Positions 1 to 64,000 of a stretch of 64,000 nucleotides of DNA are shown one piece after another. Below the pieces are notes generated by a model that saw only the letters and a list, made by a program, of their open reading frames with translations, had not been told where the DNA came from and did no database searches. The translations under genes were made by a program, and so were the position numbers. Location of the stretch: contig NZ_CP102602.1 in the NCBI RefSeq assembly GCF_024707485.1, positions 496,001-560,000 of the forward strand, given 5' to 3'. The stretch's first letter is position 1; every line of letters starts with the position of its first letter. The DNA is from Thermococcus thermotolerans. Lineage in GTDB: Archaea > Methanobacteriota_B > Thermococci > Thermococcales > Thermococcaceae.

Positions 1-204
1 GCAGGTATAGCTCTCGGCGTTCTCATGTCCAGAGTTACTGAGGGCAAAGGCACCAGGATTCCAGAGACACTCTATAACCTGGAAATTGCCTCCCTGAGGA
101 AGGTAACTGTGGTAAACTTCCTCCTCGCGGTGTTGGTTCTCATAGTTGCCGCCAGTCCGGACAGGTGGCTGGGGATTATAAACGGGCTCCTCCCCGGCCC
201 CTGA
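1..204 (+). CDS. C-terminal end of a membrane protein (partial)
   Basis: The frame is open from the first base and stops with TGA at 202-204, so 67 C-terminal residues are visible. A hydrophobic stretch (VNFLLAVLVLIVAA) makes one transmembrane helix near the end, followed by a short amphipathic tail ending in GLLPGP. The N-terminal part lies outside the window. I do not recognise the family. The tRNA-Thr promoter begins right after the stop. Confidence 0.6.
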   Translation, partial: AGIALGVLMSRVTEGKGTRIPETLYNLEIASLRKVTVVNFLLAVLVLIVAASPDRWLGIINGLLPGP

Positions 205-210
205 GAAAAA

Positions 211-218
211 CTTATAAA
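211..218 (+). promoter_or_regulatory. TATA box of the tRNA-Thr gene
   Basis: CTTATAAA, preceded by an A-rich BRE-like run, lies about 26-30 bases before the first base of the mature tRNA. This is the normal archaeal spacing from TATA box to transcription start. Confidence 0.7.
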
Positions 219-243
219 CTTCCCGTGAACCTTAACATCGGGT

Positions 244-320
244 GCCGGGGTAGCCTAGCTCGGCAGGGCGGCGGACTCGTAATCCGCAGGTCGCGGGTTC
301 AAATCCCGCTCCCGGCTCCA
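244..320 (+). tRNA. tRNA-Thr, anticodon CGT
   Basis: A full cloverleaf can be folded. The acceptor stem is GCCGGGG with TCCCGGC, the anticodon stem is GCGGA/TCCGC around loop CTCGTAA (anticodon CGT, reading ACG), and the T arm is GCGGG/CCCGC around TTCAAAT. The discriminator is T and CCA is encoded. No intron is seen. A T-run at 332-336 may end transcription. Confidence 0.95.
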
Positions 321-414
321 TAATTGTCCCTGTTTTTCTGGCTAGTTCTTGAGTGAAAGCCCCACCAGAACAGCATCTTTGTGAGTGTTTTTTAGGTCAT
401 CACAATTAGGGGAA

Positions 415-852
415 TCACCAGAGAACCAGTCCACCCTTCACATGGACGGAGACGGAAACTGGCCCCCCGTTTGACTCGGGAATGATTATCATGTACATGG
501 GTCCCTCCTTGGGGAACCGCCAGATCTTCTCAACGCTGGTCGTGTCGTCCACTTTGAAGAGGCATAGAGCACCATCCCCGGATTTCAGTATTCTAAGCCC
601 AACTTCATCAGTGATGCATACCGTTATGGGTTCGGTTGACTTTATCGAGAATTGAATCACGCTCCACTCGTAGCCCTCAAGTTTGTAAACGTAGTAACCT
701 CCAGGGGATATGACGACGTTTTCCTGAAACCTGTATGAGGCCCCCCATAGGGTGGCGGCTACCAAGATGAGCCCTATAACAAGAATCGTGAACCCCAGGG
801 CTTCAATACGCTTCATCGTGAGTGGGCCCATTGTTATCGCCGCCACCCCCAT
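415..852 (-). CDS. Small membrane-anchored protein of unknown function
   Basis: The protein has 145 residues, with one N-terminal hydrophobic segment (IEALGFTILVIGLILVAATLW, about residues 16-36) acting as uncleaved anchor or signal. A beta-rich domain follows, in which a positioned YYVYKLEGYEW and a closing SVSVHVKG give the look of an extracytoplasmic sandwich. A TATA-like TTTAAATA on the minus strand at 879-886 places the transcription start near 855, so the ATG at 850-852 fits a leaderless start. The ATG at 816 (MKRIEA) is the alternative. I do not recognise a family. It is transcribed convergently with tRNA-Thr. Confidence 0.6.
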   Translation of the reverse strand: MGVAAITMGPLTMKRIEALGFTILVIGLILVAATLWGASYRFQENVVISPGGYYVYKLEGYEWSVIQFSIKSTEPITVCITDEVGLRILKSGDGALCLFKVDDTTSVEKIWRFPKEGPMYMIIIPESNGGPVSVSVHVKGGLVLW

Positions 853-1074
853 CCCCAGTTTTAATCTCGTTACTGATGTATTTAAACGTTGTGACTTTAA
901 GTGTTAGTTTTATTCTTTTTTGTTACCACTGTTTCCACAATCTGGAACATACCCACAGTCTTGGACAAAATCCAAGATATGAGAGGCTTACTTTTGCTTC
1001 CGGTTGACAGGAAGGCCGTCAGCTCTGAAAAATTTTTCCGTGGATTTTTTAAGATGGAGGGCGAAGGTGAGCAT

Positions 1075-1932
1075 ATGAAAAGGGAATCCACGGGAGTACT
1101 CTTTGCGATAACCGGGATGTTCATCTACGGCCTTGAGCCCGTGGTAATAAAGTCCAATCCTTCAAATCCAATAAGCTTCGCAGCGTTCTCTGCCCTCGTT
1201 GCATCGCTTATCCTCTGGGGTGGTCTTTTCTGGAGGGGGGCATGGAGGGAGGTAAGTAACAATAGGGGTGATCTGAGATGGGCATTTTTAATGGGGTTCT
1301 TCGGCACGGCGCTCGCCTATCTGGCGTATTCCTTTGGAGCGCGGATGAGCACGGCCATAAACGCCGCCCTGATAACCCGGAGCGAAGTTCTGTTCTCTTT
1401 CATTCTCTCCTGGCTGTTCCTGGGGGAGAAGATAACCCGAAGGCTTATCGCCTACTCCCTCGCAATCATCGTAGGGCTGGCCATCGTAATACTCCAGGGA
1501 CGCTCTCTCGAACTCCATCTTGGAGATATCCTTCTTCTCCTCGTCCCGCTGTTCTGGCAGCTCGGCCACGTTATAGCCAAAAGGCTGCCTTACAGCCCGC
1601 CAACGATAGCGGCCCTTAGGAATACCTTCGGCTTCCTCCTGCTATTCCCGCTGGCGGTTGCCACGGGGCTGGAGGTTTCAGCATTCGTGATTGCAGAGGG
1701 CCTCGTCATAGCCCTCGGCCAGCTGGTCTGGTACAGGTCGATAAAGCTCATCAACCTCTCCAAGGCGACCGCAATAATAACGCCTGCCCCTGCGGTTGCG
1801 ATAGGGCTGGGTGTCCTGCTCGGCGAGAGCTTTACAGTCTACCATTTCCTCGGTTTCCTCCTCATTACCCTGGGAACACTGGGTGCGGTAAAGGTGGAGA
1901 GCGAACTCAGAACCGGAGCAAGGCACCAATGA
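1075..1932 (+). CDS. EamA-family (DMT) transporter
   Basis: An integral membrane protein of 285 residues with about ten hydrophobic helices in two similar halves, as in EamA/drug-metabolite transporters. These export or import small metabolites, and substrate cannot be read from sequence. The second half holds a typical 'WLFLGEKITRRLIAYSLAIIVG'-like turn pattern, where an acidic GE in the loop precedes the next helix; GES near the end repeats it. I start at the ATG preceded by GGTGA at 1066-1070; an in-frame upstream GTG would add an implausible tail. The 3' end overlaps the convergent glycosyltransferase gene by 26 bases. Confidence 0.85.
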   Translation: MKRESTGVLFAITGMFIYGLEPVVIKSNPSNPISFAAFSALVASLILWGGLFWRGAWREVSNNRGDLRWAFLMGFFGTALAYLAYSFGARMSTAINAALITRSEVLFSFILSWLFLGEKITRRLIAYSLAIIVGLAIVILQGRSLELHLGDILLLLVPLFWQLGHVIAKRLPYSPPTIAALRNTFGFLLLFPLAVATGLEVSAFVIAEGLVIALGQLVWYRSIKLINLSKATAIITPAPAVAIGLGVLLGESFTVYHFLGFLLITLGTLGAVKVESELRTGARHQ

Positions 1933-2572
1933 AGCGAAAGACATCCCTTACCCCAAAACGTCCCTCCCTACTGGGGTCGTATATCATGCTCACCGGCACT
2001 TCTTTTATTCGGGCCCCCATCTTGGCAGCCTTTATCAGCATCTCGGTTTCGACCTCATAGCGGTCGCTCTCTATCTCCGGAAGAAATTGCCTGCTGAATG
2101 CCCTGAAGCCGCTCTGAGTGTCGTAGACGTACTGGCGCAGCTTGAGCCTTATGAGTTTCGTCGTTATTATGTTGCTGAGCCTCCTGTGGAGTGGACGCTG
2201 GCTCACATCTCCTCTCCTAGCGCCGATTACCATATCCGCGTTGCCCGAGACTATAGGCTCCACGAGGCTTATTATCTCCTCCGGCTTGTGCTGGCCGTCG
2301 GCGTCCATGAAGACCACAACGTCGCCGCTGGAGTGGTTGATCCCCTCACGCATTGCACAGCCTTTGCCGCAGTTTTTCTTCAGCCTGATGGCCTTTATCC
2401 TGGAGTCCTTCTCGGAAAATGCTTTGGCCACCTTATACGTTCCATCGCTTGAGCCGTCGTCAACGACTATGACCTCGTCAACGAAGTCGGGGATCCTCTC
2501 AAGGACCTTCGGGAGCCTTGTCTCCTCGTTGTAGGCTGGTATTATGACGGTGACCCTTCTGCCCTTCAGCAT
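1907..2572 (-). CDS. GT2 family glycosyltransferase (dolichyl-phosphate sugar synthase-like)
   Basis: A 221-residue GT-A fold enzyme. The N-terminus VTVIIPAYNEETRLPKVLE is the nucleotide-sugar entry motif, VVVDDGSSDGT and FMDADGQH supply the metal-binding acidic residues (DxD near residue 90), and a C-terminal region carries the family's ETEMLIKAAKMG. No membrane helices follow, so it resembles the catalytic domain of polyprenyl-phosphate mannose/glucose synthases, which load lipid carriers for glycosylation. Its ATG follows the panB stop codon directly, so it is the second gene of a panB operon. Donor and acceptor are unknown. Confidence 0.85.
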   Translation of the reverse strand: MLKGRRVTVIIPAYNEETRLPKVLERIPDFVDEVIVVDDGSSDGTYKVAKAFSEKDSRIKAIRLKKNCGKGCAMREGINHSSGDVVVFMDADGQHKPEEIISLVEPIVSGNADMVIGARRGDVSQRPLHRRLSNIITTKLIRLKLRQYVYDTQSGFRAFSRQFLPEIESDRYEVETEMLIKAAKMGARIKEVPVSMIYDPSREGRFGVRDVFRFIGALLRF

Positions 2573-3430
2573 CTACTCATCCTCTCCGAGCCTTTCGAGG
2601 GCCCTCTGGGCTTTTCTCCGGAAGTCGTCCTTATCGAGGAACTCCCAGTAGTGCTCCCTCGCCGGGAACCTGCCCTCTTTTACTTCCTCGCGGTAATTCT
2701 CAAGGGCAAGTCTTATCATCCCACCGATGTCGGCGTATTTCTTCACGAATGGGGGCGTGTTTTCATAGATTCCCAGGAGGTCGTGCCAGACGAGAACCTG
2801 TCCATCAACGTAGGGCCCGGCACCGATTCCAATGGTAGGAATCGAGACCTCCTCTGTGACGAGCTTGGCCACATCTGCGAGGGTAAACTCAAGGACGACG
2901 GCAAAAGCGCCGGCCTTCTCAAGTGCCCGGGCATCGCGGAGGATCTCCTCAATCTCCTCTTCGGTCTCTCCCATCAGCCGGTAGCCGCCGAGGCGGAGGT
3001 AGCGCTGCGGCGTAAGCCCCGTGTGCCCCATTACCGGGATGCCCATGCGGACCAGCTTCCTCACGAGCTTCCTGTGGTCGTAACCGCCTTCTATCTTCAC
3101 CGCATCCGCCCCGGCCTGAATGAGCCTTACGGCGTTTCTAACGCCCTCGTCGGTATCGATCTCGTAGCTGCCGAAGGGCATATCAGCGAGAACGAGCGCC
3201 CTCTTTACAGCTTTCGCCACAGCCTTGGTGTGGAATACCATCTGATCCATCGTAACGTTCAGCGTGTTTTCCTCGCCGTAGACGACCATTCCCAGTGAAT
3301 CGCCGATGAAGATTATGTCCATGCCTGCTTTGTCAGCTATGAGCGCTGAGGGATAATCGTAAGCGGTTATCATTGCTATCCTTTCCTTCCCCTTCATCTC
3401 GATTATTTTCCGAGGCGTTATCTCCCTCAT
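2573..3430 (-). CDS. panB: 3-methyl-2-oxobutanoate hydroxymethyltransferase
   Basis: Ketopantoate hydroxymethyltransferase makes ketopantoate from 2-oxoisovalerate and methylene-tetrahydro(methano)pterin in coenzyme A synthesis. The 285 residues have the usual length. Family motifs are [36 protein letters not shown] (magnesium-binding Asp), VKIEGG and [11 protein letters not shown], followed by TIGIGAG. The gene leads a two-gene minus-strand operon with the glycosyltransferase and diverges from the VapBC promoter. Confidence 0.95.
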
Positions 3431-3483
3431 TCTCTCACCCCTGGAAGATTAAAGGTTCCCGCCTAATTAACGGTTTCGATAGG

Positions 3484-3509
3484 GTTATATACCAACGTCG
3501 GTAATTACC
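3484..3509 (+). promoter_or_regulatory. vapB promoter with overlapping palindrome
   Basis: A TATA-like GTTATATACC at about 3484-3493 is followed at 3500-3509 by the perfect 10-base palindrome GGTAATTACC. This lies where the transcription start should be. A partly overlapping inverted pair TACC/GGTA flanks it. The position suits autoregulation by the ribbon-helix-helix antitoxin encoded 14 bases downstream; that role is inferred. Confidence 0.5.
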
Positions 3510-3522
3510 TACAGGTGGTGAC

Positions 3523-3783
3523 ATGGGCAAGGTCAAAACGAGCGTCTATATTGATGAGGAACTATGGAGGGAGTTTAAGGAGCTGGCCCTTAGGGAGGGG
3601 AGCGAGGTCAGCAAGTTGCTGGAGGAGGCGCTGATGAACTACCTCATAAACGAGGTTCTGAGGGACATTGACGACTCCGAAATCCCACTGTGGTTCGAGC
3701 CCCTCAACGTGGGAGGAGAGAGCAGTGAAAAGCTCCTGAGGGAGATGAGAGATGGCAGGGAAAAGCGTTTACTTGGACAGTAG
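3523..3783 (+). CDS. Ribbon-helix-helix antitoxin (VapB-like)
   Basis: An 86-residue protein. The N-terminal KTSVYIDEELWREFKELAL followed by SEVSKLLEEAL is a ribbon-helix-helix DNA-binding fold; the C-terminal half is charged and probably binds and blocks the toxin. The RBS is GGTGGTGAC before ATG. The next gene, a PIN-domain protein, begins inside this one (32-base overlap), the common layout of antitoxin-toxin pairs. It probably represses its own promoter through the palindrome just upstream. Confidence 0.8.
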   Translation: MGKVKTSVYIDEELWREFKELALREGSEVSKLLEEALMNYLINEVLRDIDDSEIPLWFEPLNVGGESSEKLLREMRDGREKRLLGQ

Positions 3784-4219
3784 CGCAATCCTGAAGAGGT
3801 ACCTGAATGAAGAGGGAAGCGACGTCGTGAGGAAAGCCTTCAGGGACGCCTACAGGGGTGAGGTGAAGCTGGCATTCAGCTTCTGGAACATTGGGGAGGT
3901 AATCGGGATACTCGACAAGAAGATGAGGAGGGGTCATCTCAGCTGGGAGGACTTTGACTTTCTGAAGAAGGGTTTTCTGGCTGAGGTAAAGAGGTTCACG
4001 AGGTTAGGTGTCCTGGAGGTCGTCCCCGTTCATTCCCTGCTCTTGGCCGATGCGTGGGAGTTGATTGAAAGGCACCACCTGTACCAAGCCGACGCCCTGC
4101 AGATAGTGTCCGCAAAGTACGTGGGAGCCGAGAGCTTCTATACCGCAGATAAGAGGCTTCATGAAGCGGCGGTTAAAGAGGGTTTGAACTCAATACTTCT
4201 CGTGGGGGTGAGGGCATGA
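3752..4219 (+). CDS. PIN-domain ribonuclease toxin (VapC family)
   Basis: A 155-residue PIN domain. The conserved acidic residues of the metal-dependent nuclease site are visible: D in [13 protein letters not shown] in NIGEVIG, D in [11 protein letters not shown] and D in FYTADKRL. VapC toxins cleave specific tRNAs or rRNA when freed from the antitoxin; the target here is unknown. The last codons overlap the archease start (ATGA), so the toxin is probably co-transcribed with the RNA-modification and repair genes downstream. Confidence 0.85.
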
Positions 4220-4644
4220 GGAAGTGGGAACACTACGAGCACACGGCTGATGTTGGAATCAGGGGGTACGGTGAGAGCCTTGAGGAGGCCTTCGAGGCCG
4301 TTGCGCTGGCGCTCTTTGACGTGATGGTTGATGTGAGAAAGGTCGAGAGCAGAGAATGTCGTGAGGTAGAAGTTGAGGGCGAAGACTTGATGGCGCTCCT
4401 CTACAACTTCCTTGAGGAGCTTCTCGTGCTACACGACATGGAGGGACTTGTCTTCGGGGACGTTGACGTTGAGATAGAGAAGACCGGGGAGGGCTACCTG
4501 CTCAGGGCGAAGGCCTGCGGCGAGCCCTTGGATTACGAGAAGCACGAGCCGAAGGAAGAGGTGAAGGCGATAACCTACCATGACATGAAAATCGAAATGC
4601 TGCCGGATGGCAGGTGGATGGCCCAGCTGGTGCCAGACCTGTGA
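4216..4644 (+). CDS. Archease, RNA ligase/methyltransferase chaperone
   Basis: A 142-residue archease. Typical features are [20 protein letters not shown] at the N-terminus and the C-terminal acidic region ending near the ITYHDMKIE strand, where the metal-binding Asp and His cluster. Archease promotes guanylylation and turnover of RtcB and, in Pyrococcus abyssi, prevents aggregation of the neighbouring tRNA m5C methyltransferase. Both partners are encoded in the next 3 kb on the same strand, which supports this role here. Confidence 0.93.
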
Positions 4645-4653
4645 GGTGGTTCC

Positions 4654-5589
4654 ATGAGCGCGAGGGACAGGATTAGGGAGACCAACCCGGCCTTCTACGA
4701 GCGCTATTCGATGCTCGAAGACACCGACGAGTTCTGGGAGTTCATAGTTAGGCCTCTGCGGCAGAGCATAAGGGTCAACACCCTCAAGGCACCGCTTGAA
4801 GTGGTGGTTGAGAGACTTAGAGAGGAGTTTGAACTCCAGCAAATTCCCTGGATCCGCGAGGGCTTTTTCATCAACGTTGACAACCTCGCGAAGGTTCCGG
4901 AGCACAGCCTCGGCCTCATCTTCGGCCAGGAAGCGAGCTCCATGATACCCCCGGTCGTCCTCGACCCAAAGCCGGGTGAGCTGGTCCTCGACATGGCTGC
5001 CGCACCGGGTTCAAAGACCGGCCAGATAGCTCAGTACATGGAGAACGAGGGCTGTATAATAGCCAACGACCCGAAACTCAGCAGGGCCAACGTCCTCATA
5101 GCGAACCTCAACAGGATGGGTGTCTTAAACACCCGCGTAACTACGAAGGACGGGGCTTACTTCGGCCGTTTTGAAAATACCTTTGACAGAATTCTCCTCG
5201 ACGCGCCGTGCTCCTCGGTGGGGATGATACGGAAGAAGTGGAAGTTCCTGGAGAGCTGGCGCCTGAGGGGCGTCATCAAGTACATGAACATCCAGAAGAG
5301 GCTCATCCTGGCCGCCTACCGGGCGCTCAAGCCGGGTGGGACTCTGGTTTACTCAACATGCACGATAGACCCCCTGGAGAACGAGGAGGTCGTTGATTAC
5401 CTCCTGAGGAAGACCGATGCGAGGCTTGAGCAGATAGATCTGCCGGTGAAGACCAGCGAGCCGGTTCTTGAGTGGGAGGGGAGGGAGTACTCTGAGGAAC
5501 TGAAGAAAGCTCTCCGCATACACCCCAACGACAACGACACCGAGGCCTTTTTCATAGCGAAGATAGTCAAGCCGGAGGGAGGGGCATGA
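4654..5589 (+). CDS. tRNA (cytosine-5)-methyltransferase, NSUN/Trm4 family
   Basis: A 311-residue SAM-dependent m5C RNA methyltransferase. The SAM-binding motif DMAAAPGSKT is at residues 113-122. The two catalytic cysteines sit in DAPCSS (C186, covalent release) and YSTCTIDPLENE (C236, nucleophile). The protein is the size of the P. abyssi enzyme known to work with archease on tRNA. The RBS is GAGGTGGTTCC before ATG at 4654. It overlaps the PUA-like gene by 4 bases, so both may form one functional unit. Confidence 0.92.
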   Translation: MSARDRIRETNPAFYERYSMLEDTDEFWEFIVRPLRQSIRVNTLKAPLEVVVERLREEFELQQIPWIREGFFINVDNLAKVPEHSLGLIFGQEASSMIPPVVLDPKPGELVLDMAAAPGSKTGQIAQYMENEGCIIANDPKLSRANVLIANLNRMGVLNTRVTTKDGAYFGRFENTFDRILLDAPCSSVGMIRKKWKFLESWRLRGVIKYMNIQKRLILAAYRALKPGGTLVYSTCTIDPLENEEVVDYLLRKTDARLEQIDLPVKTSEPVLEWEGREYSEELKKALRIHPNDNDTEAFFIAKIVKPEGGA

Positions 5590-6050
5590 GCGAAAACCCG
5601 AGGGATGAGATAGGAAAGACGAGCGACACCGAGCTCGTCAAAAGGCTTCTCCTGGAGAACTACGGATATGCACCGGATCTCCACTATGAGATACGAGGGA
5701 GGTACCACAAGGTCTACGCATGGAAGCCCTGCTCCTTCGAAATCAGAGGGCCCGACAGAAACGGGGTGTACTTCGGCAGGGTGGAGAGCGATGGAATAAG
5801 GCTGAGCATCGAAGGTTCCTTCCTCGTTGGGCCAAAGGCGACCAAAAACCTCGTCGAGCTGGACGACGAGAGGGCGAGGCTGTACCTGGCGGGTGAGAGC
5901 GTCGAGATTGAAGATAAGGACCTCCATGGGTGGGTGATAGTTAAGTGGCGCTCATACTACATCGGCTCGGCCAAGGCTAAAGATGGAAGGCTCATAAACT
6001 ACGTGCCGAAGGAGAAAAGGCTTAAGCTTGAAGACCCCGCGAAAGCTTAA
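5586..6050 (+). CDS. PUA-like RNA-binding protein (RsmF C-terminal type)
   Basis: A 154-residue protein with no catalytic motif. Its C-terminal part (WVIVKWRSYYIGSAKAKDGR, then INYVPKEKRLK) resembles the PUA-like RNA-binding domain that follows the catalytic domain in RsmF-type m5C methyltransferases. Here the domain is a separate gene whose start overlaps the end of the methyltransferase by ATGA. I infer that it helps the enzyme bind substrate RNA. The stop is followed by a short gap before rtcB. Confidence 0.6.
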   Translation: MSENPRDEIGKTSDTELVKRLLLENYGYAPDLHYEIRGRYHKVYAWKPCSFEIRGPDRNGVYFGRVESDGIRLSIEGSFLVGPKATKNLVELDDERARLYLAGESVEIEDKDLHGWVIVKWRSYYIGSAKAKDGRLINYVPKEKRLKLEDPAKA

Positions 6051-6086
6051 AATAACGTTAGGGTAATCTAAAACGGAGGTGGGAGG

Positions 6087-7526
6087 ATGGTGCCGCTGAA
6101 GAGGATAGATAAAATACGCTGGGAGATACCGAAGTACGACAGGAGAATGCGCGTTCCAGGCAGGGTTTACGCTGACGACCAGCTGATAGAGAAGATGAGG
6201 GGAGACAGAACCCTTGAGCAGGCGGCGAACGTTGCGATGCTTCCGGGCATCTACAAGTACTCCATCGTCATGCCCGACGGCCACCAGGGTTACGGCTTTC
6301 CGATCGGTGGGGTTGCGGCCTTTGACGTGAAGGAGGGTGTCATAAGTCCCGGAGGAGTCGGCTACGACATCAACTGCGGCGTCCGCCTTATCCGTACGAA
6401 CCTCACCGAGAAGGAAGTGAGACCGAAGATAAAGGAGCTTGTTGACACCCTCTTCAGGAACGTTCCGAGCGGTCTTGGAAGCAAGGGACGCGTTAGGCTC
6501 CACTGGACCCAGCTCGACGATGTATTAGCTGATGGCGCCAAGTGGGCCGTCGACAACGGCTACGGCTGGAAGGAAGACCTTGAGCACCTTGAGGAAGGCG
6601 GAAGGATGGAAGGCGCCAATCCCAACGCCGTCAGCCAGAAGGCGAAGCAGAGGGGAGCGCCACAGCTCGGTTCCCTCGGCTCCGGAAACCACTTCCTTGA
6701 GGTTCAGGTCGTCGACAAGGTCTTCGACGAGAAGATAGCTAAAGCGTATGGCCTCTTCGAGGGACAGGTCGTTGTGATGGTTCACACAGGTTCGCGCGGT
6801 TTGGGCCATCAGGTGGCGAGCGACTACCTCAGGATAATGGAGAAGGCCAACAGGAAGTACGGTGTGCCCTGGCCCGACCGCGAGCTGGTCAGCGTCCCGT
6901 TCCAGACGGAGGAGGGACAGAGGTATTTTAGCGCGATGAAGGCCGCTGCCAACTTCGCTTGGGCCAACAGACAGATGATAACCCACTGGGTCAGGGAGAG
7001 CTTTGAGGAAGTCTTCAATAGGAAGGCCGAGGACATGGAGATGCACATCGTTTACGACGTCGCTCACAACATAGCGAAGGTCGAGGAGCACGTCGTTGAC
7101 GGCAGAAAGGTCAAGGTCGTCGTCCACAGGAAGGGAGCCACGAGGGCGTTTCCAGCTGGCCACCCGGACGTTCCAAAAGCTTATCGCGATGTCGGACAGC
7201 CGGTTCTGATTCCAGGTTCGATGGGAACCGCGAGCTACGTTCTTGCTGGTGCTGAGGGCTCGATGAGAGAAACGTTTGGTTCGACCTGCCACGGTGCCGG
7301 AAGACTGCTCAGCAGGAAGGCCGCCACCAGGCAGTACCGCGGAGACAGGCTTAAGAACGAGCTGGCAAGGCAGGGAATCTACATCCGCGCGGCATCGCTC
7401 AGGGTCGTCGCTGAAGAGGCACCCGGTGCCTACAAGAGCGTTGACAACGTCGTCAACGTCGTCCACCAGGCAGGAATAGCGAACCTTGTGGCGAGGATGC
7501 GCCCGATGGGCGTTGCCAAGGGATGA
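6087..7526 (+). CDS. rtcB: tRNA-splicing RNA ligase RtcB
   Basis: A 479-residue GTP- and Mn-dependent RNA ligase joining 2',3'-cyclic-phosphate and 5'-OH ends, as in tRNA splicing. Metal and catalytic residues are visible: GYDINCGVR (D94, C97), GSGNHFLEV (H202), MVHTGSRG (H233), YDVAHNIAK (H327) and STCHGAGR, in which H402 matches the guanylylated histidine. The reading frame shows no intein. It lies 36 bases after the PUA-like gene with RBS GGAGGTGGGAGG. Archease in the same gene run would activate it. Confidence 0.97.
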
Positions 7527-7568
7527 TTTTGCTCTCTTCTATCTTTTCCATAAAAAGAAAAAGAGTCG

Positions 7569-8495
7569 TCAGCTGATGTCGCTGGTCATGAACCTAACGT
7601 AGGCTATCGCGAAGGGGAGGAACAGCATCACGAGAAGCATGGCCAGGTTGTTAAAGCCGTAGGTGAATGAGTCGCTCACCGGGATGTAGTAGTTGAGGAA
7701 TCTGTCCCCACTGAAGATGTACTGGACGAGTTGGACGTAGTGGTGTGCCGGGTTGAGGAAGTGCAGCCTTGCCATCCATGTATTTACCGTTTCCTGCCAG
7801 ACCTCATGGGCACTTGTCCCCCACGGCGGCTCTGGGCCGGCAAGCCTTGGGGCGGCTATGCCAACCACTATGCCGTAGAAGACGGTAAGAAATATGGCCA
7901 GACCGACGGCGGCAAGCATCGATGTCTCGGGCTTTTTGAAGAGGGTTGAGAAGAGCACACCAATTGAGAGGAACGTCAGGGTGTAGAGTATCGTGGCGAC
8001 TATCGCCAGAAAACCCCTGGAAAGTGAATCTCCGTCCAGTGGAATTCCCAGTATCAGCATCACCGCCACTATGGCGACGTAAACAACGAGGTTCGTGAGG
8101 ACTATCAGCAGTCCCATGCCGAGGAACTTGCCGTTGATAACCTCGTCCCGGTAAACAGGATGCCCCAGGAGAACCTTGGCTGTCCCCGTTTCCACCTCCC
8201 TGTTTATCGCATCTGCGCCAAGGGCGGCCCCCAGAACAGCGCCTATGATAGTGATTATCATCATGTTTATCATGAAGAGTGCGGCAAGTGGCGTCATGTA
8301 GACCTCGCTGACCGATCCCCACAGGAAAAGCTCGTTGCTTTCCACCCTAGGCGTCCCCATGCGGATCAAATAGTCCTTGATGCCGTAAACCGCAAGGCCA
8401 AAAATGAGAAGGTAGAACACCATGATAACCACGAACCTCCTGCTCTTCACTGCCGTGTAAAGCTCTTTGAGTGCTATATTCCATGCCGGGTTCAT
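7569..8495 (-). CDS. ABC-2 type transporter permease
   Basis: A 308-residue membrane protein with six or more helices and a soluble loop between helices 1 and 2, typical of ABC-2 permeases (VLGAALGADAINREVETGTAKVLLGHPVYR is the family's signature region). I start at the ATG overlapping the stop of the upstream gene as ATGA; an in-frame start nine codons earlier is possible. It is the third gene of the operon ATPase, surface protein, permease. Export of an unknown substrate or membrane-protein extraction is likely. Confidence 0.87.
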   Translation of the reverse strand: MNPAWNIALKELYTAVKSRRFVVIMVFYLLIFGLAVYGIKDYLIRMGTPRVESNELFLWGSVSEVYMTPLAALFMINMMIITIIGAVLGAALGADAINREVETGTAKVLLGHPVYRDEVINGKFLGMGLLIVLTNLVVYVAIVAVMLILGIPLDGDSLSRGFLAIVATILYTLTFLSIGVLFSTLFKKPETSMLAAVGLAIFLTVFYGIVVGIAAPRLAGPEPPWGTSAHEVWQETVNTWMARLHFLNPAHHYVQLVQYIFSGDRFLNYYIPVSDSFTYGFNNLAMLLVMLFLPFAIAYVRFMTSDIS

Positions 8496-10618
8496 CTCCT
8501 CCCGACCCTCCTCATCAGCCATATCACGATGCCGAAGGCTATCACGAGGAGCAGAATTCCGAGATAGGCGCTGCCCGAGCTCTGGGTCACCCTAACGGTT
8601 ATTACAGTCTCAGCCTTGCCCTGGTCGCCCGTAGCGGTTACGGTTATGGTGTATGTTCCGGCAGGGGCTGATTTAGGAACCCTGATCCTCAGCTCAACGG
8701 TGGTGGGGCCGGGATACACCTGGACGTTTCCCTGCTCCATCACACCAATTCTTGGGATCGTATCCGGGACAACTTTGACGTCCCAGCCTTCTGGAGCTTG
8801 AACCGAGAACTTGATATTGGTAACTGTTCCCGAGGCGTCAACCCATATACTGGTGGCCGTTGAGCCTCCTGCTTTTACCGCAAGACTTGGGCTGTCCGGG
8901 TTGAGATTGAGGAACGCTGGGTTCTCCACAATAAACGTCAGCGACTTTTCTACCTCCATCCCGCTACCCCTGATTATAAGTCTGGCATTGACCTTCCCTG
9001 CGGGGGCGTTGAAGGGAGGAATCACGACTAGGTAAACCCCGGTGCTCCCACCGGGGCCAGCCGTGAGGGTTCCAACCGGAGTTAAGCCCTTTGGGTCACT
9101 GCTGACCACGTAGCTCCATCCGGGCTCAAGTCCCTCCAGGGTCACCCTGTACTCATCCTCGTTTGAGCCCAGATTTGTCACCTTTACCTCCGTGCTGGTG
9201 CTCTGCCCTGGCTGGACGGTCAGGACATCATTTTGAAGCTCCACCTCAAAGTAATACGGAGCCCTGGTTAAGGCCACCTGGAGGCGCTTCTCCTCCCCAT
9301 CTCCAAGCTCGATGGTCTCTTCCTTGGGAATCGCCCCGGGAGCGCCGGCGGCAAGTTTGTACTTGCCCGCAGGAAGTTCCAATGTTGCAGCACCGGTCGA
9401 AGAGGTCGTAACATTCTTCCCCCCTATGCTCACCCATCCCTTCAGGGGATTTCCGCTCTCATCGCTCAGAACCACGGTCAGCTTTGCCGGCTGTCCGAGG
9501 TAAGTCTTGTATATGTGGAGCGTCAAACCGTATTTCTTTCCGTTTACTTCAAAGCTCAACCTGTGGTCCCCGAGGGTGGCATTTCTGGGCACTTCGATGA
9601 TGAGGTCTGCGTCGAGTCTTCCGGAAACGGTAAAGCCCCTCAGCCTGTACTGGCCGTCGGTCAGGTACATCTTCCAGCCCGTAGGGAGGTTAACCGGCCT
9701 AAACTCGACCTTTCCGCTCCCACTGAACGTTATGGGGATCGTGAGAACCTGGCCGGCCTCAACATCGAGTGCAAGGTATGGGATGGAGACCTCGACTCCC
9801 GTAGCCTCTATCTCAACACTTCCGGGAAAGTTCCCAACCAAGAACTTGACCGTTCCGCTCCCCGTTGCCTCGACGTGGAGGGTAACCGTGACCGAGCCCA
9901 TCGGTGGGAGCGTTACCTCCTCTACCTCAATTCCGTTGTACAGGAAGCTCGCCTTCCAGCCCTCGGGAATTGAGGTGACCGTAAGGTTGAGGCCCATCTC
10001 TTCGTTGGAGGAGCTCGTTATCGTTATCGGAATATCAACCGGCCCGGAGACCCTTATCTTCCCATAGGGGTAGAACACCGAGTATTCCATGCTGACCGTT
10101 TCCGAGGCGGGTTTCGCGGCGTATACCTTTATCTCCTTTCCGTCGTACTCAAGGGCTATCAGGTCAACCACAGCGCTTCCGTTTGTCTCAAGCGTTCTTG
10201 CAACGCCGTTAATCGAAACATCGACAGTCTTATTACCAACGGCCGTTACCTCGACGACGTTGCCGTTAAAGATGGCCTTCGCACCAACTTCTGGCTTGAT
10301 AGAGGTGATGAAATCCGGCTTTACGGACACGACCACAAAACTGCCCTGTGAAGTGTAGCTCCCGAGGAGAATTTTGAGGCCGTCCCTCTCTATCTCCGTT
10401 CCAAAGGCGAATGGCTTCAGCTCCAGGATTCTGCTCCCGTTCTTCAGCATTAGATAGTAGCTTCCATCGGCCGCTTGGACAACGGTTACCGTGTAGTTGC
10501 CTACCACAAGGCTCTGCCCTGCGGTGATTCTGCCCTCAAACACCGTCACATACGGCTGGGCAACGACGAGAGACGAAAGAAGAACCAAAGAAAGGAGAAT
10601 TCCTAAAAGCTTCCTCAT
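8492..10618 (-). CDS. Large NEW3/S-layer-like surface protein anchored in the membrane
   Basis: A 708-residue secreted protein. It has a signal peptide ([21 protein letters not shown]), a long beta-rich ectodomain and a C-terminal helix (LGILLLVIAFGIVIWLM) with an RRVGRR stop-transfer tail. Repeated stretches such as VQPGQSTSTEVKVTNLG and VKAGGSTATSIWVDASG match NEW3-type beta-sandwich domains; a carboxypeptidase-like fold (GKYKLAAGAPG) is seen near residues 390-450. It is sandwiched between an ABC ATPase and a permease with ATGA overlaps. It probably works with that exporter at the cell surface. Confidence 0.8.
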   Translation of the reverse strand: MRKLLGILLSLVLLSSLVVAQPYVTVFEGRITAGQSLVVGNYTVTVVQAADGSYYLMLKNGSRILELKPFAFGTEIERDGLKILLGSYTSQGSFVVVSVKPDFITSIKPEVGAKAIFNGNVVEVTAVGNKTVDVSINGVARTLETNGSAVVDLIALEYDGKEIKVYAAKPASETVSMEYSVFYPYGKIRVSGPVDIPITITSSSNEEMGLNLTVTSIPEGWKASFLYNGIEVEEVTLPPMGSVTVTLHVEATGSGTVKFLVGNFPGSVEIEATGVEVSIPYLALDVEAGQVLTIPITFSGSGKVEFRPVNLPTGWKMYLTDGQYRLRGFTVSGRLDADLIIEVPRNATLGDHRLSFEVNGKKYGLTLHIYKTYLGQPAKLTVVLSDESGNPLKGWVSIGGKNVTTSSTGAATLELPAGKYKLAAGAPGAIPKEETIELGDGEEKRLQVALTRAPYYFEVELQNDVLTVQPGQSTSTEVKVTNLGSNEDEYRVTLEGLEPGWSYVVSSDPKGLTPVGTLTAGPGGSTGVYLVVIPPFNAPAGKVNARLIIRGSGMEVEKSLTFIVENPAFLNLNPDSPSLAVKAGGSTATSIWVDASGTVTNIKFSVQAPEGWDVKVVPDTIPRIGVMEQGNVQVYPGPTTVELRIRVPKSAPAGTYTITVTATGDQGKAETVITVRVTQSSGSAYLGILLLVIAFGIVIWLMRRVGRR

Positions 10619-11544
10619 TTCCCATCCCTCCCGTAAACGGTTTTGAGGAAAACGTCTTCGAGGCTGGGCTCCTCGATATCAAGGCCCAGAATTGTGAGTC
10701 CCTTTTCAGAGAGGTATTTTGACAGCTCTTCCCTGATGTCGGTGCGGGCAAATATTATGGCCCGGTTTGGTTCGACCAGCTCGATCCTCGTTATCTCTGG
10801 GTGCTCGATAGCCGGCAGGGGCTCCTTGGTCTCCACCTTTATCTCGTAGCCCTCAAGCTCCATGAACTGTCTCTTTATCTCGCCTACGGTCCCCACTGCC
10901 TTGAGGTTTCCCCTCACGATGATTCCAACCCTGTCGCTGAGTTCTTCAACCTCGCTGAGCACGTGGGAAGAGAAAAAGACGGTCCTTCCCTCTGAGCGGG
11001 CTTCCCTTATCAGCCTCTTAACGAGGTGGGCACCCTCGGGATCGAGGCTGCTCGTAGGCTCATCAAGGATGAGCAGTTCGGGGTCGTTTATGAAGGTCTG
11101 GGCTATGAGGAGTCTCTGCTTCATGCCCTTGGAGAAGGTTTTGGCCTTTCTGTAGCGGACTTCCCAGAGGCCGACCATCTTCAGGAGCTTGGTTATCCGC
11201 TTTTCCTTTTCAGCGTTTGACATCCTGTAAAAGTTGGCGAAGAACTCAAGGTTCTTCCAGGCCGTCAGCTCACCGTACACCGTGGCGTTTTCTGGAAGGT
11301 AGCCGATTCGCTCCTTTATCTTCACGGGTTCCTTGGATATATCCATACCGAGTATCTCGACCCTTCCACTATCTGGTATGACGAGGTTCAGCATGCTCAG
11401 AATAGTCGTTGTTTTCCCGGCACCGTTCGGTCCGAGGAATCCGAAGACCTCCCCTTCTTTTACCTCCAGATTCAGGGAGTTAACGGCCTTCAGAGTTCCA
11501 TACGACTTGGTGAGATTTTCTATGAGTATGGCCGGCGATGGCAT
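10615..11544 (-). CDS. ABC transporter ATP-binding protein
   Basis: A 309-residue ABC-2 exporter ATPase. Walker A is GPNGAGKTT, the signature region is TFSKGMKQRL, Walker B is LLILDEPTSSLDPEG and the switch His lies in FFSSHVLSEVEE. The C-terminal domain of about 90 residues (LEGYEIKVETKEPLP onward) is common in CcmA/NatA-like exporters. It is the first gene of the three-gene operon; its TATA sequence lies inside the inverted repeat at 11575-11596. Confidence 0.92.
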   Translation of the reverse strand: MPSPAILIENLTKSYGTLKAVNSLNLEVKEGEVFGFLGPNGAGKTTTILSMLNLVIPDSGRVEILGMDISKEPVKIKERIGYLPENATVYGELTAWKNLEFFANFYRMSNAEKEKRITKLLKMVGLWEVRYRKAKTFSKGMKQRLLIAQTFINDPELLILDEPTSSLDPEGAHLVKRLIREARSEGRTVFFSSHVLSEVEELSDRVGIIVRGNLKAVGTVGEIKRQFMELEGYEIKVETKEPLPAIEHPEITRIELVEPNRAIIFARTDIREELSKYLSEKGLTILGLDIEEPSLEDVFLKTVYGRDGK

Positions 11545-11574
11545 GAGTTACCACCCCTGCCGATGGTAAGGAAA

Positions 11575-11596
11575 CCGTAACTTAAAAGGATTACGG
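11575..11596. promoter_or_regulatory. Inverted repeat over the ABC operon promoter
   Basis: CCGTAA (11575-11580) and TTACGG (11591-11596) form a perfect 6-base inverted pair around a 10-base centre that contains the minus-strand TATA-like TTTTAAG. A repressor bound here would block the ABC operon. The moaC TATA (AGTTTTAAAG, about 11602-11611) lies just beyond it. The regulatory role is inferred from position only. Confidence 0.35.
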
Positions 11597-11640
11597 ACAG
11601 AGTTTTAAAGGCGGAGGTCAATAAACGCTGGGGGAGACGC

Positions 11641-12123
11641 ATGAAAGAACTCACGCACGTTGATGAAAGGGGCGTTAAAATGGTCGAAGTTGGTCACAAA
11701 GGGGAAGTCTTCAGAAAGGCCGTGGCAAAGGGCAGGATAAGGCTCAGGCCGGAAACTATAGAGCTGATAAAGTCCGGAAAGACAAAGAAGGGCAACGTAA
11801 TAGCCACCGCCCAGATAGCGGGTATCCTGGCCGTCAAGAGAACGCCAGAGCTAATTCCGCTCTGCCATCCGATACCCCTCACGGGCGTTGACATCACCTT
11901 CGAGTTTGGAGAGGACTACATAGAGGCGACATGTGAGGTTCGCGCGTACTACAAGACCGGCGTCGAGATGGAGGCCCTAACAGGCGTGAGCGTCGCCCTG
12001 CTGACGATATGGGACATGGTCAAGGCCGTTGAGAAGGACGAGAACGGCCAGTACCCGTTCACGAGGATCGAGGGCATTCACGTGGTCGAGAAGGTAAAGG
12101 GGAAAGATCACTCCCTGCAGTAG
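11641..12123 (+). CDS. moaC: Cyclic pyranopterin monophosphate synthase MoaC
   Basis: A 160-residue enzyme of molybdopterin/tungstopterin synthesis acting with MoaA. Motifs include [35 protein letters not shown] and the catalytic C-terminal [19 protein letters not shown] with KAVEK. Thermococcales use the cofactor mainly with tungsten in aldehyde:ferredoxin oxidoreductases. The gene has its own TATA box 30 bases upstream. Its 3' end overlaps the convergent neighbour by 16 bases. moeA and moaB lie 24 kb away. Confidence 0.95.
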
Positions 12124-12617
12124 CCGAGGACAAAGTACTCGAAGGCCTTGGCAAGGTCGTTCAGGAGAAACCCAAGGAAGAACAGCAGGAATGTTCCGAG
12201 AGGGTATTCCTCGAAGTAGCTCCAGACGAGCCACCACACGGCTGCCCAGATGATTACTGGAGGTGCCTCTATTATGATCATTGACTTTCTTGAAACCTCC
12301 CTTAGGAGAAAACGCTTGAGTCCGTTCTCATCGCGGGCCATGTACTTCGTAGCGTTTGGCCAGTTATCCTCTGATATCCGGTTAGTATGCCTCGCGAGAA
12401 ACAGTTTACCCTTTGGGAACTTCAGGACATAAACGTATGGGCCGTAGCTTGAGGCTATGAACGACTCTATGGCGAGTTCAATATCGATGTCCCTCTGAAA
12501 TTCCGAGACGTGGGCACCTTTCCTCCGGAGCGCCTCGACTACGTCCTCGGGCTTAAATTTGTTCATGTTGAGGATTCTGATGCGGTAGCTGGGCTTCAGG
12601 AGCCTCTCAACTATCAT
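12108..12617 (-). CDS. Membrane protein of unknown function
   Basis: A 169-residue protein. The N-terminal 110 residues are soluble and mixed ([21 protein letters not shown], then a stretch with [13 protein letters not shown]), and two C-terminal transmembrane helices follow ([20 protein letters not shown] and [19 protein letters not shown]). This puts the soluble part at the membrane surface, probably cytoplasmic. I do not recognise the family. It converges on moaC with a 16-base overlap. Confidence 0.65.
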
Positions 12618-12723
12618 CTACCTCACCCGAAGGCATTGTTTAGATGTTACTTCACGAGTTTATAAAATTTGCCGTTTCTGGGCTTCAGGTAACTTTTTTA
12701 GCCCTTTGGACATTCCCTTAGCG

Positions 12724-14454
12724 ATGGCGCTCAAGCTGAACCCCGAGGCTAAAGCGATATACCGCTCAATCCGGGAGGAAATAAAGAAGCGGTTAGTTCT
12801 CCCTGGAAGTTCGACATTTCTTGAGGGATTTGAACCCACCCCAGACCGCGAGGAAATCCTCCGCAGACAGGATTACTTCCGTGAAAACCTCCCAAAAACC
12901 CGACCCGAGCTGAGGGAGCAGGTGGCCAAAGTCAAGCCGATAAAGTTCCGGCGCGATTACCTCCACGACAGGATCCTCATAGTTGACGAAAGTGAGCTCG
13001 AAAGGGCCCAAAACCTCGGCCTCTGCGAGGTTTCCACAGCCCTCGAAGATGCGGAGGGGTATCCAATTGTCCTGAGCACGCTCGGCTACGGCATAGATGT
13101 TGAACTTACCCCACCCCAGATAGCCCCGGAGCTCTACATAATGCCCCTGTGGGAGAACAGAGAAACGCTTGAGGCCCTGGCCAAAATTGGCGAGCTAACA
13201 GGGGAAGGAAGCGTTGCCCCGGATATACTCAGCGGGCTGGGCAGACTTGGGGAGGTCATGGAAAAGCGGAAGCTCCTCGACGGCCTTGAGGAGCTGGTCG
13301 CGGAGAAAGAACGTGAGCTCAACGAGGAAATAGCCGAGAAACTTGAGAAGTTCAGTCTCACCCTGAGCGGGAAGGAGCTGCTGGACTTCCTCGGAGAGCT
13401 CAGGGCCGGCAACTACGAGGCTATATTCAGGCACTTCGGCGAGATTGAAGGGGAGATCCTGAACCTAATAAACGAGGCCGAGAACGAGCTGAGCGAAAAA
13501 CTTGGCATCACCGTTGAGCTCTTCTCCCGGGAAGAGCTGTACCCGGTCACCGTTCCTCCCGAAAGGGTGGAGATGCTCCGTGAGGAACTCGAAAGAGAAC
13601 TTAAGGTCGAGCTGTACCTCAGGAGTAGGGAGGTGCTTGAGGGGATAATGCCCCTTCTCCCCAGGCTCAAGGAAGAACTCGGCCGTGTCCATGAGCTTGA
13701 CTTCCTGCTGGCGGTAAAAGACTTCACTGAGGGGTTTTCCTTCCCGGAGCTCTGGGAGGGCGGAATAGCGTTCGTCAGCGGGAGGCATCTCTTCATAGAA
13801 AATCCCCAGCCGGTCAGCTACGTTGTTGGAAAGAGACCAGAGGACTTCGTAGCCCAAGGCTCTGAGAACGTTCGCGGCGAGAGCGTGGTCATCCTCACCG
13901 GGGCCAACAGCGGTGGGAAGACCAGCCTCTTGGAACTGATGACGCAGATAACAATTCTCGCTCATATGGGGTTCCCTGTTCCGGCCGAGAAGGCCTGGGT
14001 CGAGCCCCTCGATGAGCTCTTCTTCTTCAGGAGGAAGAGGAGCACCTACGGTGCTGGTGCCTTTGAGACGGCCCTGCGCTCCTTTGTCAGGGCCCTTCGC
14101 GGGGAGGGCAGAAAGCTCATCCTCATAGACGAGTTCGAGGCCATAACCGAGCCCGGCGCAGCCGTCAAGATAATCGGCGAACTTTTGAAGATAGCCCATG
14201 AAAAGGGCTTCTACGTTGTCATAGTGTCACACTTAGGAGAGGACCTTATGAAGGAGCTCCCCTTTGCGAGGGTGGACGGGATAGAGGCGAAAGGTCTGGA
14301 CGAGAAGCTCAACCTCGTAGTGGACAGGCAACCGGTCTTTGGAAAGCTCGGCAGGAGCACGCCTGAGCTCATCGTTGAAAGACTCGCGCGAAAGAAGCGC
14401 GGGAAGGAGAGGGAGATATTCAAGAGGGTTCTCCTGGCATTCAGGCAGGAGTAG
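12724..14454 (+). CDS. MutS-family ATPase (archaeal MutS2-like)
   Basis: A 576-residue protein. A coiled-coil-rich core (residues 160-330) precedes the MutS-type ATPase: Walker A LTGANSGGKTSLLEL near residue 393, the FFRRKRSTYGAGAFE signature and Walker B LILIDEFEAITEPGAA near 465. There is no N-terminal mismatch-recognition domain and no C-terminal Smr nuclease, so it is like the short archaeal MutS2-related proteins, perhaps acting on recombination intermediates. I prefer the ATG at 12724, about 25 bases after an ACTTTTTTA box; an in-frame TTG at 12706 is an alternative. Confidence 0.85.
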   Translation: MALKLNPEAKAIYRSIREEIKKRLVLPGSSTFLEGFEPTPDREEILRRQDYFRENLPKTRPELREQVAKVKPIKFRRDYLHDRILIVDESELERAQNLGLCEVSTALEDAEGYPIVLSTLGYGIDVELTPPQIAPELYIMPLWENRETLEALAKIGELTGEGSVAPDILSGLGRLGEVMEKRKLLDGLEELVAEKERELNEEIAEKLEKFSLTLSGKELLDFLGELRAGNYEAIFRHFGEIEGEILNLINEAENELSEKLGITVELFSREELYPVTVPPERVEMLREELERELKVELYLRSREVLEGIMPLLPRLKEELGRVHELDFLLAVKDFTEGFSFPELWEGGIAFVSGRHLFIENPQPVSYVVGKRPEDFVAQGSENVRGESVVILTGANSGGKTSLLELMTQITILAHMGFPVPAEKAWVEPLDELFFFRRKRSTYGAGAFETALRSFVRALRGEGRKLILIDEFEAITEPGAAVKIIGELLKIAHEKGFYVVIVSHLGEDLMKELPFARVDGIEAKGLDEKLNLVVDRQPVFGKLGRSTPELIVERLARKKRGKEREIFKRVLLAFRQE

Positions 14455-14530
14455 TCCTGCATTTTTGTCCTTGCACGGTGACGGAATGCATGCATATCGT
14501 CCTCGTGTGAGAACGGGGTTTATAAATGGA

Positions 14531-15199
14531 CTACCCCACCCAGCTCCGCTCCCTGTACCTACCGCGGCTTTCTATCTCCTCGATTTTTACCTCGATTTCT
14601 TCCCTAGCCCCTTCACCGCGAATCTCGGCATAGCCCCCCAGAACAGCCTCAAAGCCCCTTTCGAACCAGGTGTAGTGGGTGCTCTCCATTGCTCTTTTAA
14701 GGAGGTGCAGGTCAACGCCCCTCGCTTCGAGCGTTGAGTCGAAGTCCGCCAAGCCAAAGTCTATCAGGTAAACCTTCCCGTCTCTGAGTATCATGTTGGA
14801 AGTCGTTAGATCGCCGTGTACTATGCCTGCCTCATGGAGCCTTCCAATCTGTCTCCCAATCTCCCTGCACAGCCTAAGCCTTTCCTCCATCGGCAGTCTC
14901 TCCAAAAGCTCCTTCAGGCGTTCGCCGTCTATAAACTCCATGGCTATCTTCATCTCCCTCATATCGACCTCGTAGACGTAGGGGCAGTTCACACCGAACT
15001 TCTTCGCCCGATGAAGAACCCTGGCCTCCCTGACGGTTCTTTCTTTTCTCAGCTTTGTGTCTATCTCCTTTATGCGGTAGCGTTTCGGAATCCGGTGCTT
15101 TATCACAACTTTCTCCCCGGGCAGGAGGTCAACGCCGAAGAACTCCTCAAAGTCCGCCAGGTAGATCTTCGCCTCGGCTCCCTGTTTTATCAGCTCCAT
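14531..15199 (-). CDS. Bud32 kinase/ATPase of the KEOPS complex
   Basis: A small 222-residue kinase-fold protein. MELIKQGAEAKIYLADF is the nucleotide-binding start, VVIKHRIPKRYRIKEID carries the ATP-binding lysine and family signature, GIVHGDLTTSNMIL is the catalytic loop, and LIDFGLADFDSTLEARGVDLHLLKRA contains the DFG. Bud32 supports Kae1 in making the t6A37 modification of ANN-decoding tRNAs. Here it is not fused to Kae1. It follows the 106-residue gene by 4 bases, and its RBS GGGGTGA overlaps that gene's stop. Confidence 0.94.
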   Translation of the reverse strand: MELIKQGAEAKIYLADFEEFFGVDLLPGEKVVIKHRIPKRYRIKEIDTKLRKERTVREARVLHRAKKFGVNCPYVYEVDMREMKIAMEFIDGERLKELLERLPMEERLRLCREIGRQIGRLHEAGIVHGDLTTSNMILRDGKVYLIDFGLADFDSTLEARGVDLHLLKRAMESTHYTWFERGFEAVLGGYAEIRGEGAREEIEVKIEEIESRGRYRERSWVG

Positions 15200-15203
15200 G
15201 GAA

Positions 15204-15524
15204 TCACCCCTGGTTAAGTGAAAAGTCCTTAATCAGCCTTAGAGCATCTCGGATGGTGATCCGTATATCCACGACATTTTCCACCTTGATAATGAACACG
15301 CCTCCGTCTTCTCGGAGGACTAAAACGGCCCTATCAATCTTTCCGCTGTCAAGGATCCTTCGGGCATAGTGGAGTTTCTCCGCGTTGGAATCAAGCATGT
15401 TGTCAAATATAGAGGCCGCGTTCTCAACGTCTACCCCCACGATGCCATAGCGCGCTATGGTATCAAAAATATCCAAAGCTTTTTCCGGGTCTATGGAATA
15501 TATCCCCGCCTTCATTGCTCCCAC
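15204..15524 (-). CDS. Hypothetical protein co-transcribed with Bud32
   Basis: A 106-residue soluble alpha/beta protein without recognisable catalytic motif. Visible segments are IDPEKALDIFDTIARYGIVG, a helix with HYARRILDSGKIDRAVLVL and a C-terminal strand/helix VVDIRITIRDALRLIKDF. The start could be the GTG at 15524 or the ATG three codons later; ribosome sites are weak for both. The tight junction with bud32 suggests a shared transcript, but no function can be proposed. Confidence 0.6.
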   Translation of the reverse strand: MGAMKAGIYSIDPEKALDIFDTIARYGIVGVDVENAASIFDNMLDSNAEKLHYARRILDSGKIDRAVLVLREDGGVFIIKVENVVDIRITIRDALRLIKDFSLNQG

Positions 15525-15631
15525 ACTGACCTATCGCCGCTGAAGGTTTTAGCCCTTTCCCCCAGTTGCAACCTTGGTTTCTGTCATTTGTTCAAAGATC
15601 TCCATATTTCTTGAAATTTTTGACCCAAAAC

Positions 15632-15657
15632 TTTTTATAGAACGCTGACGAAGCGTT
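15632..15657 (+). promoter_or_regulatory. Thermosome promoter with inverted repeat
   Basis: The TATA sequence TTTTTATAG lies at about 15632-15640. Directly after it, AACGCT (15641-15646) and AGCGTT (15652-15657) form a perfect inverted pair around GACGA. The repeat sits between TATA and the expected start near 15660, a position where a heat-shock repressor could block polymerase. The strong RBS AGGAGGAATG follows near 15678. Confidence 0.5.
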
Positions 15658-15691
15658 TCTGCAAAAAGGAATCTGATAGGAGGAATGTCAA

Positions 15692-17347
15692 ATGGCACAG
15701 CTTAGCGGACAGCCGGTTGTTATTCTGCCTGAGGGAACCCAGAGGTACGTTGGTAGGGACGCGCAGAGGCTTAACATTCTCGCCGCGAGGATCATAGCCG
15801 AGACCGTCAGGACCACCCTCGGCCCGAAGGGTATGGATAAAATGCTCGTCGACAGCCTTGGCGACGTCGTTGTCACCAACGATGGAGCCACCATTCTCGA
15901 CAGGATAGACCTTCAGCACCCTGCTGCCAAGATGATGGTTGAGGTTGCCAAGACCCAGGACAAGGAGGCCGGTGATGGAACCACTACGGCGGTTGTTATT
16001 GCTGGCGAGCTTCTCAGGAAGGCTGAAGAGCTCCTCGACCAGAACATCCACCCGAGCATCATCGTTAAGGGTTACACGATGGCAGCCGAGAAAGCTCAGG
16101 AAATACTTCAGGAGATCGCCATAGAGGTCACCCCTGACGACGAGGAGACCCTCATGAAGATAGCTATGACCTCAATCACCGGCAAGAACGCCGAGAGCCA
16201 CAAGGAGCTCTTCGCAAGGCTTGCCGTTGAGGCCGTCAAGCAGGTCGCCGAGAAGAAGGACGGCAGATACACCGTCGACATCGACAACATCAAGATCGAG
16301 AAGAAGGCCGGTGAGAGCGTCGAGGAGAGCGAGCTGATAAAGGGTGTCGTCATCGATAAGGAGCGCGTCCACCCGAGGATGCCCCCCAGGATCGAGGGTG
16401 CTAAGATAGCGCTCATAAACGAGGCATTGGAGGTCAAAAAGACCGAGACCGACGCCAAGATAAACATCACCAGTCCCGACCAGCTCATGAGCTTCCTCGA
16501 GCAGGAGGAGCAGATGATAAGGGACATGGTGGACAAGATCGCCGCCACCGGTGCGAACGTCCTCTTTGTCCAGAAGGGCATTGACGACCTCGCCCAGCAC
16601 TACCTGGCCAAGTACGGCATCCTCGCAGTCAGGCGCGTCAAGAAGAGCGACATGGAGAAGCTCGCCAAGGCCACCGGCGCAAAGGTCGTTACCAACGTCA
16701 AGGACCTCACCAGCGAAGACCTCGGTCACGCCGACATCGTCGAGGAGCGCAAGATCGCTGGCGAGAGCATGATCTTCGTTGAGGGCTGCAAGAACCCGAA
16801 GGCCGTCACCATACTCATCAGGGGTGGTACCGAGCACGTCATCGACGAGGTTGAGCGCGCTCTGGAAGACGCCATCAAGGTCGTCAAGGACGTCATGGAG
16901 GACGGCTACGTTCTCCCGGCCGGTGGTGCCGGCGAGATAGAGCTCAGCATCAAGCTCGACGAGTACGCCAAGCAGGTCGGCGGCAAGGAGGCCCTCGCTA
17001 TAGAGAACTTCGCCGAGGCCCTCAAGATAATCCCGAAGACCCTCGCGGAGAACGCCGGTCTCGACACCGTAGAGATGCTCGTCAAGGTTATCAGCGAGCA
17101 CAAGAACAGGGGCAGGGCCATAGGCATCGACGTCTTTGCCGGCGAACCGGCCGACATGCTCGCCAAGGGCATCATCGAGCCTCTCCGCGTCAAGAAGCAG
17201 GCCATCAAGAGCGCCAGCGAGGCTGCGATAATGATCCTCAGGATCGACGACGTCATCGCCGCCAAGATAAGCAAGCCCGAGGGCAGCCAGGGCGGCGGCA
17301 TGCCCGGCGGCATGGGTGGGATGGGCGGCATGGACATGGGCATGTGA
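15692..17347 (+). CDS. thsB: Thermosome subunit (group II chaperonin)
   Basis: A 551-residue ATP-driven folding chaperone. The equatorial domain shows [27 protein letters not shown] and GDGTTTAVV for ATP binding; the C-terminal half has the expected [13 protein letters not shown]. The C-terminal tail [17 protein letters not shown] lines the cavity. One copy lies in this window; the alpha/beta assignment of the symbol is tentative. It has its own promoter with a candidate operator and is followed by htpX, another proteostasis gene. Confidence 0.96.
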
Positions 17348-17427
17348 TGCCCCTTTTCTACCCTTTCATTTGGATACCAAAATATTTTAATACCAAATCG
17401 TTATTTTAACCCCTAGGGGGTGGAAAA

Positions 17428-18300
17428 ATGGGACTGCTAATGTGGCTGAGAACAGGCCTGCTGATGGCCATGCTGACGGGTCTGCTAATGGCTATCGGCT
17501 ACGTCTTTGGCGGACCCAGGATAGCCTTCATAATGTTCCTGTTCTCCATGGTATTCAACTTCATAACCTACTGGTACAGCGATAAAATCGTGCTGGGATG
17601 GTACCGCGCGAGGATAGTTGACGAGTTCGAGGCACCGGAGCTCTATGCCATAGTCAGAAAGCTCGCCGAAAACGCCGGACTGCCGATGCCGAGGGTTGCA
17701 ATAATCCCGAGCGAGACGCCAAACGCCTTCGCCACGGGAAGAGACCCGGAGCATGCCGTTGTTGCAGTCACGACCGGGCTTCTCAAGCTTCTTGACAGGG
17801 ATGAGCTTGAGGGCGTCATAGGCCACGAGCTGACTCACATAAAGAACCGCGACATGCTCATCGGAACGTTCGCGGCAGCCATGGCCGGGGCCATAATCCA
17901 GCTCGCCTACTGGGCAAGGTGGATAGCCATCTTCGGTGGCTTCGGCAGAGACGAGGACGACGCCGGCAACATCCTCGCCGCGATCCTCATAGCGGTTCTG
18001 GCTCCAATAGCGGCGATGCTGATACAGGCCGCGGTGAGCCGCTCTAGGGAGTTCCTCGCCGACGAGGGTGGAGCAAAGATAAGCGGCAAGCCCCATGCCC
18101 TGGCGAGCGCGCTGATGAAGATAGAGGGAGCCGTCAGGTACAGGCCAATGCGCAACGGCAATCCTGCAACGGCCCACATGTTCATCGTCAACCCGTTCAG
18201 GGGCGCCAGCATAGCGAACCTGTTCTCCACCCACCCACCGACGGAGACAAGGATAGAGAGGCTCAGGAAGATCGCCGAGGAGATGGGCATCTACTTCTGA
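17428..18300 (+). CDS. htpX: HtpX family membrane zinc metalloprotease
   Basis: A 290-residue membrane protease for quality control of membrane proteins. It has two N-terminal helices (residues 1-50), the zinc motif [13 protein letters not shown] near residue 132 (HExxH), two more hydrophobic segments, and the third ligand Glu in [12 protein letters not shown]. The start ATG at 17428 follows GGGGGTGG. A TATA-like AATATTTTAATAC precedes it, so it has its own promoter despite adjacency to the thermosome. Confidence 0.94.
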
Positions 18301-18345
18301 GGCCCTTTCCTTCTGGTTTTATCTTGCCTTTGCCGATGGGGGGAC

Positions 18346-18387
18346 ATTGCAGAGTTATGGGATTATATGATTATTCAATTCTGCAAT
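18346..18387. repeat. Inverted repeat upstream of the amidohydrolase gene
   Basis: ATTGCAGA (18346-18353) and TCTGCAAT (18380-18387) are perfect inverted copies separated by 26 AT-rich bases. They end about 15 bases before the likely TATA box (GCATTTAAG, about 18402-18410). This could be a two-site operator, or a stem ending htpX transcription; the sequence does not decide. Confidence 0.35.
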
Positions 18388-18441
18388 TACCTCATCGACA
18401 GGCATTTAAGCGTTCGGGCGGACTCTTAAGTGGTGACAACC

Positions 18442-19584
18442 ATGAAGGCTGTTAAAGCCACCATTCTCTACGACGGTCTGGGGAACGTTCTCAGGGATGT
18501 GTACGTCGTTTTTGATAGGAACATAGTTGATGTAACGAAGGAAAAGCCGAAGGAAGCCGAAGTTATAGCCGAGGGCGTTGTTACACCCGCCTTCATAGAC
18601 GGCCACAGCCACATAGGAATGGAGCGCTACGGAGAGCCTTATCAGGAGGGCGAAGCAAACGAACAGATGGACGCAGTTCTACCGCTCGTGGATGCTCTCT
18701 ATTCAATCTACATGGACGACAAGGCCTTCAAGCACTCGATAGAGTTCGGCGTCCTGTACTCGTCCGTCCTCCCGGGAAGCGGAAACATCATAGGAGGAAA
18801 GGCGGTCTTCATAAGGAACTACGGCAGGGACATAGAAGATGCCTTCATCCAGTATGCGGGAGTTAAAGCGGCCTTCGGCTACAACCCGCGTTCCACCAAA
18901 GAGTGGAAGGGGACGAGGCCGAGCACGAGGATGGGTGCAATAGGGATACTCCTCAGCTGGCTCATAAAGACCAGGAACACCATAGCGCTCCTTGAGAAGG
19001 GCAAGAAGGATCCGGAGGAGGTCGAACCTACCGTTGAGGCACTCATACCAGTCCTCAAGGGCGAGGTCCCGCTCCGCGTCCACGTCCACAAGGAAGACGA
19101 CATAGCGGCCCTGCTCATGATAAAGCGGAAGTTCGGGCTCAAGATAACCATCGAGCACGCCGGCGACGTCCACAGCAGGGAGACCTTCGAGAAGATTAAG
19201 GCTGAAGGCGTTCCGGTAATCTACGGTCCCTTCGACAGCCTGCCTTACAAGGTCGAACTCAAGCACGAGGACTGGAAGAACGCGAGGTATTTACTCGAGG
19301 TCAAACCGCTCTTCGGCCTCATGAGCGACCATCCGGTCACGCTCCAGGCGAACCTCTACCTCCAGCTCAGGCACTTCATAAGGCTCGGCATGAGCAAGGA
19401 AGAGGCGATAAAGGTCATCACTTACAACAACGCGAAAATTTTAGGCGTTGACGACAGGCTCGGGAGCATAGAGAAGGGCAAGTGGGCCTCGCTGGTTGTC
19501 TGGAACGGAGATCCATTCCACATGGAGAACTACCCGACGCACGTCTTCGCGGAGGGAGAGCTTATTCATGAGGCAGATCACTGA
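18442..19584 (+). CDS. Amidohydrolase family protein
   Basis: A 380-residue metal-dependent hydrolase of the imidazolonepropionase-like amidohydrolase group. Metal ligands are seen in DGHSHIGME (HxH), LRVHVHKEDD, ITIEHAGD and LMSDHPVT; the composite beta domain lies at both ends (start VTPAFIDGH, end GSIEKGKWASLVVWNGDP). I start at the ATG preceded by GGTGACAACC rather than the GTG four codons upstream. The substrate cannot be named. It converges on the HepT/MntA pair with a 7-base overlap. Confidence 0.85.
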   Translation: MKAVKATILYDGLGNVLRDVYVVFDRNIVDVTKEKPKEAEVIAEGVVTPAFIDGHSHIGMERYGEPYQEGEANEQMDAVLPLVDALYSIYMDDKAFKHSIEFGVLYSSVLPGSGNIIGGKAVFIRNYGRDIEDAFIQYAGVKAAFGYNPRSTKEWKGTRPSTRMGAIGILLSWLIKTRNTIALLEKGKKDPEEVEPTVEALIPVLKGEVPLRVHVHKEDDIAALLMIKRKFGLKITIEHAGDVHSRETFEKIKAEGVPVIYGPFDSLPYKVELKHEDWKNARYLLEVKPLFGLMSDHPVTLQANLYLQLRHFIRLGMSKEEAIKVITYNNAKILGVDDRLGSIEKGKWASLVVWNGDPFHMENYPTHVFAEGELIHEADH

Positions 19585-19985
19585 CCTTCCAGCTTTTCAT
19601 ACTTTTCCACGAGCTTTATAACAATCTCGTATAGCTCATCAATTCTACCAAGACCCTCCCTCACAGCATCGAGGTTAAGTCTGTCATACTTATGAACAAT
19701 GGCATTTCTAAGTCCGTTGTACGCCCTCAAAAGTCCGGCTTCATTTTCGGAGATAACTTTTGCTTTTCTAAGCCGCTCGATGTTTGTATAATCGTCTTCA
19801 ACGGTCATGCCCAAGTCCTTAACGAGCATTGCAGTAATGTCCATTGCGATATCCACGCAGAGCTGGAGGGAGTAGAAGAGGGCCCTCTGAGTAACATCGT
19901 CCTTCATCTCATGGCTCGTTATAAACTCATACTCCTCCTCAAACCGCTCAAGCTTCTCTAAGTACCTCTGCCTTCTCACGGGCAC
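19578..19985 (-). CDS. hepT: HEPN-domain toxin HepT (DUF86 type)
   Basis: A 135-residue all-helical HEPN protein. The RNase motif Rx4HxY is seen as RNAIVHKY near residue 93. HepT toxins are nucleases held in check by the MNT partner, which in characterised pairs AMPylates the Tyr of this motif. The gene overlaps the upstream mntA by 38 bases, the usual tight layout. Its start MPVRRQ is the only good one near the expected N-terminus. Confidence 0.88.
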   Translation of the reverse strand: MPVRRQRYLEKLERFEEEYEFITSHEMKDDVTQRALFYSLQLCVDIAMDITAMLVKDLGMTVEDDYTNIERLRKAKVISENEAGLLRAYNGLRNAIVHKYDRLNLDAVREGLGRIDELYEIVIKLVEKYEKLEGQ

Positions 19986-20361
19986 GCCTCCTGAGTCTTA
20001 TCTTTTCCCTCACGCTCTCAAACTGGTTCTCCCTTATCCTGTGCTCCATGTCCCTCCACAGCTTCCGGAAGCGGTAGAAGTACTCGGAGAGCTCAAGCTC
20101 GTCGCCGTATATAACCTTGTGATTTTTGATTACCTCAATCTGAACGTAAAGTGGGAGCTCCTCAAAGACCTTAACATCGTATTTTCCACCGAGCTTTTTG
20201 AGGACTTCACGGCATACGCCGGGCTTTGGCTTAACGAGGCAGACGTCAACGTCGCTTCTGTTTGTGGCCTCTCCCTTAGCGTGGGACCCGTAGAGGAGAA
20301 TCCCCATGCACGAGTCTTTGAACTCTTGGAAGTCCCTGCGGAGCTGTGCCATGAGTTTCAT
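19948..20361 (-). CDS. mntA: MNT nucleotidyltransferase antitoxin MntA
   Basis: A 137-residue minimal nucleotidyltransferase. The catalytic GSx10DxD motif is intact (GSHAKGEATNRSDVD near residues 25-39), and a further Asp/Glu lies in the KVFEELPLYVQIEV strand. This supports an active AMPylating antitoxin for HepT rather than a degenerate one. The C-terminal half is a long basic helix. The ATG follows GGTGGTTCA. Confidence 0.88.
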   Translation of the reverse strand: MKLMAQLRRDFQEFKDSCMGILLYGSHAKGEATNRSDVDVCLVKPKPGVCREVLKKLGGKYDVKVFEELPLYVQIEVIKNHKVIYGDELELSEYFYRFRKLWRDMEHRIRENQFESVREKIRLRRRAREKAEVLREA

Positions 20362-20405
20362 TGAACCACCAGAGAGGTTGGGATGAGGAAAAGATAAGCC
20401 TTTCG

Positions 20406-21353
20406 TCAGCTCACCCTAAACTCAAACCCCCTCGCGAAGGTGTAAGCTTCTCTAAGCTCCGGCCTCTCCTTGAGGAAGCGGAGGATGTACTGGCCACAGT
20501 TCGAGCCGATGAGATTCTCTCTCGTGTCGCCGACGGATATGATGACATCGTAGCCGAGCCTTCTGAGGTCATCGACGAACTTCCTGTGCTTCATCGGAAG
20601 GCCAGTCTCAAGGTCCACGTCGTTGGTGAGCTTATTCTTTAGCACGCTCACCGTCGGGTTGAGCGGCGTTATCTTGATGAGGAAGTACTCCTTCGGGAAA
20701 TACTCGGCTATAACACTTGCATCGGCCTCGTTTTCCCTCGCCAAGGCGAAGTTGAGCGTAATCTTCTTGCCGCCCTCGTCGTAGAAGGCCTTTCCGTACT
20801 CGGCTATCCTCTCGAAGTCCCACTTCCTGACCGGGATTATCTCGTCCCTCTGCTCCGGGCTGGTCGAGTGTATTGAGAACTGGAGCTGGAAGTTGGTCGG
20901 GAAGGTCTCCTTCTTGAGTTCGAGGAGCTTTTCAAAGAACTTATCGGTTCCTATCGGAGCTATCGTTGAGAGCGAGGGATGGAAGTTCTCGTAGCGCTCG
21001 CCCAAAAGCCGCATCACCTCTATAACGGCCATGTTGAAGCTCGGCTCGCCCATGCGCGCGAACTGCACCTTGAACTTTCGGGTTTTCGGCTTCCCGTTCC
21101 AGCGCTTCTGAACCGGATACTCTATCTGCTCCATCAGTTCATCAAGGCTCAGCCTTCCCTTGTAGAAGAAGCCCGCGTCGCACATCTTACAGCCGATGGG
21201 ACAGCCGTTGAGTGATGAGACGATGAGCACCCATTTCTCGGCCGGGTTGTAGGTCGGGATCGATTCGACGAACTCGACGATGTTGCCCCTGGAAGTTTTC
21301 CCGATGTAAACGACCGCAACGTTGGGGTCGCCAACCTCACTCAGTATCTCCAT
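20406..21353 (-). CDS. RlmN/Cfr-like radical SAM protein
   Basis: A 315-residue radical SAM enzyme. The cluster motif is C51-P-I-G-C55-K-M-C58. MGEPSFN (101-107), FSIHSTSPEQRDEIIP (159-174) and the C-terminal NCGQYI with C286 align by eye with the MGEP, SLHA and ACGQL regions of the rRNA adenine methyltransferase RlmN, where the last Cys carries the methyl group. The second RlmN cysteine, just before the cluster motif, is Ile44 here. It is therefore a divergent relative, probably modifying RNA. The start overlaps the flavoprotein gene by 17 bases. Confidence 0.8.
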   Translation of the reverse strand: MEILSEVGDPNVAVVYIGKTSRGNIVEFVESIPTYNPAEKWVLIVSSLNGCPIGCKMCDAGFFYKGRLSLDELMEQIEYPVQKRWNGKPKTRKFKVQFARMGEPSFNMAVIEVMRLLGERYENFHPSLSTIAPIGTDKFFEKLLELKKETFPTNFQLQFSIHSTSPEQRDEIIPVRKWDFERIAEYGKAFYDEGGKKITLNFALARENEADASVIAEYFPKEYFLIKITPLNPTVSVLKNKLTNDVDLETGLPMKHRKFVDDLRRLGYDVIISVGDTRENLIGSNCGQYILRFLKERPELREAYTFARGFEFRVS

Positions 21354-22161
21354 ATCTCTCCCTCCTCCATATCACCATGGCGGTTTTGATTCCATCGGCT
21401 ATGGCCAGAGCTGTTTGTCTGTAAATTCCGTTCTTAACGTCCCCGACTAGGAAGAGGTTATCGTCCTTAATGCCCTCCACAAGTTCGATGTTCGGCACCC
21501 TGCCGATGGCCCCAAGGATCAGGTCAACCTCAAAATCGCCAGCGCTGGTCTTGGCTAAAAGCTTTCCCTTCCCGTTTATGGACTTTATTCCCCACACCTG
21601 CCCCATCAGCGTCTTGATGTTTGGCCGGCTCTTCACCAGTTCCTGAAGGTACGGCAGAGCCTTTGGCTCGCTCCTCATAAGGATTATCACATCGTCGCTG
21701 GTCTCACTCATCGTTAAAGCGTAGTCAAAGGCCACATCGCCGCCACCAATTATGAGAACCCTTCCGTAGTGCCGCCTCGGGACTTCAGCGACGTGGTAGA
21801 TTATCCCCTTGAATGGAAGCTTCTTCGGCCTCGTCCCCGTCGCAACCACGAGGTACTTGAAGCGGTGAACCCCGCTCGCGGTTTCGACTTCAAAGGACCC
21901 ACCGGCCTTTTTCACGGCCTTAACTTCTTCATAAATGATTTTCAGGTCATACCTCCTCACGTACTCCTCAAGGATTTCGACGACTTTCTCGCCCTTTATT
22001 CCGTCCGGGAAGAACATCGTGTTCTCGACGGAGTAGGCGTTCCTTATCAGCCCACCTATTCGGTCGCGCTCGAAGATTACGCTTTCAATGCCGTAGCGTG
22101 CCAGCTGGACAGCCGTCGCTATGCCGCCGATTCCAGCCCCGATTATTCCGACGAGAGCCAT
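21337..22161 (-). CDS. FAD/NAD(P)-dependent oxidoreductase, thioredoxin-reductase-like without CxxC
   Basis: A 274-residue flavoprotein. The FAD site is VGIIGAGIGGIATAVQLARYG (N-terminal), the NAD(P) site is VLIIGGGDVAFDYALTMS near residue 133, and the C-terminal FAD motif is NLFLVGDVKNG. The size and order match thioredoxin-reductase-like proteins, but the redox CxxC expected between the two sites is absent. It probably passes electrons to a partner protein. It overlaps both operon neighbours (19 and 17 bases), which suggests joint function with the radical SAM enzyme. Confidence 0.82.
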   Translation of the reverse strand: MALVGIIGAGIGGIATAVQLARYGIESVIFERDRIGGLIRNAYSVENTMFFPDGIKGEKVVEILEEYVRRYDLKIIYEEVKAVKKAGGSFEVETASGVHRFKYLVVATGTRPKKLPFKGIIYHVAEVPRRHYGRVLIIGGGDVAFDYALTMSETSDDVIILMRSEPKALPYLQELVKSRPNIKTLMGQVWGIKSINGKGKLLAKTSAGDFEVDLILGAIGRVPNIELVEGIKDDNLFLVGDVKNGIYRQTALAIADGIKTAMVIWRRERYGDTE

Positions 22162-22775
22162 TCCAACACCTCCAAGAGGAGCGGCGTGACCGCGAAGCCG
22201 TGGGAGAGGTTTCTGAGCGTAGCCTCGTGGAAGAGCCTGTTTTGTGTCAGCGTCCCATCGACGGGGAAGACGACGTTGAAGCCCCTCACGAAGGCCTCCC
22301 GGGCGGTCGTCTCACAGCAGAGGTGGGTCATGACGCCGGTGATGACTACCGTCTCAACGCCGAGCTTTCTGAGTCTCTCCTCGAGGTCAGTGCCATGAAA
22401 GGCGTCGTAGGTTCTCTTCTCAATGACGGTTCTGGCAAAGGGCTTGAACTCTTCAAGAAGTTCGTTCAGTGGGTCGTCTCTTGGCATATTGCCATCCCAC
22501 CAGCGGGTCATTATGTCGCCCCGATGGAAATGGCGGATGAAAATTATCGGAACGCCAAGCTTCTCCACCGCTCTGTAAAACTCTACCAGCCTCGGAACGA
22601 AGCGCGGCGCGGAGGGCAGGAACGCCCTGCTCTCGGGTGTGAGGAAATATGCCTGAAGGTCTATCGCGAGAACGGCGACCCTCTTGAAGGGCCGTATCTT
22701 CTCCCACTTTCTCCCCCTGAAGTACCGCTCCTTCATCTCCAAGATAAAGTCCTCGGTGAAGTAGTCTTCCTTCAT
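22143..22775 (-). CDS. Isochorismatase-family cysteine hydrolase
   Basis: A 210-residue cysteine hydrolase. Catalytic triad candidates are Asp in VLAIDLQAYFL, Lys in VIEKRTYDAFHGTDLEE and Cys in GVMTHLCCETTAREA. The family covers nicotinamidases, isochorismatases and N-carbamoyl hydrolases; a metal site of nicotinamidase type is not obvious, so the substrate stays open. It is the first gene of the three-gene minus-strand operon with the flavoprotein and radical SAM genes. Confidence 0.88.
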   Translation of the reverse strand: MKEDYFTEDFILEMKERYFRGRKWEKIRPFKRVAVLAIDLQAYFLTPESRAFLPSAPRFVPRLVEFYRAVEKLGVPIIFIRHFHRGDIMTRWWDGNMPRDDPLNELLEEFKPFARTVIEKRTYDAFHGTDLEERLRKLGVETVVITGVMTHLCCETTAREAFVRGFNVVFPVDGTLTQNRLFHEATLRNLSHGFAVTPLLLEVLEWLSSE

Positions 22776-22798
22776 GGGGAGAAGAAGGAAAAATCCGT

Positions 22799-23605
22799 TT
22801 AAAGGCTTATCCCCCTCGTCATTGCGCCGTCTATGACCACCGTCGAGCCGAGCATGTACTCTGCCTCATCGCTCAGGAGAAAAGCTACGAGGGATCCGAG
22901 CTCGTCCCATCTGCCAGTCCTGTGGAGGGGCGTTCTGCCCAGCACTTCCCGCTCCCAGGTCTCCTCAAAGGGTTCTCCCCTCGACTCGGCGACTGCCCTA
23001 AGGTTCTCCCTCGCGCCTGGCGTATCAAAGCTGCCGAGAAGGACGGAGTATGCCCTTATTCCCCTCTTCCCGTAGGTTCTCGAAACGCTTTTGGCAAGCT
23101 GAACGAGGCCGGCCCTCGTAACATCCGCCAGAACCAGCGGCGGCATTGGCTCCTTTATCGAGACCGAGTTGAGGTAAACGAGAACACCCCGATGTTTCTT
23201 TTCAAGCCACGTCTGAACGAGGAGGGTCGTCAGGTAGCCTGGGGCGACTGTATGCAGGGCCGAAGCCTCAATCCAGTCGATGTAATCTGCCTCGTGGAGC
23301 AGACACGGCTCGCAGGATACGTTGGGGGCGTTCCAGACGAGGGCGTTAACCCCGTTCAAAAGCTCCCAGCTCTCTTTAACTAGGTTCTCCAGTTCGTGCT
23401 GGTCAAAAAGGTTGGCCCTAATGGAATAAACTTCGCCGTAGCTCGAAAGCTCATCCAGCGCCTTCTTCAGGTTCTCTTCGCTCCGCGAGCTTATAACGAC
23501 TCTCGCGTTCCTCTTCAACAGTTCCCGCGCCACGTTGAACCCTATTCCACGTGATGAAGCCGTGATTATCACACCCAAGCCCTTGAGGTCTATCTCAACA
23601 CTCAT
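22799..23605 (-). CDS. SDR family oxidoreductase lacking the usual Tyr-Lys pair
   Basis: A 268-residue Rossmann-fold protein. The cofactor motif is ITASSRGIGFNVAREL and the Ser strand is YLNSVSIKEPMPPL. Where YxxxK is expected the sequence is ADVTR, in VLADVTRAGLVQLAKS, so the general-base Tyr and Lys are absent. Some FabG-like SDR subfamilies share this pattern. The C-terminus SDEAEYMLGSTVVIDGAM is normal. It has its own promoter (TTTATTAA on the minus strand, about 23627-23634). Confidence 0.82.
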   Translation of the reverse strand: MSVEIDLKGLGVIITASSRGIGFNVARELLKRNARVVISSRSEENLKKALDELSSYGEVYSIRANLFDQHELENLVKESWELLNGVNALVWNAPNVSCEPCLLHEADYIDWIEASALHTVAPGYLTTLLVQTWLEKKHRGVLVYLNSVSIKEPMPPLVLADVTRAGLVQLAKSVSRTYGKRGIRAYSVLLGSFDTPGARENLRAVAESRGEPFEETWEREVLGRTPLHRTGRWDELGSLVAFLLSDEAEYMLGSTVVIDGAMTRGISL

Positions 23606-23665
23606 GATCGTTTCTTTGTCCGGGGATTAATAAACGTTGGCTGTCATTCTGACGAAGATTACCCG

Positions 23666-23683
23666 AATTAGGATAACCTAATT
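23666..23683. promoter_or_regulatory. 18-base palindrome between divergent genes
   Basis: AATTAGG (23666-23672), ATAA, CCTAATT (23677-23683) form a perfect 7-base inverted repeat. It lies between the SDR promoter (about 35 bases away) and the GltD-like gene's promoter region (TATA-like AAATTAAAG, about 23714-23722). It is a candidate binding site for a dimeric regulator of one or both genes. Confidence 0.45.
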
Positions 23684-23775
23684 TGTCTCGCCGTCAGCAC
23701 TTCCGGAGAAAACAAATTAAAGTGCAAAACCTTCGGTTTTAAACAGATTTCTTGAAAAATTTTGGGGGTGATGGC

Positions 23776-25868
<2,093 letters not shown>

Positions 25869-25923
25869 GTTTGCACCCTCAATGCGAACTTTTTAATCTC
25901 TTTGCAGTTGTATTGCAAAAGCC

Positions 25924-27276
25924 TCACTCTTCAATTACTAATCTTTCGAAGTCCCTCAAATCCCACACTAGCCAACCTTCAGCTTTCAACTCTTCTTTTC
26001 CTTCCACGCTCTTCGCCACGATTCCATAGTAGTACTCCCATTTTTCCAAACCCACAAGCTCCGCCTTTCTCTCCAAATCCTTCAAAATTCTCCTCGCCTC
26101 CCTCTCGCTCAGCTCCTTCCACTTCACCTCGACGAACAAAGCTTTTCTCTCCCTTTCATTCAGCGCCACTAAGTCAATCTTCTCGCCCTTACGCCACCAT
26201 CTTCCAACCTTTGCTAAGCGGAAGGGGAGCTTTTCAGCTCTGTTCAACTCGATTAGAAACTGTTTGGCGACTTTTTCAAACACTGGGCCAAGGTAGCGGC
26301 TGTAATCCCTCTTAATCTCCTCAACGTCAAAGAGACCCTCCTCAATGGCTGAGAGGTTGGGGTAGATGAAACGGAACCAGAAAGCGAGGAAGTTGTCGGC
26401 CACGTAGTAGCGGCCCCTCTTTGAGTTCGGCTTTTCAGTTATTGGGACTTCCTTCATAACAAGCCCAGTCTCGATTAAGTTTCTGAGGTAGGGTGTTACG
26501 TCCGAGTGTCTCATGCCGATGAAGTCCCTTATCTCCTTTGGCGTCGTTTTGCTAAGGGATATCGCCTCAAGGATTCTCCGGTATGTTCTTGTCTCCGTAA
26601 ACTCATACCTCAGCAGAAAATCAACCTCATCGCGGAAAAAGCTTACAGGGTTTTTCAGCTCTCTATCAAGCCACTCCCAGAAGGGCAACTTCACCTGCGT
26701 TATGTAGAACGGAATTCCATCGGTCATGCCGTAGATCTCTACGAGTTCATCCCAGGGGATACCGGGGAAGAACTCCCTTAGATGGAGAAATTTCAAGGGC
26801 TTGAGCTTCAATGAGCCTGTTCTCCTGCCATAGAGAGGACTCTTGTAGCTGAGAACCTTCTCGGTCATTATGCTCACTGAAGAGCCAAGGAGAATTAGCT
26901 TCGTGTTTGAATCCGAAAGGTCTGTGTCAATCGCCCTCTGGAAGATGCTCAGAACACCCGGCTTCTCCTTTATGAGGTTGGGAAATTCGTCAATGACGAT
27001 GATCTTTCCCCTGAGAGCGTGTAGAAGTGCCTCCCAGTCTCTCCGGGCGTATCTAACCTCTGGAAAAACTCTTTTAGCAACTTCTTGGAAGTGCCTAAGG
27101 TTATCCCCTTCGACGGCCAGATAGTAGACGTGAGGAACATCTTTCACGGCTTCGATGACAAGACGAGTCTTTCCAACACGTCTCCTTCCGTAGATGACGA
27201 TTAACTCAAAATTATCGCTTGAGAGCCTTTCCCTCAATGCTTTAAGCTCTTCTCTCCTGTCCACAAAATGATCCAT
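25924..27276 (-). CDS. Archaeal STAND-like ATPase with DUF234 nuclease-like C-terminus
   Basis: A 450-residue member of the archaeal ATPase family (PF01637) common in Thermococcales. Walker A VIYGRRRVGKTRLV is near residue 30, Walker B IIVIDEFPNL near 110. A winged helix follows (TPKEIRDFIGMRHSDVTPYLRNLIETGLV), then the DUF234 domain with the nuclease-like WWRKGEKIDLVALNERERKALFVEVKWK. The role is unknown; some members are mobile. I start at the ATG with GGTGATTATC upstream; a longer frame into tiaS is spurious. Confidence 0.87.
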   Translation of the reverse strand: MDHFVDRREELKALRERLSSDNFELIVIYGRRRVGKTRLVIEAVKDVPHVYYLAVEGDNLRHFQEVAKRVFPEVRYARRDWEALLHALRGKIIVIDEFPNLIKEKPGVLSIFQRAIDTDLSDSNTKLILLGSSVSIMTEKVLSYKSPLYGRRTGSLKLKPLKFLHLREFFPGIPWDELVEIYGMTDGIPFYITQVKLPFWEWLDRELKNPVSFFRDEVDFLLRYEFTETRTYRRILEAISLSKTTPKEIRDFIGMRHSDVTPYLRNLIETGLVMKEVPITEKPNSKRGRYYVADNFLAFWFRFIYPNLSAIEEGLFDVEEIKRDYSRYLGPVFEKVAKQFLIELNRAEKLPFRLAKVGRWWRKGEKIDLVALNERERKALFVEVKWKELSEREARRILKDLERKAELVGLEKWEYYYGIVAKSVEGKEELKAEGWLVWDLRDFERLVIEE

Positions 27277-27318
27277 ATGATAATCACCATTATGATAATT
27301 GCGATTATCATTATTAAA
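27277..27318 (-). promoter_or_regulatory. Promoter with three ATGATAAT boxes
   Basis: ATGATAAT occurs at 27277-27284 and 27292-27299 and inverted (ATTATCAT) at 27304-27311. The last two form the perfect palindrome TGATAAT-TGCG-ATTATCA at 27293-27310. The minus-strand TATA (TTTAATAA, about 27311-27318) overlaps the end of tiaS. The boxes cover the start site and leader of the ATPase gene, including its RBS, so autoregulation is plausible. Confidence 0.45.
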
Positions 27319-28600
27319 CCTTTTGATTGGTGGGTTCAAGAATCTTTTCCTCCCCGCCCGGCAGGACGAGGGGCCTCGACAGGTGCTTCCTCGCATCGGG
27401 CGGAACCTCGTAGATTTTCCTCTCCAGCTCGCGCGGGACTTCAACCGGAATGAGCTTCTTCGGCATCTTATGGCCACAGCGCTTGCACTTCAAATAATCC
27501 CCCTTGCTCTTCATCGTCCCTCCACAGCGGGGACACTTTGGCTTCTGGTATTCGATTTTCGGGACGAGCTTTACCGGGTAGAACTTCTCAAGGTTGAGCG
27601 TCAGAACGCCGTCGTGCTCCTTAACGCCTCCAGCGGCGATAATCTCGTCCCCTGGCAGGAGCTTCCTGACCCAGTTCCGGAACTTCTTCGTCGGCTCGAA
27701 GGCTGCCACCCTAATTTTCCCGGTCTCATCCTCCAGCTCGAAGAAGACGTGCCTTCCGCGCTCCCAGTAAGGCCCAGCCACTCTGCCCCTAACAACGGCG
27801 CTGTCGTAGAGCCTCAGCTCGCCGATTTTTTTGTATGTAAGGTGGTCGTCCGTGTTCTGGTTCGTCTTGTAGAGCTGGTAAAACGCCACCGGCTCTCCGA
27901 ACTCGACCCTCTCGAAGGTCTGGATGACCCTTCCCCTGTCAATTCCCCTGATGCCAACCAGAACGGGGTCCTTGCCGTGGGGTGTTATGAGGACACTCCT
28001 CTTGTAGGGGTCAACGTTGTCGTAGGTGAAGGGATAGCTCCAGCGATCGGCCAGAAAGACGCTCTCGGAGTTTACCCTCCTCAGCGTCCCCCAGTTTTTG
28101 GGCTCCCGGTAGGCCAACAGCTCGTAGGTGAAGCTTTCGAGCGGGTAGCCAATTGAAGCGAGCGCGCCGATTATTCCCCTGCCGAGCTTGAACTTGAAGA
28201 CCTCTGCCCCAACTTCCCTCGCGACCCTTTCTGCCTCCTCGATCGTAACGTGCTCCCTCAAAGCCCTCAACGAGAACTCACGGAGTTCTTCTGGAATATC
28301 ACCTTCGAGGAAGACAACGCCGGGATTAGTATTTTCGTGGGTGAAATCTGCCAGCTGGTTCACGTAAAAGAGAACCGTGTTTTTGATTTCCAGAATAAAC
28401 TCCTCCTCGACCTTGAAGATCATCGCGACCGCTCCGTTGCCGCGGGTTTTGTAGGGAATGTTTGGGTTGAGCCTAATCAAGCGGGGGAGGTCGATGGGCT
28501 CCGCTATCCGTGACAGCTCGCGGTAGAGGAGCGCGCCGAGGTAGGTCGTGCACATACCGTTGGGTGAGTCAGTGTCGTCGATTCCGATGTGAAGCCTCAT
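27314..28600 (-). CDS. tiaS: tRNA(Ile2) 2-agmatinylcytidine synthetase TiaS
   Basis: A 428-residue enzyme that makes agmatidine at C34 of the CAU-anticodon tRNA-Ile, so that it reads AUA. The N-terminal [21 protein letters not shown] is diagnostic for the kinase-like domain that phosphorylates the tRNA cytidine. An OB fold lies near [21 protein letters not shown], and a zinc ribbon ([21 protein letters not shown]) near the C-terminus binds tRNA. The archaeal ATPase promoter begins inside its last codons. Confidence 0.95.
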
Positions 28601-28658
28601 CGTTGAGAGAAAAGGAGGGGGGTTTAAAAATCAACCGGAGACCTGTCAAGGTGGCCCG

Positions 28659-29189
28659 CTATTCCCTGAACCTCTCATAGCAGAGCACGTCAACGAAGCC
28701 CTCCCCCGGGACGTACTGGTGCTTCCTCCAGCGGCCTGCCAATCTGAAACCGTTCTTCTCCAGGACCCGTATGGAGGGCACGTTGGTTTCGAAGACGTGT
28801 GCGTAAACCTTCCGGAGGTTTAGCCATTCGAAGGCGTATTCAAGGGCGAGCTTTACCGCCTCGCTGGCGTAGCCGTGGCCCCAGTACTCCCGGGCTAAGA
28901 AGTAGCCGAGCTCTGCCCTGCCGTTGTGGTGGTCTATCTTGTGAAGCCCGATAAGTCCAACGGGGGAACGCGAGGAGTTTTCTATAATTGCAAAGACCTT
29001 TTCGTGCTTCTTCTCCCGTCTCAGAGCCTCGTACCATTCAAGCTCGTCCTCGTAGAAGAACACTTCCTCTGGATACGACAGATACCTTCTAACTTCCCTG
29101 TCGTTGTACCAGACCCAGACGTGCTTCAAATCCTCCCTGAGAAGCACGCCGAGGGAAACGAGGTTGCCCTTGAGGATTATCGGCCTCAT
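28659..29189 (-). CDS. GNAT family N-acetyltransferase (RimJ/RimL-like)
   Basis: A 176-residue GNAT acetyltransferase. The acetyl-CoA site is seen in LGYFLAREYWGHGYASEAVKLALEYAF, and NVPSIRVLEKNGFRLAGRWRKHQ is the typical end of the RimJ/RimL group. It may acetylate a protein or small amine; the target is unknown. The RBS AGGTGTTTAC precedes the ATG, and it diverges from the HTH regulator with TATA boxes facing apart. Confidence 0.87.
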   Translation of the reverse strand: MRPIILKGNLVSLGVLLREDLKHVWVWYNDREVRRYLSYPEEVFFYEDELEWYEALRREKKHEKVFAIIENSSRSPVGLIGLHKIDHHNGRAELGYFLAREYWGHGYASEAVKLALEYAFEWLNLRKVYAHVFETNVPSIRVLEKNGFRLAGRWRKHQYVPGEGFVDVLCYERFRE

Positions 29190-29230
29190 GTAAACACCTT
29201 AACTTTATTAAGCCCTTTGCGTATTTAAAA

Positions 29231-30190
29231 ATGATGGACAGGGAAAGGCTCATCAGAACGGTTGAGGCGATACTCAGGGGCACGGGATACAAAACGGCAC
29301 GGATGGACTTCAAGGGCTCGTGCTTCGACATAGTTGCGAGCAGGTTACTTCTACTGCTCTTCGTCAAGGTGGCCACCAACATAGACACGGTTACAGAGGA
29401 GCAGGCTGAAGACCTGAAGCGCCTCTCCAAGTTCTTCAAGGCCTCGCCCCTGATAGTGGGGCTGAAGACGAAGAACGCCGAGCTGGAAGAGGGTGTCGTT
29501 TACGAGAGGTTCGGGGTATACGCGCTCAGACCCGAGACCCTCTACGATGTCCTCGTCGAGAACGAACTGCCGGCGATATTTGCCGAGCGCGGCGGCTTCT
29601 ACGTAAGGATAAACGGTGCCCTACTGCGGAAGCTGAGGGAGAAGTACGGCTACTCCGTGAACGAGCTGGCCCAACTCCTGGGAGTTTCTCGCAAGAGCCT
29701 GATAAACTACGAGCGCGGCGAGCAGGCGGTCTCCCTTGAGGTCGCTATACGGCTTGAGGAACTGTTTGACGAGCCGCTTGCGGAGCCGATCGACATTCTC
29801 CACTCCACTGTGGAGGCGGACCTCAACGTTACCCCCGAAAGTCCGCTTGAGAGGGAGATATTTGAGCGCCTAAAGGGCCTCGGCCTCGGTGTTGTCAAGG
29901 TCAAGAAGGCACCGTTCAATGCAGTGTCAAAGGAGGATGAGTTTAACATCCTCACTGGCATAGACGAGAGAAAGACCCGCTCGACTGTGAAGAGGGCCGA
30001 GATGGTCACCGAGGTGAGCAAGATAATCAACAGCGACGGGGTTTTCATACTGGAGAAAGCGAGAACCGAGATTATTGGCGACGTCCCCCTAATCCCCAAG
30101 GAGCGACTTGAAGAGGTCAGGGACGCTGATGAACTCATAGAGATGATAGAGGAGCTCAAGAAGGAAATAAAGAAGCAGCTCTTCAGCTAA
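29231..30190 (+). CDS. Archaeal HTH-type transcriptional regulator (Cro/C1 HTH)
   Basis: A 319-residue regulator of the conserved archaeal family MF_00584. An N-terminal nuclease-like or sensor region (FKGSCFDIVASRLLLLLFVKVATNID) precedes a Cro/C1 helix-turn-helix near residues 134-185 (YSVNELAQLLGVSRKSLINYERGEQAVSLEVAIRLEEL), then a C-terminal domain ending in a charged helix. The two adjacent ATGs at 29231 and 29234 are equally possible; TTTATTAAG 25 bases upstream suggests a leaderless transcript. Confidence 0.87.
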   Translation: MMDRERLIRTVEAILRGTGYKTARMDFKGSCFDIVASRLLLLLFVKVATNIDTVTEEQAEDLKRLSKFFKASPLIVGLKTKNAELEEGVVYERFGVYALRPETLYDVLVENELPAIFAERGGFYVRINGALLRKLREKYGYSVNELAQLLGVSRKSLINYERGEQAVSLEVAIRLEELFDEPLAEPIDILHSTVEADLNVTPESPLEREIFERLKGLGLGVVKVKKAPFNAVSKEDEFNILTGIDERKTRSTVKRAEMVTEVSKIINSDGVFILEKARTEIIGDVPLIPKERLEEVRDADELIEMIEELKKEIKKQLFS

Positions 30191-31433
30191 AGATGACTCT
30201 TCTCCAGACTTCCCTTACCTTTGGAACGTATTCCTTCGGCGCGGCTATAAGGACTGCCCAGCGTGGCGTCTGTCTCCTTTTGAGGGCGTTGGCAAGTGGG
30301 GTGACCTTGGTAAGCGGCTGAAGCTCCCCGTTGCCCAGAAGGACGTTTATTTCAGTCGCCTTGAGCCTCGGCTCGCTGAGCATGAGGTCGGCTATACTGA
30401 ACTCAAGGATGACCTCTCCCTCCCTCGCACCGACCATCTCCGCGAGGGTTCTCTCTATCTCCTGTCTGCGCTTAACGTTTCTGTAGGCCGTCAGGAGCTC
30501 CCTCTTCTCCTCGGCGCTTAGTTCGTCGGCACCCGCCAGAACGGCGGCCTTGTAAAGCTCCCGGTACTTTACCCTCCTCACCATCTCCGCGGGAAGGCCC
30601 TCCAGGTCTTCAAGCTCGACAAGGACACGGCAGTCTATCATCCTCCAGAAGTCCCAGAGGTGGCCCTCCTCCAGGGCGAACTCCAGGGCTCTGGTCAGCA
30701 TCCCCTCGGCTATCTTGACCGTATGGTGGAAGTAGACGCGGGAGTACATGAGCGACCTCGCCACCATCATGCCCTCGACCGCCTCAACACCTTTCTCATC
30801 GACCACGAGCTCACCGTCGTGGATCCTCAGAACCTTCATGAGCCTTTCGAGATCTATTATCCCGTGGGCGACCCCCGTGTAGTGGGCGTCCCTCACGAGG
30901 TAGTCGAGCTGGTCGACGTCGACGTCGCCGTGGAGCATCTGGCCGAGGTAGCGCTTCTCGTGCTTTCCGAGGATCAGGTCTGCGACGTCTCTGGGGGTGA
31001 AGTCGTACTCGTAGCTCTCTATTATCTCCGGGATCATTCCCCCGTTCTCGCTCTCGGTTATGTTTATCCGCCCGAGGATTATATCCTGGCCGAGGCGCAT
31101 GTGGTCGCGCTCCTTCACGTAGTGCTTGTAGATGCTCTCGAAGGTATGACTGAAGGGCCCGTGGCCAATGTCGTGGAGTAAAGCCCCCACCTGAAGGAGC
31201 ATGCTTTCGCTCTCCTCCAGGCCAACCTCCTGCGAGAGCCTCCTGGCGAGATGCCACGCTCCGAGGGAGTGCTCAAAGCGAGAGTGGTTAGCACCGGGAT
31301 AGACGAGGTACGCCAAACCGAGCTGTCTTATGTTCCTGAGCCTCTGAAACTCGGGGGTCTTGACGAGGTCGAGGATGATACCGGTGAGCTTCATGCTGCC
31401 ATGAACGCCGTCGTGAATGATCTTTCCATCCAT
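30183..31433 (-). CDS. HD-domain phosphohydrolase (SAMHD1/dNTPase-like)
   Basis: A 416-residue HD-superfamily phosphohydrolase. Metal ligands are in NHSRFEHSLGAWHLARRL (first His), LLHDIGHGPFSHTFE (HD) and a later Asp in VDVDQLDYLVRDAHYTG. This pattern marks dGTPase/SAMHD1-like enzymes that hydrolyse dNTPs. I choose the ATG after GGTGGTGTCA rather than the GTG three codons upstream. Its end overlaps the HTH regulator gene by 8 bases (convergent). Confidence 0.9.
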   Translation of the reverse strand: MDGKIIHDGVHGSMKLTGIILDLVKTPEFQRLRNIRQLGLAYLVYPGANHSRFEHSLGAWHLARRLSQEVGLEESESMLLQVGALLHDIGHGPFSHTFESIYKHYVKERDHMRLGQDIILGRINITESENGGMIPEIIESYEYDFTPRDVADLILGKHEKRYLGQMLHGDVDVDQLDYLVRDAHYTGVAHGIIDLERLMKVLRIHDGELVVDEKGVEAVEGMMVARSLMYSRVYFHHTVKIAEGMLTRALEFALEEGHLWDFWRMIDCRVLVELEDLEGLPAEMVRRVKYRELYKAAVLAGADELSAEEKRELLTAYRNVKRRQEIERTLAEMVGAREGEVILEFSIADLMLSEPRLKATEINVLLGNGELQPLTKVTPLANALKRRQTPRWAVLIAAPKEYVPKVREVWRRVIFS

Positions 31434-31516
31434 TGACACCACCGCTGGAAGTTTGAGAAGAGCCTTATATAAATTTTCGGCATTGTGACAAAATTGGAAG
31501 GAAAAGAACGGCAGAA

Positions 31517-32800
31517 TCAGAGATCCTTGCCGACGATGTATATCCTCTTGGTCTTTCCGAGCCTCTTCGGGAGGTCTGCCCTGAGCTTCTCAAGGGGAAC
31601 CGCTTCGATAATCAGCTCGGCCTGCTTGGACTCCTCCACCTCGTAGCGAACCGGATTGTTGGCCTCGTAGATGAGCTCCCTGACCTCGTCCTCTATTCCG
31701 GCCGGCTTTTCACCGCTGTAGGCGACGCGGAGTATGGCCTTCGGCCTGGGGTTCTCAGGTGAGAGCGGGTGGTAGATTATCACAAAGTCGAGGAGGGCTG
31801 GATGGTCGTAGACTATCTCCATCACCTGGTCGATGTGGAGCTTGGCCCCCGCGAGTGTTACAACGTCCTTGATGCGGATTATGTTCCTGACCTCGCCGTT
31901 CTCGATCCTCGCGAGGTCGCCTATGTCGTAGTTGAAGAGGGGCAGACCGGTAAGCTCCCCTTCCCTCATGACCTTGGTTATGTAGATGCGCTTGTAGTCG
32001 TCGTAGCCGTCGCCGTTGTCCTTGAGGACGACTATAGACTCCTCGAAGTTGAACCTTGTAGCTTTCTTCCTCGTGATAACGCGGTAGCCGGTTATAGCGT
32101 CCTCAGTCGAGCCGAAGTTGTCTATTATCACGGCGTTCTCAAACAGCTCAAGGGTCGCCCTCGCGAGCTCGGGGGTAAGCGTCTCGCCGCCTACCACTAT
32201 CGTCTGGATGTCCTTCTTTATGGACTCCGGGAGAACGAGACCGAGGTTGTAGGCAGTCGCCGTCAGGCAGAAGAGTGCTGTGGGCTTGATGTAGTTGAGC
32301 TCTTTGAGGAGCATTTCCCTGTCGAGCAGGTACTGGATGGGGACCTGATAGTATGCGGACTTTGCGTTGAGCGCTTCAAAGCTCCCGAATGCAAACATTC
32401 CGGATGAAGATGGTAGCGGTGGGAAAAACGAGGCGATTCTATCTCCTTTATCCATGTACTCCCTGATCCATGGTTCTACCTGCCGGGCTGTTCGGAAGCG
32501 GTCGTCCCGGGTGTAGGCTATTCTCTTGGGTTTCCCGGTTGTTCCGCTTGTCCGCATCACGGTATAGAATACCTGAGCCCTCTGGATGTAATCGGGCCAC
32601 ACCCTGCCAATATCGTAGAGATCATGGGGCGTTATCGTCACCTTATCAGTAAGGGCAGCAAGGTCATCGAGGGTTATCCCATCGGGATCGATTCCGGAGA
32701 ACTTCTCCTGCCAGAATTCGGTCGTTTCCAAGCTCTTGCTGAGGGTGTACCTGAAATCCTCGACCCCCTTTTTGTCAGTTCTTCCAACAATCAAGGTCAC
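31517..32800 (-). CDS. PaaK/F390 synthetase-like adenylate-forming enzyme
   Basis: A 427-residue ANL-superfamily protein. The ATP-binding loop is MRTSGTTGKPKRIAYT, A5-like IIDNFGSTEDAITGYR and A7/A8-like NYDIGDLARIENGEVRN with RIKDVVTLAGAKLHI are present. The C-terminal lid is retained, ending in LPKRLGKTKRIYIV. It resembles phenylacetate-CoA ligase or coenzyme F390 synthetase; the acid substrate is unknown. A GTG start at 32800 follows GGTGAGCATCC. It is divergently transcribed from a shorter paralogue. Confidence 0.8.
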   Translation of the reverse strand: MTLIVGRTDKKGVEDFRYTLSKSLETTEFWQEKFSGIDPDGITLDDLAALTDKVTITPHDLYDIGRVWPDYIQRAQVFYTVMRTSGTTGKPKRIAYTRDDRFRTARQVEPWIREYMDKGDRIASFFPPLPSSSGMFAFGSFEALNAKSAYYQVPIQYLLDREMLLKELNYIKPTALFCLTATAYNLGLVLPESIKKDIQTIVVGGETLTPELARATLELFENAVIIDNFGSTEDAITGYRVITRKKATRFNFEESIVVLKDNGDGYDDYKRIYITKVMREGELTGLPLFNYDIGDLARIENGEVRNIIRIKDVVTLAGAKLHIDQVMEIVYDHPALLDFVIIYHPLSPENPRPKAILRVAYSGEKPAGIEDEVRELIYEANNPVRYEVEESKQAELIIEAVPLEKLRADLPKRLGKTKRIYIVGKDL

Positions 32801-32828
32801 GGATGCTCACCGAACTAGTAAATCGAGC

Positions 32829-32897
32829 TAATAATATATAATTGTTGGGGTTTGTCCAACCATCCTTGGATGGATTTCAATAGGAAAGGTTTTTATA
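32829..32897. promoter_or_regulatory. Divergent promoter region with shared palindrome
   Basis: TATATATTATT on the minus strand (about 32829-32839) and TTTTTATACC on the plus strand (about 32888-32897) serve the two adenylate-forming genes. Between them CCATCC-TT-GGATGG at 32860-32873 is a perfect 6-base inverted repeat, about 20 bases upstream of each TATA box. It could bind one regulator for both promoters. Confidence 0.5.
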
Positions 32898-32919
32898 CCG
32901 TCCCAGTTAAATTAACCCC

Positions 32920-33978
32920 ATGAACTATGGGGAAGTGTTGGATAAACTCTATGATGACCCTCTGAGCGTTGACCGCGCTGATTTAGTGGAGTACCTCAGG
33001 GAGGTCTTCGAATTTCACCTGCGGACGACCCCTTACTGGAGGAGGATTTCTGAGAAACTGAGGCCTGACCTCGATGAAATCTTTCAAGGCGGACTTGAGG
33101 AGGTTTTCGAGAAGATTTTCAATTCTGGATTGATCGTGGACGAGGACTACCTCAGGCACAACTGGCTGGAATTCGTACCTGAGGGGTATCCTGGCAGGAT
33201 AAGGTTTTACCAGTCCTCCGGAACGACCCGGGAGCGGGCCATCGGGCACTGGGATCGGGAGTATCTCCTAGCAAGCCACCGGTATCTGAGGAAAGCCCTC
33301 GACGAGATCTACGGTCTGGACGAGCTTTACAACGATGCCCACCAGATGAGGGCAATAGCCCACGGCCCGTACGGATGGTTCCAGGAGGAAATAAGCGAGC
33401 TCGTATGGAGCTACGGAGGTGTTCTGTACTTTATAGGTATGGAAACGGACGGTCTGAAAAAAGTTTATGAAAATCAGGGACTGGAAGCGGTTTTGAAGAT
33501 ACTGAATCCACTCGTGAGATATACCACCCGCATCATGGAGAAGGACAGGATAAACACGGTACGCTCTGCACCCCCGCTCATGGCGCTTTTCGAACCCTAC
33601 AGCGAGAACATTGAGACGGCAATAATAAGTGGTGTTGGTATAAATCAGTCCTTCTTTGAGATGCTCCGTGAAAAGTTTGAAGGCACAAAGCTTATACCTC
33701 TTTATGGGTATTATCTATTTGGGGATCTGGTGGGTATGCACATGGAGGGGGAGTTCTGGTACTATCCCAACTACCCGTTCACAATTATATTCCCCATGAA
33801 GCACGGGGACGGGGGATACCGGATAGTCAGGCGTCACGAACGCGGACGGGTTGCAATAATAATAGCCAGACCCGAAGTTTTAGTCGTTAAGTTCGAGGAT
33901 GAAACGGCATTTAGAACACCCCCCCACGGACCATTTAAATGGGATGGGTTCGGAGACCCCGAAAGGAAAGTGGGGTGA
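32920..33978 (+). CDS. Short PaaK/LuxE-like protein without C-terminal lid
   Basis: A 352-residue protein. The loop YQSSGTTRERAIGHWDREYL matches the ATP-binding motif of adenylate-forming enzymes of the PaaK/LuxE group. It ends shortly after the A8-like WDGFGDPERK, so the usual C-terminal lid of about 90 residues is missing. It may activate a substrate without completing the second step, or need a partner. TTTTTATACC upstream fits a leaderless ATG. The stop overlaps the RBS of the DUF835 gene. Confidence 0.7.
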   Translation: MNYGEVLDKLYDDPLSVDRADLVEYLREVFEFHLRTTPYWRRISEKLRPDLDEIFQGGLEEVFEKIFNSGLIVDEDYLRHNWLEFVPEGYPGRIRFYQSSGTTRERAIGHWDREYLLASHRYLRKALDEIYGLDELYNDAHQMRAIAHGPYGWFQEEISELVWSYGGVLYFIGMETDGLKKVYENQGLEAVLKILNPLVRYTTRIMEKDRINTVRSAPPLMALFEPYSENIETAIISGVGINQSFFEMLREKFEGTKLIPLYGYYLFGDLVGMHMEGEFWYYPNYPFTIIFPMKHGDGGYRIVRRHERGRVAIIIARPEVLVVKFEDETAFRTPPHGPFKWDGFGDPERKVG

Positions 33979-33981
33979 ACT

Positions 33982-35079
33982 GTGTTGGACGGTATTCAGG
34001 CAATCGTGTTTGCTGAGGCGTTGATGGTTCTGATAGCTGACTTGGTGGCGGCAGGCTGGATATTCCGTATATATCTCCATAACAGACGGAGATCTGCCCT
34101 GGCCTTTTCTCTTGCATGGGTGTTTGACTTTCTAGCGATCCTCTCGACGGTTCTCACGAACCCGACGTTTCAGATGGTGGGCATGCTCCTTCTTCCGACG
34201 TTCTCTGCTCTCATCTTTTATGGAGCGGTGAAGTTCCTTGAAGAAGAGTCGATAACCGTCAGGTACAGAACTCTCTCAATGCTTGCGGTGATGCCGGTTG
34301 CCTTTATGATATATATGATTGGAGTATACATTTACACCGGGGATGCAGTCTGGTCAGTAACCAGCGCCGCTACCCTTGGCATAACAGGGGTATTCGTAAT
34401 CGCCGGGGGGCTTTTACTCAGGGAAACCGTGGAAATTTACAAAAGTGCCATCAGATACCTCTATATCAGCATCATACTGTTTGGAGTTCACCTAATCCCG
34501 GCGGCACTTTTCGGCAACACCGATTGGTACAAAGCTATAGGATTCACGCTGTCCACGGCCCTCATAATATTCATGGTAGTGGCGATGGTGAAACTAACCT
34601 CCTCGGAGTTCTTTATGCCAAAAGAGAGCAGGGCCGCACAGCCTATTGACCTCAAGCCGGGCGTCATGGTAGTTAACGGGAGGGAGTACCTGAAACTCAA
34701 GGAGAAACTTAAAGACAGGCCAGTTCTGGCCTTCGTCAGGGACGTCACACAGGTTCCTGAGGGGTGGCAGTACTACTTCGTAACAACCATACCGTTCCAG
34801 GGAAGGTTCAAGAACACCATAAATCCGACAAACCTTGCAAGGATGACCGAACTCTCGTACAAGTATCTGGAAGAGTCCGCCCGGATGGGGGAGCAGGGGG
34901 TCATTATAATCGACTGCCTCGAGTACTTGACAGTCTACAACTCCTGGGAGAGCCTCATGAAGTTCCTTTCAAAGCTCAGGGACTTTGTTATAGTCAACAA
35001 GGGCACCCTGATACTCGTTATTGAGAAGGAAAGCCTTGAAAACAGGCTGTATGCCCAGCTCAGGAAGCTCATGGAGTGA
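33982..35079 (+). CDS. Seven-helix membrane protein with DUF835 domain
   Basis: A 365-residue protein. Residues 1-215 form about seven hydrophobic helices (first AIVFAEALMVLIADLVAAGWIF). The C-terminal cytoplasmic part (LKPGVMVVNGREYLKLK... to RNRLYAQLRKLM-like end) is a DUF835 domain, recognisable by FVRDVTQVP, GVIIIDCLEYLTVYN and KGTLILVIEKESL. DUF835 proteins are abundant in Thermococcales and their role is unknown; the layout suggests a membrane sensor. The GTG start follows GGGGTGAAC, which overlaps the stop of the preceding gene. Confidence 0.8.
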   Translation: MLDGIQAIVFAEALMVLIADLVAAGWIFRIYLHNRRRSALAFSLAWVFDFLAILSTVLTNPTFQMVGMLLLPTFSALIFYGAVKFLEEESITVRYRTLSMLAVMPVAFMIYMIGVYIYTGDAVWSVTSAATLGITGVFVIAGGLLLRETVEIYKSAIRYLYISIILFGVHLIPAALFGNTDWYKAIGFTLSTALIIFMVVAMVKLTSSEFFMPKESRAAQPIDLKPGVMVVNGREYLKLKEKLKDRPVLAFVRDVTQVPEGWQYYFVTTIPFQGRFKNTINPTNLARMTELSYKYLEESARMGEQGVIIIDCLEYLTVYNSWESLMKFLSKLRDFVIVNKGTLILVIEKESLENRLYAQLRKLME

Positions 35080-35086
35080 GGACAGC

Positions 35087-35094
35087 TTTATATA
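35087..35094 (+). promoter_or_regulatory. TATA box of the H/ACA RNA gene
   Basis: TTTATATA lies 24-31 bases before position 35118, the first base of the first hairpin of the predicted guide RNA. No protein start follows, so this strong box most likely drives the RNA gene. Confidence 0.7.
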
Positions 35095-35116
35095 CCTCCT
35101 CTTTTCTACCATATAC

Positions 35117-35335
35117 TGCCCCTGCGCGAGGACCCCGGGGAGAATGAACCGGGGGGCGATGCGGGGGCTACAGCTCGGCCTCAGCGAGGTCCCCACGGGA
35201 GGACCTTCCGCGTTACGGAGCACGATGACCGTGGGAAACCCAGGCCGAGCACAGCTGAGGCCCGCCTGGGTTAACCCGCCCGAGATCGCCGTGAGGCACC
35301 GATGGGGGCGGGGGTTACGGGCGGGCCATAGCCAG
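35117..35335 (+). ncRNA. Three-hairpin H/ACA pseudouridylation guide RNA
   Basis: The region is GC-rich, non-coding and folds into three consecutive hairpins, each with lower stem, pocket, upper stem and a 3' ACA/ANA box. H1: 35118-35125 with 35161-35168, upper stem 35133-35138/35149-35154, ACA 35170. H2: 35173-35181 with 35242-35250, upper stem 35192-35198/35229-35235, ACA 35251. H3: 35259-35266 with 35320-35327, upper stem 35275-35281/35306-35312, ATA 35328. In all three the upper stem ends 15 bases before the box, as the family requires. A short T-run follows at 35337. Confidence 0.88.
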
Positions 35336-35420
35336 ATTTTGTCAAAACTTCGACAGCCGTGCAGTCAATATGCCGAAAAGATTTATTAAGAACATGGACA
35401 AGATTCACACGAGTGGTACC

Positions 35421-35597
35421 ATGATAATCGCAGGAAGAAACAAGTGGGTGATACTCCTCAAGTATTATCCCCCATGGCAGGGCTATCCCCCGAGGAAAAG
35501 AAAGAAAAGGAAGACCACGGAAGTCATTGAGGTACTTGAGATGCTCGCAGACCCCGCAGACTTGAGGATATTCCTGAAGACGTCCGCGCCATTCTGA
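35421..35597 (+). CDS. Small basic protein of unknown function
   Basis: A 58-residue protein. A hydrophobic start (NKWVILLKYYPPW) leads into the basic patch PPRKRKKRKTTEV and a C-terminal helix (VIEVLEMLADPADLRIFLK). The ATG is about 36 bases after an ATTTATTAA box and follows a GTGGT element. An in-frame ATG at 35394 would add nine residues. No family is recognised; coding status rests on promoter spacing and amino-acid composition, so it is uncertain. Confidence 0.45.
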   Translation: MIIAGRNKWVILLKYYPPWQGYPPRKRKKRKTTEVIEVLEMLADPADLRIFLKTSAPF

Positions 35598-35636
35598 AGT
35601 TCGTCCATCTTGAGTCTTTTCTCCAGGAGGCATAGC

Positions 35637-36827
35637 TCAGTAGAGCACGACTTCCACTGTTTCTCCTTCCAGATGTCCTTCACTATCCTCCGGAATGACT
35701 ATATAGCCGTTGCTCTCCACGAGGGCGCTTATTATACCGCTCCCCTTCTTTCTGATCGGTCTCGCCTTACCGCTCTCGTACCAGACCTTCACGAACTCGT
35801 GTCTCCCGAGCTGGCTTGGAACGCGCTCGGTGAGCCTTGCCAAAACCTTCACCTCGTAGTTTCTAGCCCCCACCAGCTTCGCCAGGGCGTGTTTGACGTA
35901 AAGGTGGAACTGGGCGAAGACAGCCGCAGGGTAGCCGCTCATTATGAAGACCCTTTCGCCGTAACCAACTGGCCTTCCGGGCTTTATCGTCGTTCCGTGG
36001 AAGAGGAGCTTGACAAAGCGGTGGGCAAAATCCCGGTCGCCGAAGGCCGAACCGCCGGTGACGAGAACGAGGTCGCATTCTTCCTTTGCCTTCCCTATCA
36101 CCGATTTGATAGCCTCTTCCTTATCGGGGACGACCCCGTAAAAAACCGGTTGCCCAAAGTACTGCCGCCCCAGCCCCATGAGCATAATCGAGTTGCTCTC
36201 CATAATCTTTCCTGCCTTCAGCGCCTCCTCATCGAACTCCTCGATTAACTCGTCGCCCGTGACGATTATTCCGACGCGGGGTTTCCTCTTGACCTTAACG
36301 GTTTTGAAGCCCACGCTCTTCAGTAGGGCCAGATCCTGCGGCCTTAGAACCTGTCCCTTCCGCAGGATTATCTCCCCCTTCCTTACGTCCTCACCGGCGA
36401 AGGCCACGTTTTGTCCGGGAGCAACAGGTCGAAGGACCCTTAGGACGTCCCCATCTCGCTCCGCCATCTCCTGCATGAGGACGGCGTTTGCCCCCTCAGG
36501 CATCTTTGAGCCGGTCATGAGCTTTACCGCCGTTCCGGGTTCCACCTTGGCTTTACTCTCCTCGCCGGCTACTATCTCGTCTATAACCCTAAGCTCGACC
36601 GGACTGTATTCCCTCGCAGGGAATGTGTCCTCGGCGCGGAGGGCATAGCCGTCCACAGCGGAACGGTCGAAGGGAGGGCTGTCTATGGGAGAAACGATGT
36701 CCTCGGCCAGAACCCTGCCGAGGGCCTCGGAGAGGGGAACCTCCTCCACGTCGAGGATCTCCCCGAGGTCGTCCAGCATCATGCGAAAGGCGTCCCTGTA
36801 CGGTGTCAGCCTCTTGAACTCCCTCAC
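35637..36827 (-). CDS. moeA: Molybdopterin molybdenumtransferase MoeA
   Basis: A 396-residue enzyme inserting molybdate or tungstate into adenylylated molybdopterin. Motifs: PPFDRSAVDGYALRAEDT, PGTAVKLMTGSKMPEGANAVLMQE, the MoCF-like domain VGIIVTGDELIE and VLVTGGSAFGDRDF, then GRPVGYGERVFIMSGYP. The GTG start at 36827 follows GGAGGGAGTGAC, which contains the moaB stop codon, so moaB and moeA form one operon. In Thermococcales the metal is probably mainly tungsten. Confidence 0.95.
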   Translation of the reverse strand: MREFKRLTPYRDAFRMMLDDLGEILDVEEVPLSEALGRVLAEDIVSPIDSPPFDRSAVDGYALRAEDTFPAREYSPVELRVIDEIVAGEESKAKVEPGTAVKLMTGSKMPEGANAVLMQEMAERDGDVLRVLRPVAPGQNVAFAGEDVRKGEIILRKGQVLRPQDLALLKSVGFKTVKVKRKPRVGIIVTGDELIEEFDEEALKAGKIMESNSIMLMGLGRQYFGQPVFYGVVPDKEEAIKSVIGKAKEECDLVLVTGGSAFGDRDFAHRFVKLLFHGTTIKPGRPVGYGERVFIMSGYPAAVFAQFHLYVKHALAKLVGARNYEVKVLARLTERVPSQLGRHEFVKVWYESGKARPIRKKGSGIISALVESNGYIVIPEDSEGHLEGETVEVVLY

Positions 36828-36828
36828 G

Positions 36829-37344
36829 TCACTCCCTCCCGTGCTTGAGGACGTGGCCAGCCTCGTTCAGAATTATCCTGACCCCAGTTTTCGCCGCGCC
36901 CAAACTTCCAGGCAGGCAAAAGATTGCCATCGCCCTTCCGGAGCTCCTGATTATTCCCGCGGTTGCCCTCGTCATGACCGCGGCTGTGCCTATCTCCTCG
37001 TAGCTCAGAAGCCTGAAGATTTCTCCGAAGCCCGTCAGCTCCTTATCGAGCAACGGCCTGATGCTTTCTATCGTAACGTCCCTGCTCGCTATTCCCGTTC
37101 CACCCGAGGTAACGACAACTTCAGCTCCCCTTTCAAAGGCCTCGACAACGGCGCCAACTATCGCCATCTTCTCGTCGGGGACAACGGCATAGTAAACCTT
37201 CTCATGTCCGGCATTCTTTAGCTCCTCGATGAGAAACTTTCCGCTCTTATCCTCCTTCTCCCCCCTGCTGGCCGTGTCACTCACCGTTATGACCGCGAAC
37301 TTGAACTTCCTTGGGGCCTTCTTCTTGTGTTCTTCCGCTCCCAT
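36829..37344 (-). CDS. moaB: Molybdopterin adenylyltransferase MoaB/MogA
   Basis: A 171-residue MoCF-domain protein that adenylylates molybdopterin before metal insertion. Signature blocks are FAVITVSDTASRGEKEDKSG, VVTSGGTGIASRDVTIESI and AIFCLPGSLGAAKTGVRIIL. The ATG follows GGGTGATGGT, with TTATTAAG about 30 bases further upstream. It is the first gene of the moaB-moeA operon and diverges from cbiZ. Confidence 0.93.
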   Translation of the reverse strand: MGAEEHKKKAPRKFKFAVITVSDTASRGEKEDKSGKFLIEELKNAGHEKVYYAVVPDEKMAIVGAVVEAFERGAEVVVTSGGTGIASRDVTIESIRPLLDKELTGFGEIFRLLSYEEIGTAAVMTRATAGIIRSSGRAMAIFCLPGSLGAAKTGVRIILNEAGHVLKHGRE

Positions 37345-37445
37345 ACCATCACCCGATTAAGCTCGTCCCCGAACTTAATAACCTTTCAGCAAACGGAAGC
37401 GTTTAACGGCGCAAGCGTTATATCCCCACCCGCGGATGTGCATAC

Positions 37446-38039
37446 ATGAAGTTTGAGCACTTTATACGACACTTCAACGAGCCGATGCTGGCCCTCAGCA
37501 ACGCGCCCCACCGTGGGGGCCTGGCAAAGGCGAACGGCTTCTTCTTCATGATGGTCCCCAAGGACTACTCTGGAAACTACAGGCGGGACTGTGCGAGATT
37601 TGAGGAGGAGCATGGAATCAAAAACTTTGTCGGCTTCATGACCGCCGCTGACATCAAAAAGGTGCTCGCGGTTTCAAGGCGCGGAAGCGTTACTGCCTAC
37701 GTCACCGCTGGAATCACGAATCCGGCAATAGCCGGTGAAGAGCCACCACCGTGGAAACCCGGAACCATAAACATCGCCCTTGTAATCGAGGAGGGCCTCA
37801 CCGTCGGTGCGATGGCCAACGCGATAATGACGGCAACGGAGGCAAAGGCATACACTCTCCTCAGCCTCGGTTACAACGCGACGGGAACGACGAGCGACGG
37901 CATTGGAGTTTTCGCCTTTGATGGAGAAACGGAGTGGGCGGGAACGGCGACGGAGCTGGGAATAAACATCGGGAAAGCGGTAAGGGAAGCCCTCTCAGAA
38001 AGCCTGAGGAAGTGGGAGAGGACGAGAAGTGTTAAATAG
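37446..38039 (+). CDS. cbiZ: Adenosylcobinamide amidohydrolase CbiZ
   Basis: A 197-residue enzyme that removes the aminopropanol side chain of cobinamides to give adenosylcobyric acid, allowing salvage of external corrinoids. Recognisable blocks are ALSNAPHRGGL, VTAGITNPAIAGE and EAKAYTLLSLGYNATGTTSDGIGVF. CGTTATATCC about 25 bases upstream suggests a leaderless transcript. It opens the cobalamin salvage region. Confidence 0.92.
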   Translation: MKFEHFIRHFNEPMLALSNAPHRGGLAKANGFFFMMVPKDYSGNYRRDCARFEEEHGIKNFVGFMTAADIKKVLAVSRRGSVTAYVTAGITNPAIAGEEPPPWKPGTINIALVIEEGLTVGAMANAIMTATEAKAYTLLSLGYNATGTTSDGIGVFAFDGETEWAGTATELGINIGKAVREALSESLRKWERTRSVK

Positions 38040-38068
38040 TTTCAACCCTTATTAAAGCCGGTGAGAGA

Positions 38069-38275
38069 ATGGAAGACGTGGAGGCTCAGGTTGAAAGGCT
38101 CTTCCTTGATGCACAGAATCTCCTGTTGAAGCTCCGGCTGAGGGAACTTCGGAAGGGCAAGGTTACCCTTGAGGAACTAATTCGACTTGCGGAAGAGGAG
38201 ACGGAGTACACGGAAGAAGTGGAGGACATAACCGAGATGATACGGGAGATGAGGGAGAGGGACTATGACTACTGA
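38069..38275 (+). CDS. Putative antitoxin of a PIN-domain pair
   Basis: A 68-residue acidic, fully helical protein (LRLRELRKGKVTLEELIRLAEEE) without a visible DNA-binding ribbon. Its end overlaps the start of a PIN-domain gene by 11 bases, and the RBS GGTGAGAGA precedes its ATG. Size, charge and layout fit an antitoxin; the family is not recognised. Confidence 0.65.
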   Translation: MEDVEAQVERLFLDAQNLLLKLRLRELRKGKVTLEELIRLAEEETEYTEEVEDITEMIREMRERDYDY

Positions 38276-38729
38276 CCTCGTCCTCGACACGAGTGTCTTC
38301 GTGAAGGGCTTTGTCCCACCAAAGCGCAAGAAAAGAGACGAAGTTTACTACTCCCGGCTTGCACTTCACAGAAAAGCAAAGTCCATTCTCGATGAAGTAG
38401 CCATGGGTAGAATACTGTTGCACGAACCAGTTGTTATGCTTGTGGAAACAGCTTCTGTTGTCTCACGCCTCTCCAGCAATCCTGCCCTTTCCAGGCTTGC
38501 AGTTAGTTTTATTACCGAACATTCCCTGCTGTACTCGGACGTTTATCTCCTTGAAACCGCCATTGACCTTGGAATCATCACAAAAGCGAGTGGCTTTGAT
38601 GTTCTCTTCCTGGCATGTGCAAAAAGAGCAGACGCCAAACTGATAACCGACGACAGAAAGATGTACGAAAAGGCGGTAAAAGCCGGGATAAAAGCTGAAC
38701 TGCTCAGGGAGACGACTTCATCTCCATAA
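38265..38729 (+). CDS. PIN-domain toxin
   Basis: A 154-residue PIN-domain protein. Acidic residues of the nuclease site are D in [12 protein letters not shown] in [10 protein letters not shown] in [12 protein letters not shown] and D in [10 protein letters not shown]. It is probably a VapC-like ribonuclease controlled by the upstream small acidic protein. It overlaps the convergent cobT gene by 26 bases and seems inserted between cbiZ and cobT. Confidence 0.82.
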
Positions 38730-39714
38730 GCCTTCCGTAAAGCTCCTCGACCTTTTTGCTCACTTCCTCCGGCGAGAAGCCGGCCTTAACGGCAAGCCAC
38801 GTTGCGCCCCCAGCTCCAACGCCCTCCTTGACGTAGCCCCTCTCATAGTCTTTAAGGCCCTTGAACTCGCTCTCCGAGAAGTCCAGATCCGCTGCGTACG
38901 TCACTACCCCGATTTCCCTCGCCGTTTCGAGGAAGGTCGCGCTCCTGTCGTTTACGACCCACTTTGTTGTGGCGATCATGAACCTATCAAGGCTCTCGCC
39001 AAGGGCCTTTAGGAGGGCTGAAAGGGCTAACATCTGCGTTCCTCCAGCCAGGGCGACGTTCTTCCTGAAGCCGAGGGAGATGCCTATCACCGTCGCCAGC
39101 ATCGGGTCGCCGAACTGTCTGAGGGCCTCAAAAGGGTTGTCCTTCAGCTGACCCTTCTCGATTCCGGCCCTCTTGAAGGCCTCGCTGATTACCTTCTCCT
39201 TCAGGCTTTGAGGGTTCTCCGGCGAGGTCGAGCTCGTCTTGGCATCATAACCCAAAGCCCAGAGGACGGCCTGGGCAGTGGTCGTTCCACCCGGTGTTGA
39301 CTCGCCGATGACGAGCTCCTTTATCGGAGTTTTGTTCAGCTCCTCGCCGAGAAGCTTGGCGCGCTTTATTATCTCCCCGAACTCAGGAAGGGCAGGTTCT
39401 TTCCGGAAATCCCTACCAACCGCGTCGCTGATGTGGACGTGAGGGACAAGGGGGGCGAGATAAGTTCCCCCACGAACGACTAGAACCGGGAAGTTCGCAA
39501 GCTCCTTCGCCGCTTTGGTGATTATAGCCGGCGTCGGGTGACCCTCGGGCGTCACCGGAATGACGTCAATGGTTAGGGGCTTCTCGTGGAAGAGGTACTC
39601 AGCATCGGCCACCGGGGTGAGTCTGGTAAGTTCAGGCGTTGCCCCTGCAACGCTTATTCCCGGGACTGTACTTATCTCTGTGTTCCCCAGAACCAGCAGG
39701 AAGAGGCTCTCCAT
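38704..39714 (-). CDS. cobT: Nicotinate-nucleotide phosphoribosyltransferase CobT, archaeal type
   Basis: A 336-residue enzyme that makes the alpha-ribazole phosphate precursor of the cobalamin lower ligand. Features are [22 protein letters not shown] at the N-terminus, [39 protein letters not shown] and a closing [14 protein letters not shown] start at the ATG after GGTGGTTGAA; an upstream in-frame start would run through the promoter shared with cobQ. A near-symmetric TATA element at 39743-39752 may serve both directions. Confidence 0.9.
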
Positions 39715-39782
39715 TTCAACCACCGCTGGACTTTTTATCCAAGGGTTTATATGCCCTTCGGCCAACTTCGAACGGTGGGAGA

Positions 39783-41234
39783 ATGGGAAGGGCACTGATG
39801 GTACTCGGGACCTCGTCAGGAGCTGGAAAGTCGCTCCTCGTTACGGCCCTGTGCAGGATTTTCTCAAACCTCGGCTACGATGTAGTGCCCTTCAAAAGCC
39901 AGAACATGAGCCTGAACTCCGCGCCGAGCATCGAAGGGGGCGAGATAAGCAGGGCGCAGTATTTGCAGGCGATAGCCTGCCGAAAGAGGCCAAGCGTAAA
40001 GTTCAACCCGATTCTGCTCAAGCCAGAAGGCAACATGAGAAGCCAGGTCGTCTTCATGGGGGAGCCGATTGGCAGCGTCTCCGCCAAGGACTACATGCTC
40101 TCGCGCAAGGAGGAGCTCTTCAGGAAGGCGATGAAAGTTTTGGATGAGTTGAAGGAGAAGCACGACCTCGTTATAATCGAAGGCGCCGGCAGTCCGGTTG
40201 AAATTAACCTGAAGGACTACGACATAGCGAACACAAGGGTGATGCTCCACGCAAAGGCAAAGGGAATCCTAGTTACCGACATAGACCGTGGTGGAAGCTT
40301 CGCAAGCATAGTCGGCACGATGGAGCTTTTGAAGCCAGAGGAGAGGGAAGCGATAATCGGCTTCGTCTTCAACAAGTTCCGCGGGGACGCTTCCCTACTT
40401 CAGCCGGGCTTTGAATACTTAGAAAAACGCTACGGTAAGCCGACCCTCGGTGTTATCCCTCACATCGAACACCGTTTACCTGAGGAGGATTCACTCACGG
40501 AATTTCCGAGGGTTATAGGAAAGCTTCACATTCAGATAATCAGGCTCCCCCACATCAGCAACTTCACAGACTTTGAGCCCCTCCACTGGGCGAACGGTGT
40601 TGACTACGTGACAAGGCCGGAGGAAATCAAAGGTGACGTGGTGATAATTCCAGGGAGCAAGAACACGGTCAAGGATTTGCTCTGGCTGAGGGAGAACGGA
40701 ATTGAGGAGGCTATCTTAGAGGCCCACCGTGAAGGCTCTTTCGTCGTCGGAATCTGCGGCGGCTTCCAGATGCTCGGCGAGAAGATAATAGACAGAGTTG
40801 AGTCGAAGCGCGGTGAGGTCAGGGGCATCGGCCTACTGCCGGCCAAAACCGTCTTCGAGAGAAGCAAGAGGACGAACCACCTGAGGGCTGAGGTTCTCTG
40901 GGAGCAGGCGAGAGGAATGCAGGTCGAGGGCTACGAGATACGCTTCGGCAGGAGCACCTCGGAGAGGCCCTTCTCGGTGATAAAAGCAATAAACGGGGCG
41001 AAAACCTTTGAGCCTGAGGGGGCGATTGGAGAGAGGGCCTTCGGCACCTACCTCCACGGCATCTTCCACAACTTCGCCTTCACGGAGGCGTTTCTAAACT
41101 TTCTGAGGGCAGAGAAGGGCCTTGAGCCGGTTTCAATTGAGGAGTGGAACATAGAGGAGGAAATTGAGAGGTTCGCAAAGGTCGTTGAGAGGAACCTCGA
41201 CGTGGAAAGGATTTTAGGGGAGCTGGGGCTCTAA
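39783..41234 (+). CDS. cobQ: Cobyric acid synthase
   Basis: A 483-residue glutamine-dependent amidotransferase amidating four carboxyl groups of adenosylcobyrinate diamide. The ATP-binding [22 protein letters not shown] and [14 protein letters not shown] mark the synthetase domain. The glutaminase domain has its Cys in [13 protein letters not shown] and the His in [12 protein letters not shown]. The ATG has a clear RBS GGTGGGAGA; the longer upstream frame overlaps cobT and is not used. The TATA box GTTTATATGC is at about 39745-39754. Confidence 0.95.
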
Positions 41235-41443
41235 AAGTAGTCCTCCGGCCCCTCAAGCACCTTCGGCGGGTGTCTCTTCGCCCACCAGAGCTTCAAGCGG
41301 ACGTAGAGGTAGAAGCCGAGGAAAGCGAGCAGACCTATTATAATCAAAACTGCCGCCACAATGAGGAACCCGAAGATGAACAGAAATGCGAAGATCAGCA
41401 TCCCTGTGAGCAACAGTGCACCTCTAATCTCCCTACCCCTCAT
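41231..41443 (-). CDS. Small two-helix membrane protein
   Basis: A 70-residue protein, almost wholly hydrophobic from residue 8 to 50 ([20 protein letters not shown] then [17 protein letters not shown]), so two transmembrane helices in a hairpin, with a basic/acidic tail [18 protein letters not shown]. It starts by a 4-base overlap with cobY, so it is translated with it. I do not recognise the family; a role beside the membrane-bound late steps of cobalamin synthesis is conceivable but unproven. Confidence 0.7.
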
Positions 41444-41979
41444 CTTCCCACCAGACGGGCTATTCTATTCGCCAGCTTTAACTCTTCCGGTGTGTTCACG
41501 TTCAAAGCTAAGAGCGGGTTTCTCAGCTCCAAGAATTCCTCGCCTTCGGTTCCAACGGCGTTGAGGCCAACTATTGCGTAGCCCCTGTAAACGACTGGCT
41601 TTAAGCCCTTCGGAACGAGTCTCAAAGGAAGAACGCCCGTTAAGCTAACCTTTCCGTCAAAGGCCTTCTTTACGGCCATCACATCACCCGCCCTCACGAA
41701 GGGTAAATCTGCAGAAACGCTGATGAACGGCCCGAATTCCCTGAGAAGGTAAATCAAATCCTCAACGTAGCCCTTTCCAGGCGTTTCAACGAAGGGAATC
41801 CCCTCGCGGAGGCAGAGCTCCTTCGTTCTTGGGGTATTTTTGGAGAGGGCAACGAGGGCTTCCCCGGCTTTTTCTGCCTCCCCGTAAACGCGCAGGAGCA
41901 TCGGCTTTTTGCCAACCTTCAGGACGGGCTTCTCCTGGCCCATCCTGCTCGACCTTCCGCCGGACATGATGAGTATCAT
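41440..41979 (-). CDS. cobY: Adenosylcobinamide-phosphate guanylyltransferase CobY
   Basis: A 179-residue nucleotidyltransferase, the archaeal replacement for CobU, giving adenosylcobinamide-GDP. The start MILIMSGGRSSRMGQEKPVLKVGKKPML is the GTP-binding motif and ISVSADLPFVRAGDV carries the metal-binding Asp. I start at the ATG 28 bases after CCTTTTAACC (leaderless type) and not at an in-frame start 14 codons upstream. Confidence 0.9.
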   Translation of the reverse strand: MILIMSGGRSSRMGQEKPVLKVGKKPMLLRVYGEAEKAGEALVALSKNTPRTKELCLREGIPFVETPGKGYVEDLIYLLREFGPFISVSADLPFVRAGDVMAVKKAFDGKVSLTGVLPLRLVPKGLKPVVYRGYAIVGLNAVGTEGEEFLELRNPLLALNVNTPEELKLANRIARLVGR

Positions 41980-42029
41980 GGGAGTTGATAGCCGGCAACG
42001 GTTAAAAGGCCTTCCGCTCAACGGCCTCC

Positions 42030-43148
42030 ATGAAACTCCTCGGCATACTCCTCTCGCTCCTCATAGTTTTGGCCTCTGCCTGTCTTTCAAACGCTCCAGC
42101 GAGGGAGAAAACCAGCACGACTTCGGTCTCGCCTCCTTCTCAACCCATACCTGAGACGACATCTTCTCCCGCTCCCCCTGTATCGCACACCTCCTTTCCG
42201 GTCCCATCGAACGCAACCTCTCCCAAAATAGCTCAGCAAAACGTAACATCAACGACTCAGACCACTCCAAAAGGTGAAGACTCGAACCAAATCCAGGGGC
42301 TAAACCTCTCCTCGGTTAGGAGCTGGGTCTACTGGCTCCAGAACGCGAGTCCAGAAGCTATAGCGAAAAGCGGCTTTGAGCTGGTTGTCATGGACTACTC
42401 AAGGAACGGGAGCGACGAGAGGGCCTACACGCGGGAGGAAATCGAGATGATTAAAAGGGCCGGGGTAATCCCCATAGCCTACCTCAGCATCGGCGAGGCT
42501 GAAGATTATCGCTTCTACTGGAGAGATGGGTGGAAAAAGAACCCTCCCGAGTGGCTCGGGCCGGGGAACCCCGACTGGCCCGGGGATTACGCCGTCAAGT
42601 ACTGGGAGGAGGGTTGGAAGAAAATAGTCTTTGAGTACCTCGACAGAATCATTGCACAGGGTTTTTCGGGCGTTTACCTTGACAAGGTTGATGAATACTG
42701 GTTCTGGGCCGAGAACGGCTACGACGAGAGCTGGACGGCAAAGCAGATGATCGAATTCATAATCCAGATAGCCAACTACACCCGCTCTAAAGCCGGCAAG
42801 GACTTCATAATAATCCCCCAGAACGGGGAGTGGCTCCTTGACTACGATAACGGGAGCCTTTTGAGAACAGTCTCCGGCTGGGCGAGTGAAGACGTCTTCT
42901 ACGACGGCCTTGAGCCAAGTCCCTGGACGGGCGAAAAGGTTCCGCTCCTCGATAGAGTCGTTGAGGCTGGAAAAACCGTTCTAGTTGTTGATTACGTTGA
43001 CGACGGGACGAGGAGCGATGAAGACCTCGCAAGAATCCTCAACTTTATAGAACAGGCCCGGAAGAGGGGATACGTACCCTACGCGGCCTTGGAGGACAGG
43101 GAGCTGGATAGACTCGATGTGATTCCTGGGGTTCAGCCTCCGAAGTAA
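42030..43148 (+). CDS. Secreted GH114-like glycoside hydrolase lipoprotein
   Basis: A 372-residue protein. The signal peptide [18 protein letters not shown] ends in a lipobox-like Cys (C18). A Thr/Ser/Pro-rich linker of about 60 residues follows, probably O-glycosylated, then a TIM-barrel domain with [57 protein letters not shown] and [15 protein letters not shown]. This matches the TM1410/GH114 group (endo-alpha-1,4-polygalactosaminidase-like). It may trim extracellular amino-sugar polymers. It is unrelated to the surrounding cob genes. Confidence 0.82.
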
Positions 43149-43834
43149 GCCCAAGCAAACGCCATAACTGCCAACGTCCCGGCCCTCGTTATCTCCGCTA
43201 TCGCACCAAGGCAATCGCCGTTTATCCCGCCGAAGTTGTCGAGGGCAACTTTGATGGCGTAGCCCCCGAAGGTCAGACCGAGGAGCGAGACCAGGACATT
43301 AGGATCATAGACGATTAGGGGGACGAGGAGGATGGCGTAGAAAATGAGCCCGCCGAGGAGCCCTTTCCCAGTCATCCCCTCCATGAAGTACGCCCCAAGG
43401 CCCCGACCGAGGGGCTTCTTTGTTGCCAGCGCGAGGAGCATGGCGAGCTTTGAGTTCAGCTCGGCTAAAAAGAGCGCGTAGAAGGGAACGAGCCGAAGGG
43501 AGTAAACCTGAAGGAGGAGAACCATCACGACGGCGAAGAGGCCGGCTATACCGGTGTTTAAATCTTTCATCGCCTTTATCTTCCTCTCCCTGTCTCCTGT
43601 GACCATTATCCCGTCGGCCCAGTCCGCTAAACCGTCGAGGTGGAGGAGGCCAATGGTGAAGTAGAGCGCGAGAAGGGCAAGGACGTTCGAGAGGGGAAGC
43701 CTTAAGTAGAGGACGAGCGTTGGAAGCGCTGAACTCACCAAAGCAACGAGTGGAAAGGCCCAGAGCTCCTCGCGGGCTTTCTCGAAGTCTCCTTCCACTG
43801 GAATCCTTGTCAAGAACGGCAGGAGGTCCCTCAT
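43133..43834 (-). CDS. cobS: Adenosylcobinamide-GDP ribazoletransferase CobS
   Basis: A 233-residue integral membrane enzyme joining adenosylcobinamide-GDP and alpha-ribazole (phosphate). It shows [11 protein letters not shown] near the start, the catalytic [29 protein letters not shown] and several helices, ending in [18 protein letters not shown]. The start codon overlaps the cobZ stop (ATGA). The 3' end overlaps the convergent GH114 gene by 16 bases. Confidence 0.94.
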
Positions 43835-44253
43835 GGCCAGTCCGCCTCCGATTCGAAGAGCCTCGTCATGCAGCCGGCTATGAAGCCGCCTATCGCATCG
43901 TCAAGAAACGGCGGAAGCTCGGCCAGAATCCCAGGCTTCCTTGTGTCGTAGTAGAAGAAGTTGAAGAGCGCCATCTTCCCGCCTATGTATTCGGCGATGT
44001 CTATTCCAATCAGCTCGTCCGCCACTAAATTGACTGGGTCGCCTTCGACCTCGAAGTTCTCCTCAAGCAGGAGCGCCGCCATGAGAAGCGCTTGGATGTT
44101 GATGTCGTCGAGATACCTTAGCATCAGCTTTTCGAGCCTCTCGCGGACTTTTTCCCTTCCATCCCCCACGTAAAGCTCCAGAGCCGTGTCGAGCATGGAG
44201 TCAAGGGTTATTCCCTTTGATTCGAGTTTTTTGAGGATTTCTCCCGCCCTCAT
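43831..44253 (-). CDS. cobZ: PgpA-like alpha-ribazole phosphatase CobZ
   Basis: A 140-residue protein of the PgpA-like family. [28 protein letters not shown] and [18 protein letters not shown] carry the conserved acidic residues. In Methanosarcina a CobZ of this family dephosphorylates alpha-ribazole phosphate or adenosylcobalamin phosphate. Position directly before cobS supports that role. The ATG with GGTGAG fits the 4-base overlap with the upstream gene; an earlier GTG is unlikely. Confidence 0.82.
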
Positions 44254-44900
44254 TCTCTCACCAGCCTGAACTTCAACCACCAGTAGGTCTCGCTCTCTCC
44301 AACACCCTGCGGTTCCATCTTGAAACTCCCCTCAAACAGCGGGCACTTTAGAACCACCGTGTGGAACTCCCCCATCTCCCCGATCGGGTCAACGTCAGGG
44401 TTTGAATCAAGGAAGCGCTCCAAATCCTCAACCGAGCGGAAGGTGTAGCCGAGCCACTCATTGGAGAGCTTCTCCCCCTTCACCGCTATTATCGCGTACT
44501 CAAAGCCCGCCTCAAGCATTTCAACGGCGAGTTCCCCCGTGTCCCGTCCCCAGAGGGGTTCAAATGGAGTCACACCGGCCTCACGGGCGAGACGCTCAAC
44601 CCACCTCAGGTGATCCTCAAGCAGAACGTCCCCCGCTATGAGGTAATCCGTGCCCAGAGAGCCTATGAACTCCGCCAAAGCTTCTCCTCCTTTCCCCATG
44701 TCGAAGGTGAGCAGTTCCTTCCCCATTGCTTCGGCGAGTGTTTCTAAGGCTCCGAGATTTTCCCAGTGGGGTGAGAGGCCTATCGTGGTTTTCAGCGTGA
44801 GCAGATAGGGGACTTTAATCCCCTTTCTCTCCGCTAAATGGACTGCGTAAAGCCCATCCTTTCCACCGGAAAAGAATGCAACCCCCTTTTCGTGAGGCAT
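44250..44900 (-). CDS. Dph6-like PP-loop ATPase (diphthine-ammonia ligase family)
   Basis: A 216-residue adenine-nucleotide alpha-hydrolase. The PP-loop is FFSGGKDGLYAVHLAERKG, with IGLSPHWENLGALETLAEAMG and the C-terminal family blocks LIAGDVLLEDHLRWVERLA and FEPLWGRDTGELAVEML. Family members amidate diphthine on EF-2; archaea often have two paralogues. Because this copy leads a run with cobZ and cobS, a task in cobalamin amidation or salvage is possible. The sequence alone does not decide. Confidence 0.8.
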   Translation of the reverse strand: MPHEKGVAFFSGGKDGLYAVHLAERKGIKVPYLLTLKTTIGLSPHWENLGALETLAEAMGKELLTFDMGKGGEALAEFIGSLGTDYLIAGDVLLEDHLRWVERLAREAGVTPFEPLWGRDTGELAVEMLEAGFEYAIIAVKGEKLSNEWLGYTFRSVEDLERFLDSNPDVDPIGEMGEFHTVVLKCPLFEGSFKMEPQGVGESETYWWLKFRLVRE

Positions 44901-44942
44901 CTAACCACCAAACCTATAAAGGGTATGGACTTTTTATCCATT

Positions 44943-45689
44943 ATGCTCTTGCCGTTTGAGAACCTCAAAAAGGCCGGCGGGATCTACGTAAACCCGGTCA
45001 ATCTTAAGGTAGTCCCGTTAGTCCTCCGCGACTGGAGGGATTTCCTGAGCTTAGACGAGAAAACCTACGGGGTCTACGCGAGGACGATATACAACCCTGA
45101 TGAGCGCTTCCTCGTCGTGAACGGGGAAGACGGGAGAAAAGCCAGGGAGCTGGAAGCCCTCTACCGTGAGCTCCTCAAAGACCCCCTGAGGTTCTGTCGC
45201 GAGGAATACTACCGCTATCAGCTCCGGGTGGGCGAGTTTGGGGGTCTACCCTTCTCCAACGGCTGGCCCGGCTCCGGCGTTGTTCTCGTCGGGGAGGCAC
45301 CGGGGAGAAAGGGCTGCGGAAAGACTGGAATCTGTTTCTACCGCGACGCCTCGGGAATGCTGCTGAGGAAGACGCTCTTCAGCCTCGGCATCAACCCGGA
45401 CTTCGTATACATAACCAACGTCGTCAAGTGCAATCCTCCCGACAACAGGCTGAGAGGCTTCGGTGAGGGCGAGCTTGAGCTCCTCGGGAGAGAGCTTGAA
45501 GCTGTGAAGCCGGGGGCCATCTTCGCGGTCGGCAGAACCGCCGAAAAGGCTCTGAAACGGCTCGGCTTTGAGTTCACCTACCTCAGACACCCCGCCTGGT
45601 ACGTGAGGAGGGGGCTGAGGGAGCCAAATGAGGAGATGCTGGAAGAATACTCGGCGATAAGGGAGGCCTTCGGAGAATGGAGGTTCTGA
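44943..45689 (+). CDS. Uracil-DNA glycosylase superfamily protein, divergent
   Basis: A 248-residue UDG-fold protein. [20 protein letters not shown] is the active-site motif A region of family 4/5-type glycosylases and [12 protein letters not shown] the His-containing motif [16 protein letters not shown] is also typical. Cysteines ([22 protein letters not shown]) could bind an Fe-S cluster, but the N-terminal CxxC of family 4 is absent. A CCTATAAA box at 44913-44920 points to the ATG at 44943. Base specificity is uncertain. Confidence 0.75.
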
Positions 45690-46561
45690 CGGTTTTCTTC
45701 CTTGCACTGCTCTGGGACCTGCTCTTAGGGGAACCTCCGGCTAAAGTTCACCCCGTCGTGTGGTTCGGTAGGTTAGCTGACCTTTTTGAGGGACGCTGGA
45801 GGAGAAGAGACCCCTCCCTCGATTTTCTGGCCGGAACCTCCACGGCCGTGCTCGTCATAATCACCGCCCTTCTGCTCTCACTTCTCCCTTCCTACCTCCC
45901 CTTCCCGCTGGACTACGCCCTCGGGGTTTACATCCTCAAGAGCTCCTTCGCGATTAGGAGTTTATACGAGCACGTCGCGAGGACGATAACTGGGAACATC
46001 GAGGAAAAGAGGAAGGCCGTTTCGATGATAGTCAGCAGAGATGTTAAAGCCCTCGACGAGGCGCACCTCAACTCGGCAGCTATAGAGAGCCTTGCCGAGA
46101 ACCTCAACGACTCGGTGATAGCTCCGCTCTTCTACTTCCTCCTCTTCGGCCTTTCCGGGGCTTTAATCTACCGCGCCGTGAACACCTTGGATGCCATGCT
46201 CGGCTACAGGAACGAGCGCTACGAGTATTTCGGCAAGTTTTCCGCCAGGTTGGATGACGTTCTCAACTTCATTCCTGCCCGATTGACAGTTCTTCTCTAC
46301 CTTCCTTTCGGTGGGAGGAATGTTCTCAGTCATTACCGTCTCGCTAGGTTCAAGCTCAACTCCGACAAACCCATCTCGGCGATGTCAGCCGTCCTCGGCG
46401 TCTGGCTTGAGAAGCCCGGCCTTTATAGATTTCCAGGGAGGGAACCGGGGAACGAAGACATAGGGAGGGCTTTGAAGATTTACCGGGTGGTTGTTGCGGA
46501 GTGGCTTGTTATCGTCTCCCTACTCCTTGCAACGGAGGTGTTCCCATGCTTGAGCCCGTGA
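45677..46561 (+). CDS. cbiB: Adenosylcobinamide-phosphate synthase CbiB
   Basis: A 294-residue membrane enzyme attaching aminopropanol (phosphate) to adenosylcobyric acid. Signatures are [77 protein letters not shown] and [16 protein letters not shown]. It overlaps the UDG-like gene by 13 bases and the next gene by 16, so the three are co-transcribed. It acts after CobQ and CbiZ. Confidence 0.95.
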
Positions 46562-47514
46562 AGTTCTCAACCTACCACGGCGGTGCGAGGGAAGAAGGTT
46601 TGCTCGACTTCTCGGCATCCCTAAACCCGTATCCCCCGGAATGGCTTGACGAAATGTTTGAGCGCTCCAAAGAGATAAGCGATCGCTATCCATACTACGA
46701 GAGGCTTGAGGAGGAATTGAGAGAGCTCATCGACCAACCTGTAACGGTGACCGCTGGAATCACTGAGGCACTCTACCTCCTAGGAATCCTCGCGCTCCGC
46801 GGGAGGAAGGTGGTAATCCCCCGCCACACCTACGGCGAGTACGAGAGGGTTGCGCGGATTTTTGGAGCGAAGGTCATCAAAGGCTCCAACGATCCAGAAA
46901 GGCTGGCGGAACTCGTCGAGGGAAACTCCGTTGTATTTTTCTGCAACCCCAACAACCCCGACGGCAGTTTCCACCGCGTCAGAGAGCTTAGACCCCTTCT
47001 CGATGCTGTGGAGGATAAAAAAGCCCTCCTCGTTCTCGACGAGGCCTTCATAGACTTTGTTGAAAAGCCGGAAAGTCCGGAAGGGGAAAGCATAGTGAAG
47101 CTCAGAACCTTCACCAAGAGCTACGGCCTGCCTGGAATAAGGGTCGGCTACGTCATCGGCTTTAAGGAGGCCTTCAGAAGCGTCAGAATGCCCTGGAGCA
47201 TAGGCTCAACAGGCGTTGCCTTCCTCGAATTCGTGATTGAAGACGGCTTCGAGCACCTGAGGAAGACGATGCCCCTAATCTGGCGGGAAAAGAAGAGGCT
47301 GGAAAAGGCGCTAAAGGTTAAAAGCGACGCCAACTTCTTCATCAAGCGCATTGGCAATGCAAAGGAATTCGTTGAGGCCCTCAAGAGGCGTGGAATCCTC
47401 GTGAGGGACTGTGAGAGCTTCGGCCTGCCGGAATACGTCCGCTTTTCAGTTAGAAAGCCCGAGGAGAACGAGAGGCTGATTGAGGCCTTCCGAGAGCTGG
47501 GAGAAGGGTTTTAA
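46546..47514 (+). CDS. cobD: Threonine-phosphate decarboxylase-like aminotransferase (CobD type)
   Basis: A 322-residue fold-type I PLP enzyme similar to histidinol-phosphate aminotransferase. It shows [46 protein letters not shown] and the PLP lysine in [16 protein letters not shown]. The N-terminal HGG and its place after cbiB point to L-threonine-O-3-phosphate decarboxylase, which makes the aminopropanol phosphate that CbiB uses. I start at the ATG after GGAGGTGTTCCC. A histidinol-phosphate role is less likely. Confidence 0.88.
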
Positions 47515-47545
47515 ATCTGAAGCCCACTTCATTTTTGGTGGTACC

Positions 47546-48283
47546 ATGCATGAGCTCTACACGGCCCTTGCCGAGTACTACGACGCGATTTATAGGAGAA
47601 GGGCCGAACGAATTGGGAAAGAGATAGACTTCGTGGAGGAGCTCTTCCGGAACGAGGCAGAGAGGGAAGTAACGCGGGTTCTCGACCTCGCCTGCGGAAC
47701 CGGGATTCCAACGCTCGAACTCGCGAGGTGCGGATATCAGGTTACAGGCCTAGACCTCCATGATGAGATGCTGGCCGTTGCGAGAAGAAAAGCCGAAAGG
47801 GAAGGGTTTAACATTGAGTTCATCCAGGGAAACGCGCTTGAGATTGATTTTGAGGAGGAGTTTGATGCGGTTACCATGTTCTTCTCCTCAATTATGTATT
47901 TCGATGATTCTGCAATTCAACAATTATTTAATTCGGTAAAACGGGTCTTAAAGCCAGGAGGGGTTTTCATCGCCGACTTCCCATGCTGGTTCTACGGCGG
48001 GAGGAACGGCCCGATAGTATGGGACGAGCGGAAGGGCGATGAGCGGTTAATCATAACAGACTGGCGCGAGGTCAAGCCGGCGACACAAAAACTCCACTTC
48101 AAGCGGCTGGTTCAAATCCTCAAGCCCAACGGGAGCGTTAGGGCCTTCATGGTGGATGACGAGCTCAACATCTACACCCCGAGGGAGATGAATACGAGAA
48201 GGCTTGGAACTTCGGAAAGCTCGTGTACGGGTGGAGAAGATGATTTTTTTATTTTATTTTCATTTAAACAATGCGGTAGGTGA
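47546..48283 (+). CDS. Class I SAM-dependent methyltransferase with odd C-terminus
   Basis: A 245-residue methyltransferase. The SAM motif is VLDLACGTGIPTLELARCGY near residue 45; VTGLDLHDEML, IEFIQGNALEIDF and VTMFFSSIMYFDD follow in order. After NIYTPREM the protein ends in a cysteine- and Ser-rich tail with DDFFILFSFK, encoded by AT-rich DNA; relatives end in a beta strand and acidic helix. Another frame of the same DNA (48193-48243) reads YEKAWNFGKLVYGWRR before a stop, so the tail may be the product of a deletion or shift. The substrate is unknown. Confidence 0.75.
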   Translation: MHELYTALAEYYDAIYRRRAERIGKEIDFVEELFRNEAEREVTRVLDLACGTGIPTLELARCGYQVTGLDLHDEMLAVARRKAEREGFNIEFIQGNALEIDFEEEFDAVTMFFSSIMYFDDSAIQQLFNSVKRVLKPGGVFIADFPCWFYGGRNGPIVWDERKGDERLIITDWREVKPATQKLHFKRLVQILKPNGSVRAFMVDDELNIYTPREMNTRRLGTSESSCTGGEDDFFILFSFKQCGR

Positions 48284-48288
48284 ATCTA

Positions 48289-48843
48289 ATGAAGTTGGTC
48301 CCTGTGAAAGGTATCGTCTTGAACCTTGACGTTCTGGATCTGCCAGAATTTCATGGAGTGCTGGACGAACACTTTGTGCTACTAACAATCCCCTCAGGAA
48401 TAATCCTCTCGGACATCAGAAACCATGAGGAGTTGCTCCACTCGGAAGTCGTCCGCTCATTCAAGACTAAAGAACCCTTGGAGCTGGCTTTAATGGCCGT
48501 TCCGGAGAGTATAATGAGAAATGAAATAGGAATGGAGAGAATCGAATACCGATATTATTACCCTCCAAAAAACAGCAGATGGAAAAGAAAAGTTAAGTGG
48601 AAGGAAATGAGAGGTTTTGTGAGGCAGGGAATCACCGTCGAAGGAAGGGTTACTCAAATCAACCAATCGGGGGAAAGAGTACTCATCGAAATCCGTCCCT
48701 CAGGAATTCCAATGTATCTAGACCTTCCTTATGAGAAGTTCAGCAGACTGGAAATTCGGACTGGCGACTTCATTACGGCCTCCTTTCCGTGGTTTTATGC
48801 GAGGGCCGTTAAAGGAGGGGACATTGATGGGCCAGACCTTTAA
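48289..48843 (+). CDS. Unknown protein in an AT-rich islet
   Basis: A 184-residue soluble protein not recognised as a family member. A C-terminal segment, VEGRVTQINQSGERVLIEIRPSGIP and following MYLDLPYEKFSRLEIRTGDFI, has the look of a small beta barrel (OB-like) that could bind nucleic acid; the central region is basic (KNSRWKRKVKWKEMR). GGTGAATCTA precedes the ATG. Codon use is less GC-rich than in the neighbours, which suggests a recently acquired gene. It overlaps the next gene by 17 bases. Confidence 0.6.
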   Translation: MKLVPVKGIVLNLDVLDLPEFHGVLDEHFVLLTIPSGIILSDIRNHEELLHSEVVRSFKTKEPLELALMAVPESIMRNEIGMERIEYRYYYPPKNSRWKRKVKWKEMRGFVRQGITVEGRVTQINQSGERVLIEIRPSGIPMYLDLPYEKFSRLEIRTGDFITASFPWFYARAVKGGDIDGPDL

Positions 48844-49273
48844 GGCCATTGCTAAAGTCGCTTATTTTGATGGCAAAAGGGCGGTTTTCCTCGTCAAGAG
48901 GAATCACGGAAGAACCAAACGGGATGCCATTAGAGGCTGGAACCCGTGGATTCCAGTTCCTCATGTTCTTATCCCAGAGGAGTTTAAGAAGCTGGTTGAT
49001 TCAGCATATCAAAACAAAAAAGAACTTTTCCCGGTTTTTGCCCTCGACGCCAGCGAAATCGAGGCCTCTGATGATGAATGGTACGAATTCAGGGTCTCTC
49101 TCTCCAGTGAAGACGTTGTCTATTCGGTGAAGGGCTATCACGCGGGAGAATCACTTGTGGATGTTCTCGGAATACCTTTCAGGATTGAAGGGCTATCCTG
49201 GAAGGGATGGATTTCTGCGAGGGGGAAAAGACTCCTACTTGCACAGGTGGATGTAACTCCCCAGGGAAAATAG
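48827..49273 (+). CDS. Unknown protein paired with the preceding gene
   Basis: A 148-residue soluble protein without recognised motif. It starts MGQTFKAIAKVAYFDGKRAVFLVKRNHG and has a helix PEEFKKLVDSAYQNKKEL; acidic DASEIEASDDEWYEF follows. The ATG lies 7 bases after GGAGGGG. The overlap with the preceding gene suggests a two-gene transcription unit. No function is proposed. Confidence 0.55.
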   Translation: MGQTFKAIAKVAYFDGKRAVFLVKRNHGRTKRDAIRGWNPWIPVPHVLIPEEFKKLVDSAYQNKKELFPVFALDASEIEASDDEWYEFRVSLSSEDVVYSVKGYHAGESLVDVLGIPFRIEGLSWKGWISARGKRLLLAQVDVTPQGK

Positions 49274-49354
49274 AGGCAACCACGAGGGCTGTTTCGCATT
49301 TTGCAGAAAACTGCCTAAAGTTCAGGGAAAACTCTAACGTGGAGGTGTCTACTG

Positions 49355-49754
49355 TTGCCGGACGGCACAACTTATATCCTGCTCAGCAGGCTTTTGCTCC
49401 TTTCTTTTACCCCATTTAGGGACTACGACGGAGTGGTTCACTCAGGGGAAGCTGAGTTCCTCTTGGAACCTCCGGGTGTTAAAATAAGCGTCTTCATTCC
49501 CGTTGGGGAGCAGGCTGAGAAGTTCTCAAAACTCGAAGGCCAGTACATTGATGTGGAAATCGACCCACCGTACTTTGAAGTGTTTAACGTGAAAAACGCT
49601 GAAAGACCAATTATCACTCTTCAAAATCTTTGAGCCGGAGTGGGGCATCTTTGAGTGTGGAAACCTGAGGTTTGAAGAGTGCTTTAGCGGAGAGAGTGAG
49701 TGGATTGAAGAGATTGGAGCATGGTTCTATGCCTACCTCCCCGAACGCGATTGA
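49355..49754 (+). pseudogene. Frameshifted gene of unknown function
   Basis: The first frame reads a soluble protein (DYDGVVHSGEAEFLLEPPG, then GQYIDVEIDPPYFEVFNVKN) and stops at 49631-49633 after PIITLQNL. The +1 frame continues coherently from about 49620 as LFKIFEPEWGIFECGNLRFEE... to AWFYAYLPERD and stops at 49752-49754. One extra base near 49619 (or two lost) would join them. The start is unclear: TTG at 49355, or GTG at 49430 after a TATATCC box. No family is recognised. A sequencing error cannot be excluded. Confidence 0.5.
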
Positions 49755-49810
49755 GAAGTCCTTTCGCTCTTGACCCCAAACTTTTTAAACCTCGGGCTCA
49801 TTTCTATACC

Positions 49811-49905
49811 CTGGTGGTGCCTATCGTCCACCGTAACGCCGATTTCGACCCATGAATTTCACGCGTTCCGCGCTTCTCGGTTAGCCTTTACTCCGGCACC
49901 ACCGG
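49811..49905 (+). ncRNA. Candidate structured small RNA upstream of valS
   Basis: An 11-bp terminal stem pairs 49811-49821 (CTGGTGGTGCC) with 49895-49905 (GGCACCACCGG, two wobble or end pairs), enclosing 73 bases that can form further stems such as CGCG-TTC-CGCG. A TATA-like CTTTTTAAAC at 49781-49790 is the right distance upstream. A T-run at 49917-49921 follows. valS has its own TATA and RBS downstream, so this would be an independent transcript. No box C/D or ACA is found, so the class is unknown. Confidence 0.4.
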
Positions 49906-49974
49906 CGTTGCTAAGATTTTTAAAAGCCTGTTCTGAGGGTAACCCATCTTCAAAAAACCGAAAGGGTGATGTCC

Positions 49975-52647
49975 ATGCTCCCTAAGACCTACGACCCGAA
50001 CGAGATTGAGCCGAAGTGGCAGAAGTTCTGGCTGGATGAGAAAATCTACAAGTACGAGCTCGACGAGAAGAGGCCGAGCTACGCGATAGACACTCCGCCC
50101 CCGTTCACGAGCGGAACGCTCCACCTTGGTCACGTGCTCAGCCACACCTGGATCGACATAATCGCGCGCTACAAGAGGATGACCGGCTACAACGTGCTCT
50201 TTCCCCAGGGCTTTGACAACCACGGTCTCCCGACCGAGCTGAAGGTCGAGAAGGAGTTCGGAATAAGCAAGGATCAGCCGGAGAAGTTCCTCCAGAAGTG
50301 CGTTGAGTGGACCTGGCAGGCCATCGAGGCGATGAGAAACCAGTTCATAAGGATAGGCTACTCGGCCGACTGGGACCTGGAGTACCACACGATGGACGAC
50401 TGGTACAAGGCTGCCGTGCAGAAGTCCCTCCTTGAGTTCTACGAGAAGGGCATGCTCTACCGCGACAAGCACCCGGTCTACTGGTGTCCAAGATGCAGGA
50501 CGAGTCTGGCTAAGGCTGAAGTCGGCTACGTCGAGGAGGACGGCTATCTCTACTACATCAAGCTCCCGCTCGCTGACGGTTCCGGCTACGTGCCCATAGC
50601 CACCACGAGGCCCGAGCTGATGCCGGCCTGTGTTGCTGTCTTTGTCCACCCGGACGATGAGAGGTATAAGGACGTCGTGGGCAAGAAGGTGAAGCTCCCG
50701 ATATTCGAGCGTGAGGTGCCGGTCATAGCCGATGAGGACGTTGACCCCGAGTTCGGAACCGGTGCGGTCTACAACTGTACCTACGGCGACGAGCAGGACG
50801 TCGTCTGGCAGAAGCGCTACAACCTGCCGGTTATCATAGCGATCAACGAAGACGGCACGATGAACGAGAACGCCGGCCCCTACGCCGGGCTTAAGACGGA
50901 GGAGGTGCGCGAGAGAATAGCTGAGGACCTCGAAAAGATGGGCCTGCTCTATAAGAAGCAGAAGGTCCACCACCGCGTGCTGAGGCACACCGAGAGGAGC
51001 TCCTGTATGGCACCCATCGAGCTGCTCCCCAAGACCCAGTGGTTCATCAAGGTGAAGGACTTCACGGACGAGATAGTGAAGGTGGCTAAGGAGATAAACT
51101 GGTACCCAGAGGATATGTTCCTCCGCCTGAAGGACTGGGCCGAGAGCATGGACTGGGACTGGGTCATAAGCAGGCAGAGGGTCTTTGGAACGACGCTCCC
51201 GTTCTGGGTCTGCAAGAACGGCCACGTTGTTCCGGCTAGGGAAGAAGACCTTCCGGTTGACCCGCGCTTCGACAAGCCGCCCGTGGAGAAGTGCCCGGTC
51301 TGCGGTGCCGAGCTTGAGCCCGTTACTGATGTCCTCGACTGCTGGATAGACTCCAGCATAACCCCGCTCATCATAACCCGGTGGCACGAGGCCATCAAGG
51401 GCGACGAGGAGGCCAAGCGCTGGTTCGAGCACAACTTCCCGACCGCTCTCAGGCCGCAGGGAACGGACATCATCAGAACGTGGGCATTCTACACGATATT
51501 CAGAACCCACGTCCTCACCGGCCAGAAGCCCTGGAAGGACGTTCTCATTAACGGAATGGTGGCCGGCCCGGACGGCAGGAAGATGAGCAAGAGCTACGGC
51601 AACGTCGTAGCACCTGACGAGGTCATACCGAAGTACGGCGCCGATGCGCTCCGCCTCTGGACTGCCTTAGCACCGCCCGGAGAGGATCACCCCTTCAAGT
51701 GGGAGACCGTTGATTACAACTACCGCTTCCTCCAGAAGGTCTGGAACATCTACCGCTTTGCCGAGAGACACCTGAGCGATTTCGACCCGAAGGAAGCTCC
51801 AGAGGAGCTTGAGCCACTCGATCGCTGGATACTCTCAAGGCTGCATCGCGTTATCAAGTTCGCCACCGAGGAGATGGAGCGCTACCGCTTCAACCTGCTC
51901 ACGAGGGAGCTGATGACCTTCGTCTGGCACGAGGTGGCCGACGACTATATCGAGATGATCAAGTACCGCCTCTACGGCGACGACGAGGAGAGCAAGCTGA
52001 AGGCGAAAGCGGCACTCTACGAGCTGCTCTACAACGTCATGCTCCTCCTCGCCCCGCTGGCCCCGCACATAACCGAGGAGCTCTACCAGGAGATGTTCAA
52101 GGGCCACGTCGGTGCTAAGAGTGTGCACCTCCTTGAGTGGCCGAAGTACGACGAGGGCAGGATAAGCGAGGAGGCTGAGAAGCTCGGAGAGCTCGCCCGC
52201 GAGATAGTCGGCGCCATGAGGCGCTACAAGAACAGCCACGGCCTGGCACTGAACGCCAAGCTCAAACACGTGGCCATCTACGCCACCGATTCCTACGAAG
52301 CCCTGAAGGCCATAGAGAAGGACATCGCCGGAACCATGAACATCGAGAGGCTGGAGATAATCCAGGGCGAGCCGGAACTTGAGGAACGCATCACCGAGAT
52401 AAAGCCCAACTTTAGGACGGTTGGCCCGCGCTACGGCAAGCTCGTGCCGAAGATCACCACCTACCTCAAGGAGAACGCGGAAGAAGTTGCAAGGGCCCTC
52501 AAGGAGACCGGAAAGGTTGAGTTTGAGGTCGAAGGCCAGAGGGTCGAGCTGGGCAAAGAGGACATTGTGCTCAGGAAGGCGGTGTTCAGCGAGGGCGAAG
52601 AGGTTGAAACGGCCGTAGTGGGAGACGCCGTTGTGGTGTTCTTCTGA
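49975..52647 (+). CDS. valS: Valyl-tRNA synthetase
   Basis: An 890-residue class I synthetase. The HIGH motif is HLGH (GTLHLGHVLSHTW), the KMSKS motif is GRKMSKSYGNVVAPDEV, and the CP1 editing domain has TTRPEL with YGDEQDV. A zinc-binding pattern WCPRCRTSLAK and a second CPVC are present. The C-terminus carries the helical anticodon domain. I start at the ATG after GGGTGATGTCC; the GTG three codons upstream is part of that site. The TATA box TTTTTAAAA is at about 49917-49925. Confidence 0.93.
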   Translation: MLPKTYDPNEIEPKWQKFWLDEKIYKYELDEKRPSYAIDTPPPFTSGTLHLGHVLSHTWIDIIARYKRMTGYNVLFPQGFDNHGLPTELKVEKEFGISKDQPEKFLQKCVEWTWQAIEAMRNQFIRIGYSADWDLEYHTMDDWYKAAVQKSLLEFYEKGMLYRDKHPVYWCPRCRTSLAKAEVGYVEEDGYLYYIKLPLADGSGYVPIATTRPELMPACVAVFVHPDDERYKDVVGKKVKLPIFEREVPVIADEDVDPEFGTGAVYNCTYGDEQDVVWQKRYNLPVIIAINEDGTMNENAGPYAGLKTEEVRERIAEDLEKMGLLYKKQKVHHRVLRHTERSSCMAPIELLPKTQWFIKVKDFTDEIVKVAKEINWYPEDMFLRLKDWAESMDWDWVISRQRVFGTTLPFWVCKNGHVVPAREEDLPVDPRFDKPPVEKCPVCGAELEPVTDVLDCWIDSSITPLIITRWHEAIKGDEEAKRWFEHNFPTALRPQGTDIIRTWAFYTIFRTHVLTGQKPWKDVLINGMVAGPDGRKMSKSYGNVVAPDEVIPKYGADALRLWTALAPPGEDHPFKWETVDYNYRFLQKVWNIYRFAERHLSDFDPKEAPEELEPLDRWILSRLHRVIKFATEEMERYRFNLLTRELMTFVWHEVADDYIEMIKYRLYGDDEESKLKAKAALYELLYNVMLLLAPLAPHITEELYQEMFKGHVGAKSVHLLEWPKYDEGRISEEAEKLGELAREIVGAMRRYKNSHGLALNAKLKHVAIYATDSYEALKAIEKDIAGTMNIERLEIIQGEPELEERITEIKPNFRTVGPRYGKLVPKITTYLKENAEEVARALKETGKVEFEVEGQRVELGKEDIVLRKAVFSEGEEVETAVVGDAVVVFF

Positions 52648-52666
52648 TTCCAAGTTTTCTTTTTGC

Positions 52667-53068
52667 TCATCTTCCTTTCTGTTTTCTGGACTCCAAGTGG
52701 ATTTCAAAAAGGGTGGCATCTCGTTCTTTTACGACTTCGACCCGAACCTCTCCGAATTCCCTTTCCAGCTCATCGACGACCCCCTGAATCATGTCATCCT
52801 CAAGAAGGTCCTCGTTCTCGATGAAAAGGGTTTTCCCGGTGTACCAGACGTTATACACAAAGTCGTATCCCGTGAACATCTTGTTTTTGCCTTCACCAAA
52901 CACGGCGTTTCCGTTTTCCTTTATAATGTCGAGAATAGCCTGTTCCGGGCAGTGGGCCCTTCTGAATCTTGAATACACCCTTGGGATCACATCGCAGGGT
53001 GAACCACCCATGATCTGCCGCGTTCCAATCTTGTAATTTCTGAAGAGGATAAGGGTACTGACACCCAT
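52667..53068 (-). CDS. Conserved hypothetical protein
   Basis: A 133-residue soluble alpha/beta protein with no recognised motif. Its pieces include GSPCDVIPRVYSRFRRAHCPEQ, VFGEGKNKMFTGYDFVYNV and a C-terminal helix and strand with EREFGEVRVEVVKERDATLFEI. Two cysteines lie in the N-terminal third. It converges with valS, ending 20 bases beyond the valS stop. Function unknown. Confidence 0.6.
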   Translation of the reverse strand: MGVSTLILFRNYKIGTRQIMGGSPCDVIPRVYSRFRRAHCPEQAILDIIKENGNAVFGEGKNKMFTGYDFVYNVWYTGKTLFIENEDLLEDDMIQGVVDELEREFGEVRVEVVKERDATLFEIHLESRKQKGR

Positions 53069-53125
53069 GATAACCCCCAGTGCTTGGATTACGGAAGAAG
53101 TTTAAATGTCATCTGGTTCATCCGT

Positions 53126-54244
53126 CTAACAGTTGTAGCACAGCATCGCGGCCTTCTTCAGGAGTATCACCCGATAGGCTTTCCCGTTTATTATCCTCGC
53201 GTTGGAGATTTTGTTGAGGTGGTGTATCCTCTTCCTCTCAAGCGCTATCAGGTCGAGTTCCCTCAGCACCTTCACGAAGTCCTCCCAGCGGATTTTGAGC
53301 CACTTGGAGTACTCATGGAACAGCTCCTTCTCGACCACCCTGTAGGTCTTGCCGTTCACTTTGTATCTGATCGCGCGCTTGGGGAGTTCCTTTCTCAATC
53401 TCCAGCGCGCGTGGAGTGGCTCCTGGAACTCGTAAACCGCTTCATCCATGGACTTCCCTTCCACCATCATCTTGAGAATTATGCCGAGGATGCGGTTTAT
53501 CCTGTCGGGGACGCCGACAATGTCGCCGCGAAGAACTATCTTCCTCCTGCGGACCTTTATTCCGGCGTTCTCAAGCTCCTCGCCTATTTGGGGCGTGGTT
53601 TTCTTCTTGTTCCCGCCGGTGTCAACGATGCCGCCGATTATGAATGCCTTAACGCTAAAGTCTTTCTCGCTCAGGGTTTCCTCCGCCCAGGGATCGAGGA
53701 GAACGACTTCATCAATGCCCCTCTCCCTCAAAAACTCCGCCGTTGGGCCTTCGTAGGCGGTTATCCTATCAATCGGGCCGTGGAACATGGATTTAAACTC
53801 ATCGTTCGCCCACGTTACGGCCAGCTCCTTTCCCGTAAAGTAGTCCCTCAGCAGGCCGTAGCTCTGGCTCACCTGCAGGCAGACCTTGCCCTTCTCTTTC
53901 TGGGTGTGCTTGTCCCAGTGGTATAGGTCGATTATGAAGTAGGGCCACTCAGGGAGCTTTGAACGGAGCTCTTCGGGTGTCAGAACAGGCTCGAACTTCT
54001 CCTTCATGCACAGGGGGGCATAGGCGTAGTAGGAGCCCTCGACGCGGTTGCCGTTCAGGTCCCACGCAACGGCCGTCTTCTCCGGGACGCGGAATATTGC
54101 CCCCTTTCCGTTGATTATCCCCACTGCCACGTCCTGAAGCTTGTTCTTTGACTTTCTGAAGCGCTTTGAGAGCACCCCGAAGCTCTCGATCCCCTTCTCC
54201 CTCAGCGCTTCCCTGAAAAGGTCGGCGAGCGTCTTCATGGCCAT
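53126..54244 (-). CDS. trm10: tRNA (purine-9-N1)-methyltransferase Trm10
   Basis: A 372-residue SPOUT-fold enzyme like the Thermococcus kodakarensis protein that methylates both A9 and G9 of tRNA. Central blocks are YFIIDLYHWDKHTQKEKGKVCLQVSQSYGLLRDYF, GIDEVVLLDPWAEETLSEKD and FIIGGIVDTGGNKKKTTPQIGEELENAG, the last being the knot region. An N-terminal domain (residues 1-85) precedes the SPOUT core. TTTTTAAA about 26 bases upstream fits a leaderless ATG at 54244. The next upstream DNA is the palindromic element. Confidence 0.88.
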   Translation of the reverse strand: MAMKTLADLFREALREKGIESFGVLSKRFRKSKNKLQDVAVGIINGKGAIFRVPEKTAVAWDLNGNRVEGSYYAYAPLCMKEKFEPVLTPEELRSKLPEWPYFIIDLYHWDKHTQKEKGKVCLQVSQSYGLLRDYFTGKELAVTWANDEFKSMFHGPIDRITAYEGPTAEFLRERGIDEVVLLDPWAEETLSEKDFSVKAFIIGGIVDTGGNKKKTTPQIGEELENAGIKVRRRKIVLRGDIVGVPDRINRILGIILKMMVEGKSMDEAVYEFQEPLHARWRLRKELPKRAIRYKVNGKTYRVVEKELFHEYSKWLKIRWEDFVKVLRELDLIALERKRIHHLNKISNARIINGKAYRVILLKKAAMLCYNC

Positions 54245-54282
54245 CGGTTGAGGGTCGGGCGGAGGTTTAAAAAGTTTGCCAC

Positions 54283-54552
54283 CAAACTTTGCGTAGCAAA
54301 GTTTGATCAAAAAGTTAATCTTTGTTAAAATGAACAAAGCCAGTTTGCATGTCTTTTCAATATTCCAAGGTTCCAAAGGGGTTCATGTCCACGAGGCTGG
54401 CTAAAAGGGTTTCAACTTTTCTTAACGCTCTTTGGGCGTCATTCTTGCAGTGAAACCATCAACAAAACTCTTCAAGGGATGAACCCTCCTAAATCTCAGG
54501 GGTTTTAGAAGTGACATGCAAACTTTGATGAAACTTTGTGCAGGCAAAGTTT
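54283..54552. mobile_element. MITE-like palindromic element between trm10 and tRNA-Glu
   Basis: Each end carries a hairpin with related sequence: CAAACTTTGC-GTA-GCAAAGTTTG (54283-54305) and AAACTTTG-N6-CAAAGTTT (54531-54552). Inside, three nested inverted pairs lie at matching distances: GTTTGCATGTC 54343-54353 with GACATGCAAAC 54513-54523, GGGTTCAT 54379-54386 with ATGAACCC 54479-54486, and GGTTTCA 54408-54414 with TGAAACC 54451-54457. The DNA is AT-rich and non-coding. Terminal hairpins suggest an IS200/IS605-derived MITE; a structured RNA is the alternative. Confidence 0.45.
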
Positions 54553-54556
54553 CTTA

Positions 54557-54634
54557 TGGTGCCCCGGCCGGGATTTGAACCCGGGGCGCGGGCTCGAAAG
54601 GCCCGCATGTTTGACCGGGCTACACCACCGGGGC
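54557..54634 (-). tRNA. tRNA-Glu, anticodon TTC
   Basis: On the minus strand the acceptor stem is GCCCCGG with CCGGGGC, discriminator A, and CCA is encoded. The anticodon stem CGGGC/GCCCG encloses CTTTCGA, giving TTC. The T arm is CCGGG/CCCGG around TTCAAAT. TTTTTAAA on the minus strand about 25-30 bases upstream is the promoter. The 3' end lies 4 bases from the palindromic element. Confidence 0.94.
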
Positions 54635-54712
54635 TCGATATTAGGGAAGGGCGAGCGTTTAAAAATCTTTCGTTGGGGAATTCTTTTTAAGTCCGCGTCC
54701 AATTTTCTTCCG

Positions 54713-55708
54713 ATGCTCGCGGTCAAAGTTCCCAAACGAGAGGCAGAGAAGGCCAGAAGAAAGCTTATCGAACTCGGCGTCCTGGCGAAAGGATACGCCG
54801 TCAGAAGAGAGGGTGAGTCTGTGCTCTTCCCCGTCACAGAGCCAGTTGAGGGCTTTGAGCTCGTTGAGGCCGACTTTGAGAGGGTTGAGAGAAGGCCTCA
54901 CAGCTACCGCGAGGTCGTTGAGGTTCCGGACGAGGTTAGACCGCTCCTCCCGAGCTCCTTCGACGTAATCGGTGACATAGCGATAATCGAGCTACCGGAA
55001 GAGCTGATGTCCTATGGAAAAGCTATCGGAGAGGCCATCCTGAAGGCTCACAGGCACATAAAGTCCGTCTTCGCCAAGGGGAGCAAGGTTTCCGGGGAAT
55101 ACCGTGTAAGGGAGCTCGTTCACCTCGCCGGCGAGAGGAGAACTGAAACGCTCCACCGAGAGAACGGGATAAGGCTGAAGCTCGACGTTGCCAAAGTCTA
55201 CTTCTCCCCCCGCCTTGCAACCGAGAGGATGAGGATTTTCGAGAAGACCCGGCCGGGGGAGGTTATATTTGATATGTTCGCCGGCGTCGGGCCTTACGCG
55301 ATGCTTCTAGCTAAGAAAGCAAAGCTCGTCTTCGCCTGCGACATCAACCCATGGGCAATTCGCTACCTTGAGGAAAACATCAGGCTGAACAAAGTTAACA
55401 ACGTCGTGCCTGTCCTCGGGGACGTGCGGAAGGTTGCCGGACGGCTCAAGGCCGACCGCGTGATAATGAACCTTCCCAAGTTTGCCGACCGCTTTTTGAG
55501 GGAGGCCATGCTGAGCGTTAGGGACGGGGGGGTTGTCCACTACTACGGCTTCGGCCCGGAGGAGGACCTGTTCTCAGAGCACGAGGCGAAGATTAAATCC
55601 ACCGCGAGAGAGCTCGGCTTCACCGTCGAGTTCCTGGAGGAGAGGAAAGTCCGCCCCTACGCCCCGAGGCAGTTCAACATAGCGATCGACTTCAGAGTCA
55701 TGAAGTAG
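54713..55708 (+). CDS. trm5b: tRNA (guanine-37-N1)-methyltransferase Trm5b
   Basis: A 331-residue Trm5-type enzyme forming m1G37. An N-terminal domain (residues 1-90) carries RREGESVLFPVTEPVEGF; the tRNA-binding LKLDVAKVYFSPRLATERMRI and the SAM site VIFDMFAGVGPYAMLLAKKA follow, then ACDINPWAIRYLEEN and the catalytic RVIMNLPKFADRFLREA. The C-terminus RPYAPRQFNIAIDFRV is typical. A leaderless ATG follows a TTTTTAAG box. An upstream in-frame extension would run through tRNA-Glu and is rejected. Confidence 0.92.
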   Translation: MLAVKVPKREAEKARRKLIELGVLAKGYAVRREGESVLFPVTEPVEGFELVEADFERVERRPHSYREVVEVPDEVRPLLPSSFDVIGDIAIIELPEELMSYGKAIGEAILKAHRHIKSVFAKGSKVSGEYRVRELVHLAGERRTETLHRENGIRLKLDVAKVYFSPRLATERMRIFEKTRPGEVIFDMFAGVGPYAMLLAKKAKLVFACDINPWAIRYLEENIRLNKVNNVVPVLGDVRKVAGRLKADRVIMNLPKFADRFLREAMLSVRDGGVVHYYGFGPEEDLFSEHEAKIKSTARELGFTVEFLEERKVRPYAPRQFNIAIDFRVMK

Positions 55709-55784
55709 CGTTTTGCGGAGAGAACAGGCTTTAAAAAGAAGTCGTTTTCCCGATAAAACACCAAAAAGGTTAGAAAAGGGAAAG

Positions 55785-57110
55785 TCACTTCCCCGCTATC
55801 TTCACGTTCTCGAACTTGATGAAGGGCGTTATGATGGTGGTCATGAAGGGCATTACGGTCTGCTCCTTCGTTACCTCGGTGGCGCTCTTCAGCAGTTCGT
55901 AGACGTTGCCCGCTATGAGGAAAACGCTGGCACCTTTGACCTCCCCGTCCTCGATGAGGAAGGCAGGGTTTGCCGTTACCGCGAAGTTCCCGTTGTCGGG
56001 GTTGCTTGAGTGGGCACCCTGGAAGCCGTCCACGAAGTAGCCGTGCTCGATTTCCGCTATGACCTCCTCCAGCGAGCGCTTCCCGTTCTCGATGACCATG
56101 CTGTGGAAGCCTATGTTTATGCCGCCGGTTCTCAGGTCCCTCTTTCCGTTTCCGGTGCTCTCGGTGCCGTGAATCCTGGCCCAGTAGTTGTCCCAGACGA
56201 AGCCCTTGAAGGTTCCGTTCTCGATGAGGACGTTCTTCCTCGTCGGCACTCCCTCGCCGTCGGCTATAACGGGCTGTATGGAGAGCTCGTGGAACGGGTC
56301 GTCGTATATCGTGAGCACGTCGCTGGCTATATTCTCCCCTACCTTTCCTGCCAGCGGTGTCGTTTCCTTAACCAGACGCTCACCGCTGAAGGCAGGGAAT
56401 AAGGCGTAGCTGAAGAGACCCGCTATCGCCCACGGGCCGAGGATTATTGGAACCTCCTCGTTCCTGCTGGCCTTGACGTTGTAGGCCCACTTGACCTTCT
56501 GGACGGCCCTTTCAACGACCCCGTCAACGTCGAGGTTTAAGTCGCGCTTCGCGTCGAAGTCAAAAATGCCGGGCGTTACAACGTCTCCCTTCCTGCCCAC
56601 CAGCTCCAGGAACAGGAACGCCGCACCGCCCTCCTGGGAAACATCTACCCCGTGGGAGTTGACAACCTGCCTTTCCTCCCACGAAACGCCGCCCTCTCCG
56701 CCTGCAACCACAACGTGCTCGTCCTTCTCGCGGGCGAGCTTTATGCCGCGGACGAGCATTTCAACGAGTTCATCTGGCGAAGCGTCCTTCAGCTCGTAGT
56801 TGGGCTTTGGTTTCTCACGGTACTTCCCTGGCTCAGGCAGGGAGACCCACTTCTCGTCGGGGCTGTTGAGCCTTGCCATCTTTGCCGCCTGCTCTATCGC
56901 TTCCCTTATCTTGGCCGGCTCGTCGCTGTCGACTATCGCCAGACCGAGGCGCTTGTCCTTGATTCCGCGGATTATCGTCACGGCCCCACTCCTCGTGGAG
57001 GCCATTGAAATCTCGTTCAGCTCGACGCTTGCGCTGACGTCCTTGGAGCGGTAAACGGCGATCTCCAGCTCGTCGAAAAACTTCTCACCGTACCTTATTA
57101 GTTCCTCCAT
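55785..57110 (-). CDS. tldE: TldE/PmbA family protein
   Basis: A 441-residue TldD/TldE-family protein that lacks the zinc HExxxH and acts as the partner subunit of TldD. Visible blocks are SRSGAVTIIRGIKDKRLG-like strand, HVVVAGGEGGVSWEERQVVNSHG, TPLAGKVGENIASDVLTIYDD and the C-terminal QGAHSSNPDNGNFAVTANPAFLIEDGEV. TldD/E degrade flexible peptides and process microcin-like products. The ATG is preceded by GGTGGTGAAG, just after the tldD stop. Confidence 0.9.
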   Translation of the reverse strand: MEELIRYGEKFFDELEIAVYRSKDVSASVELNEISMASTRSGAVTIIRGIKDKRLGLAIVDSDEPAKIREAIEQAAKMARLNSPDEKWVSLPEPGKYREKPKPNYELKDASPDELVEMLVRGIKLAREKDEHVVVAGGEGGVSWEERQVVNSHGVDVSQEGGAAFLFLELVGRKGDVVTPGIFDFDAKRDLNLDVDGVVERAVQKVKWAYNVKASRNEEVPIILGPWAIAGLFSYALFPAFSGERLVKETTPLAGKVGENIASDVLTIYDDPFHELSIQPVIADGEGVPTRKNVLIENGTFKGFVWDNYWARIHGTESTGNGKRDLRTGGINIGFHSMVIENGKRSLEEVIAEIEHGYFVDGFQGAHSSNPDNGNFAVTANPAFLIEDGEVKGASVFLIAGNVYELLKSATEVTKEQTVMPFMTTIITPFIKFENVKIAGK

Positions 57111-57120
57111 CTTCACCACC

Positions 57121-58488
57121 TCACCCGATGAGGATTCCTCCGTCGAAGCGCATGTGCGGGCCTCCTGAGCTGACGAAGGCCGTCTGTCCCTTTCCGCAGA
57201 ATCCGACCTCAAGGCCGAAGTCCTTTCCTACAGCGCTTATCTTCTTCAGCGCCTCTATGGCAACACCGGTAATTGAGGTGTCCCTTATCGGCTCCGCTAT
57301 TTCGCCGTTCCTGATGACGTAGCCCTCCTGCACGCCAACCTGGAATGCCGAGTTGAGCTGAGCTTGGCCTCCGCGGAAGTCAACGACGTAGTAGCCGAAC
57401 TTGATGTCCTCGATGAGCTCCTCGAAGGAGTGGTCGCCGGGTTCAAAAATCGTGTTCCTCATCCTGATTATCGGCGGGTAGCGGTAGCTCTCGGCTCTGG
57501 CATGGCCGTTCGGCTCCATGTTCCACTTGTGGGCGTATTCGCGGTTGAGCATTATCTGCTTGAGGATTCCGTTCTCGATGATGCGGATGTCCCTTACAGG
57601 AACGCCCTCGTCATCATAGCGGTCGTTCCCAAAGCCGCCCTCAACGTAGCGCTCGCTCATCGTGACGTATTCGGGAGCAATCTGCTTGCCGATGAGGTCC
57701 TTGAAGGGCGAGTTTATGGTCAGGTCGGCCTCGGCGAGGTGGCCCAAAGCCTCGTGCGCTATTATGCCAACCACTATCGGGCCGGCCACAATCGGGAACT
57801 CGCCGCGCTTCGGGGCAACGCCCTTGAGCTGGCTGTGCATCTTTCTGAGGAGTCTCTCGGTGACCTTTTCATTGGGCTCGTGCTCGGTCATGAGTTCCCA
57901 GCCGTAGTCCACCGCACCTATGCTGTCCCTGGCCATGGCCAGCTTTCCGTCCGCCTTTCCGGTGACGTAGGTTCCCTGGTAGAGGTAGTTGTAGTCCCAC
58001 TCTATGCGTGTTCCCTCACTGGTGAGGAGGATTTTTTGTCCACCGCCGTCCTCGTAGCGGACATTGACGCTCTTGACGGCCTCGTCCTCCTTGAGGAGCC
58101 TCTCCAGCTCCCTGAGGTGCGTGACCTTCTCCTCTATGTCAACTTCCGCCGGCTTGACCTTCATCCTGCTCTTCACGAAGTCCTCCACTGGCTTTATCTC
58201 GGCCAGCTCTATCTTTTCCGTCTTGGTCTCCGCTGCCGCTTTGGCCAGCTTGTAGGCCTCCTCAATTTTCCTCTCAAGGTTGCTTAAATCACTTGTCGAG
58301 GCGAAGCCCCATGCTCCATCGGCCAAGACCCTTATCGCAACGCCCCGGTTCAGCTTTCCAGTAAAACTGGTAAAAACGCCGTCTTTGAGGGCTAGGGTCG
58401 TCTTTCTCAGGTTCTCGTAGCGGAGCTCTATGTAGTCCGCTTTCAGGTTTTCCTCCCCCCAGCGGAGGGCTTTCTCCAGCGCTTCCAT
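57121..58488 (-). CDS. tldD: TldD family metalloprotease
   Basis: A 455-residue zinc metalloprotease subunit. The active site is IIAHEALGHLAEADL (HExxxH, here H-E-A-L-G-H) near residue 265 with downstream GGFGNDRYDDEGVPVRD; the C-terminus has FCGKGQTAFVSSGGPHMRF. The first ATG with GGTGGTGACC fits; a longer frame is not used. A CTTTTATACC box lies about 50 bases upstream. tldD and tldE are 10 bases apart and form an operon giving a TldD/TldE complex. Confidence 0.92.
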   Translation of the reverse strand: MEALEKALRWGEENLKADYIELRYENLRKTTLALKDGVFTSFTGKLNRGVAIRVLADGAWGFASTSDLSNLERKIEEAYKLAKAAAETKTEKIELAEIKPVEDFVKSRMKVKPAEVDIEEKVTHLRELERLLKEDEAVKSVNVRYEDGGGQKILLTSEGTRIEWDYNYLYQGTYVTGKADGKLAMARDSIGAVDYGWELMTEHEPNEKVTERLLRKMHSQLKGVAPKRGEFPIVAGPIVVGIIAHEALGHLAEADLTINSPFKDLIGKQIAPEYVTMSERYVEGGFGNDRYDDEGVPVRDIRIIENGILKQIMLNREYAHKWNMEPNGHARAESYRYPPIIRMRNTIFEPGDHSFEELIEDIKFGYYVVDFRGGQAQLNSAFQVGVQEGYVIRNGEIAEPIRDTSITGVAIEALKKISAVGKDFGLEVGFCGKGQTAFVSSGGPHMRFDGGILIG

Positions 58489-58702
58489 GGTCACCACCGT
58501 TTCTATCTGTTCATTGATGAATCGCCGGTCTGGTATAAAAGTCTTTTGAGCCTTTCGATGAGGGTCGAAAGGAAATTTTGCCAAGATAACTTTATCATAT
58601 AGTAAATTAAACACAACCATATCTTTTCGAGTTTCTTTCGAGCGAAAATGTTATATAGGATGGGTGAAAATCTTCTAATGCAAAAACCCGTTGGGGGGGT
58701 CA

Positions 58703-58915
58703 ATGAGGAGGCGTGCACTGCTGGCCATGTTTGTAGTCTTACTGTTGATTGGAGCCTACGGTGCCTACGTGGTCAGCTACCCCAAGTACCCGGAAGTAAA
58801 AGGTTGCGTGAACCCCTTCGCAGTTACAAAGCCGGTAGGCAGGGTTCAGGAGAACTTGGATACCCTGGCCATGGTCTGTCCCATGCTGGCTGGCATGTGC
58901 AGGATTCTGCTGTAA
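58703..58915 (+). CDS. Small membrane-anchored protein
   Basis: A 70-residue protein. One N-terminal helix (ALLAMFVVLLLIGAYGAYVV) anchors or exports it; the rest is short and has three cysteines (KGCVNP, MVCPMLAGMC) that could form disulfides or bind metal. RBS GGGGGGGTCA precedes the ATG. A TTATATAGG box at about 58649-58657 serves the promoter. It is followed at 30 bases by another small membrane protein. No family is recognised. Confidence 0.55.
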   Translation: MRRRALLAMFVVLLLIGAYGAYVVSYPKYPEVKGCVNPFAVTKPVGRVQENLDTLAMVCPMLAGMCRILL

Positions 58916-58945
58916 CTATGTATGCTGTGGTGAGGAGGGCCACAA

Positions 58946-59155
58946 ATGCGAACCGATAACGCCCGGGCCGTAATTAAAGCATATCGCAGGAATTACTCGC
59001 CCTCCGTTATGTCTTTCCTTAAACGGCTCACAGGCTACCTTGCAGCGGCGGCAGTCATCTGTCTCTACGGCCAGAGGGAAACAGCACTGCTGGTTCTCCT
59101 GATCCTTATTGTGGTGGATGGGCTTCTGACCTTCAGTTTTTCCCGAAGAGGCTAG
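58946..59155 (+). CDS. Small membrane protein
   Basis: A 69-residue protein. A basic N-terminal half (VIKAYRRNYSPSVMSFLKRL) is followed by hydrophobic segments (TGYLAAAAVICLYG and TALLVLLILIVVDGLLTFSF), giving one or two transmembrane helices. GGAGGG precedes the ATG by 8 bases. It probably shares a transcript with the upstream 70-residue protein. Function unknown. Confidence 0.55.
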   Translation: MRTDNARAVIKAYRRNYSPSVMSFLKRLTGYLAAAAVICLYGQRETALLVLLILIVVDGLLTFSFSRRG

Positions 59156-59189
59156 CAACCTTTTTATCTTCCAGCTCGAATCCACGTTC

Positions 59190-59531
59190 ATGAAGGCCGA
59201 AATCAAAAACCTCATAGACAGGGGCACCTATAGAAAGCTCCCGCTCTTCGAGGGTGAGCTTCCAGAGGGAAGCTACGCCCAGATAGTCGAGGTCAAGCCG
59301 GGGCAGACTGTTAAGAAGCACTACCACCTCCACCAGTACGAGCTGTTCTACATAATTGACGGCCAGGCAAGGCTCGGCATCGGCGAGACCGAGTACCTCG
59401 CAAAACCCGGGGACATCTTCCTCGTCAAGCCGAGGACCGTTCACTGGGTGGTCAACGAGCGTGACGAACCCTTCAGGCTCTTCGTGGTGAAGCTGAACTA
59501 CCGCGGGGATGACTCCGTTTGGCTTGATTAG
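59190..59531 (+). CDS. Cupin-domain protein
   Basis: A 113-residue single cupin. Metal-binding motif 1 is KKHYHLHQYELFYIIDGQARL (two His and a Glu) and motif 2 is KPGDIFLVKPRTVHWVVN (His). A small mononuclear-metal enzyme or a sugar- or ligand-binding protein is likely. A TTTTTATC box lies about 30 bases upstream of the ATG. Its end overlaps the RelE-like gene by 4 bases (convergent). Confidence 0.85.
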   Translation: MKAEIKNLIDRGTYRKLPLFEGELPEGSYAQIVEVKPGQTVKKHYHLHQYELFYIIDGQARLGIGETEYLAKPGDIFLVKPRTVHWVVNERDEPFRLFVVKLNYRGDDSVWLD

Positions 59532-59818
59532 TGGTAAGCCCTCTCCCTCGGTCTTAGGTCAGTCACTATTATTATTTTCTCGTCCCAAAAGACGGTGTAG
59601 AAAAGACGGTAGTCACCAATCCGGAAGCGATAGGTACTTGTCACTCCCCTCTTAGCTCCTTTAACTGGCTTCACATCGAAGGGTGGCTTTGGAAATGGAT
59701 TTTCTTCCAGACTTTTAAGAAACTCGGCCGGTTTCCTTCTTTGTCCAGATTTAAGGTACTTCTTTGCGTTTTTAACTACATCTTTGCTGATTATGACCTG
59801 ATAGCCCCATGCTACCAC
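59528..59818 (-). CDS. RelE/ParE-family toxin
   Basis: A 96-residue basic protein. The start YQVIISKDVVKNAKKYLK, the central KPVKGAKRGVTSTYRFRIGDYRLFYTVF and the C-terminal IIIVTDLRPRERAYH are the usual RelE-type arrangement, with the catalytic basic residues near the C-terminus. Such toxins cut mRNA at the ribosome. The GTG start at 59818 lies 4 bases after the antitoxin stop, so translation is probably coupled. Confidence 0.85.
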   Translation of the reverse strand: MVAWGYQVIISKDVVKNAKKYLKSGQRRKPAEFLKSLEENPFPKPPFDVKPVKGAKRGVTSTYRFRIGDYRLFYTVFWDEKIIIVTDLRPRERAYH

Positions 59819-59822
59819 CGCT

Positions 59823-60047
59823 TCATTCGGTCAGTTGTTGGAGAGCCTCCTCTAAGGTTAGTCCCTTCTCGGGTTTTTTCTTCGGTTCTTTGGCCTTCCT
59901 GAGGAGCTCCGCATACAGCTCATCATCTATAATCTCTGGCTCTTCGCTTTCGATTATAAGCCTCAAAAGTTCTCTCTCCATTTCATCAAGCTTTTTTCTC
60001 ATTTCCCTTATGTCGTGCAGAAGGACCCTAACGGTATCTGTTTCCAT
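59823..60047 (-). CDS. Putative antitoxin of the RelE pair
   Basis: A 74-residue acidic, helical protein (MRKKLDEMERELLRLIIESEEP, then KPEKGLTLEEALQQLTE). It has no clear DNA-binding motif. The ATG at 60047 follows GGTGAGAGG; a start six codons upstream is possible. A minus-strand TTTTTAAG box about 30 bases upstream serves the pair. Its identity as an antitoxin is inferred from position before the toxin. Confidence 0.72.
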   Translation of the reverse strand: METDTVRVLLHDIREMRKKLDEMERELLRLIIESEEPEIIDDELYAELLRKAKEPKKKPEKGLTLEEALQQLTE

Positions 60048-60134
60048 CCTCTCACCGTTTGACATTAATGCGAGAACTTAAAAAGTACTTTGGGAACTGC
60101 TGTTGTATAACATCGGGTGTATTGGGTGAAACGA

Positions 60135-60833
60135 ATGACCGAGAGGACCATCGGCATCCTCGGCGGCATGGGGCCCCTGGCAACGGCCGAGCTCTTCAGG
60201 CGGATAGTCGAGAAGACTCCTGCAAAGAGGGACCAGGATCATCCAAGGATAATCATCTACAACGATCCTAAAATCCCGGACAGAACGGCCTTCATTCTGG
60301 GGAACGGGGAGGATCCGAGGCCGGCCCTGATCAAGGGCGCCAAAAAGCTCGAAAGCTGGGGAGCGGACTTCATAATAATGCCCTGCAACACCGCCCATTT
60401 CTTCGCCGACGACATCCAGAGGGCGATAGGAATTCCCCTCGTCAGCATGGTGGAAGCGACCGCCGAGAGGATAGCGGAGATGGGTCTCAGGAAGGTCGGG
60501 CTTCTCGCGACGGACGGTACGGTAAAGGGCTTAGTGTACCACCGTCCCCTTCTCAGGAGGGGAATAGGGATCGCGGTCCCCGATGGGAAGGACCAGGAAC
60601 TCGTCATGAAGGCGATATACGATGGCGTGAAAGCCGGAAAACTGGAGCTTGGAAGGGGGCTCCTTCTTGAGGTGGCGGAGAGGCTCCAGCCCCGGGTTGA
60701 TGGGATAATAGCCGGCTGCACCGAGGTCAGCGTTGCCCTGAGACCTGGAGACTTAAAGGTGCCCCTGATCGACCCGCTCGACGTGATAGCCGAGAAGGCG
60801 GTGAAGCTCGCCCTCGGCCTTGAGGACCTTTAA
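60135..60833 (+). CDS. Aspartate/glutamate racemase family protein
   Basis: A 232-residue PLP-independent racemase. The start TIGILGGMGPLATAELFRR is typical. The two catalytic cysteines lie in MPCNTAHFF and AGCTEVSVAL, the second near residue 195. It would interconvert aspartate (or glutamate) enantiomers. ATG follows GGGTGAAACGA. The end overlaps corA by 4 bases (convergent). Confidence 0.9.
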   Translation: MTERTIGILGGMGPLATAELFRRIVEKTPAKRDQDHPRIIIYNDPKIPDRTAFILGNGEDPRPALIKGAKKLESWGADFIIMPCNTAHFFADDIQRAIGIPLVSMVEATAERIAEMGLRKVGLLATDGTVKGLVYHRPLLRRGIGIAVPDGKDQELVMKAIYDGVKAGKLELGRGLLLEVAERLQPRVDGIIAGCTEVSVALRPGDLKVPLIDPLDVIAEKAVKLALGLEDL

Positions 60834-61810
60834 ATCCACCCTTTCCTCCTGAAGTAGGCGAGCATTCCCACGGCTATGGTGAGCATCAGCAGGAGCACGA
60901 AGGGATAGCCGTATCTCCAGTAAAGCTCGGGCATGTATCGGAAGTTCATTCCGTAGAGGCCTGTTATGAAGGTCAGCGGGATGAATATCGTTGAGACCAC
61001 GGTGAGGATTCTGATTATGTCGTTGGTCTTCATCGGGATGGTCGAGTAGTAAAGCTCGACGAGGCTGTTGGCGAGCTCGCGCTGGCCTTCGAGTATCTCC
61101 AGAACCTCAAGGACGTGGTCGTGGAGCTCTTCGATGCAGCTCCGGGTTTCCCGCTCAAAGAACTCCTTTGCCTCCAGCTGGAGCCTCCTGAAGGCCTCAA
61201 GCAGGGGAAAGATCGTGCGGCGCATGAAGAGGATTTCCCTTCTGAGGCCGTGTATCTCTCGGAGAACGCTTTCGTCCCCCCTAGAGAGTATCTGTGCCTC
61301 AAGCTCTTCCATTCTGGAGCTTATGCGCTCGATTATCGGCACATAGTTTTCCACTATTGCCTCAAGGAGAGCGAACAGCAGGTAATCTGCTCCCCGATCC
61401 CGCAGGAGGCCTTCACCTTCCCTTATGCTTTCCCTGACCGGGTCGAAAACATCGCCCCGCCTCTCCTGAACGGTCACCACCAGGTTGTCCTTCAGCAGAA
61501 GGCCTATCCGCTCCCTCTTCAGCCCACCCCCTATCTCGTACACCTGATGGAGAAGAAGGAAGAGGTAGTCCGGAAACACGAAGACCCTGGCACGGGAGCT
61601 TGCCCGCCTGAGGCTCTTCATCGGGCGCTCGTGAATTCCCAGGGCATCCATCACCTCGGGAACAAGCGACGGCGTGTCAACGTTCACCCAGATGACGTTG
61701 TATCCTTCAACGCTCAGAGCTTCCTCTACGCTGGAGACCTTCATGCTGACGAATCTGTCCTTTGAATAGGCGATGACGGTTATTCTGGGGGCATCGGAGT
61801 CATCGGTCAT
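60830..61810 (-). CDS. corA: CorA-type magnesium/cobalt transporter
   Basis: A 326-residue channel for Mg2+ or Co2+. A large N-terminal cytoplasmic domain has long charged helices (MEELEAQILSRGDESVLREIHGLRREI). Two C-terminal helices follow: IRILTVVSTIFIPLTFITGLYGMNF, with the GMN signature, and YPFVLLLMLTIAVGMLAYF, with a basic tail. The ATG follows GGTGGTAGA. A 17-codon ORF with good RBS lies in the leader upstream. Confidence 0.94.
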   Translation of the reverse strand: MTDDSDAPRITVIAYSKDRFVSMKVSSVEEALSVEGYNVIWVNVDTPSLVPEVMDALGIHERPMKSLRRASSRARVFVFPDYLFLLLHQVYEIGGGLKRERIGLLLKDNLVVTVQERRGDVFDPVRESIREGEGLLRDRGADYLLFALLEAIVENYVPIIERISSRMEELEAQILSRGDESVLREIHGLRREILFMRRTIFPLLEAFRRLQLEAKEFFERETRSCIEELHDHVLEVLEILEGQRELANSLVELYYSTIPMKTNDIIRILTVVSTIFIPLTFITGLYGMNFRYMPELYWRYGYPFVLLLMLTIAVGMLAYFRRKGWI

Positions 61811-61811
61811 T

Positions 61812-61865
61812 CTACCACCTCACCCTCCAGCGAGAAGGGCCGTCGATGTTGGAAGGGATTCCCAT
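61812..61865 (-). CDS. Possible 17-codon leader ORF before corA
   Basis: ATG at 61863-61865 is preceded by GGGTGAAGCCC, a stronger ribosome site than most here. It encodes MGIPSNIDGPSRWRVRW and stops with TAG inside the corA ribosome site. A minus-strand TATA-like ACTATAAC at about 61899-61906 would place it inside the corA leader. Such an ORF could couple or attenuate corA translation in response to magnesium. Coding status is unproven. Confidence 0.35.
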   Translation of the reverse strand: MGIPSNIDGPSRWRVRW

Positions 61866-61962
61866 GGGCTTCACCCAAAAGAGATAGGGCGGTTGGTGAG
61901 TTATAGTTTTCGGAAACCGCAACCCCTTAAAACCCTCCCGCGAATTTAATCCGGTGGTGAGC

Positions 61963-63156
61963 ATGGAGATAGGCCTCGTTGGAAAGCCAAACGTCGGAAA
62001 GTCAACTTTCTTCTCGGCGGCAACCCTTGTCGATGTCCAGATTGCCAATTATCCCTTCACAACGATAAACGCTAACGTCGGTGTTACCTACGCCATAGCG
62101 GAGCATCCCTGCAGGGAACTTGGCTGCACGCCGAACCCTCGGAACTACGAATACAGGGACGGAAAGGCACTGATACCGATAAAGATGATAGACGTTGCCG
62201 GTCTCGTTCCGGGAGCGCATGAGGGACGTGGGCTGGGCAACAAGTTCCTCGACGACCTGAGGATGGCCTCCGCTCTGATACACGTGGTTGACGCCACCGG
62301 AAAGACCGACGCCGAAGGACAGCCCACCGACCACCACGACCCCGTTGAGGACATCGAGTTCCTTGAGAGGGAGATAGACTACTGGATTTACGGCATTCTC
62401 AGGAAGAACTGGGAGAAGTTCGCGAAGAGGATAAAGCTCCAGCACCTCAAGCTCGCCCAGGCGATAGCCGACCAGCTGACTGGAATAGGAGTTACTGAGG
62501 AGGACGCCTTCGAGGCCATCCACAAGCTCGGCCTAGACAACGACCCGACAAAGTGGAGTGATGAGGACCTCTTCGCCTTCGTCCGCGAGCTGAGAAAGAT
62601 AAACAAGCCGATTATCATAGCGGCCAACAAGGCCGACTCTGCTGCTGACGCCCAGATAGAGCGTCTGATAAGGAAGGGCAGGAGCAGGGGATATATAGTC
62701 ATCCCCACGAGCGCAGCGGCGGAGCTTACCCTGAGAAAGGCTGCCAAGGCGGGCTTCATAGACTACGTCCCCGGTTCGAGCGACTTCAAAATCCTCAAGC
62801 CGATGAGCCCCAAGCAGGAGAAGGCCCTTCAGCTGATAAAGGAGAAGGTTCTCGACCGCTTTGGCTCCACGGGTGTTCAGGAGGTCATAAACAGGGCAAC
62901 ATTTGAGCTGCTCAACCTAGTCCCTGTTTACCCGGTCGAGGACGAGCACAAGCTAACTGACGGGTTTGGCAACGTTCTGCCCCACGTCCACCTGCTCCCA
63001 AGGGGGTCAACGCCCCGCGATCTGGCCTACAAGGTGCACACCGACCTGGGGAAAACCTTCCTCTACGCAGTCAACGCGAGAACCCACAGGCGCGTCGGGG
63101 ACGACTACGAGCTGGAGTTCAACGACATAATCAAGATAGTCGCGACGGCTCGCTGA
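61963..63156 (+). CDS. ychF: YchF/OLA1-like P-loop ATPase
   Basis: A 397-residue Obg-family protein. G1 is GLVGKPNVGKSTFFSAAT, G3 is DVAGLVPGAHEGRGLGNKF, and the G4 position reads NKAD (IIIAANKADS). A coiled region follows, and the C-terminal TGS domain (PRGSTPRDLAYKVHTDLGKTFLYAV) is present. The family binds ATP or GTP and associates with ribosomes. I start at the ATG after GGTGGTGAGC; the GTG three codons earlier overlaps that site. Confidence 0.95.
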   Translation: MEIGLVGKPNVGKSTFFSAATLVDVQIANYPFTTINANVGVTYAIAEHPCRELGCTPNPRNYEYRDGKALIPIKMIDVAGLVPGAHEGRGLGNKFLDDLRMASALIHVVDATGKTDAEGQPTDHHDPVEDIEFLEREIDYWIYGILRKNWEKFAKRIKLQHLKLAQAIADQLTGIGVTEEDAFEAIHKLGLDNDPTKWSDEDLFAFVRELRKINKPIIIAANKADSAADAQIERLIRKGRSRGYIVIPTSAAAELTLRKAAKAGFIDYVPGSSDFKILKPMSPKQEKALQLIKEKVLDRFGSTGVQEVINRATFELLNLVPVYPVEDEHKLTDGFGNVLPHVHLLPRGSTPRDLAYKVHTDLGKTFLYAVNARTHRRVGDDYELEFNDIIKIVATAR

Positions 63157-63159
63157 GCG

Positions 63160-63675
63160 TCATTTCCTTTTCTCAAGTTCTTTAAGGAGCTCCTGATAGA
63201 GCCTGGGCTCAACGTCGTCCTCACTCAGTCCCATTCTCCCCGCCATCTCCCAGATTTTCCGCTTCGCTTCATCCACGTCGTCGGAAATGACCTCAATGTC
63301 AAGAAACGCTCCAAGGCCTTCGACCTCGCTAAGTTCAAAGGTAACCCCGTCCAGGCGGTACACCAGGCGTCTCTTCCTGACCCACACGTCCTCCTTAAAG
63401 CCGAGACGCTTCAGAATCTGAAGGGTTTTCTCAAAATCGGAAACCTCCACCTCTATCTCGTCAAACTCCTCGTTCCTGCCGGGATCTGCTATGCGTTTAT
63501 ACGTCAGAAAAGAGCGGTTGAGGTTGCTTATCCGTCTTACCCTGAGGAGTTCGGGGAGGGGAACGGAGAGGTAAACATCCTCCTGTATCTCTTCCCTCAC
63601 AAACCTAGCTCCGATGGATTCTATAGCCCTTTTGACCCTTTCAAAGTCAACGCGGAACTTGACCTCTATCTCCAT
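63160..63675 (-). CDS. CYTH-domain protein (class IV adenylate cyclase/triphosphatase type)
   Basis: A 171-residue CYTH protein. The N-terminal MEIEVKFRVDFERVKRAIESIG carries the ExExK-type signature, and later basic and acidic strand residues (LRVRRISNLNRSFLTYKR, FELSEVEGLGAFLDIEV) line the tunnel that binds triphosphates. Family members are CyaB-type cyclases or thiamine/inorganic triphosphatases. The ATG abuts the stop of the upstream gene, so they form one transcript. Confidence 0.88.
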   Translation of the reverse strand: MEIEVKFRVDFERVKRAIESIGARFVREEIQEDVYLSVPLPELLRVRRISNLNRSFLTYKRIADPGRNEEFDEIEVEVSDFEKTLQILKRLGFKEDVWVRKRRLVYRLDGVTFELSEVEGLGAFLDIEVISDDVDEAKRKIWEMAGRMGLSEDDVEPRLYQELLKELEKRK

Positions 63676-64000
63676 TTAAACACCCACGAGGAAGCCCACG
63701 AGACCGTCGCCCTTGCTGAACTCATCCAGTATGAAAACATCGACCCGTTTGAGAGTTGGAAGAACCCTGATCGTCTCGTCAACGAAGCGGTTGAGCTTTT
63801 CGGGAGTATCTTCACCGATGAGAGCCACTACCCCGTCCTTTCCGCTCCTGGCAACGGCCAAGACGTTGGGGAGCAGTGAGAGTGTCTTCATTATGTGGCG
63901 GATGTACCTCTCAAGGAAGTCCTCGATTATCGGGGTCTCAGCCTGGATGTAAACTATGGCGAGGCTCTTTGGCTGAAGGCTCTCGCCCAGAACGATGGTG
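63676..64000 (-). CDS. Partial gene, possible Lrp/RAM-like regulatory protein
   Basis: The minus-strand frame is open to the window edge and ends with TAA at 63676-63678; about 107 residues are visible. The sequence runs from TIVLGESLQPKSLAIVYIQAE to LLPNVLAVARSGKDGVVALIGEDTPEKLNRFVDETIRVLP and a closing VDVFILDEFSKGDGL. The alternating strand/helix pattern looks like an Lrp-type ligand-binding (RAM) domain, but no DNA-binding part is in view. The call is tentative; translation from an internal ATG would leave only 71 residues. Confidence 0.5.
   Translation of the reverse strand, partial: TIVLGESLQPKSLAIVYIQAETPIIEDFLERYIRHIMKTLSLLPNVLAVARSGKDGVVALIGEDTPEKLNRFVDETIRVLPTLKRVDVFILDEFSKGDGLVGFLVGV

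Follow-up and report, generated by a model that had tools for sequence, protein, structure and literature searches.

Class A radical SAM methylases are represented by RlmN, the C2-methyltransferase for 23S rRNA A2503 and tRNA A37, and Cfr, the C8-methyltransferase for 23S rRNA A2503. The unifying point is the use of two conserved cysteines, which form part of the definition of the class (PMC9692996), alongside a CX3CX2C motif for the [4Fe-4S] cluster. In RlmN, the C-terminal cysteine (Cys355 in E. coli), deprotonated by Glu105, is methylated, activated by the radical and added to the base; the second cysteine (Cys118) then removes the ring proton so that the C-S bond breaks (PMC9692996; PMC13001441, a preprint). 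Cfr uses Cys105 and Cys338 in the same layout. The second, 'resolving' cysteine is now seen mainly as the base that takes the proton from the substrate carbon so that the adduct fragments, rather than as a disulfide partner, and in RlmN and Cfr its mutation to Ala traps the enzyme in a covalent adduct with its RNA. This article examines a relative from the heat-loving archaeon Thermococcus thermotolerans that keeps the first of these cysteines but lacks the second, and gives an overview of related enzymes in archaea, bacteria and phages.

The window, i.e. the whole stretch of 64,000 nucleotides that was analysed, lies at 496001-560000 of a 2.07-Mb single-contig genome. The gene in question begins with ATG, preceded by a GGAGG stretch, and encodes a radical SAM protein (PF04055) of 315 residues; outside this genome, the best named match is from a Thermococcus MAG (77% identical). 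A sequence-only reading had proposed that the protein resembles RlmN/Cfr in its cluster motif, an MGEP and an SIHS motif and a C-terminal NCGQ, but has Ile44 in place of the second cysteine. This observation is confirmed, and it is fixed in the family. MGEP is found at residues 101-104 and SIHS at 160-163, and the protein has exactly four cysteines, namely C51, C55, C58 and C286. The features are collected in Table 1.

Table 1. Positions of features in the window and in phage loci (numbered L).
Feature	Location	Strand	Remark
Radical SAM gene	window 20406-21353	-	315 aa, RlmN-related, without the resolving cysteine; last gene of the operon
CX3CX2C motif	window 21180-21203	-	codons C51 (21201-21203), C55 (21189-21191), C58 (21180-21182)
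Ile44 codon	window 21222-21224	-	position of the RlmN resolving cysteine
Glu27 codon	window 21273-21275	-	aligned with RlmN Glu105
Cys286 codon	window 20496-20498	-	in GSNCGQY; aligned with RlmN Cys355
Arg100 codon	window 21054-21056	-	characteristic of the group without the resolving cysteine
Lys227 codon	window 20673-20675	-	characteristic of the group without the resolving cysteine
Flavoprotein gene	window 21337-22161	-	TrxR-like, NAD(P)H/FAD, 274 aa, no cysteine; overlaps the radical SAM gene by 17 nt (21337-21353)
Hydrolase gene	window 22143-22775	-	isochorismatase-fold cysteine hydrolase (D39/K120/C153), 210 aa; overlaps the flavoprotein gene by 19 nt
Short-chain dehydrogenase gene	window 22799-23605	-	23 nt upstream of the hydrolase gene
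HepT/MntA-like toxin-antitoxin pair	window 19578-20361	-	directly downstream of the radical SAM gene; the HepT model passes its cut-off, the MntA model does not
Split phage enzyme	L267:5833-6795
Split phage enzyme	L269:5836-6758
Split phage enzyme	L271:5830-7288
Split phage enzyme	L272:2830-4173
Split phage enzyme	L273:2833-3913		Vibrio phage D479; two tandem tails
Split phage enzymes	L278-L356
CGQ tail in one frame with a second, different radical SAM protein	L343:6124-7116		internal Met before the tail; a fusion or a read-through frame

In a joint alignment of 21 family members with 14 bacterial RlmN proteins from host genomes of the family, I44 falls in the column that is Cys in 14 of 14 RlmN, C286 in the methyl-acceptor column (14 of 14) and E27 in the column of Glu105 (14 of 14). 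The stretch between E27 and I44 is four residues longer than in RlmN, so that the choice of E27 rather than E30 as the Glu105 equivalent depends on the alignment. Among the loci collected, 212 hits of 250 bits or more reduce to 132 distinct rows of at least 285 residues; in these, position 44 is I in 109, L in 9, M in 7, T in 5 and V in 2, and never Cys. The four cysteines, E27, D59, K95, R100, Q156, Q158, H162, K197, K227, N232 and E279 are present in 132 of 132; in the CGQ tail the Gly is likewise kept in 132 of 132 and the Gln in 121 of 132. As 70 of 132 proteins have no further cysteine, no other conserved cysteine in the protein takes the place of the missing one. Nor do the partner proteins offer a substitute; the flavoprotein has no invariant cysteine (the commonest column has Cys in 34 of 65 rows, and the window copy has none), and C153 of the hydrolase is its own catalytic residue.

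The protein is not an RlmN. The best NCBIfam hit is RlmN (TIGR00048), but at 52.3 bits against a curated cut-off of 290, and all 49 members of one family alignment match that model only weakly (best E 1.2e-18). For Cfr the score is 42.6 bits, and the scores are below the cut-offs of the three Cfr models listed. The predicted structure is confident (pLDDT 94.7, pTM 0.92); residues 1-292 match RlmN best (Z 26.4, 266 aligned, 2.8 Å), followed by Cfr (Z 19.3), with the next folds at Z 14.8. The model aligns from E. coli RlmN residue 80 onwards, so the N-terminal HhH RNA-binding domain is missing. In a first tree, the family forms its own group (100/99) on a long stem, although this tree had three distant outgroups and carried a long-branch warning; a second tree, described below, also places it outside the RlmN group. 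Placement outside the RlmN/Cfr clade had been named beforehand as evidence against the earlier interpretation; as neither tree contained a Cfr sequence, separation from Cfr rests on profile scores and fold rank alone.

These findings also bear on the possibility that the protein is still an RNA methylase of the m2A or m8A type, with another residue as the base. This reading is favoured by the overall predicted RlmN fold and by RlmN being the best NCBIfam hit, but it appears very unlikely. Besides the lack of the HhH domain, the median pI is 7.2 (80 members) against 8.7 for RlmN (14), albeit with overlapping ranges, and 15 of 24 host genomes searched also carry a true RlmN over the cut-off; the six archaeal ones do not. 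One Methanoculleus genome (locus L144) holds, besides the family member, an RlmN-like protein without the N-terminal domain that has both cysteines; no other of 120 genomes drawn from that phylum had a TIGR00048 match at 1e-20. Presence is patchy, with the full-length gene in 17 of 61 genomes of the genus (an automatic tally of 53 of 61 is made up mostly of weak hits to another radical SAM protein). Two further genomes of the genus (loci L237 and L236) keep only fragments with stops, between genes that flank the operon elsewhere, with the relative of the short-chain dehydrogenase gene still in place. This marks an accessory function.

The gene closes an operon, in the usual order hydrolase, flavoprotein, radical SAM, which is shared by archaea and many bacterial phyla. 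This was established for 80 loci from GTDB genomes (the best 80 of 278 confirmed), spread over Thermococci, DHVE2 and other Thermoplasmata, Thermotogota, Bacteroidota, Chloroflexota, Cloacimonadota, Methanomicrobia and more. Where enough upstream sequence is on the contig, the flavoprotein is adjacent in 63 of 68 loci and the hydrolase in place in 51 of 65; one locus, L060, counts as lacking the flavoprotein although BLAST finds it. The commonest spacing between flavoprotein and radical SAM gene is a 4-nt overlap (28 of 62). Of ten genomes in which BLAST saw no flavoprotein at the locus (several loci end at the contig edge), eight have a homologue of 46-54% identity elsewhere, one has a piece beside the radical SAM gene at a contig end, and one has nothing close; in six of the eight the hydrolase lies beside the homologue, and in two it was not seen in the short stretch examined. 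Prevalence is uneven: 23 of 115 genomes of the own phylum, 44 of 101 in the phylum of a Thermosipho, 7 of 395 in that of a Bacteroidales, 4 of 301 in that of a Chloroflexi and 2 of 246 in that of a Methanoculleus, with the last four tallies including genomes already known to carry the gene. No match was found on plasmids. A mirror-tree comparison gave 0.69 for radical SAM protein and flavoprotein and 0.72 for radical SAM protein and hydrolase; as the control with RlmN gave 0.63-0.67, this test does not discriminate.

The flavoprotein has the FAD and NAD(P)H Rossmann motifs of thioredoxin reductase but lacks its CxxC pair; only 2 of 41 rows have a CxxC anywhere, neither in the region of the TrxR pair as judged by eye. 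By inference, it should therefore pass electrons to something outside itself. The hydrolase model (pLDDT 97.0) has the predicted isochorismatase/cysteine-amidase fold (Z 26.4) and the Asp-Lys-Cys triad, with K120 and C153 invariant and D39 at least 90% in 35 rows. Among such enzymes (maleamate amidase, biuret hydrolase, N-carbamoylsarcosine amidase; Z about 22-26), the best hits, of several functions, lie within about one and a half Z units, so no substrate follows, and the protein is below the curated cut-off of each NCBIfam model it matches. The nicotinamidase metal-site motif DWH is absent (0 of 35).

Beyond the three genes, the neighbours of the 80 cellular loci showed nothing recurrent that could be tied to a pathway. 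An MttB-type methyltransferase gene lies upstream of the operon in L055, L077 and L078; in L055, the only one of the three on which Pfam was run, a corrinoid protein and a homocysteine-methyltransferase domain precede it. In two Bacteroidota genomes (L251 and L252), the radical SAM gene overlaps an acyl-CoA ligase gene by 4 nt in a run with HPPD and a homogentisate-dioxygenase-like gene, and a search of these genomes found only TrxR-level matches (28-31%) to the flavoprotein. These cases were too few to name a pathway.

The nearest relatives found are phage proteins. A fold search of viral models gave two phage proteins first, one of them named COG0820, and the closest PHROG is phrog_24834 (108 bits, against 52 for RlmN; unknown function); no viral contig with the cellular alignment was confirmed. 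Phage records and IMG/VR contigs show three kinds. The Versailles type has Thr at position 44 and a TCGN tail in cis (22 of 22 loci). The two-cysteine type has Cys at the resolving position (12 of 12) and a CGQ tail in cis (6 of 6 looked at). In the split type the enzyme is in two pieces: cores have Gly at position 44 (84 of 84) and no tail in cis (84 of 84), while a separate small ORF with the CGQ cysteine, always on the same strand, is found in 75 of 84 (one of 85 loci was missed by the core pattern). These loci are not all independent, 79 cores giving 65 distinct rows. They include those of a crAss-like phage of Bacteroides and of a Moorella phage. The 59 distinct tails share an Ala-x-Ala-Thr, a Glu three residues on, and Ala-Cys-Gly-Gln without exception. 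Profile comparison tiles the window protein; the split core matches residues 1-250 (E 3e-47) and the small protein residues 255-294 (E 3e-4, probability 42), the latter match being weak, as expected of so short a piece. A search of the literature brought up no paper recognised as describing the operon, the missing cysteine or the split phage form, as judged from titles and the beginnings of abstracts, with subscription papers not covered.

The split form raises the possibility that the C286 tail is a carrier on which the product stays. In phages, the small protein would leave with the adduct or would itself be the substrate, as in peptide maturation; in the cellular enzyme, partner proteins would release the product. 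The two tandem tails of one phage, and the further radical SAM enzymes and small class I methyltransferase near some split loci, are in line with this view. However, the tail is in cis in the window protein and in all 132 relatives counted, which would make the enzyme single-turnover unless the product is released, and the small protein matches the enzyme's own C-terminus, though weakly, as a plain split gene would. This alternative is considered improbable, although it is not excluded.

When the tail is removed, a tree of 52 rows shows a single branch (99/98) that separates RlmN, an archaeal RlmN-like protein and the two-cysteine phage enzymes from the window family, the Versailles type and the split type; the window family and the Versailles type are sisters (99/96). 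The tree is unrooted, and is compatible with loss of the cysteine here or its gain on the RlmN side. Two residues follow this branch almost perfectly among the distinct rows picked up. R100 is present in 132 of 132 of the window family, 65 of 65 split cores and 19 of 21 Versailles-type proteins, against 0 of 12 two-cysteine phage enzymes and 0 of 15 RlmN rows (14 bacterial, one archaeal); K227 is present in 132 of 132, 65 of 65 and 21 of 21, against 0 of 12 and 0 of 15. In the model, R100 follows strand 93-98 and K227 lies in strand 224-230; judging from strand assignment and alignment only, both probably face the barrel.

Other residues do not follow the branch. In the Versailles type, the E27 column is P in 12, E in 3, K in 3 and D in 3 of 21 (the N-terminal alignment may be poor there), and the N232 column is His in 21 of 21; D59 is Ala in 64 of 65 split cores. 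That E27 and N232 are not kept in the Versailles type would suit another reading, in which C286 is not a methyl carrier but a hydrogen-atom donor or relay, like the critical cysteine of spore photoproduct lyase (a comparison made in PMC9692996), the enzyme being a radical isomerase, lyase or reductase whose thiyl radical the flavoprotein re-reduces. A single conserved cysteine without a resolving partner suits such a role, and the tail around C286 is rewritten (GSNCGQY against AACGQL-type tails). In the window's own family, however, the Glu that activates the acceptor cysteine in RlmN, the acceptor CG pair and N232 are 132 of 132, and the predicted fold is far closer to RlmN (Z 26.4) than to spore photoproduct lyase (Z 11.9). 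This reading is unlikely, although it is not excluded.

A hint of the substrate comes from split-type phages only. Nicotinamide phosphoribosyltransferase (NAMPT) and a NadM-Nudix protein, as identified by Pfam and often found together, lie within 19 and 20 of 84 split-type loci, respectively (among the loci with NAMPT nearby are L281, L284, L309, L312, L316, L319, L326, L331, L334 and L340). Placement was examined in 50 of the 79 split loci from viral contigs (records of 40 kb or more, without L329, L350, L354 and L355, taken as near-copies). Of these, 20 carry NAMPT over the cut-off; in 13 it lies inside the retrieved locus of about 10.8 kb, where 2.2 would be expected at random placement, and without three near-duplicate records, picked by eye, the figures are 10 of 17 against 1.7. 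The length of this stretch was not chosen beforehand for the test. Neighbourhood controls with PhoH and thymidylate synthase gave 4 and 0 loci, too few to use. The hint does not extend to the other groups, as NAMPT is nearby in 0 of 80 cellular loci, 0 of 22 Versailles-type loci and 1 of 12 two-cysteine phage loci; the lack of the nicotinamidase DWH motif in the hydrolase also speaks against it.

The most likely reading, to which we give a probability of about one half, is that the gene encodes a member of an apparently undescribed group of RlmN-related enzymes that has the first half of class A chemistry but not the second-half thiol. The window protein keeps the residues of the first part that could be aligned (E27, C286, N232 and the cluster cysteines) and lacks the one of the second. 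In this view, C286, activated by E27, takes a methyl group from a first SAM; a second SAM, cleaved at the cluster, gives the 5'-deoxyadenosyl radical, which makes a methylene radical on S-methyl-C286. This would add to an sp2 carbon of a small, probably anionic and electron-poor substrate held by R100, K227 and neighbouring polar residues. The adduct would then break down without a thiol base, helped by its own acidity or by another residue (K227 is the candidate shared by the whole group; D59 and E30 are candidates in this family only), freeing a methylated product and the C286 thiyl, which the cluster or the flavoprotein would re-reduce. As the Ala mutants of RlmN and Cfr are trapped, such an enzyme needs a substitute for the thiol that is at present only guessed. 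The flavoprotein and the hydrolase would act on the same metabolite or on electron supply. A pyridine compound of the nicotinamide/NAD kind is the most specific substrate class hinted at, through phage gene neighbourhoods only; by chemical inference, a pyridinium ring would be a good acceptor for a methylene radical, and its adduct would lose a proton easily, which could make a thiol base unnecessary. The predicted fold, the alignment with its conserved residues, the operon, the tree and the phage split rest directly on the analysis, whereas each step of this cycle, including methylation of C286 and catalysis itself, is inferred, as are the substrate class and the roles of the partners.

The interpretation in the sequence-only reading is thus partly supported. 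It had inferred that either another residue resolves the adduct or the enzyme does different chemistry on RNA, and that the overlapping flavoprotein could supply electrons. The missing cysteine does imply another route of resolution or other chemistry, but membership of RlmN and an RNA substrate are not supported; the flavoprotein is a consistent partner, and electron supply by it remains a possibility. A more far-reaching proposal, speculative and unlikely on present evidence, is that the group without the resolving cysteine is a new mechanistic class of radical SAM methyl transfer, in which the S-methyl-cysteine tail is a separable carrier (in cis in the archaeal and bacterial operon, in trans on a protein of about 40-100 aa in phages) and the acceptor is the pyridine ring of nicotinamide/NAD, so that the operon would make or handle a C-methylated nicotinamide cofactor or signal.

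Class A radical SAM methylases are described as using two cysteines, yet a whole group found in archaea, many bacterial phyla and phages lacks the second one. This makes a mechanistic question testable, namely what replaces the thiol base, and whether the methyl carrier is separable. The phage version, with the carrier cysteine on a tiny separate protein, would let methylation of the carrier, the radical step and product release be studied apart, and the conserved three-gene operon points to an unmapped small-molecule pathway in anaerobes.

Follow-up and report, generated by a model that had tools for sequence, protein, structure and literature searches.

A three-motif H/ACA guide RNA of the HgcG/Pab40/Pf7 family in Thermococcus thermotolerans and two candidate 23S rRNA sites for its second hairpin

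The locus at positions 35118-35330 on the forward strand of the window (the whole analysed stretch of 64,000 nucleotides) is, with a probability of about 0.97, the Thermococcus orthologue of HgcG/Pab40/Pf7, a three-motif H/ACA RNA whose hairpins guide the pseudouridylation of 23S rRNA. The basis of this assignment is homology, fold, stem covariation and complementarity to the organism's own 23S rRNA, while transcription, RNP assembly and the modifications themselves are proposed for this organism from published work on its relatives. From Pyrococcus, this RNA is already known together with its architecture and targets, and the homologue of T. kodakarensis has been named, so the finding has little weight as a discovery.

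Results

The Rfam model RF00064 (HgcG = Pab40 = Pf7) matched the locus along model positions 1-276 of 276 with 199.8 bits and an E value of 1.4e-56, its gathering score being 77. The original prediction, which had recommended a covariance-model search as a check, was correct in the class of the element (a three-hairpin archaeal H/ACA guide RNA), in its strand and in its coordinates; the RNA had already been named. The match spans 35059-35335 and its 5' part overlaps the end of a DUF835 protein gene, which lies 5' of the RNA gene and ends at 35079. Since the P. abyssi Pab40 transcript begins, according to PMC4652768, with the H/ACA motif itself, at its first base, the first ~58 positions of the model probably represent a leader or promoter. 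The predicted TATA box, TTTATATA, is located at 35087-35094 (+), and a TATA-like element ~25-30 bases 5' of the H/ACA motif is conserved in relatives. The predicted downstream T-run is present as a short run at 35341-35344, but among the other relatives listed it is found in one only. On the 3' side, the RNA gene is directly followed by a basic ORF of 75 codons (35370-35597, +) without a Pfam match, and then by a MoeA-type gene on the opposite strand.

HgcG was found in all 25 same-genus genomes in the first search, and in the second one each of the 74 near-complete Thermococcaceae genomes had an orthologue; no matches to HgcG were found in plasmid records. The match in genome G044, at 382332-382604, has the coordinates given for Pab40 of P. 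abyssi in the same paper, and alignment to this locus revealed three H/ACA motifs whose guide pockets are the published ones. In T. onnurineus, HgcG has been detected as RNA (PMC5316973). The genome studied here also contains the other Hgc RNAs HgcE and HgcF, which are known H/ACA guide RNAs (L030, G000:C1:687988-688206; L061, G000:C1:695286-695458), as well as a gene for a Cbf5/TruB-type synthase. Second HgcG-like matches in the genomes G000, G017 and G020 proved to be HgcE (RF00060). A scan for C/D patterns found nothing, and a match to the box C/D RNA sR41 at 3302-3351 was rejected, as it lies far under its gathering score.

The three-hairpin stretch folds with a z-score of -4.05, and none of 200 shuffled sequences folded as well. 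All three hairpins lie on the forward strand. Hairpin 1 (H/ACA motif 1, the orthologue of Pab40.1; 35118-35172) has a lower stem at 35118-35125/35161-35168, an upper stem at 35133-35138/35149-35154, a K-loop and an ACA box at 35170-35172; its 8 lower-stem pairs are followed by an unpaired U before the box. Hairpin 2 (motif 2, the orthologue of Pab40.2; 35173-35253) is built of a lower stem at 35173-35181/35242-35250 and an upper stem at 35192-35198/35229-35235, with ACA at 35251-35253. The corresponding elements of hairpin 3 (motif 3, the orthologue of Pab40.3/Pf7-III; 35259-35330) are located at 35259-35267/35319-35327, 35275-35281/35306-35312 and 35328-35330, the last being ATA, where many relatives have ACA. 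Each hairpin therefore contains the lower stem, bipartite pocket, upper stem and ANA box 14-16 nt away that characterize archaeal box H/ACA RNAs. The distance from upper stem to box is 15 nt in all three cases (14 when a non-canonical closing pair is counted), exactly as predicted. The three tandem hairpins were likewise correctly recognized, but their stems are not perfect, as the lower stems of hairpins 1 and 3 include one U-G pair each. A K-turn or K-loop, as judged by the letters, is also present: UGA with an opposed GA in hairpins 1 and 2 is the predicted L7Ae-binding element, and the putative K-turn of hairpin 3 (about 35301-35305) has UGG in this genome, as in several close relatives, and UGA in most relatives. 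The K-turn of hairpin 2 varies between UGA and UGG likewise, in other species.

In an alignment of 25 orthologues, the 53 stem pairs were formed in 98.6% of cells. Both sides had changed in 12 pairs, as compared with 4.3 in shuffled alignments (0 of 500 reached 12) and with 1-5 pairs when the partners were slid as a control, so that the compensatory changes expected from the original prediction do occur. They include 4 upper-stem pairs of hairpin 1, and 3 lower-stem pairs and 1 upper-stem pair of hairpin 2. The guide pockets are nearly invariant across the family. A structured element devoid of guide function, for example a degenerate copy, is extremely improbable in view of these pockets, the compensatory stem changes and the retention of the RNA in the whole family.

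To each pocket, all uridines of the organism's own 16S and 23S rRNA (673 in total) were scored in the 14-nt fold adopted in published work, with pocket borders set knowing the published folds. The pockets of all three hairpins can pair on either side of an rRNA U-N, with best-site energies of -19.2, -19.2 and -17.6 kcal/mol for hairpins 1, 2 and 3. Shuffling of the pocket letters gave an equally good site in 56, 11 and 9 of 2000 trials, respectively, figures that are somewhat favourable because of the knowledge with which the borders were set.

For hairpin 1, GCUUGC-U-A-CCUCGC (genome 1892321) ranked first of 673 uridines (-19.2; next -7.4; 14-nt fold). The 5' guide GCGAGG (35126-35131, +) pairs with CCUCGC on the 3' side of the target U, and the 3' guide GCGAU (35156-35160, +) with UUGC on its 5' side. 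By far the best site, the predicted target corresponds to P. abyssi U2588 (T. kodakarensis 2592), and the target that had originally been left open thus fits a published one. The pseudouridylation of U2588 is guided by Pab40 in vitro, and psi2592 of T. kodakarensis requires Cbf5, Nop10 and Gar1 in vivo (PMC6138745).

Hairpin 3 pairs with helix 69 at GUAAC-U-A-UAACCC (genome 1891750), where its 5' guide GGGUUA (35268-35273, +) meets UAACCC over 6 bases and its 3' guide GUUAC (35314-35318, +) meets GUAAC. This site ranked second overall and first when the guides were confined to the pockets (-17.6; next -5.2). The helix-69 uridine, P. abyssi U2016 or E. coli 1915, is by its complementarity the predicted target, as proposed originally and published before (PMC2584109, PMC4652768), and U2016 is modified under the guidance of Pab40 in vitro. 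The segment CGUAAC of the original prediction, however, is the E. coli sequence; the target reads GGUAAC here, and for this reason the 3' pocket forms 5 pairs with it. Hairpin 3 was also considered, in a 15-nt fold, as a guide for the orphan P. abyssi pseudouridine at 2585 (genome U1892318), which lacks a known guide. This site came second with -12.7, and it was rejected as weak: its pairing includes a mismatch as well as G-U pairs, and the end of the 5' pocket varies between species.

Outside Thermococcaceae, weak HgcG matches were obtained in G029 (L026) and G032 (L027). In G029 the guides of hairpin 1 are present and the middle hairpin is different, and in G032 hairpins 1 and 3 seem to be kept and the middle hairpin is missing. 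The hairpin 1 guides of G032, GCGAGG and GCAAG, fit GCUUGC-U-A-CCUCGC better. Helix 69 was looked for in G032 and not found, and the rRNA of its congener G036 was used instead; the 5' guide GAGUUA of hairpin 3 fits UAACUC of helix 69 there, the Thermococcus counterpart being GGGUUA/UAACCC. With the rRNA taken from the congener, the guides of G032 independently support the targets proposed for hairpins 1 and 3.

Discussion

The RNA shares with HgcG/Pab40 of P. abyssi the three tandem H/ACA motifs, their order and their guide pockets, and all three published 23S positions exist in the rRNA. In G044 the P. abyssi sites lie 84 and 572 nt apart, which are the distances implied by the published numbers 1932, 2016 and 2588. 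The RNA differs from Pab40 in the upper-stem sequences, in the box of motif 3 (ATA here, ACA there) and in motif 2, whose ninth lower-stem pair exists here but not in Pyrococcus. Pf7 of P. furiosus is alike by description, as it has three hairpins able to guide one modification each and its stem III is directed to the helix-69 site, as hairpin 3 is here. Homologues of motifs 2 and 3 are found in Hvo1/Hvo2 (HP1/HP2) of Haloferax and Af4 of Archaeoglobus, where their assigned targets are the E. coli 2586 equivalent and the helix-69 site, respectively; Haloferax is without a motif 1 homologue and has a long spacer between the hairpins (PMC2584109). By analogy with these systems, L7Ae would bind each hairpin at its K-turn or K-loop and Cbf5-Nop10-Gar1 would bind at the pocket and ACA box, and each bound hairpin would present one 23S uridine for pseudouridylation. 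Hairpin 1 would act on U2588 (P. abyssi numbering), adjoining the peptidyl transferase centre, hairpin 3 on U2016 (E. coli 1915) in helix 69, and hairpin 2 on U1932 and/or the E. coli 2586 equivalent.

The two sites considered for hairpin 2 are almost alike. Its 3' guide AACCC (35237-35241, +) can pair with the GGGUU preceding either uridine, and GGUC of its 5' pocket AGCGAGGTC (35183-35191, +) pairs with GACC at the 2586 equivalent; both elements are identical in the 46 matched loci of relatives. A target near E. coli U2586 had been predicted originally, and it is the best computed fit here: GGGUU-U-A-GACC (genome 1892411) ranks first among all rRNA uridines, U1932 included, with 6+4 pairs and -19.2 kcal/mol, and under a looser rule it reaches -21.8 vs -13.0 for U1932, whose site AGGGUU-U-G-UAC offers the same pairing of the 3' guide (core GGGUU-U) and a weak 3' duplex. 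The literature, however, pairs the Pyrococcus hairpin with U1932: Pab40.2 is assigned to it (L1932) in the text and a footnote of the 2015 paper (PMC4652768), and the 2008 paper that proposed the 2586-equivalent target (PMC2584109) noted that this modification had not been found in P. abyssi.

That hairpin 2 of Thermococcus modifies the 2586 equivalent (genome U1892411) instead of, or besides, U1932 is a real but somewhat doubtful possibility. Apart from the scores, it is favoured by the assignment of the haloarchaeal homologue and the existence of the pseudouridine in H. marismortui, and opposed by the P. abyssi report. The sixth base of the 3' guide bears on it in both directions. An A or G in this place, as Thermococcus has it, could pair with the initial U of UGGGUU and would favour the 2586 equivalent; the U of Pyrococcus could pair with the initial A of AGGGUU at 1932 and would favour that site. 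The argument is weak, however, since the Thermococcus base takes part in the lower stem, and U is also found in the genera g10 and g11, the former of which keeps its stem pair. A switch of the preferred target, from U1932 in Pyrococcus to the 2586 equivalent in Thermococcus, or the guiding of both, appears unlikely, though a switch through one base is conceivable because both sites have the core GGGUU-U.

Both sites are preserved in the Thermococcus rRNA sequences that cover them, with the exception of one contig of G016 (C38, L056). The helix-69 region of this contig is unlike that of all other Thermococcus rRNAs and the other sites are missing; its rRNA is probably foreign, as the assembly is listed at 4% contamination. 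The 5' pockets of hairpins 1 and 2 have GCGAGG in common (35126-35131 and 35184-35189); one hairpin may have been duplicated long ago. Most of this hexamer in hairpin 2 is without obvious pairing at either proposed target, yet it is invariant.

Summarizing, the reading of an H/ACA RNA from raw sequence has been independently confirmed, and the compensation between guide and target outside the family adds support for the target of hairpin 3. One point has been isolated, namely the choice of hairpin 2 in Thermococcus between two near-identical sites. If its target has indeed been switched, this would be a lineage-specific switch in ribosome modification brought about by one base at the border of pocket and stem.
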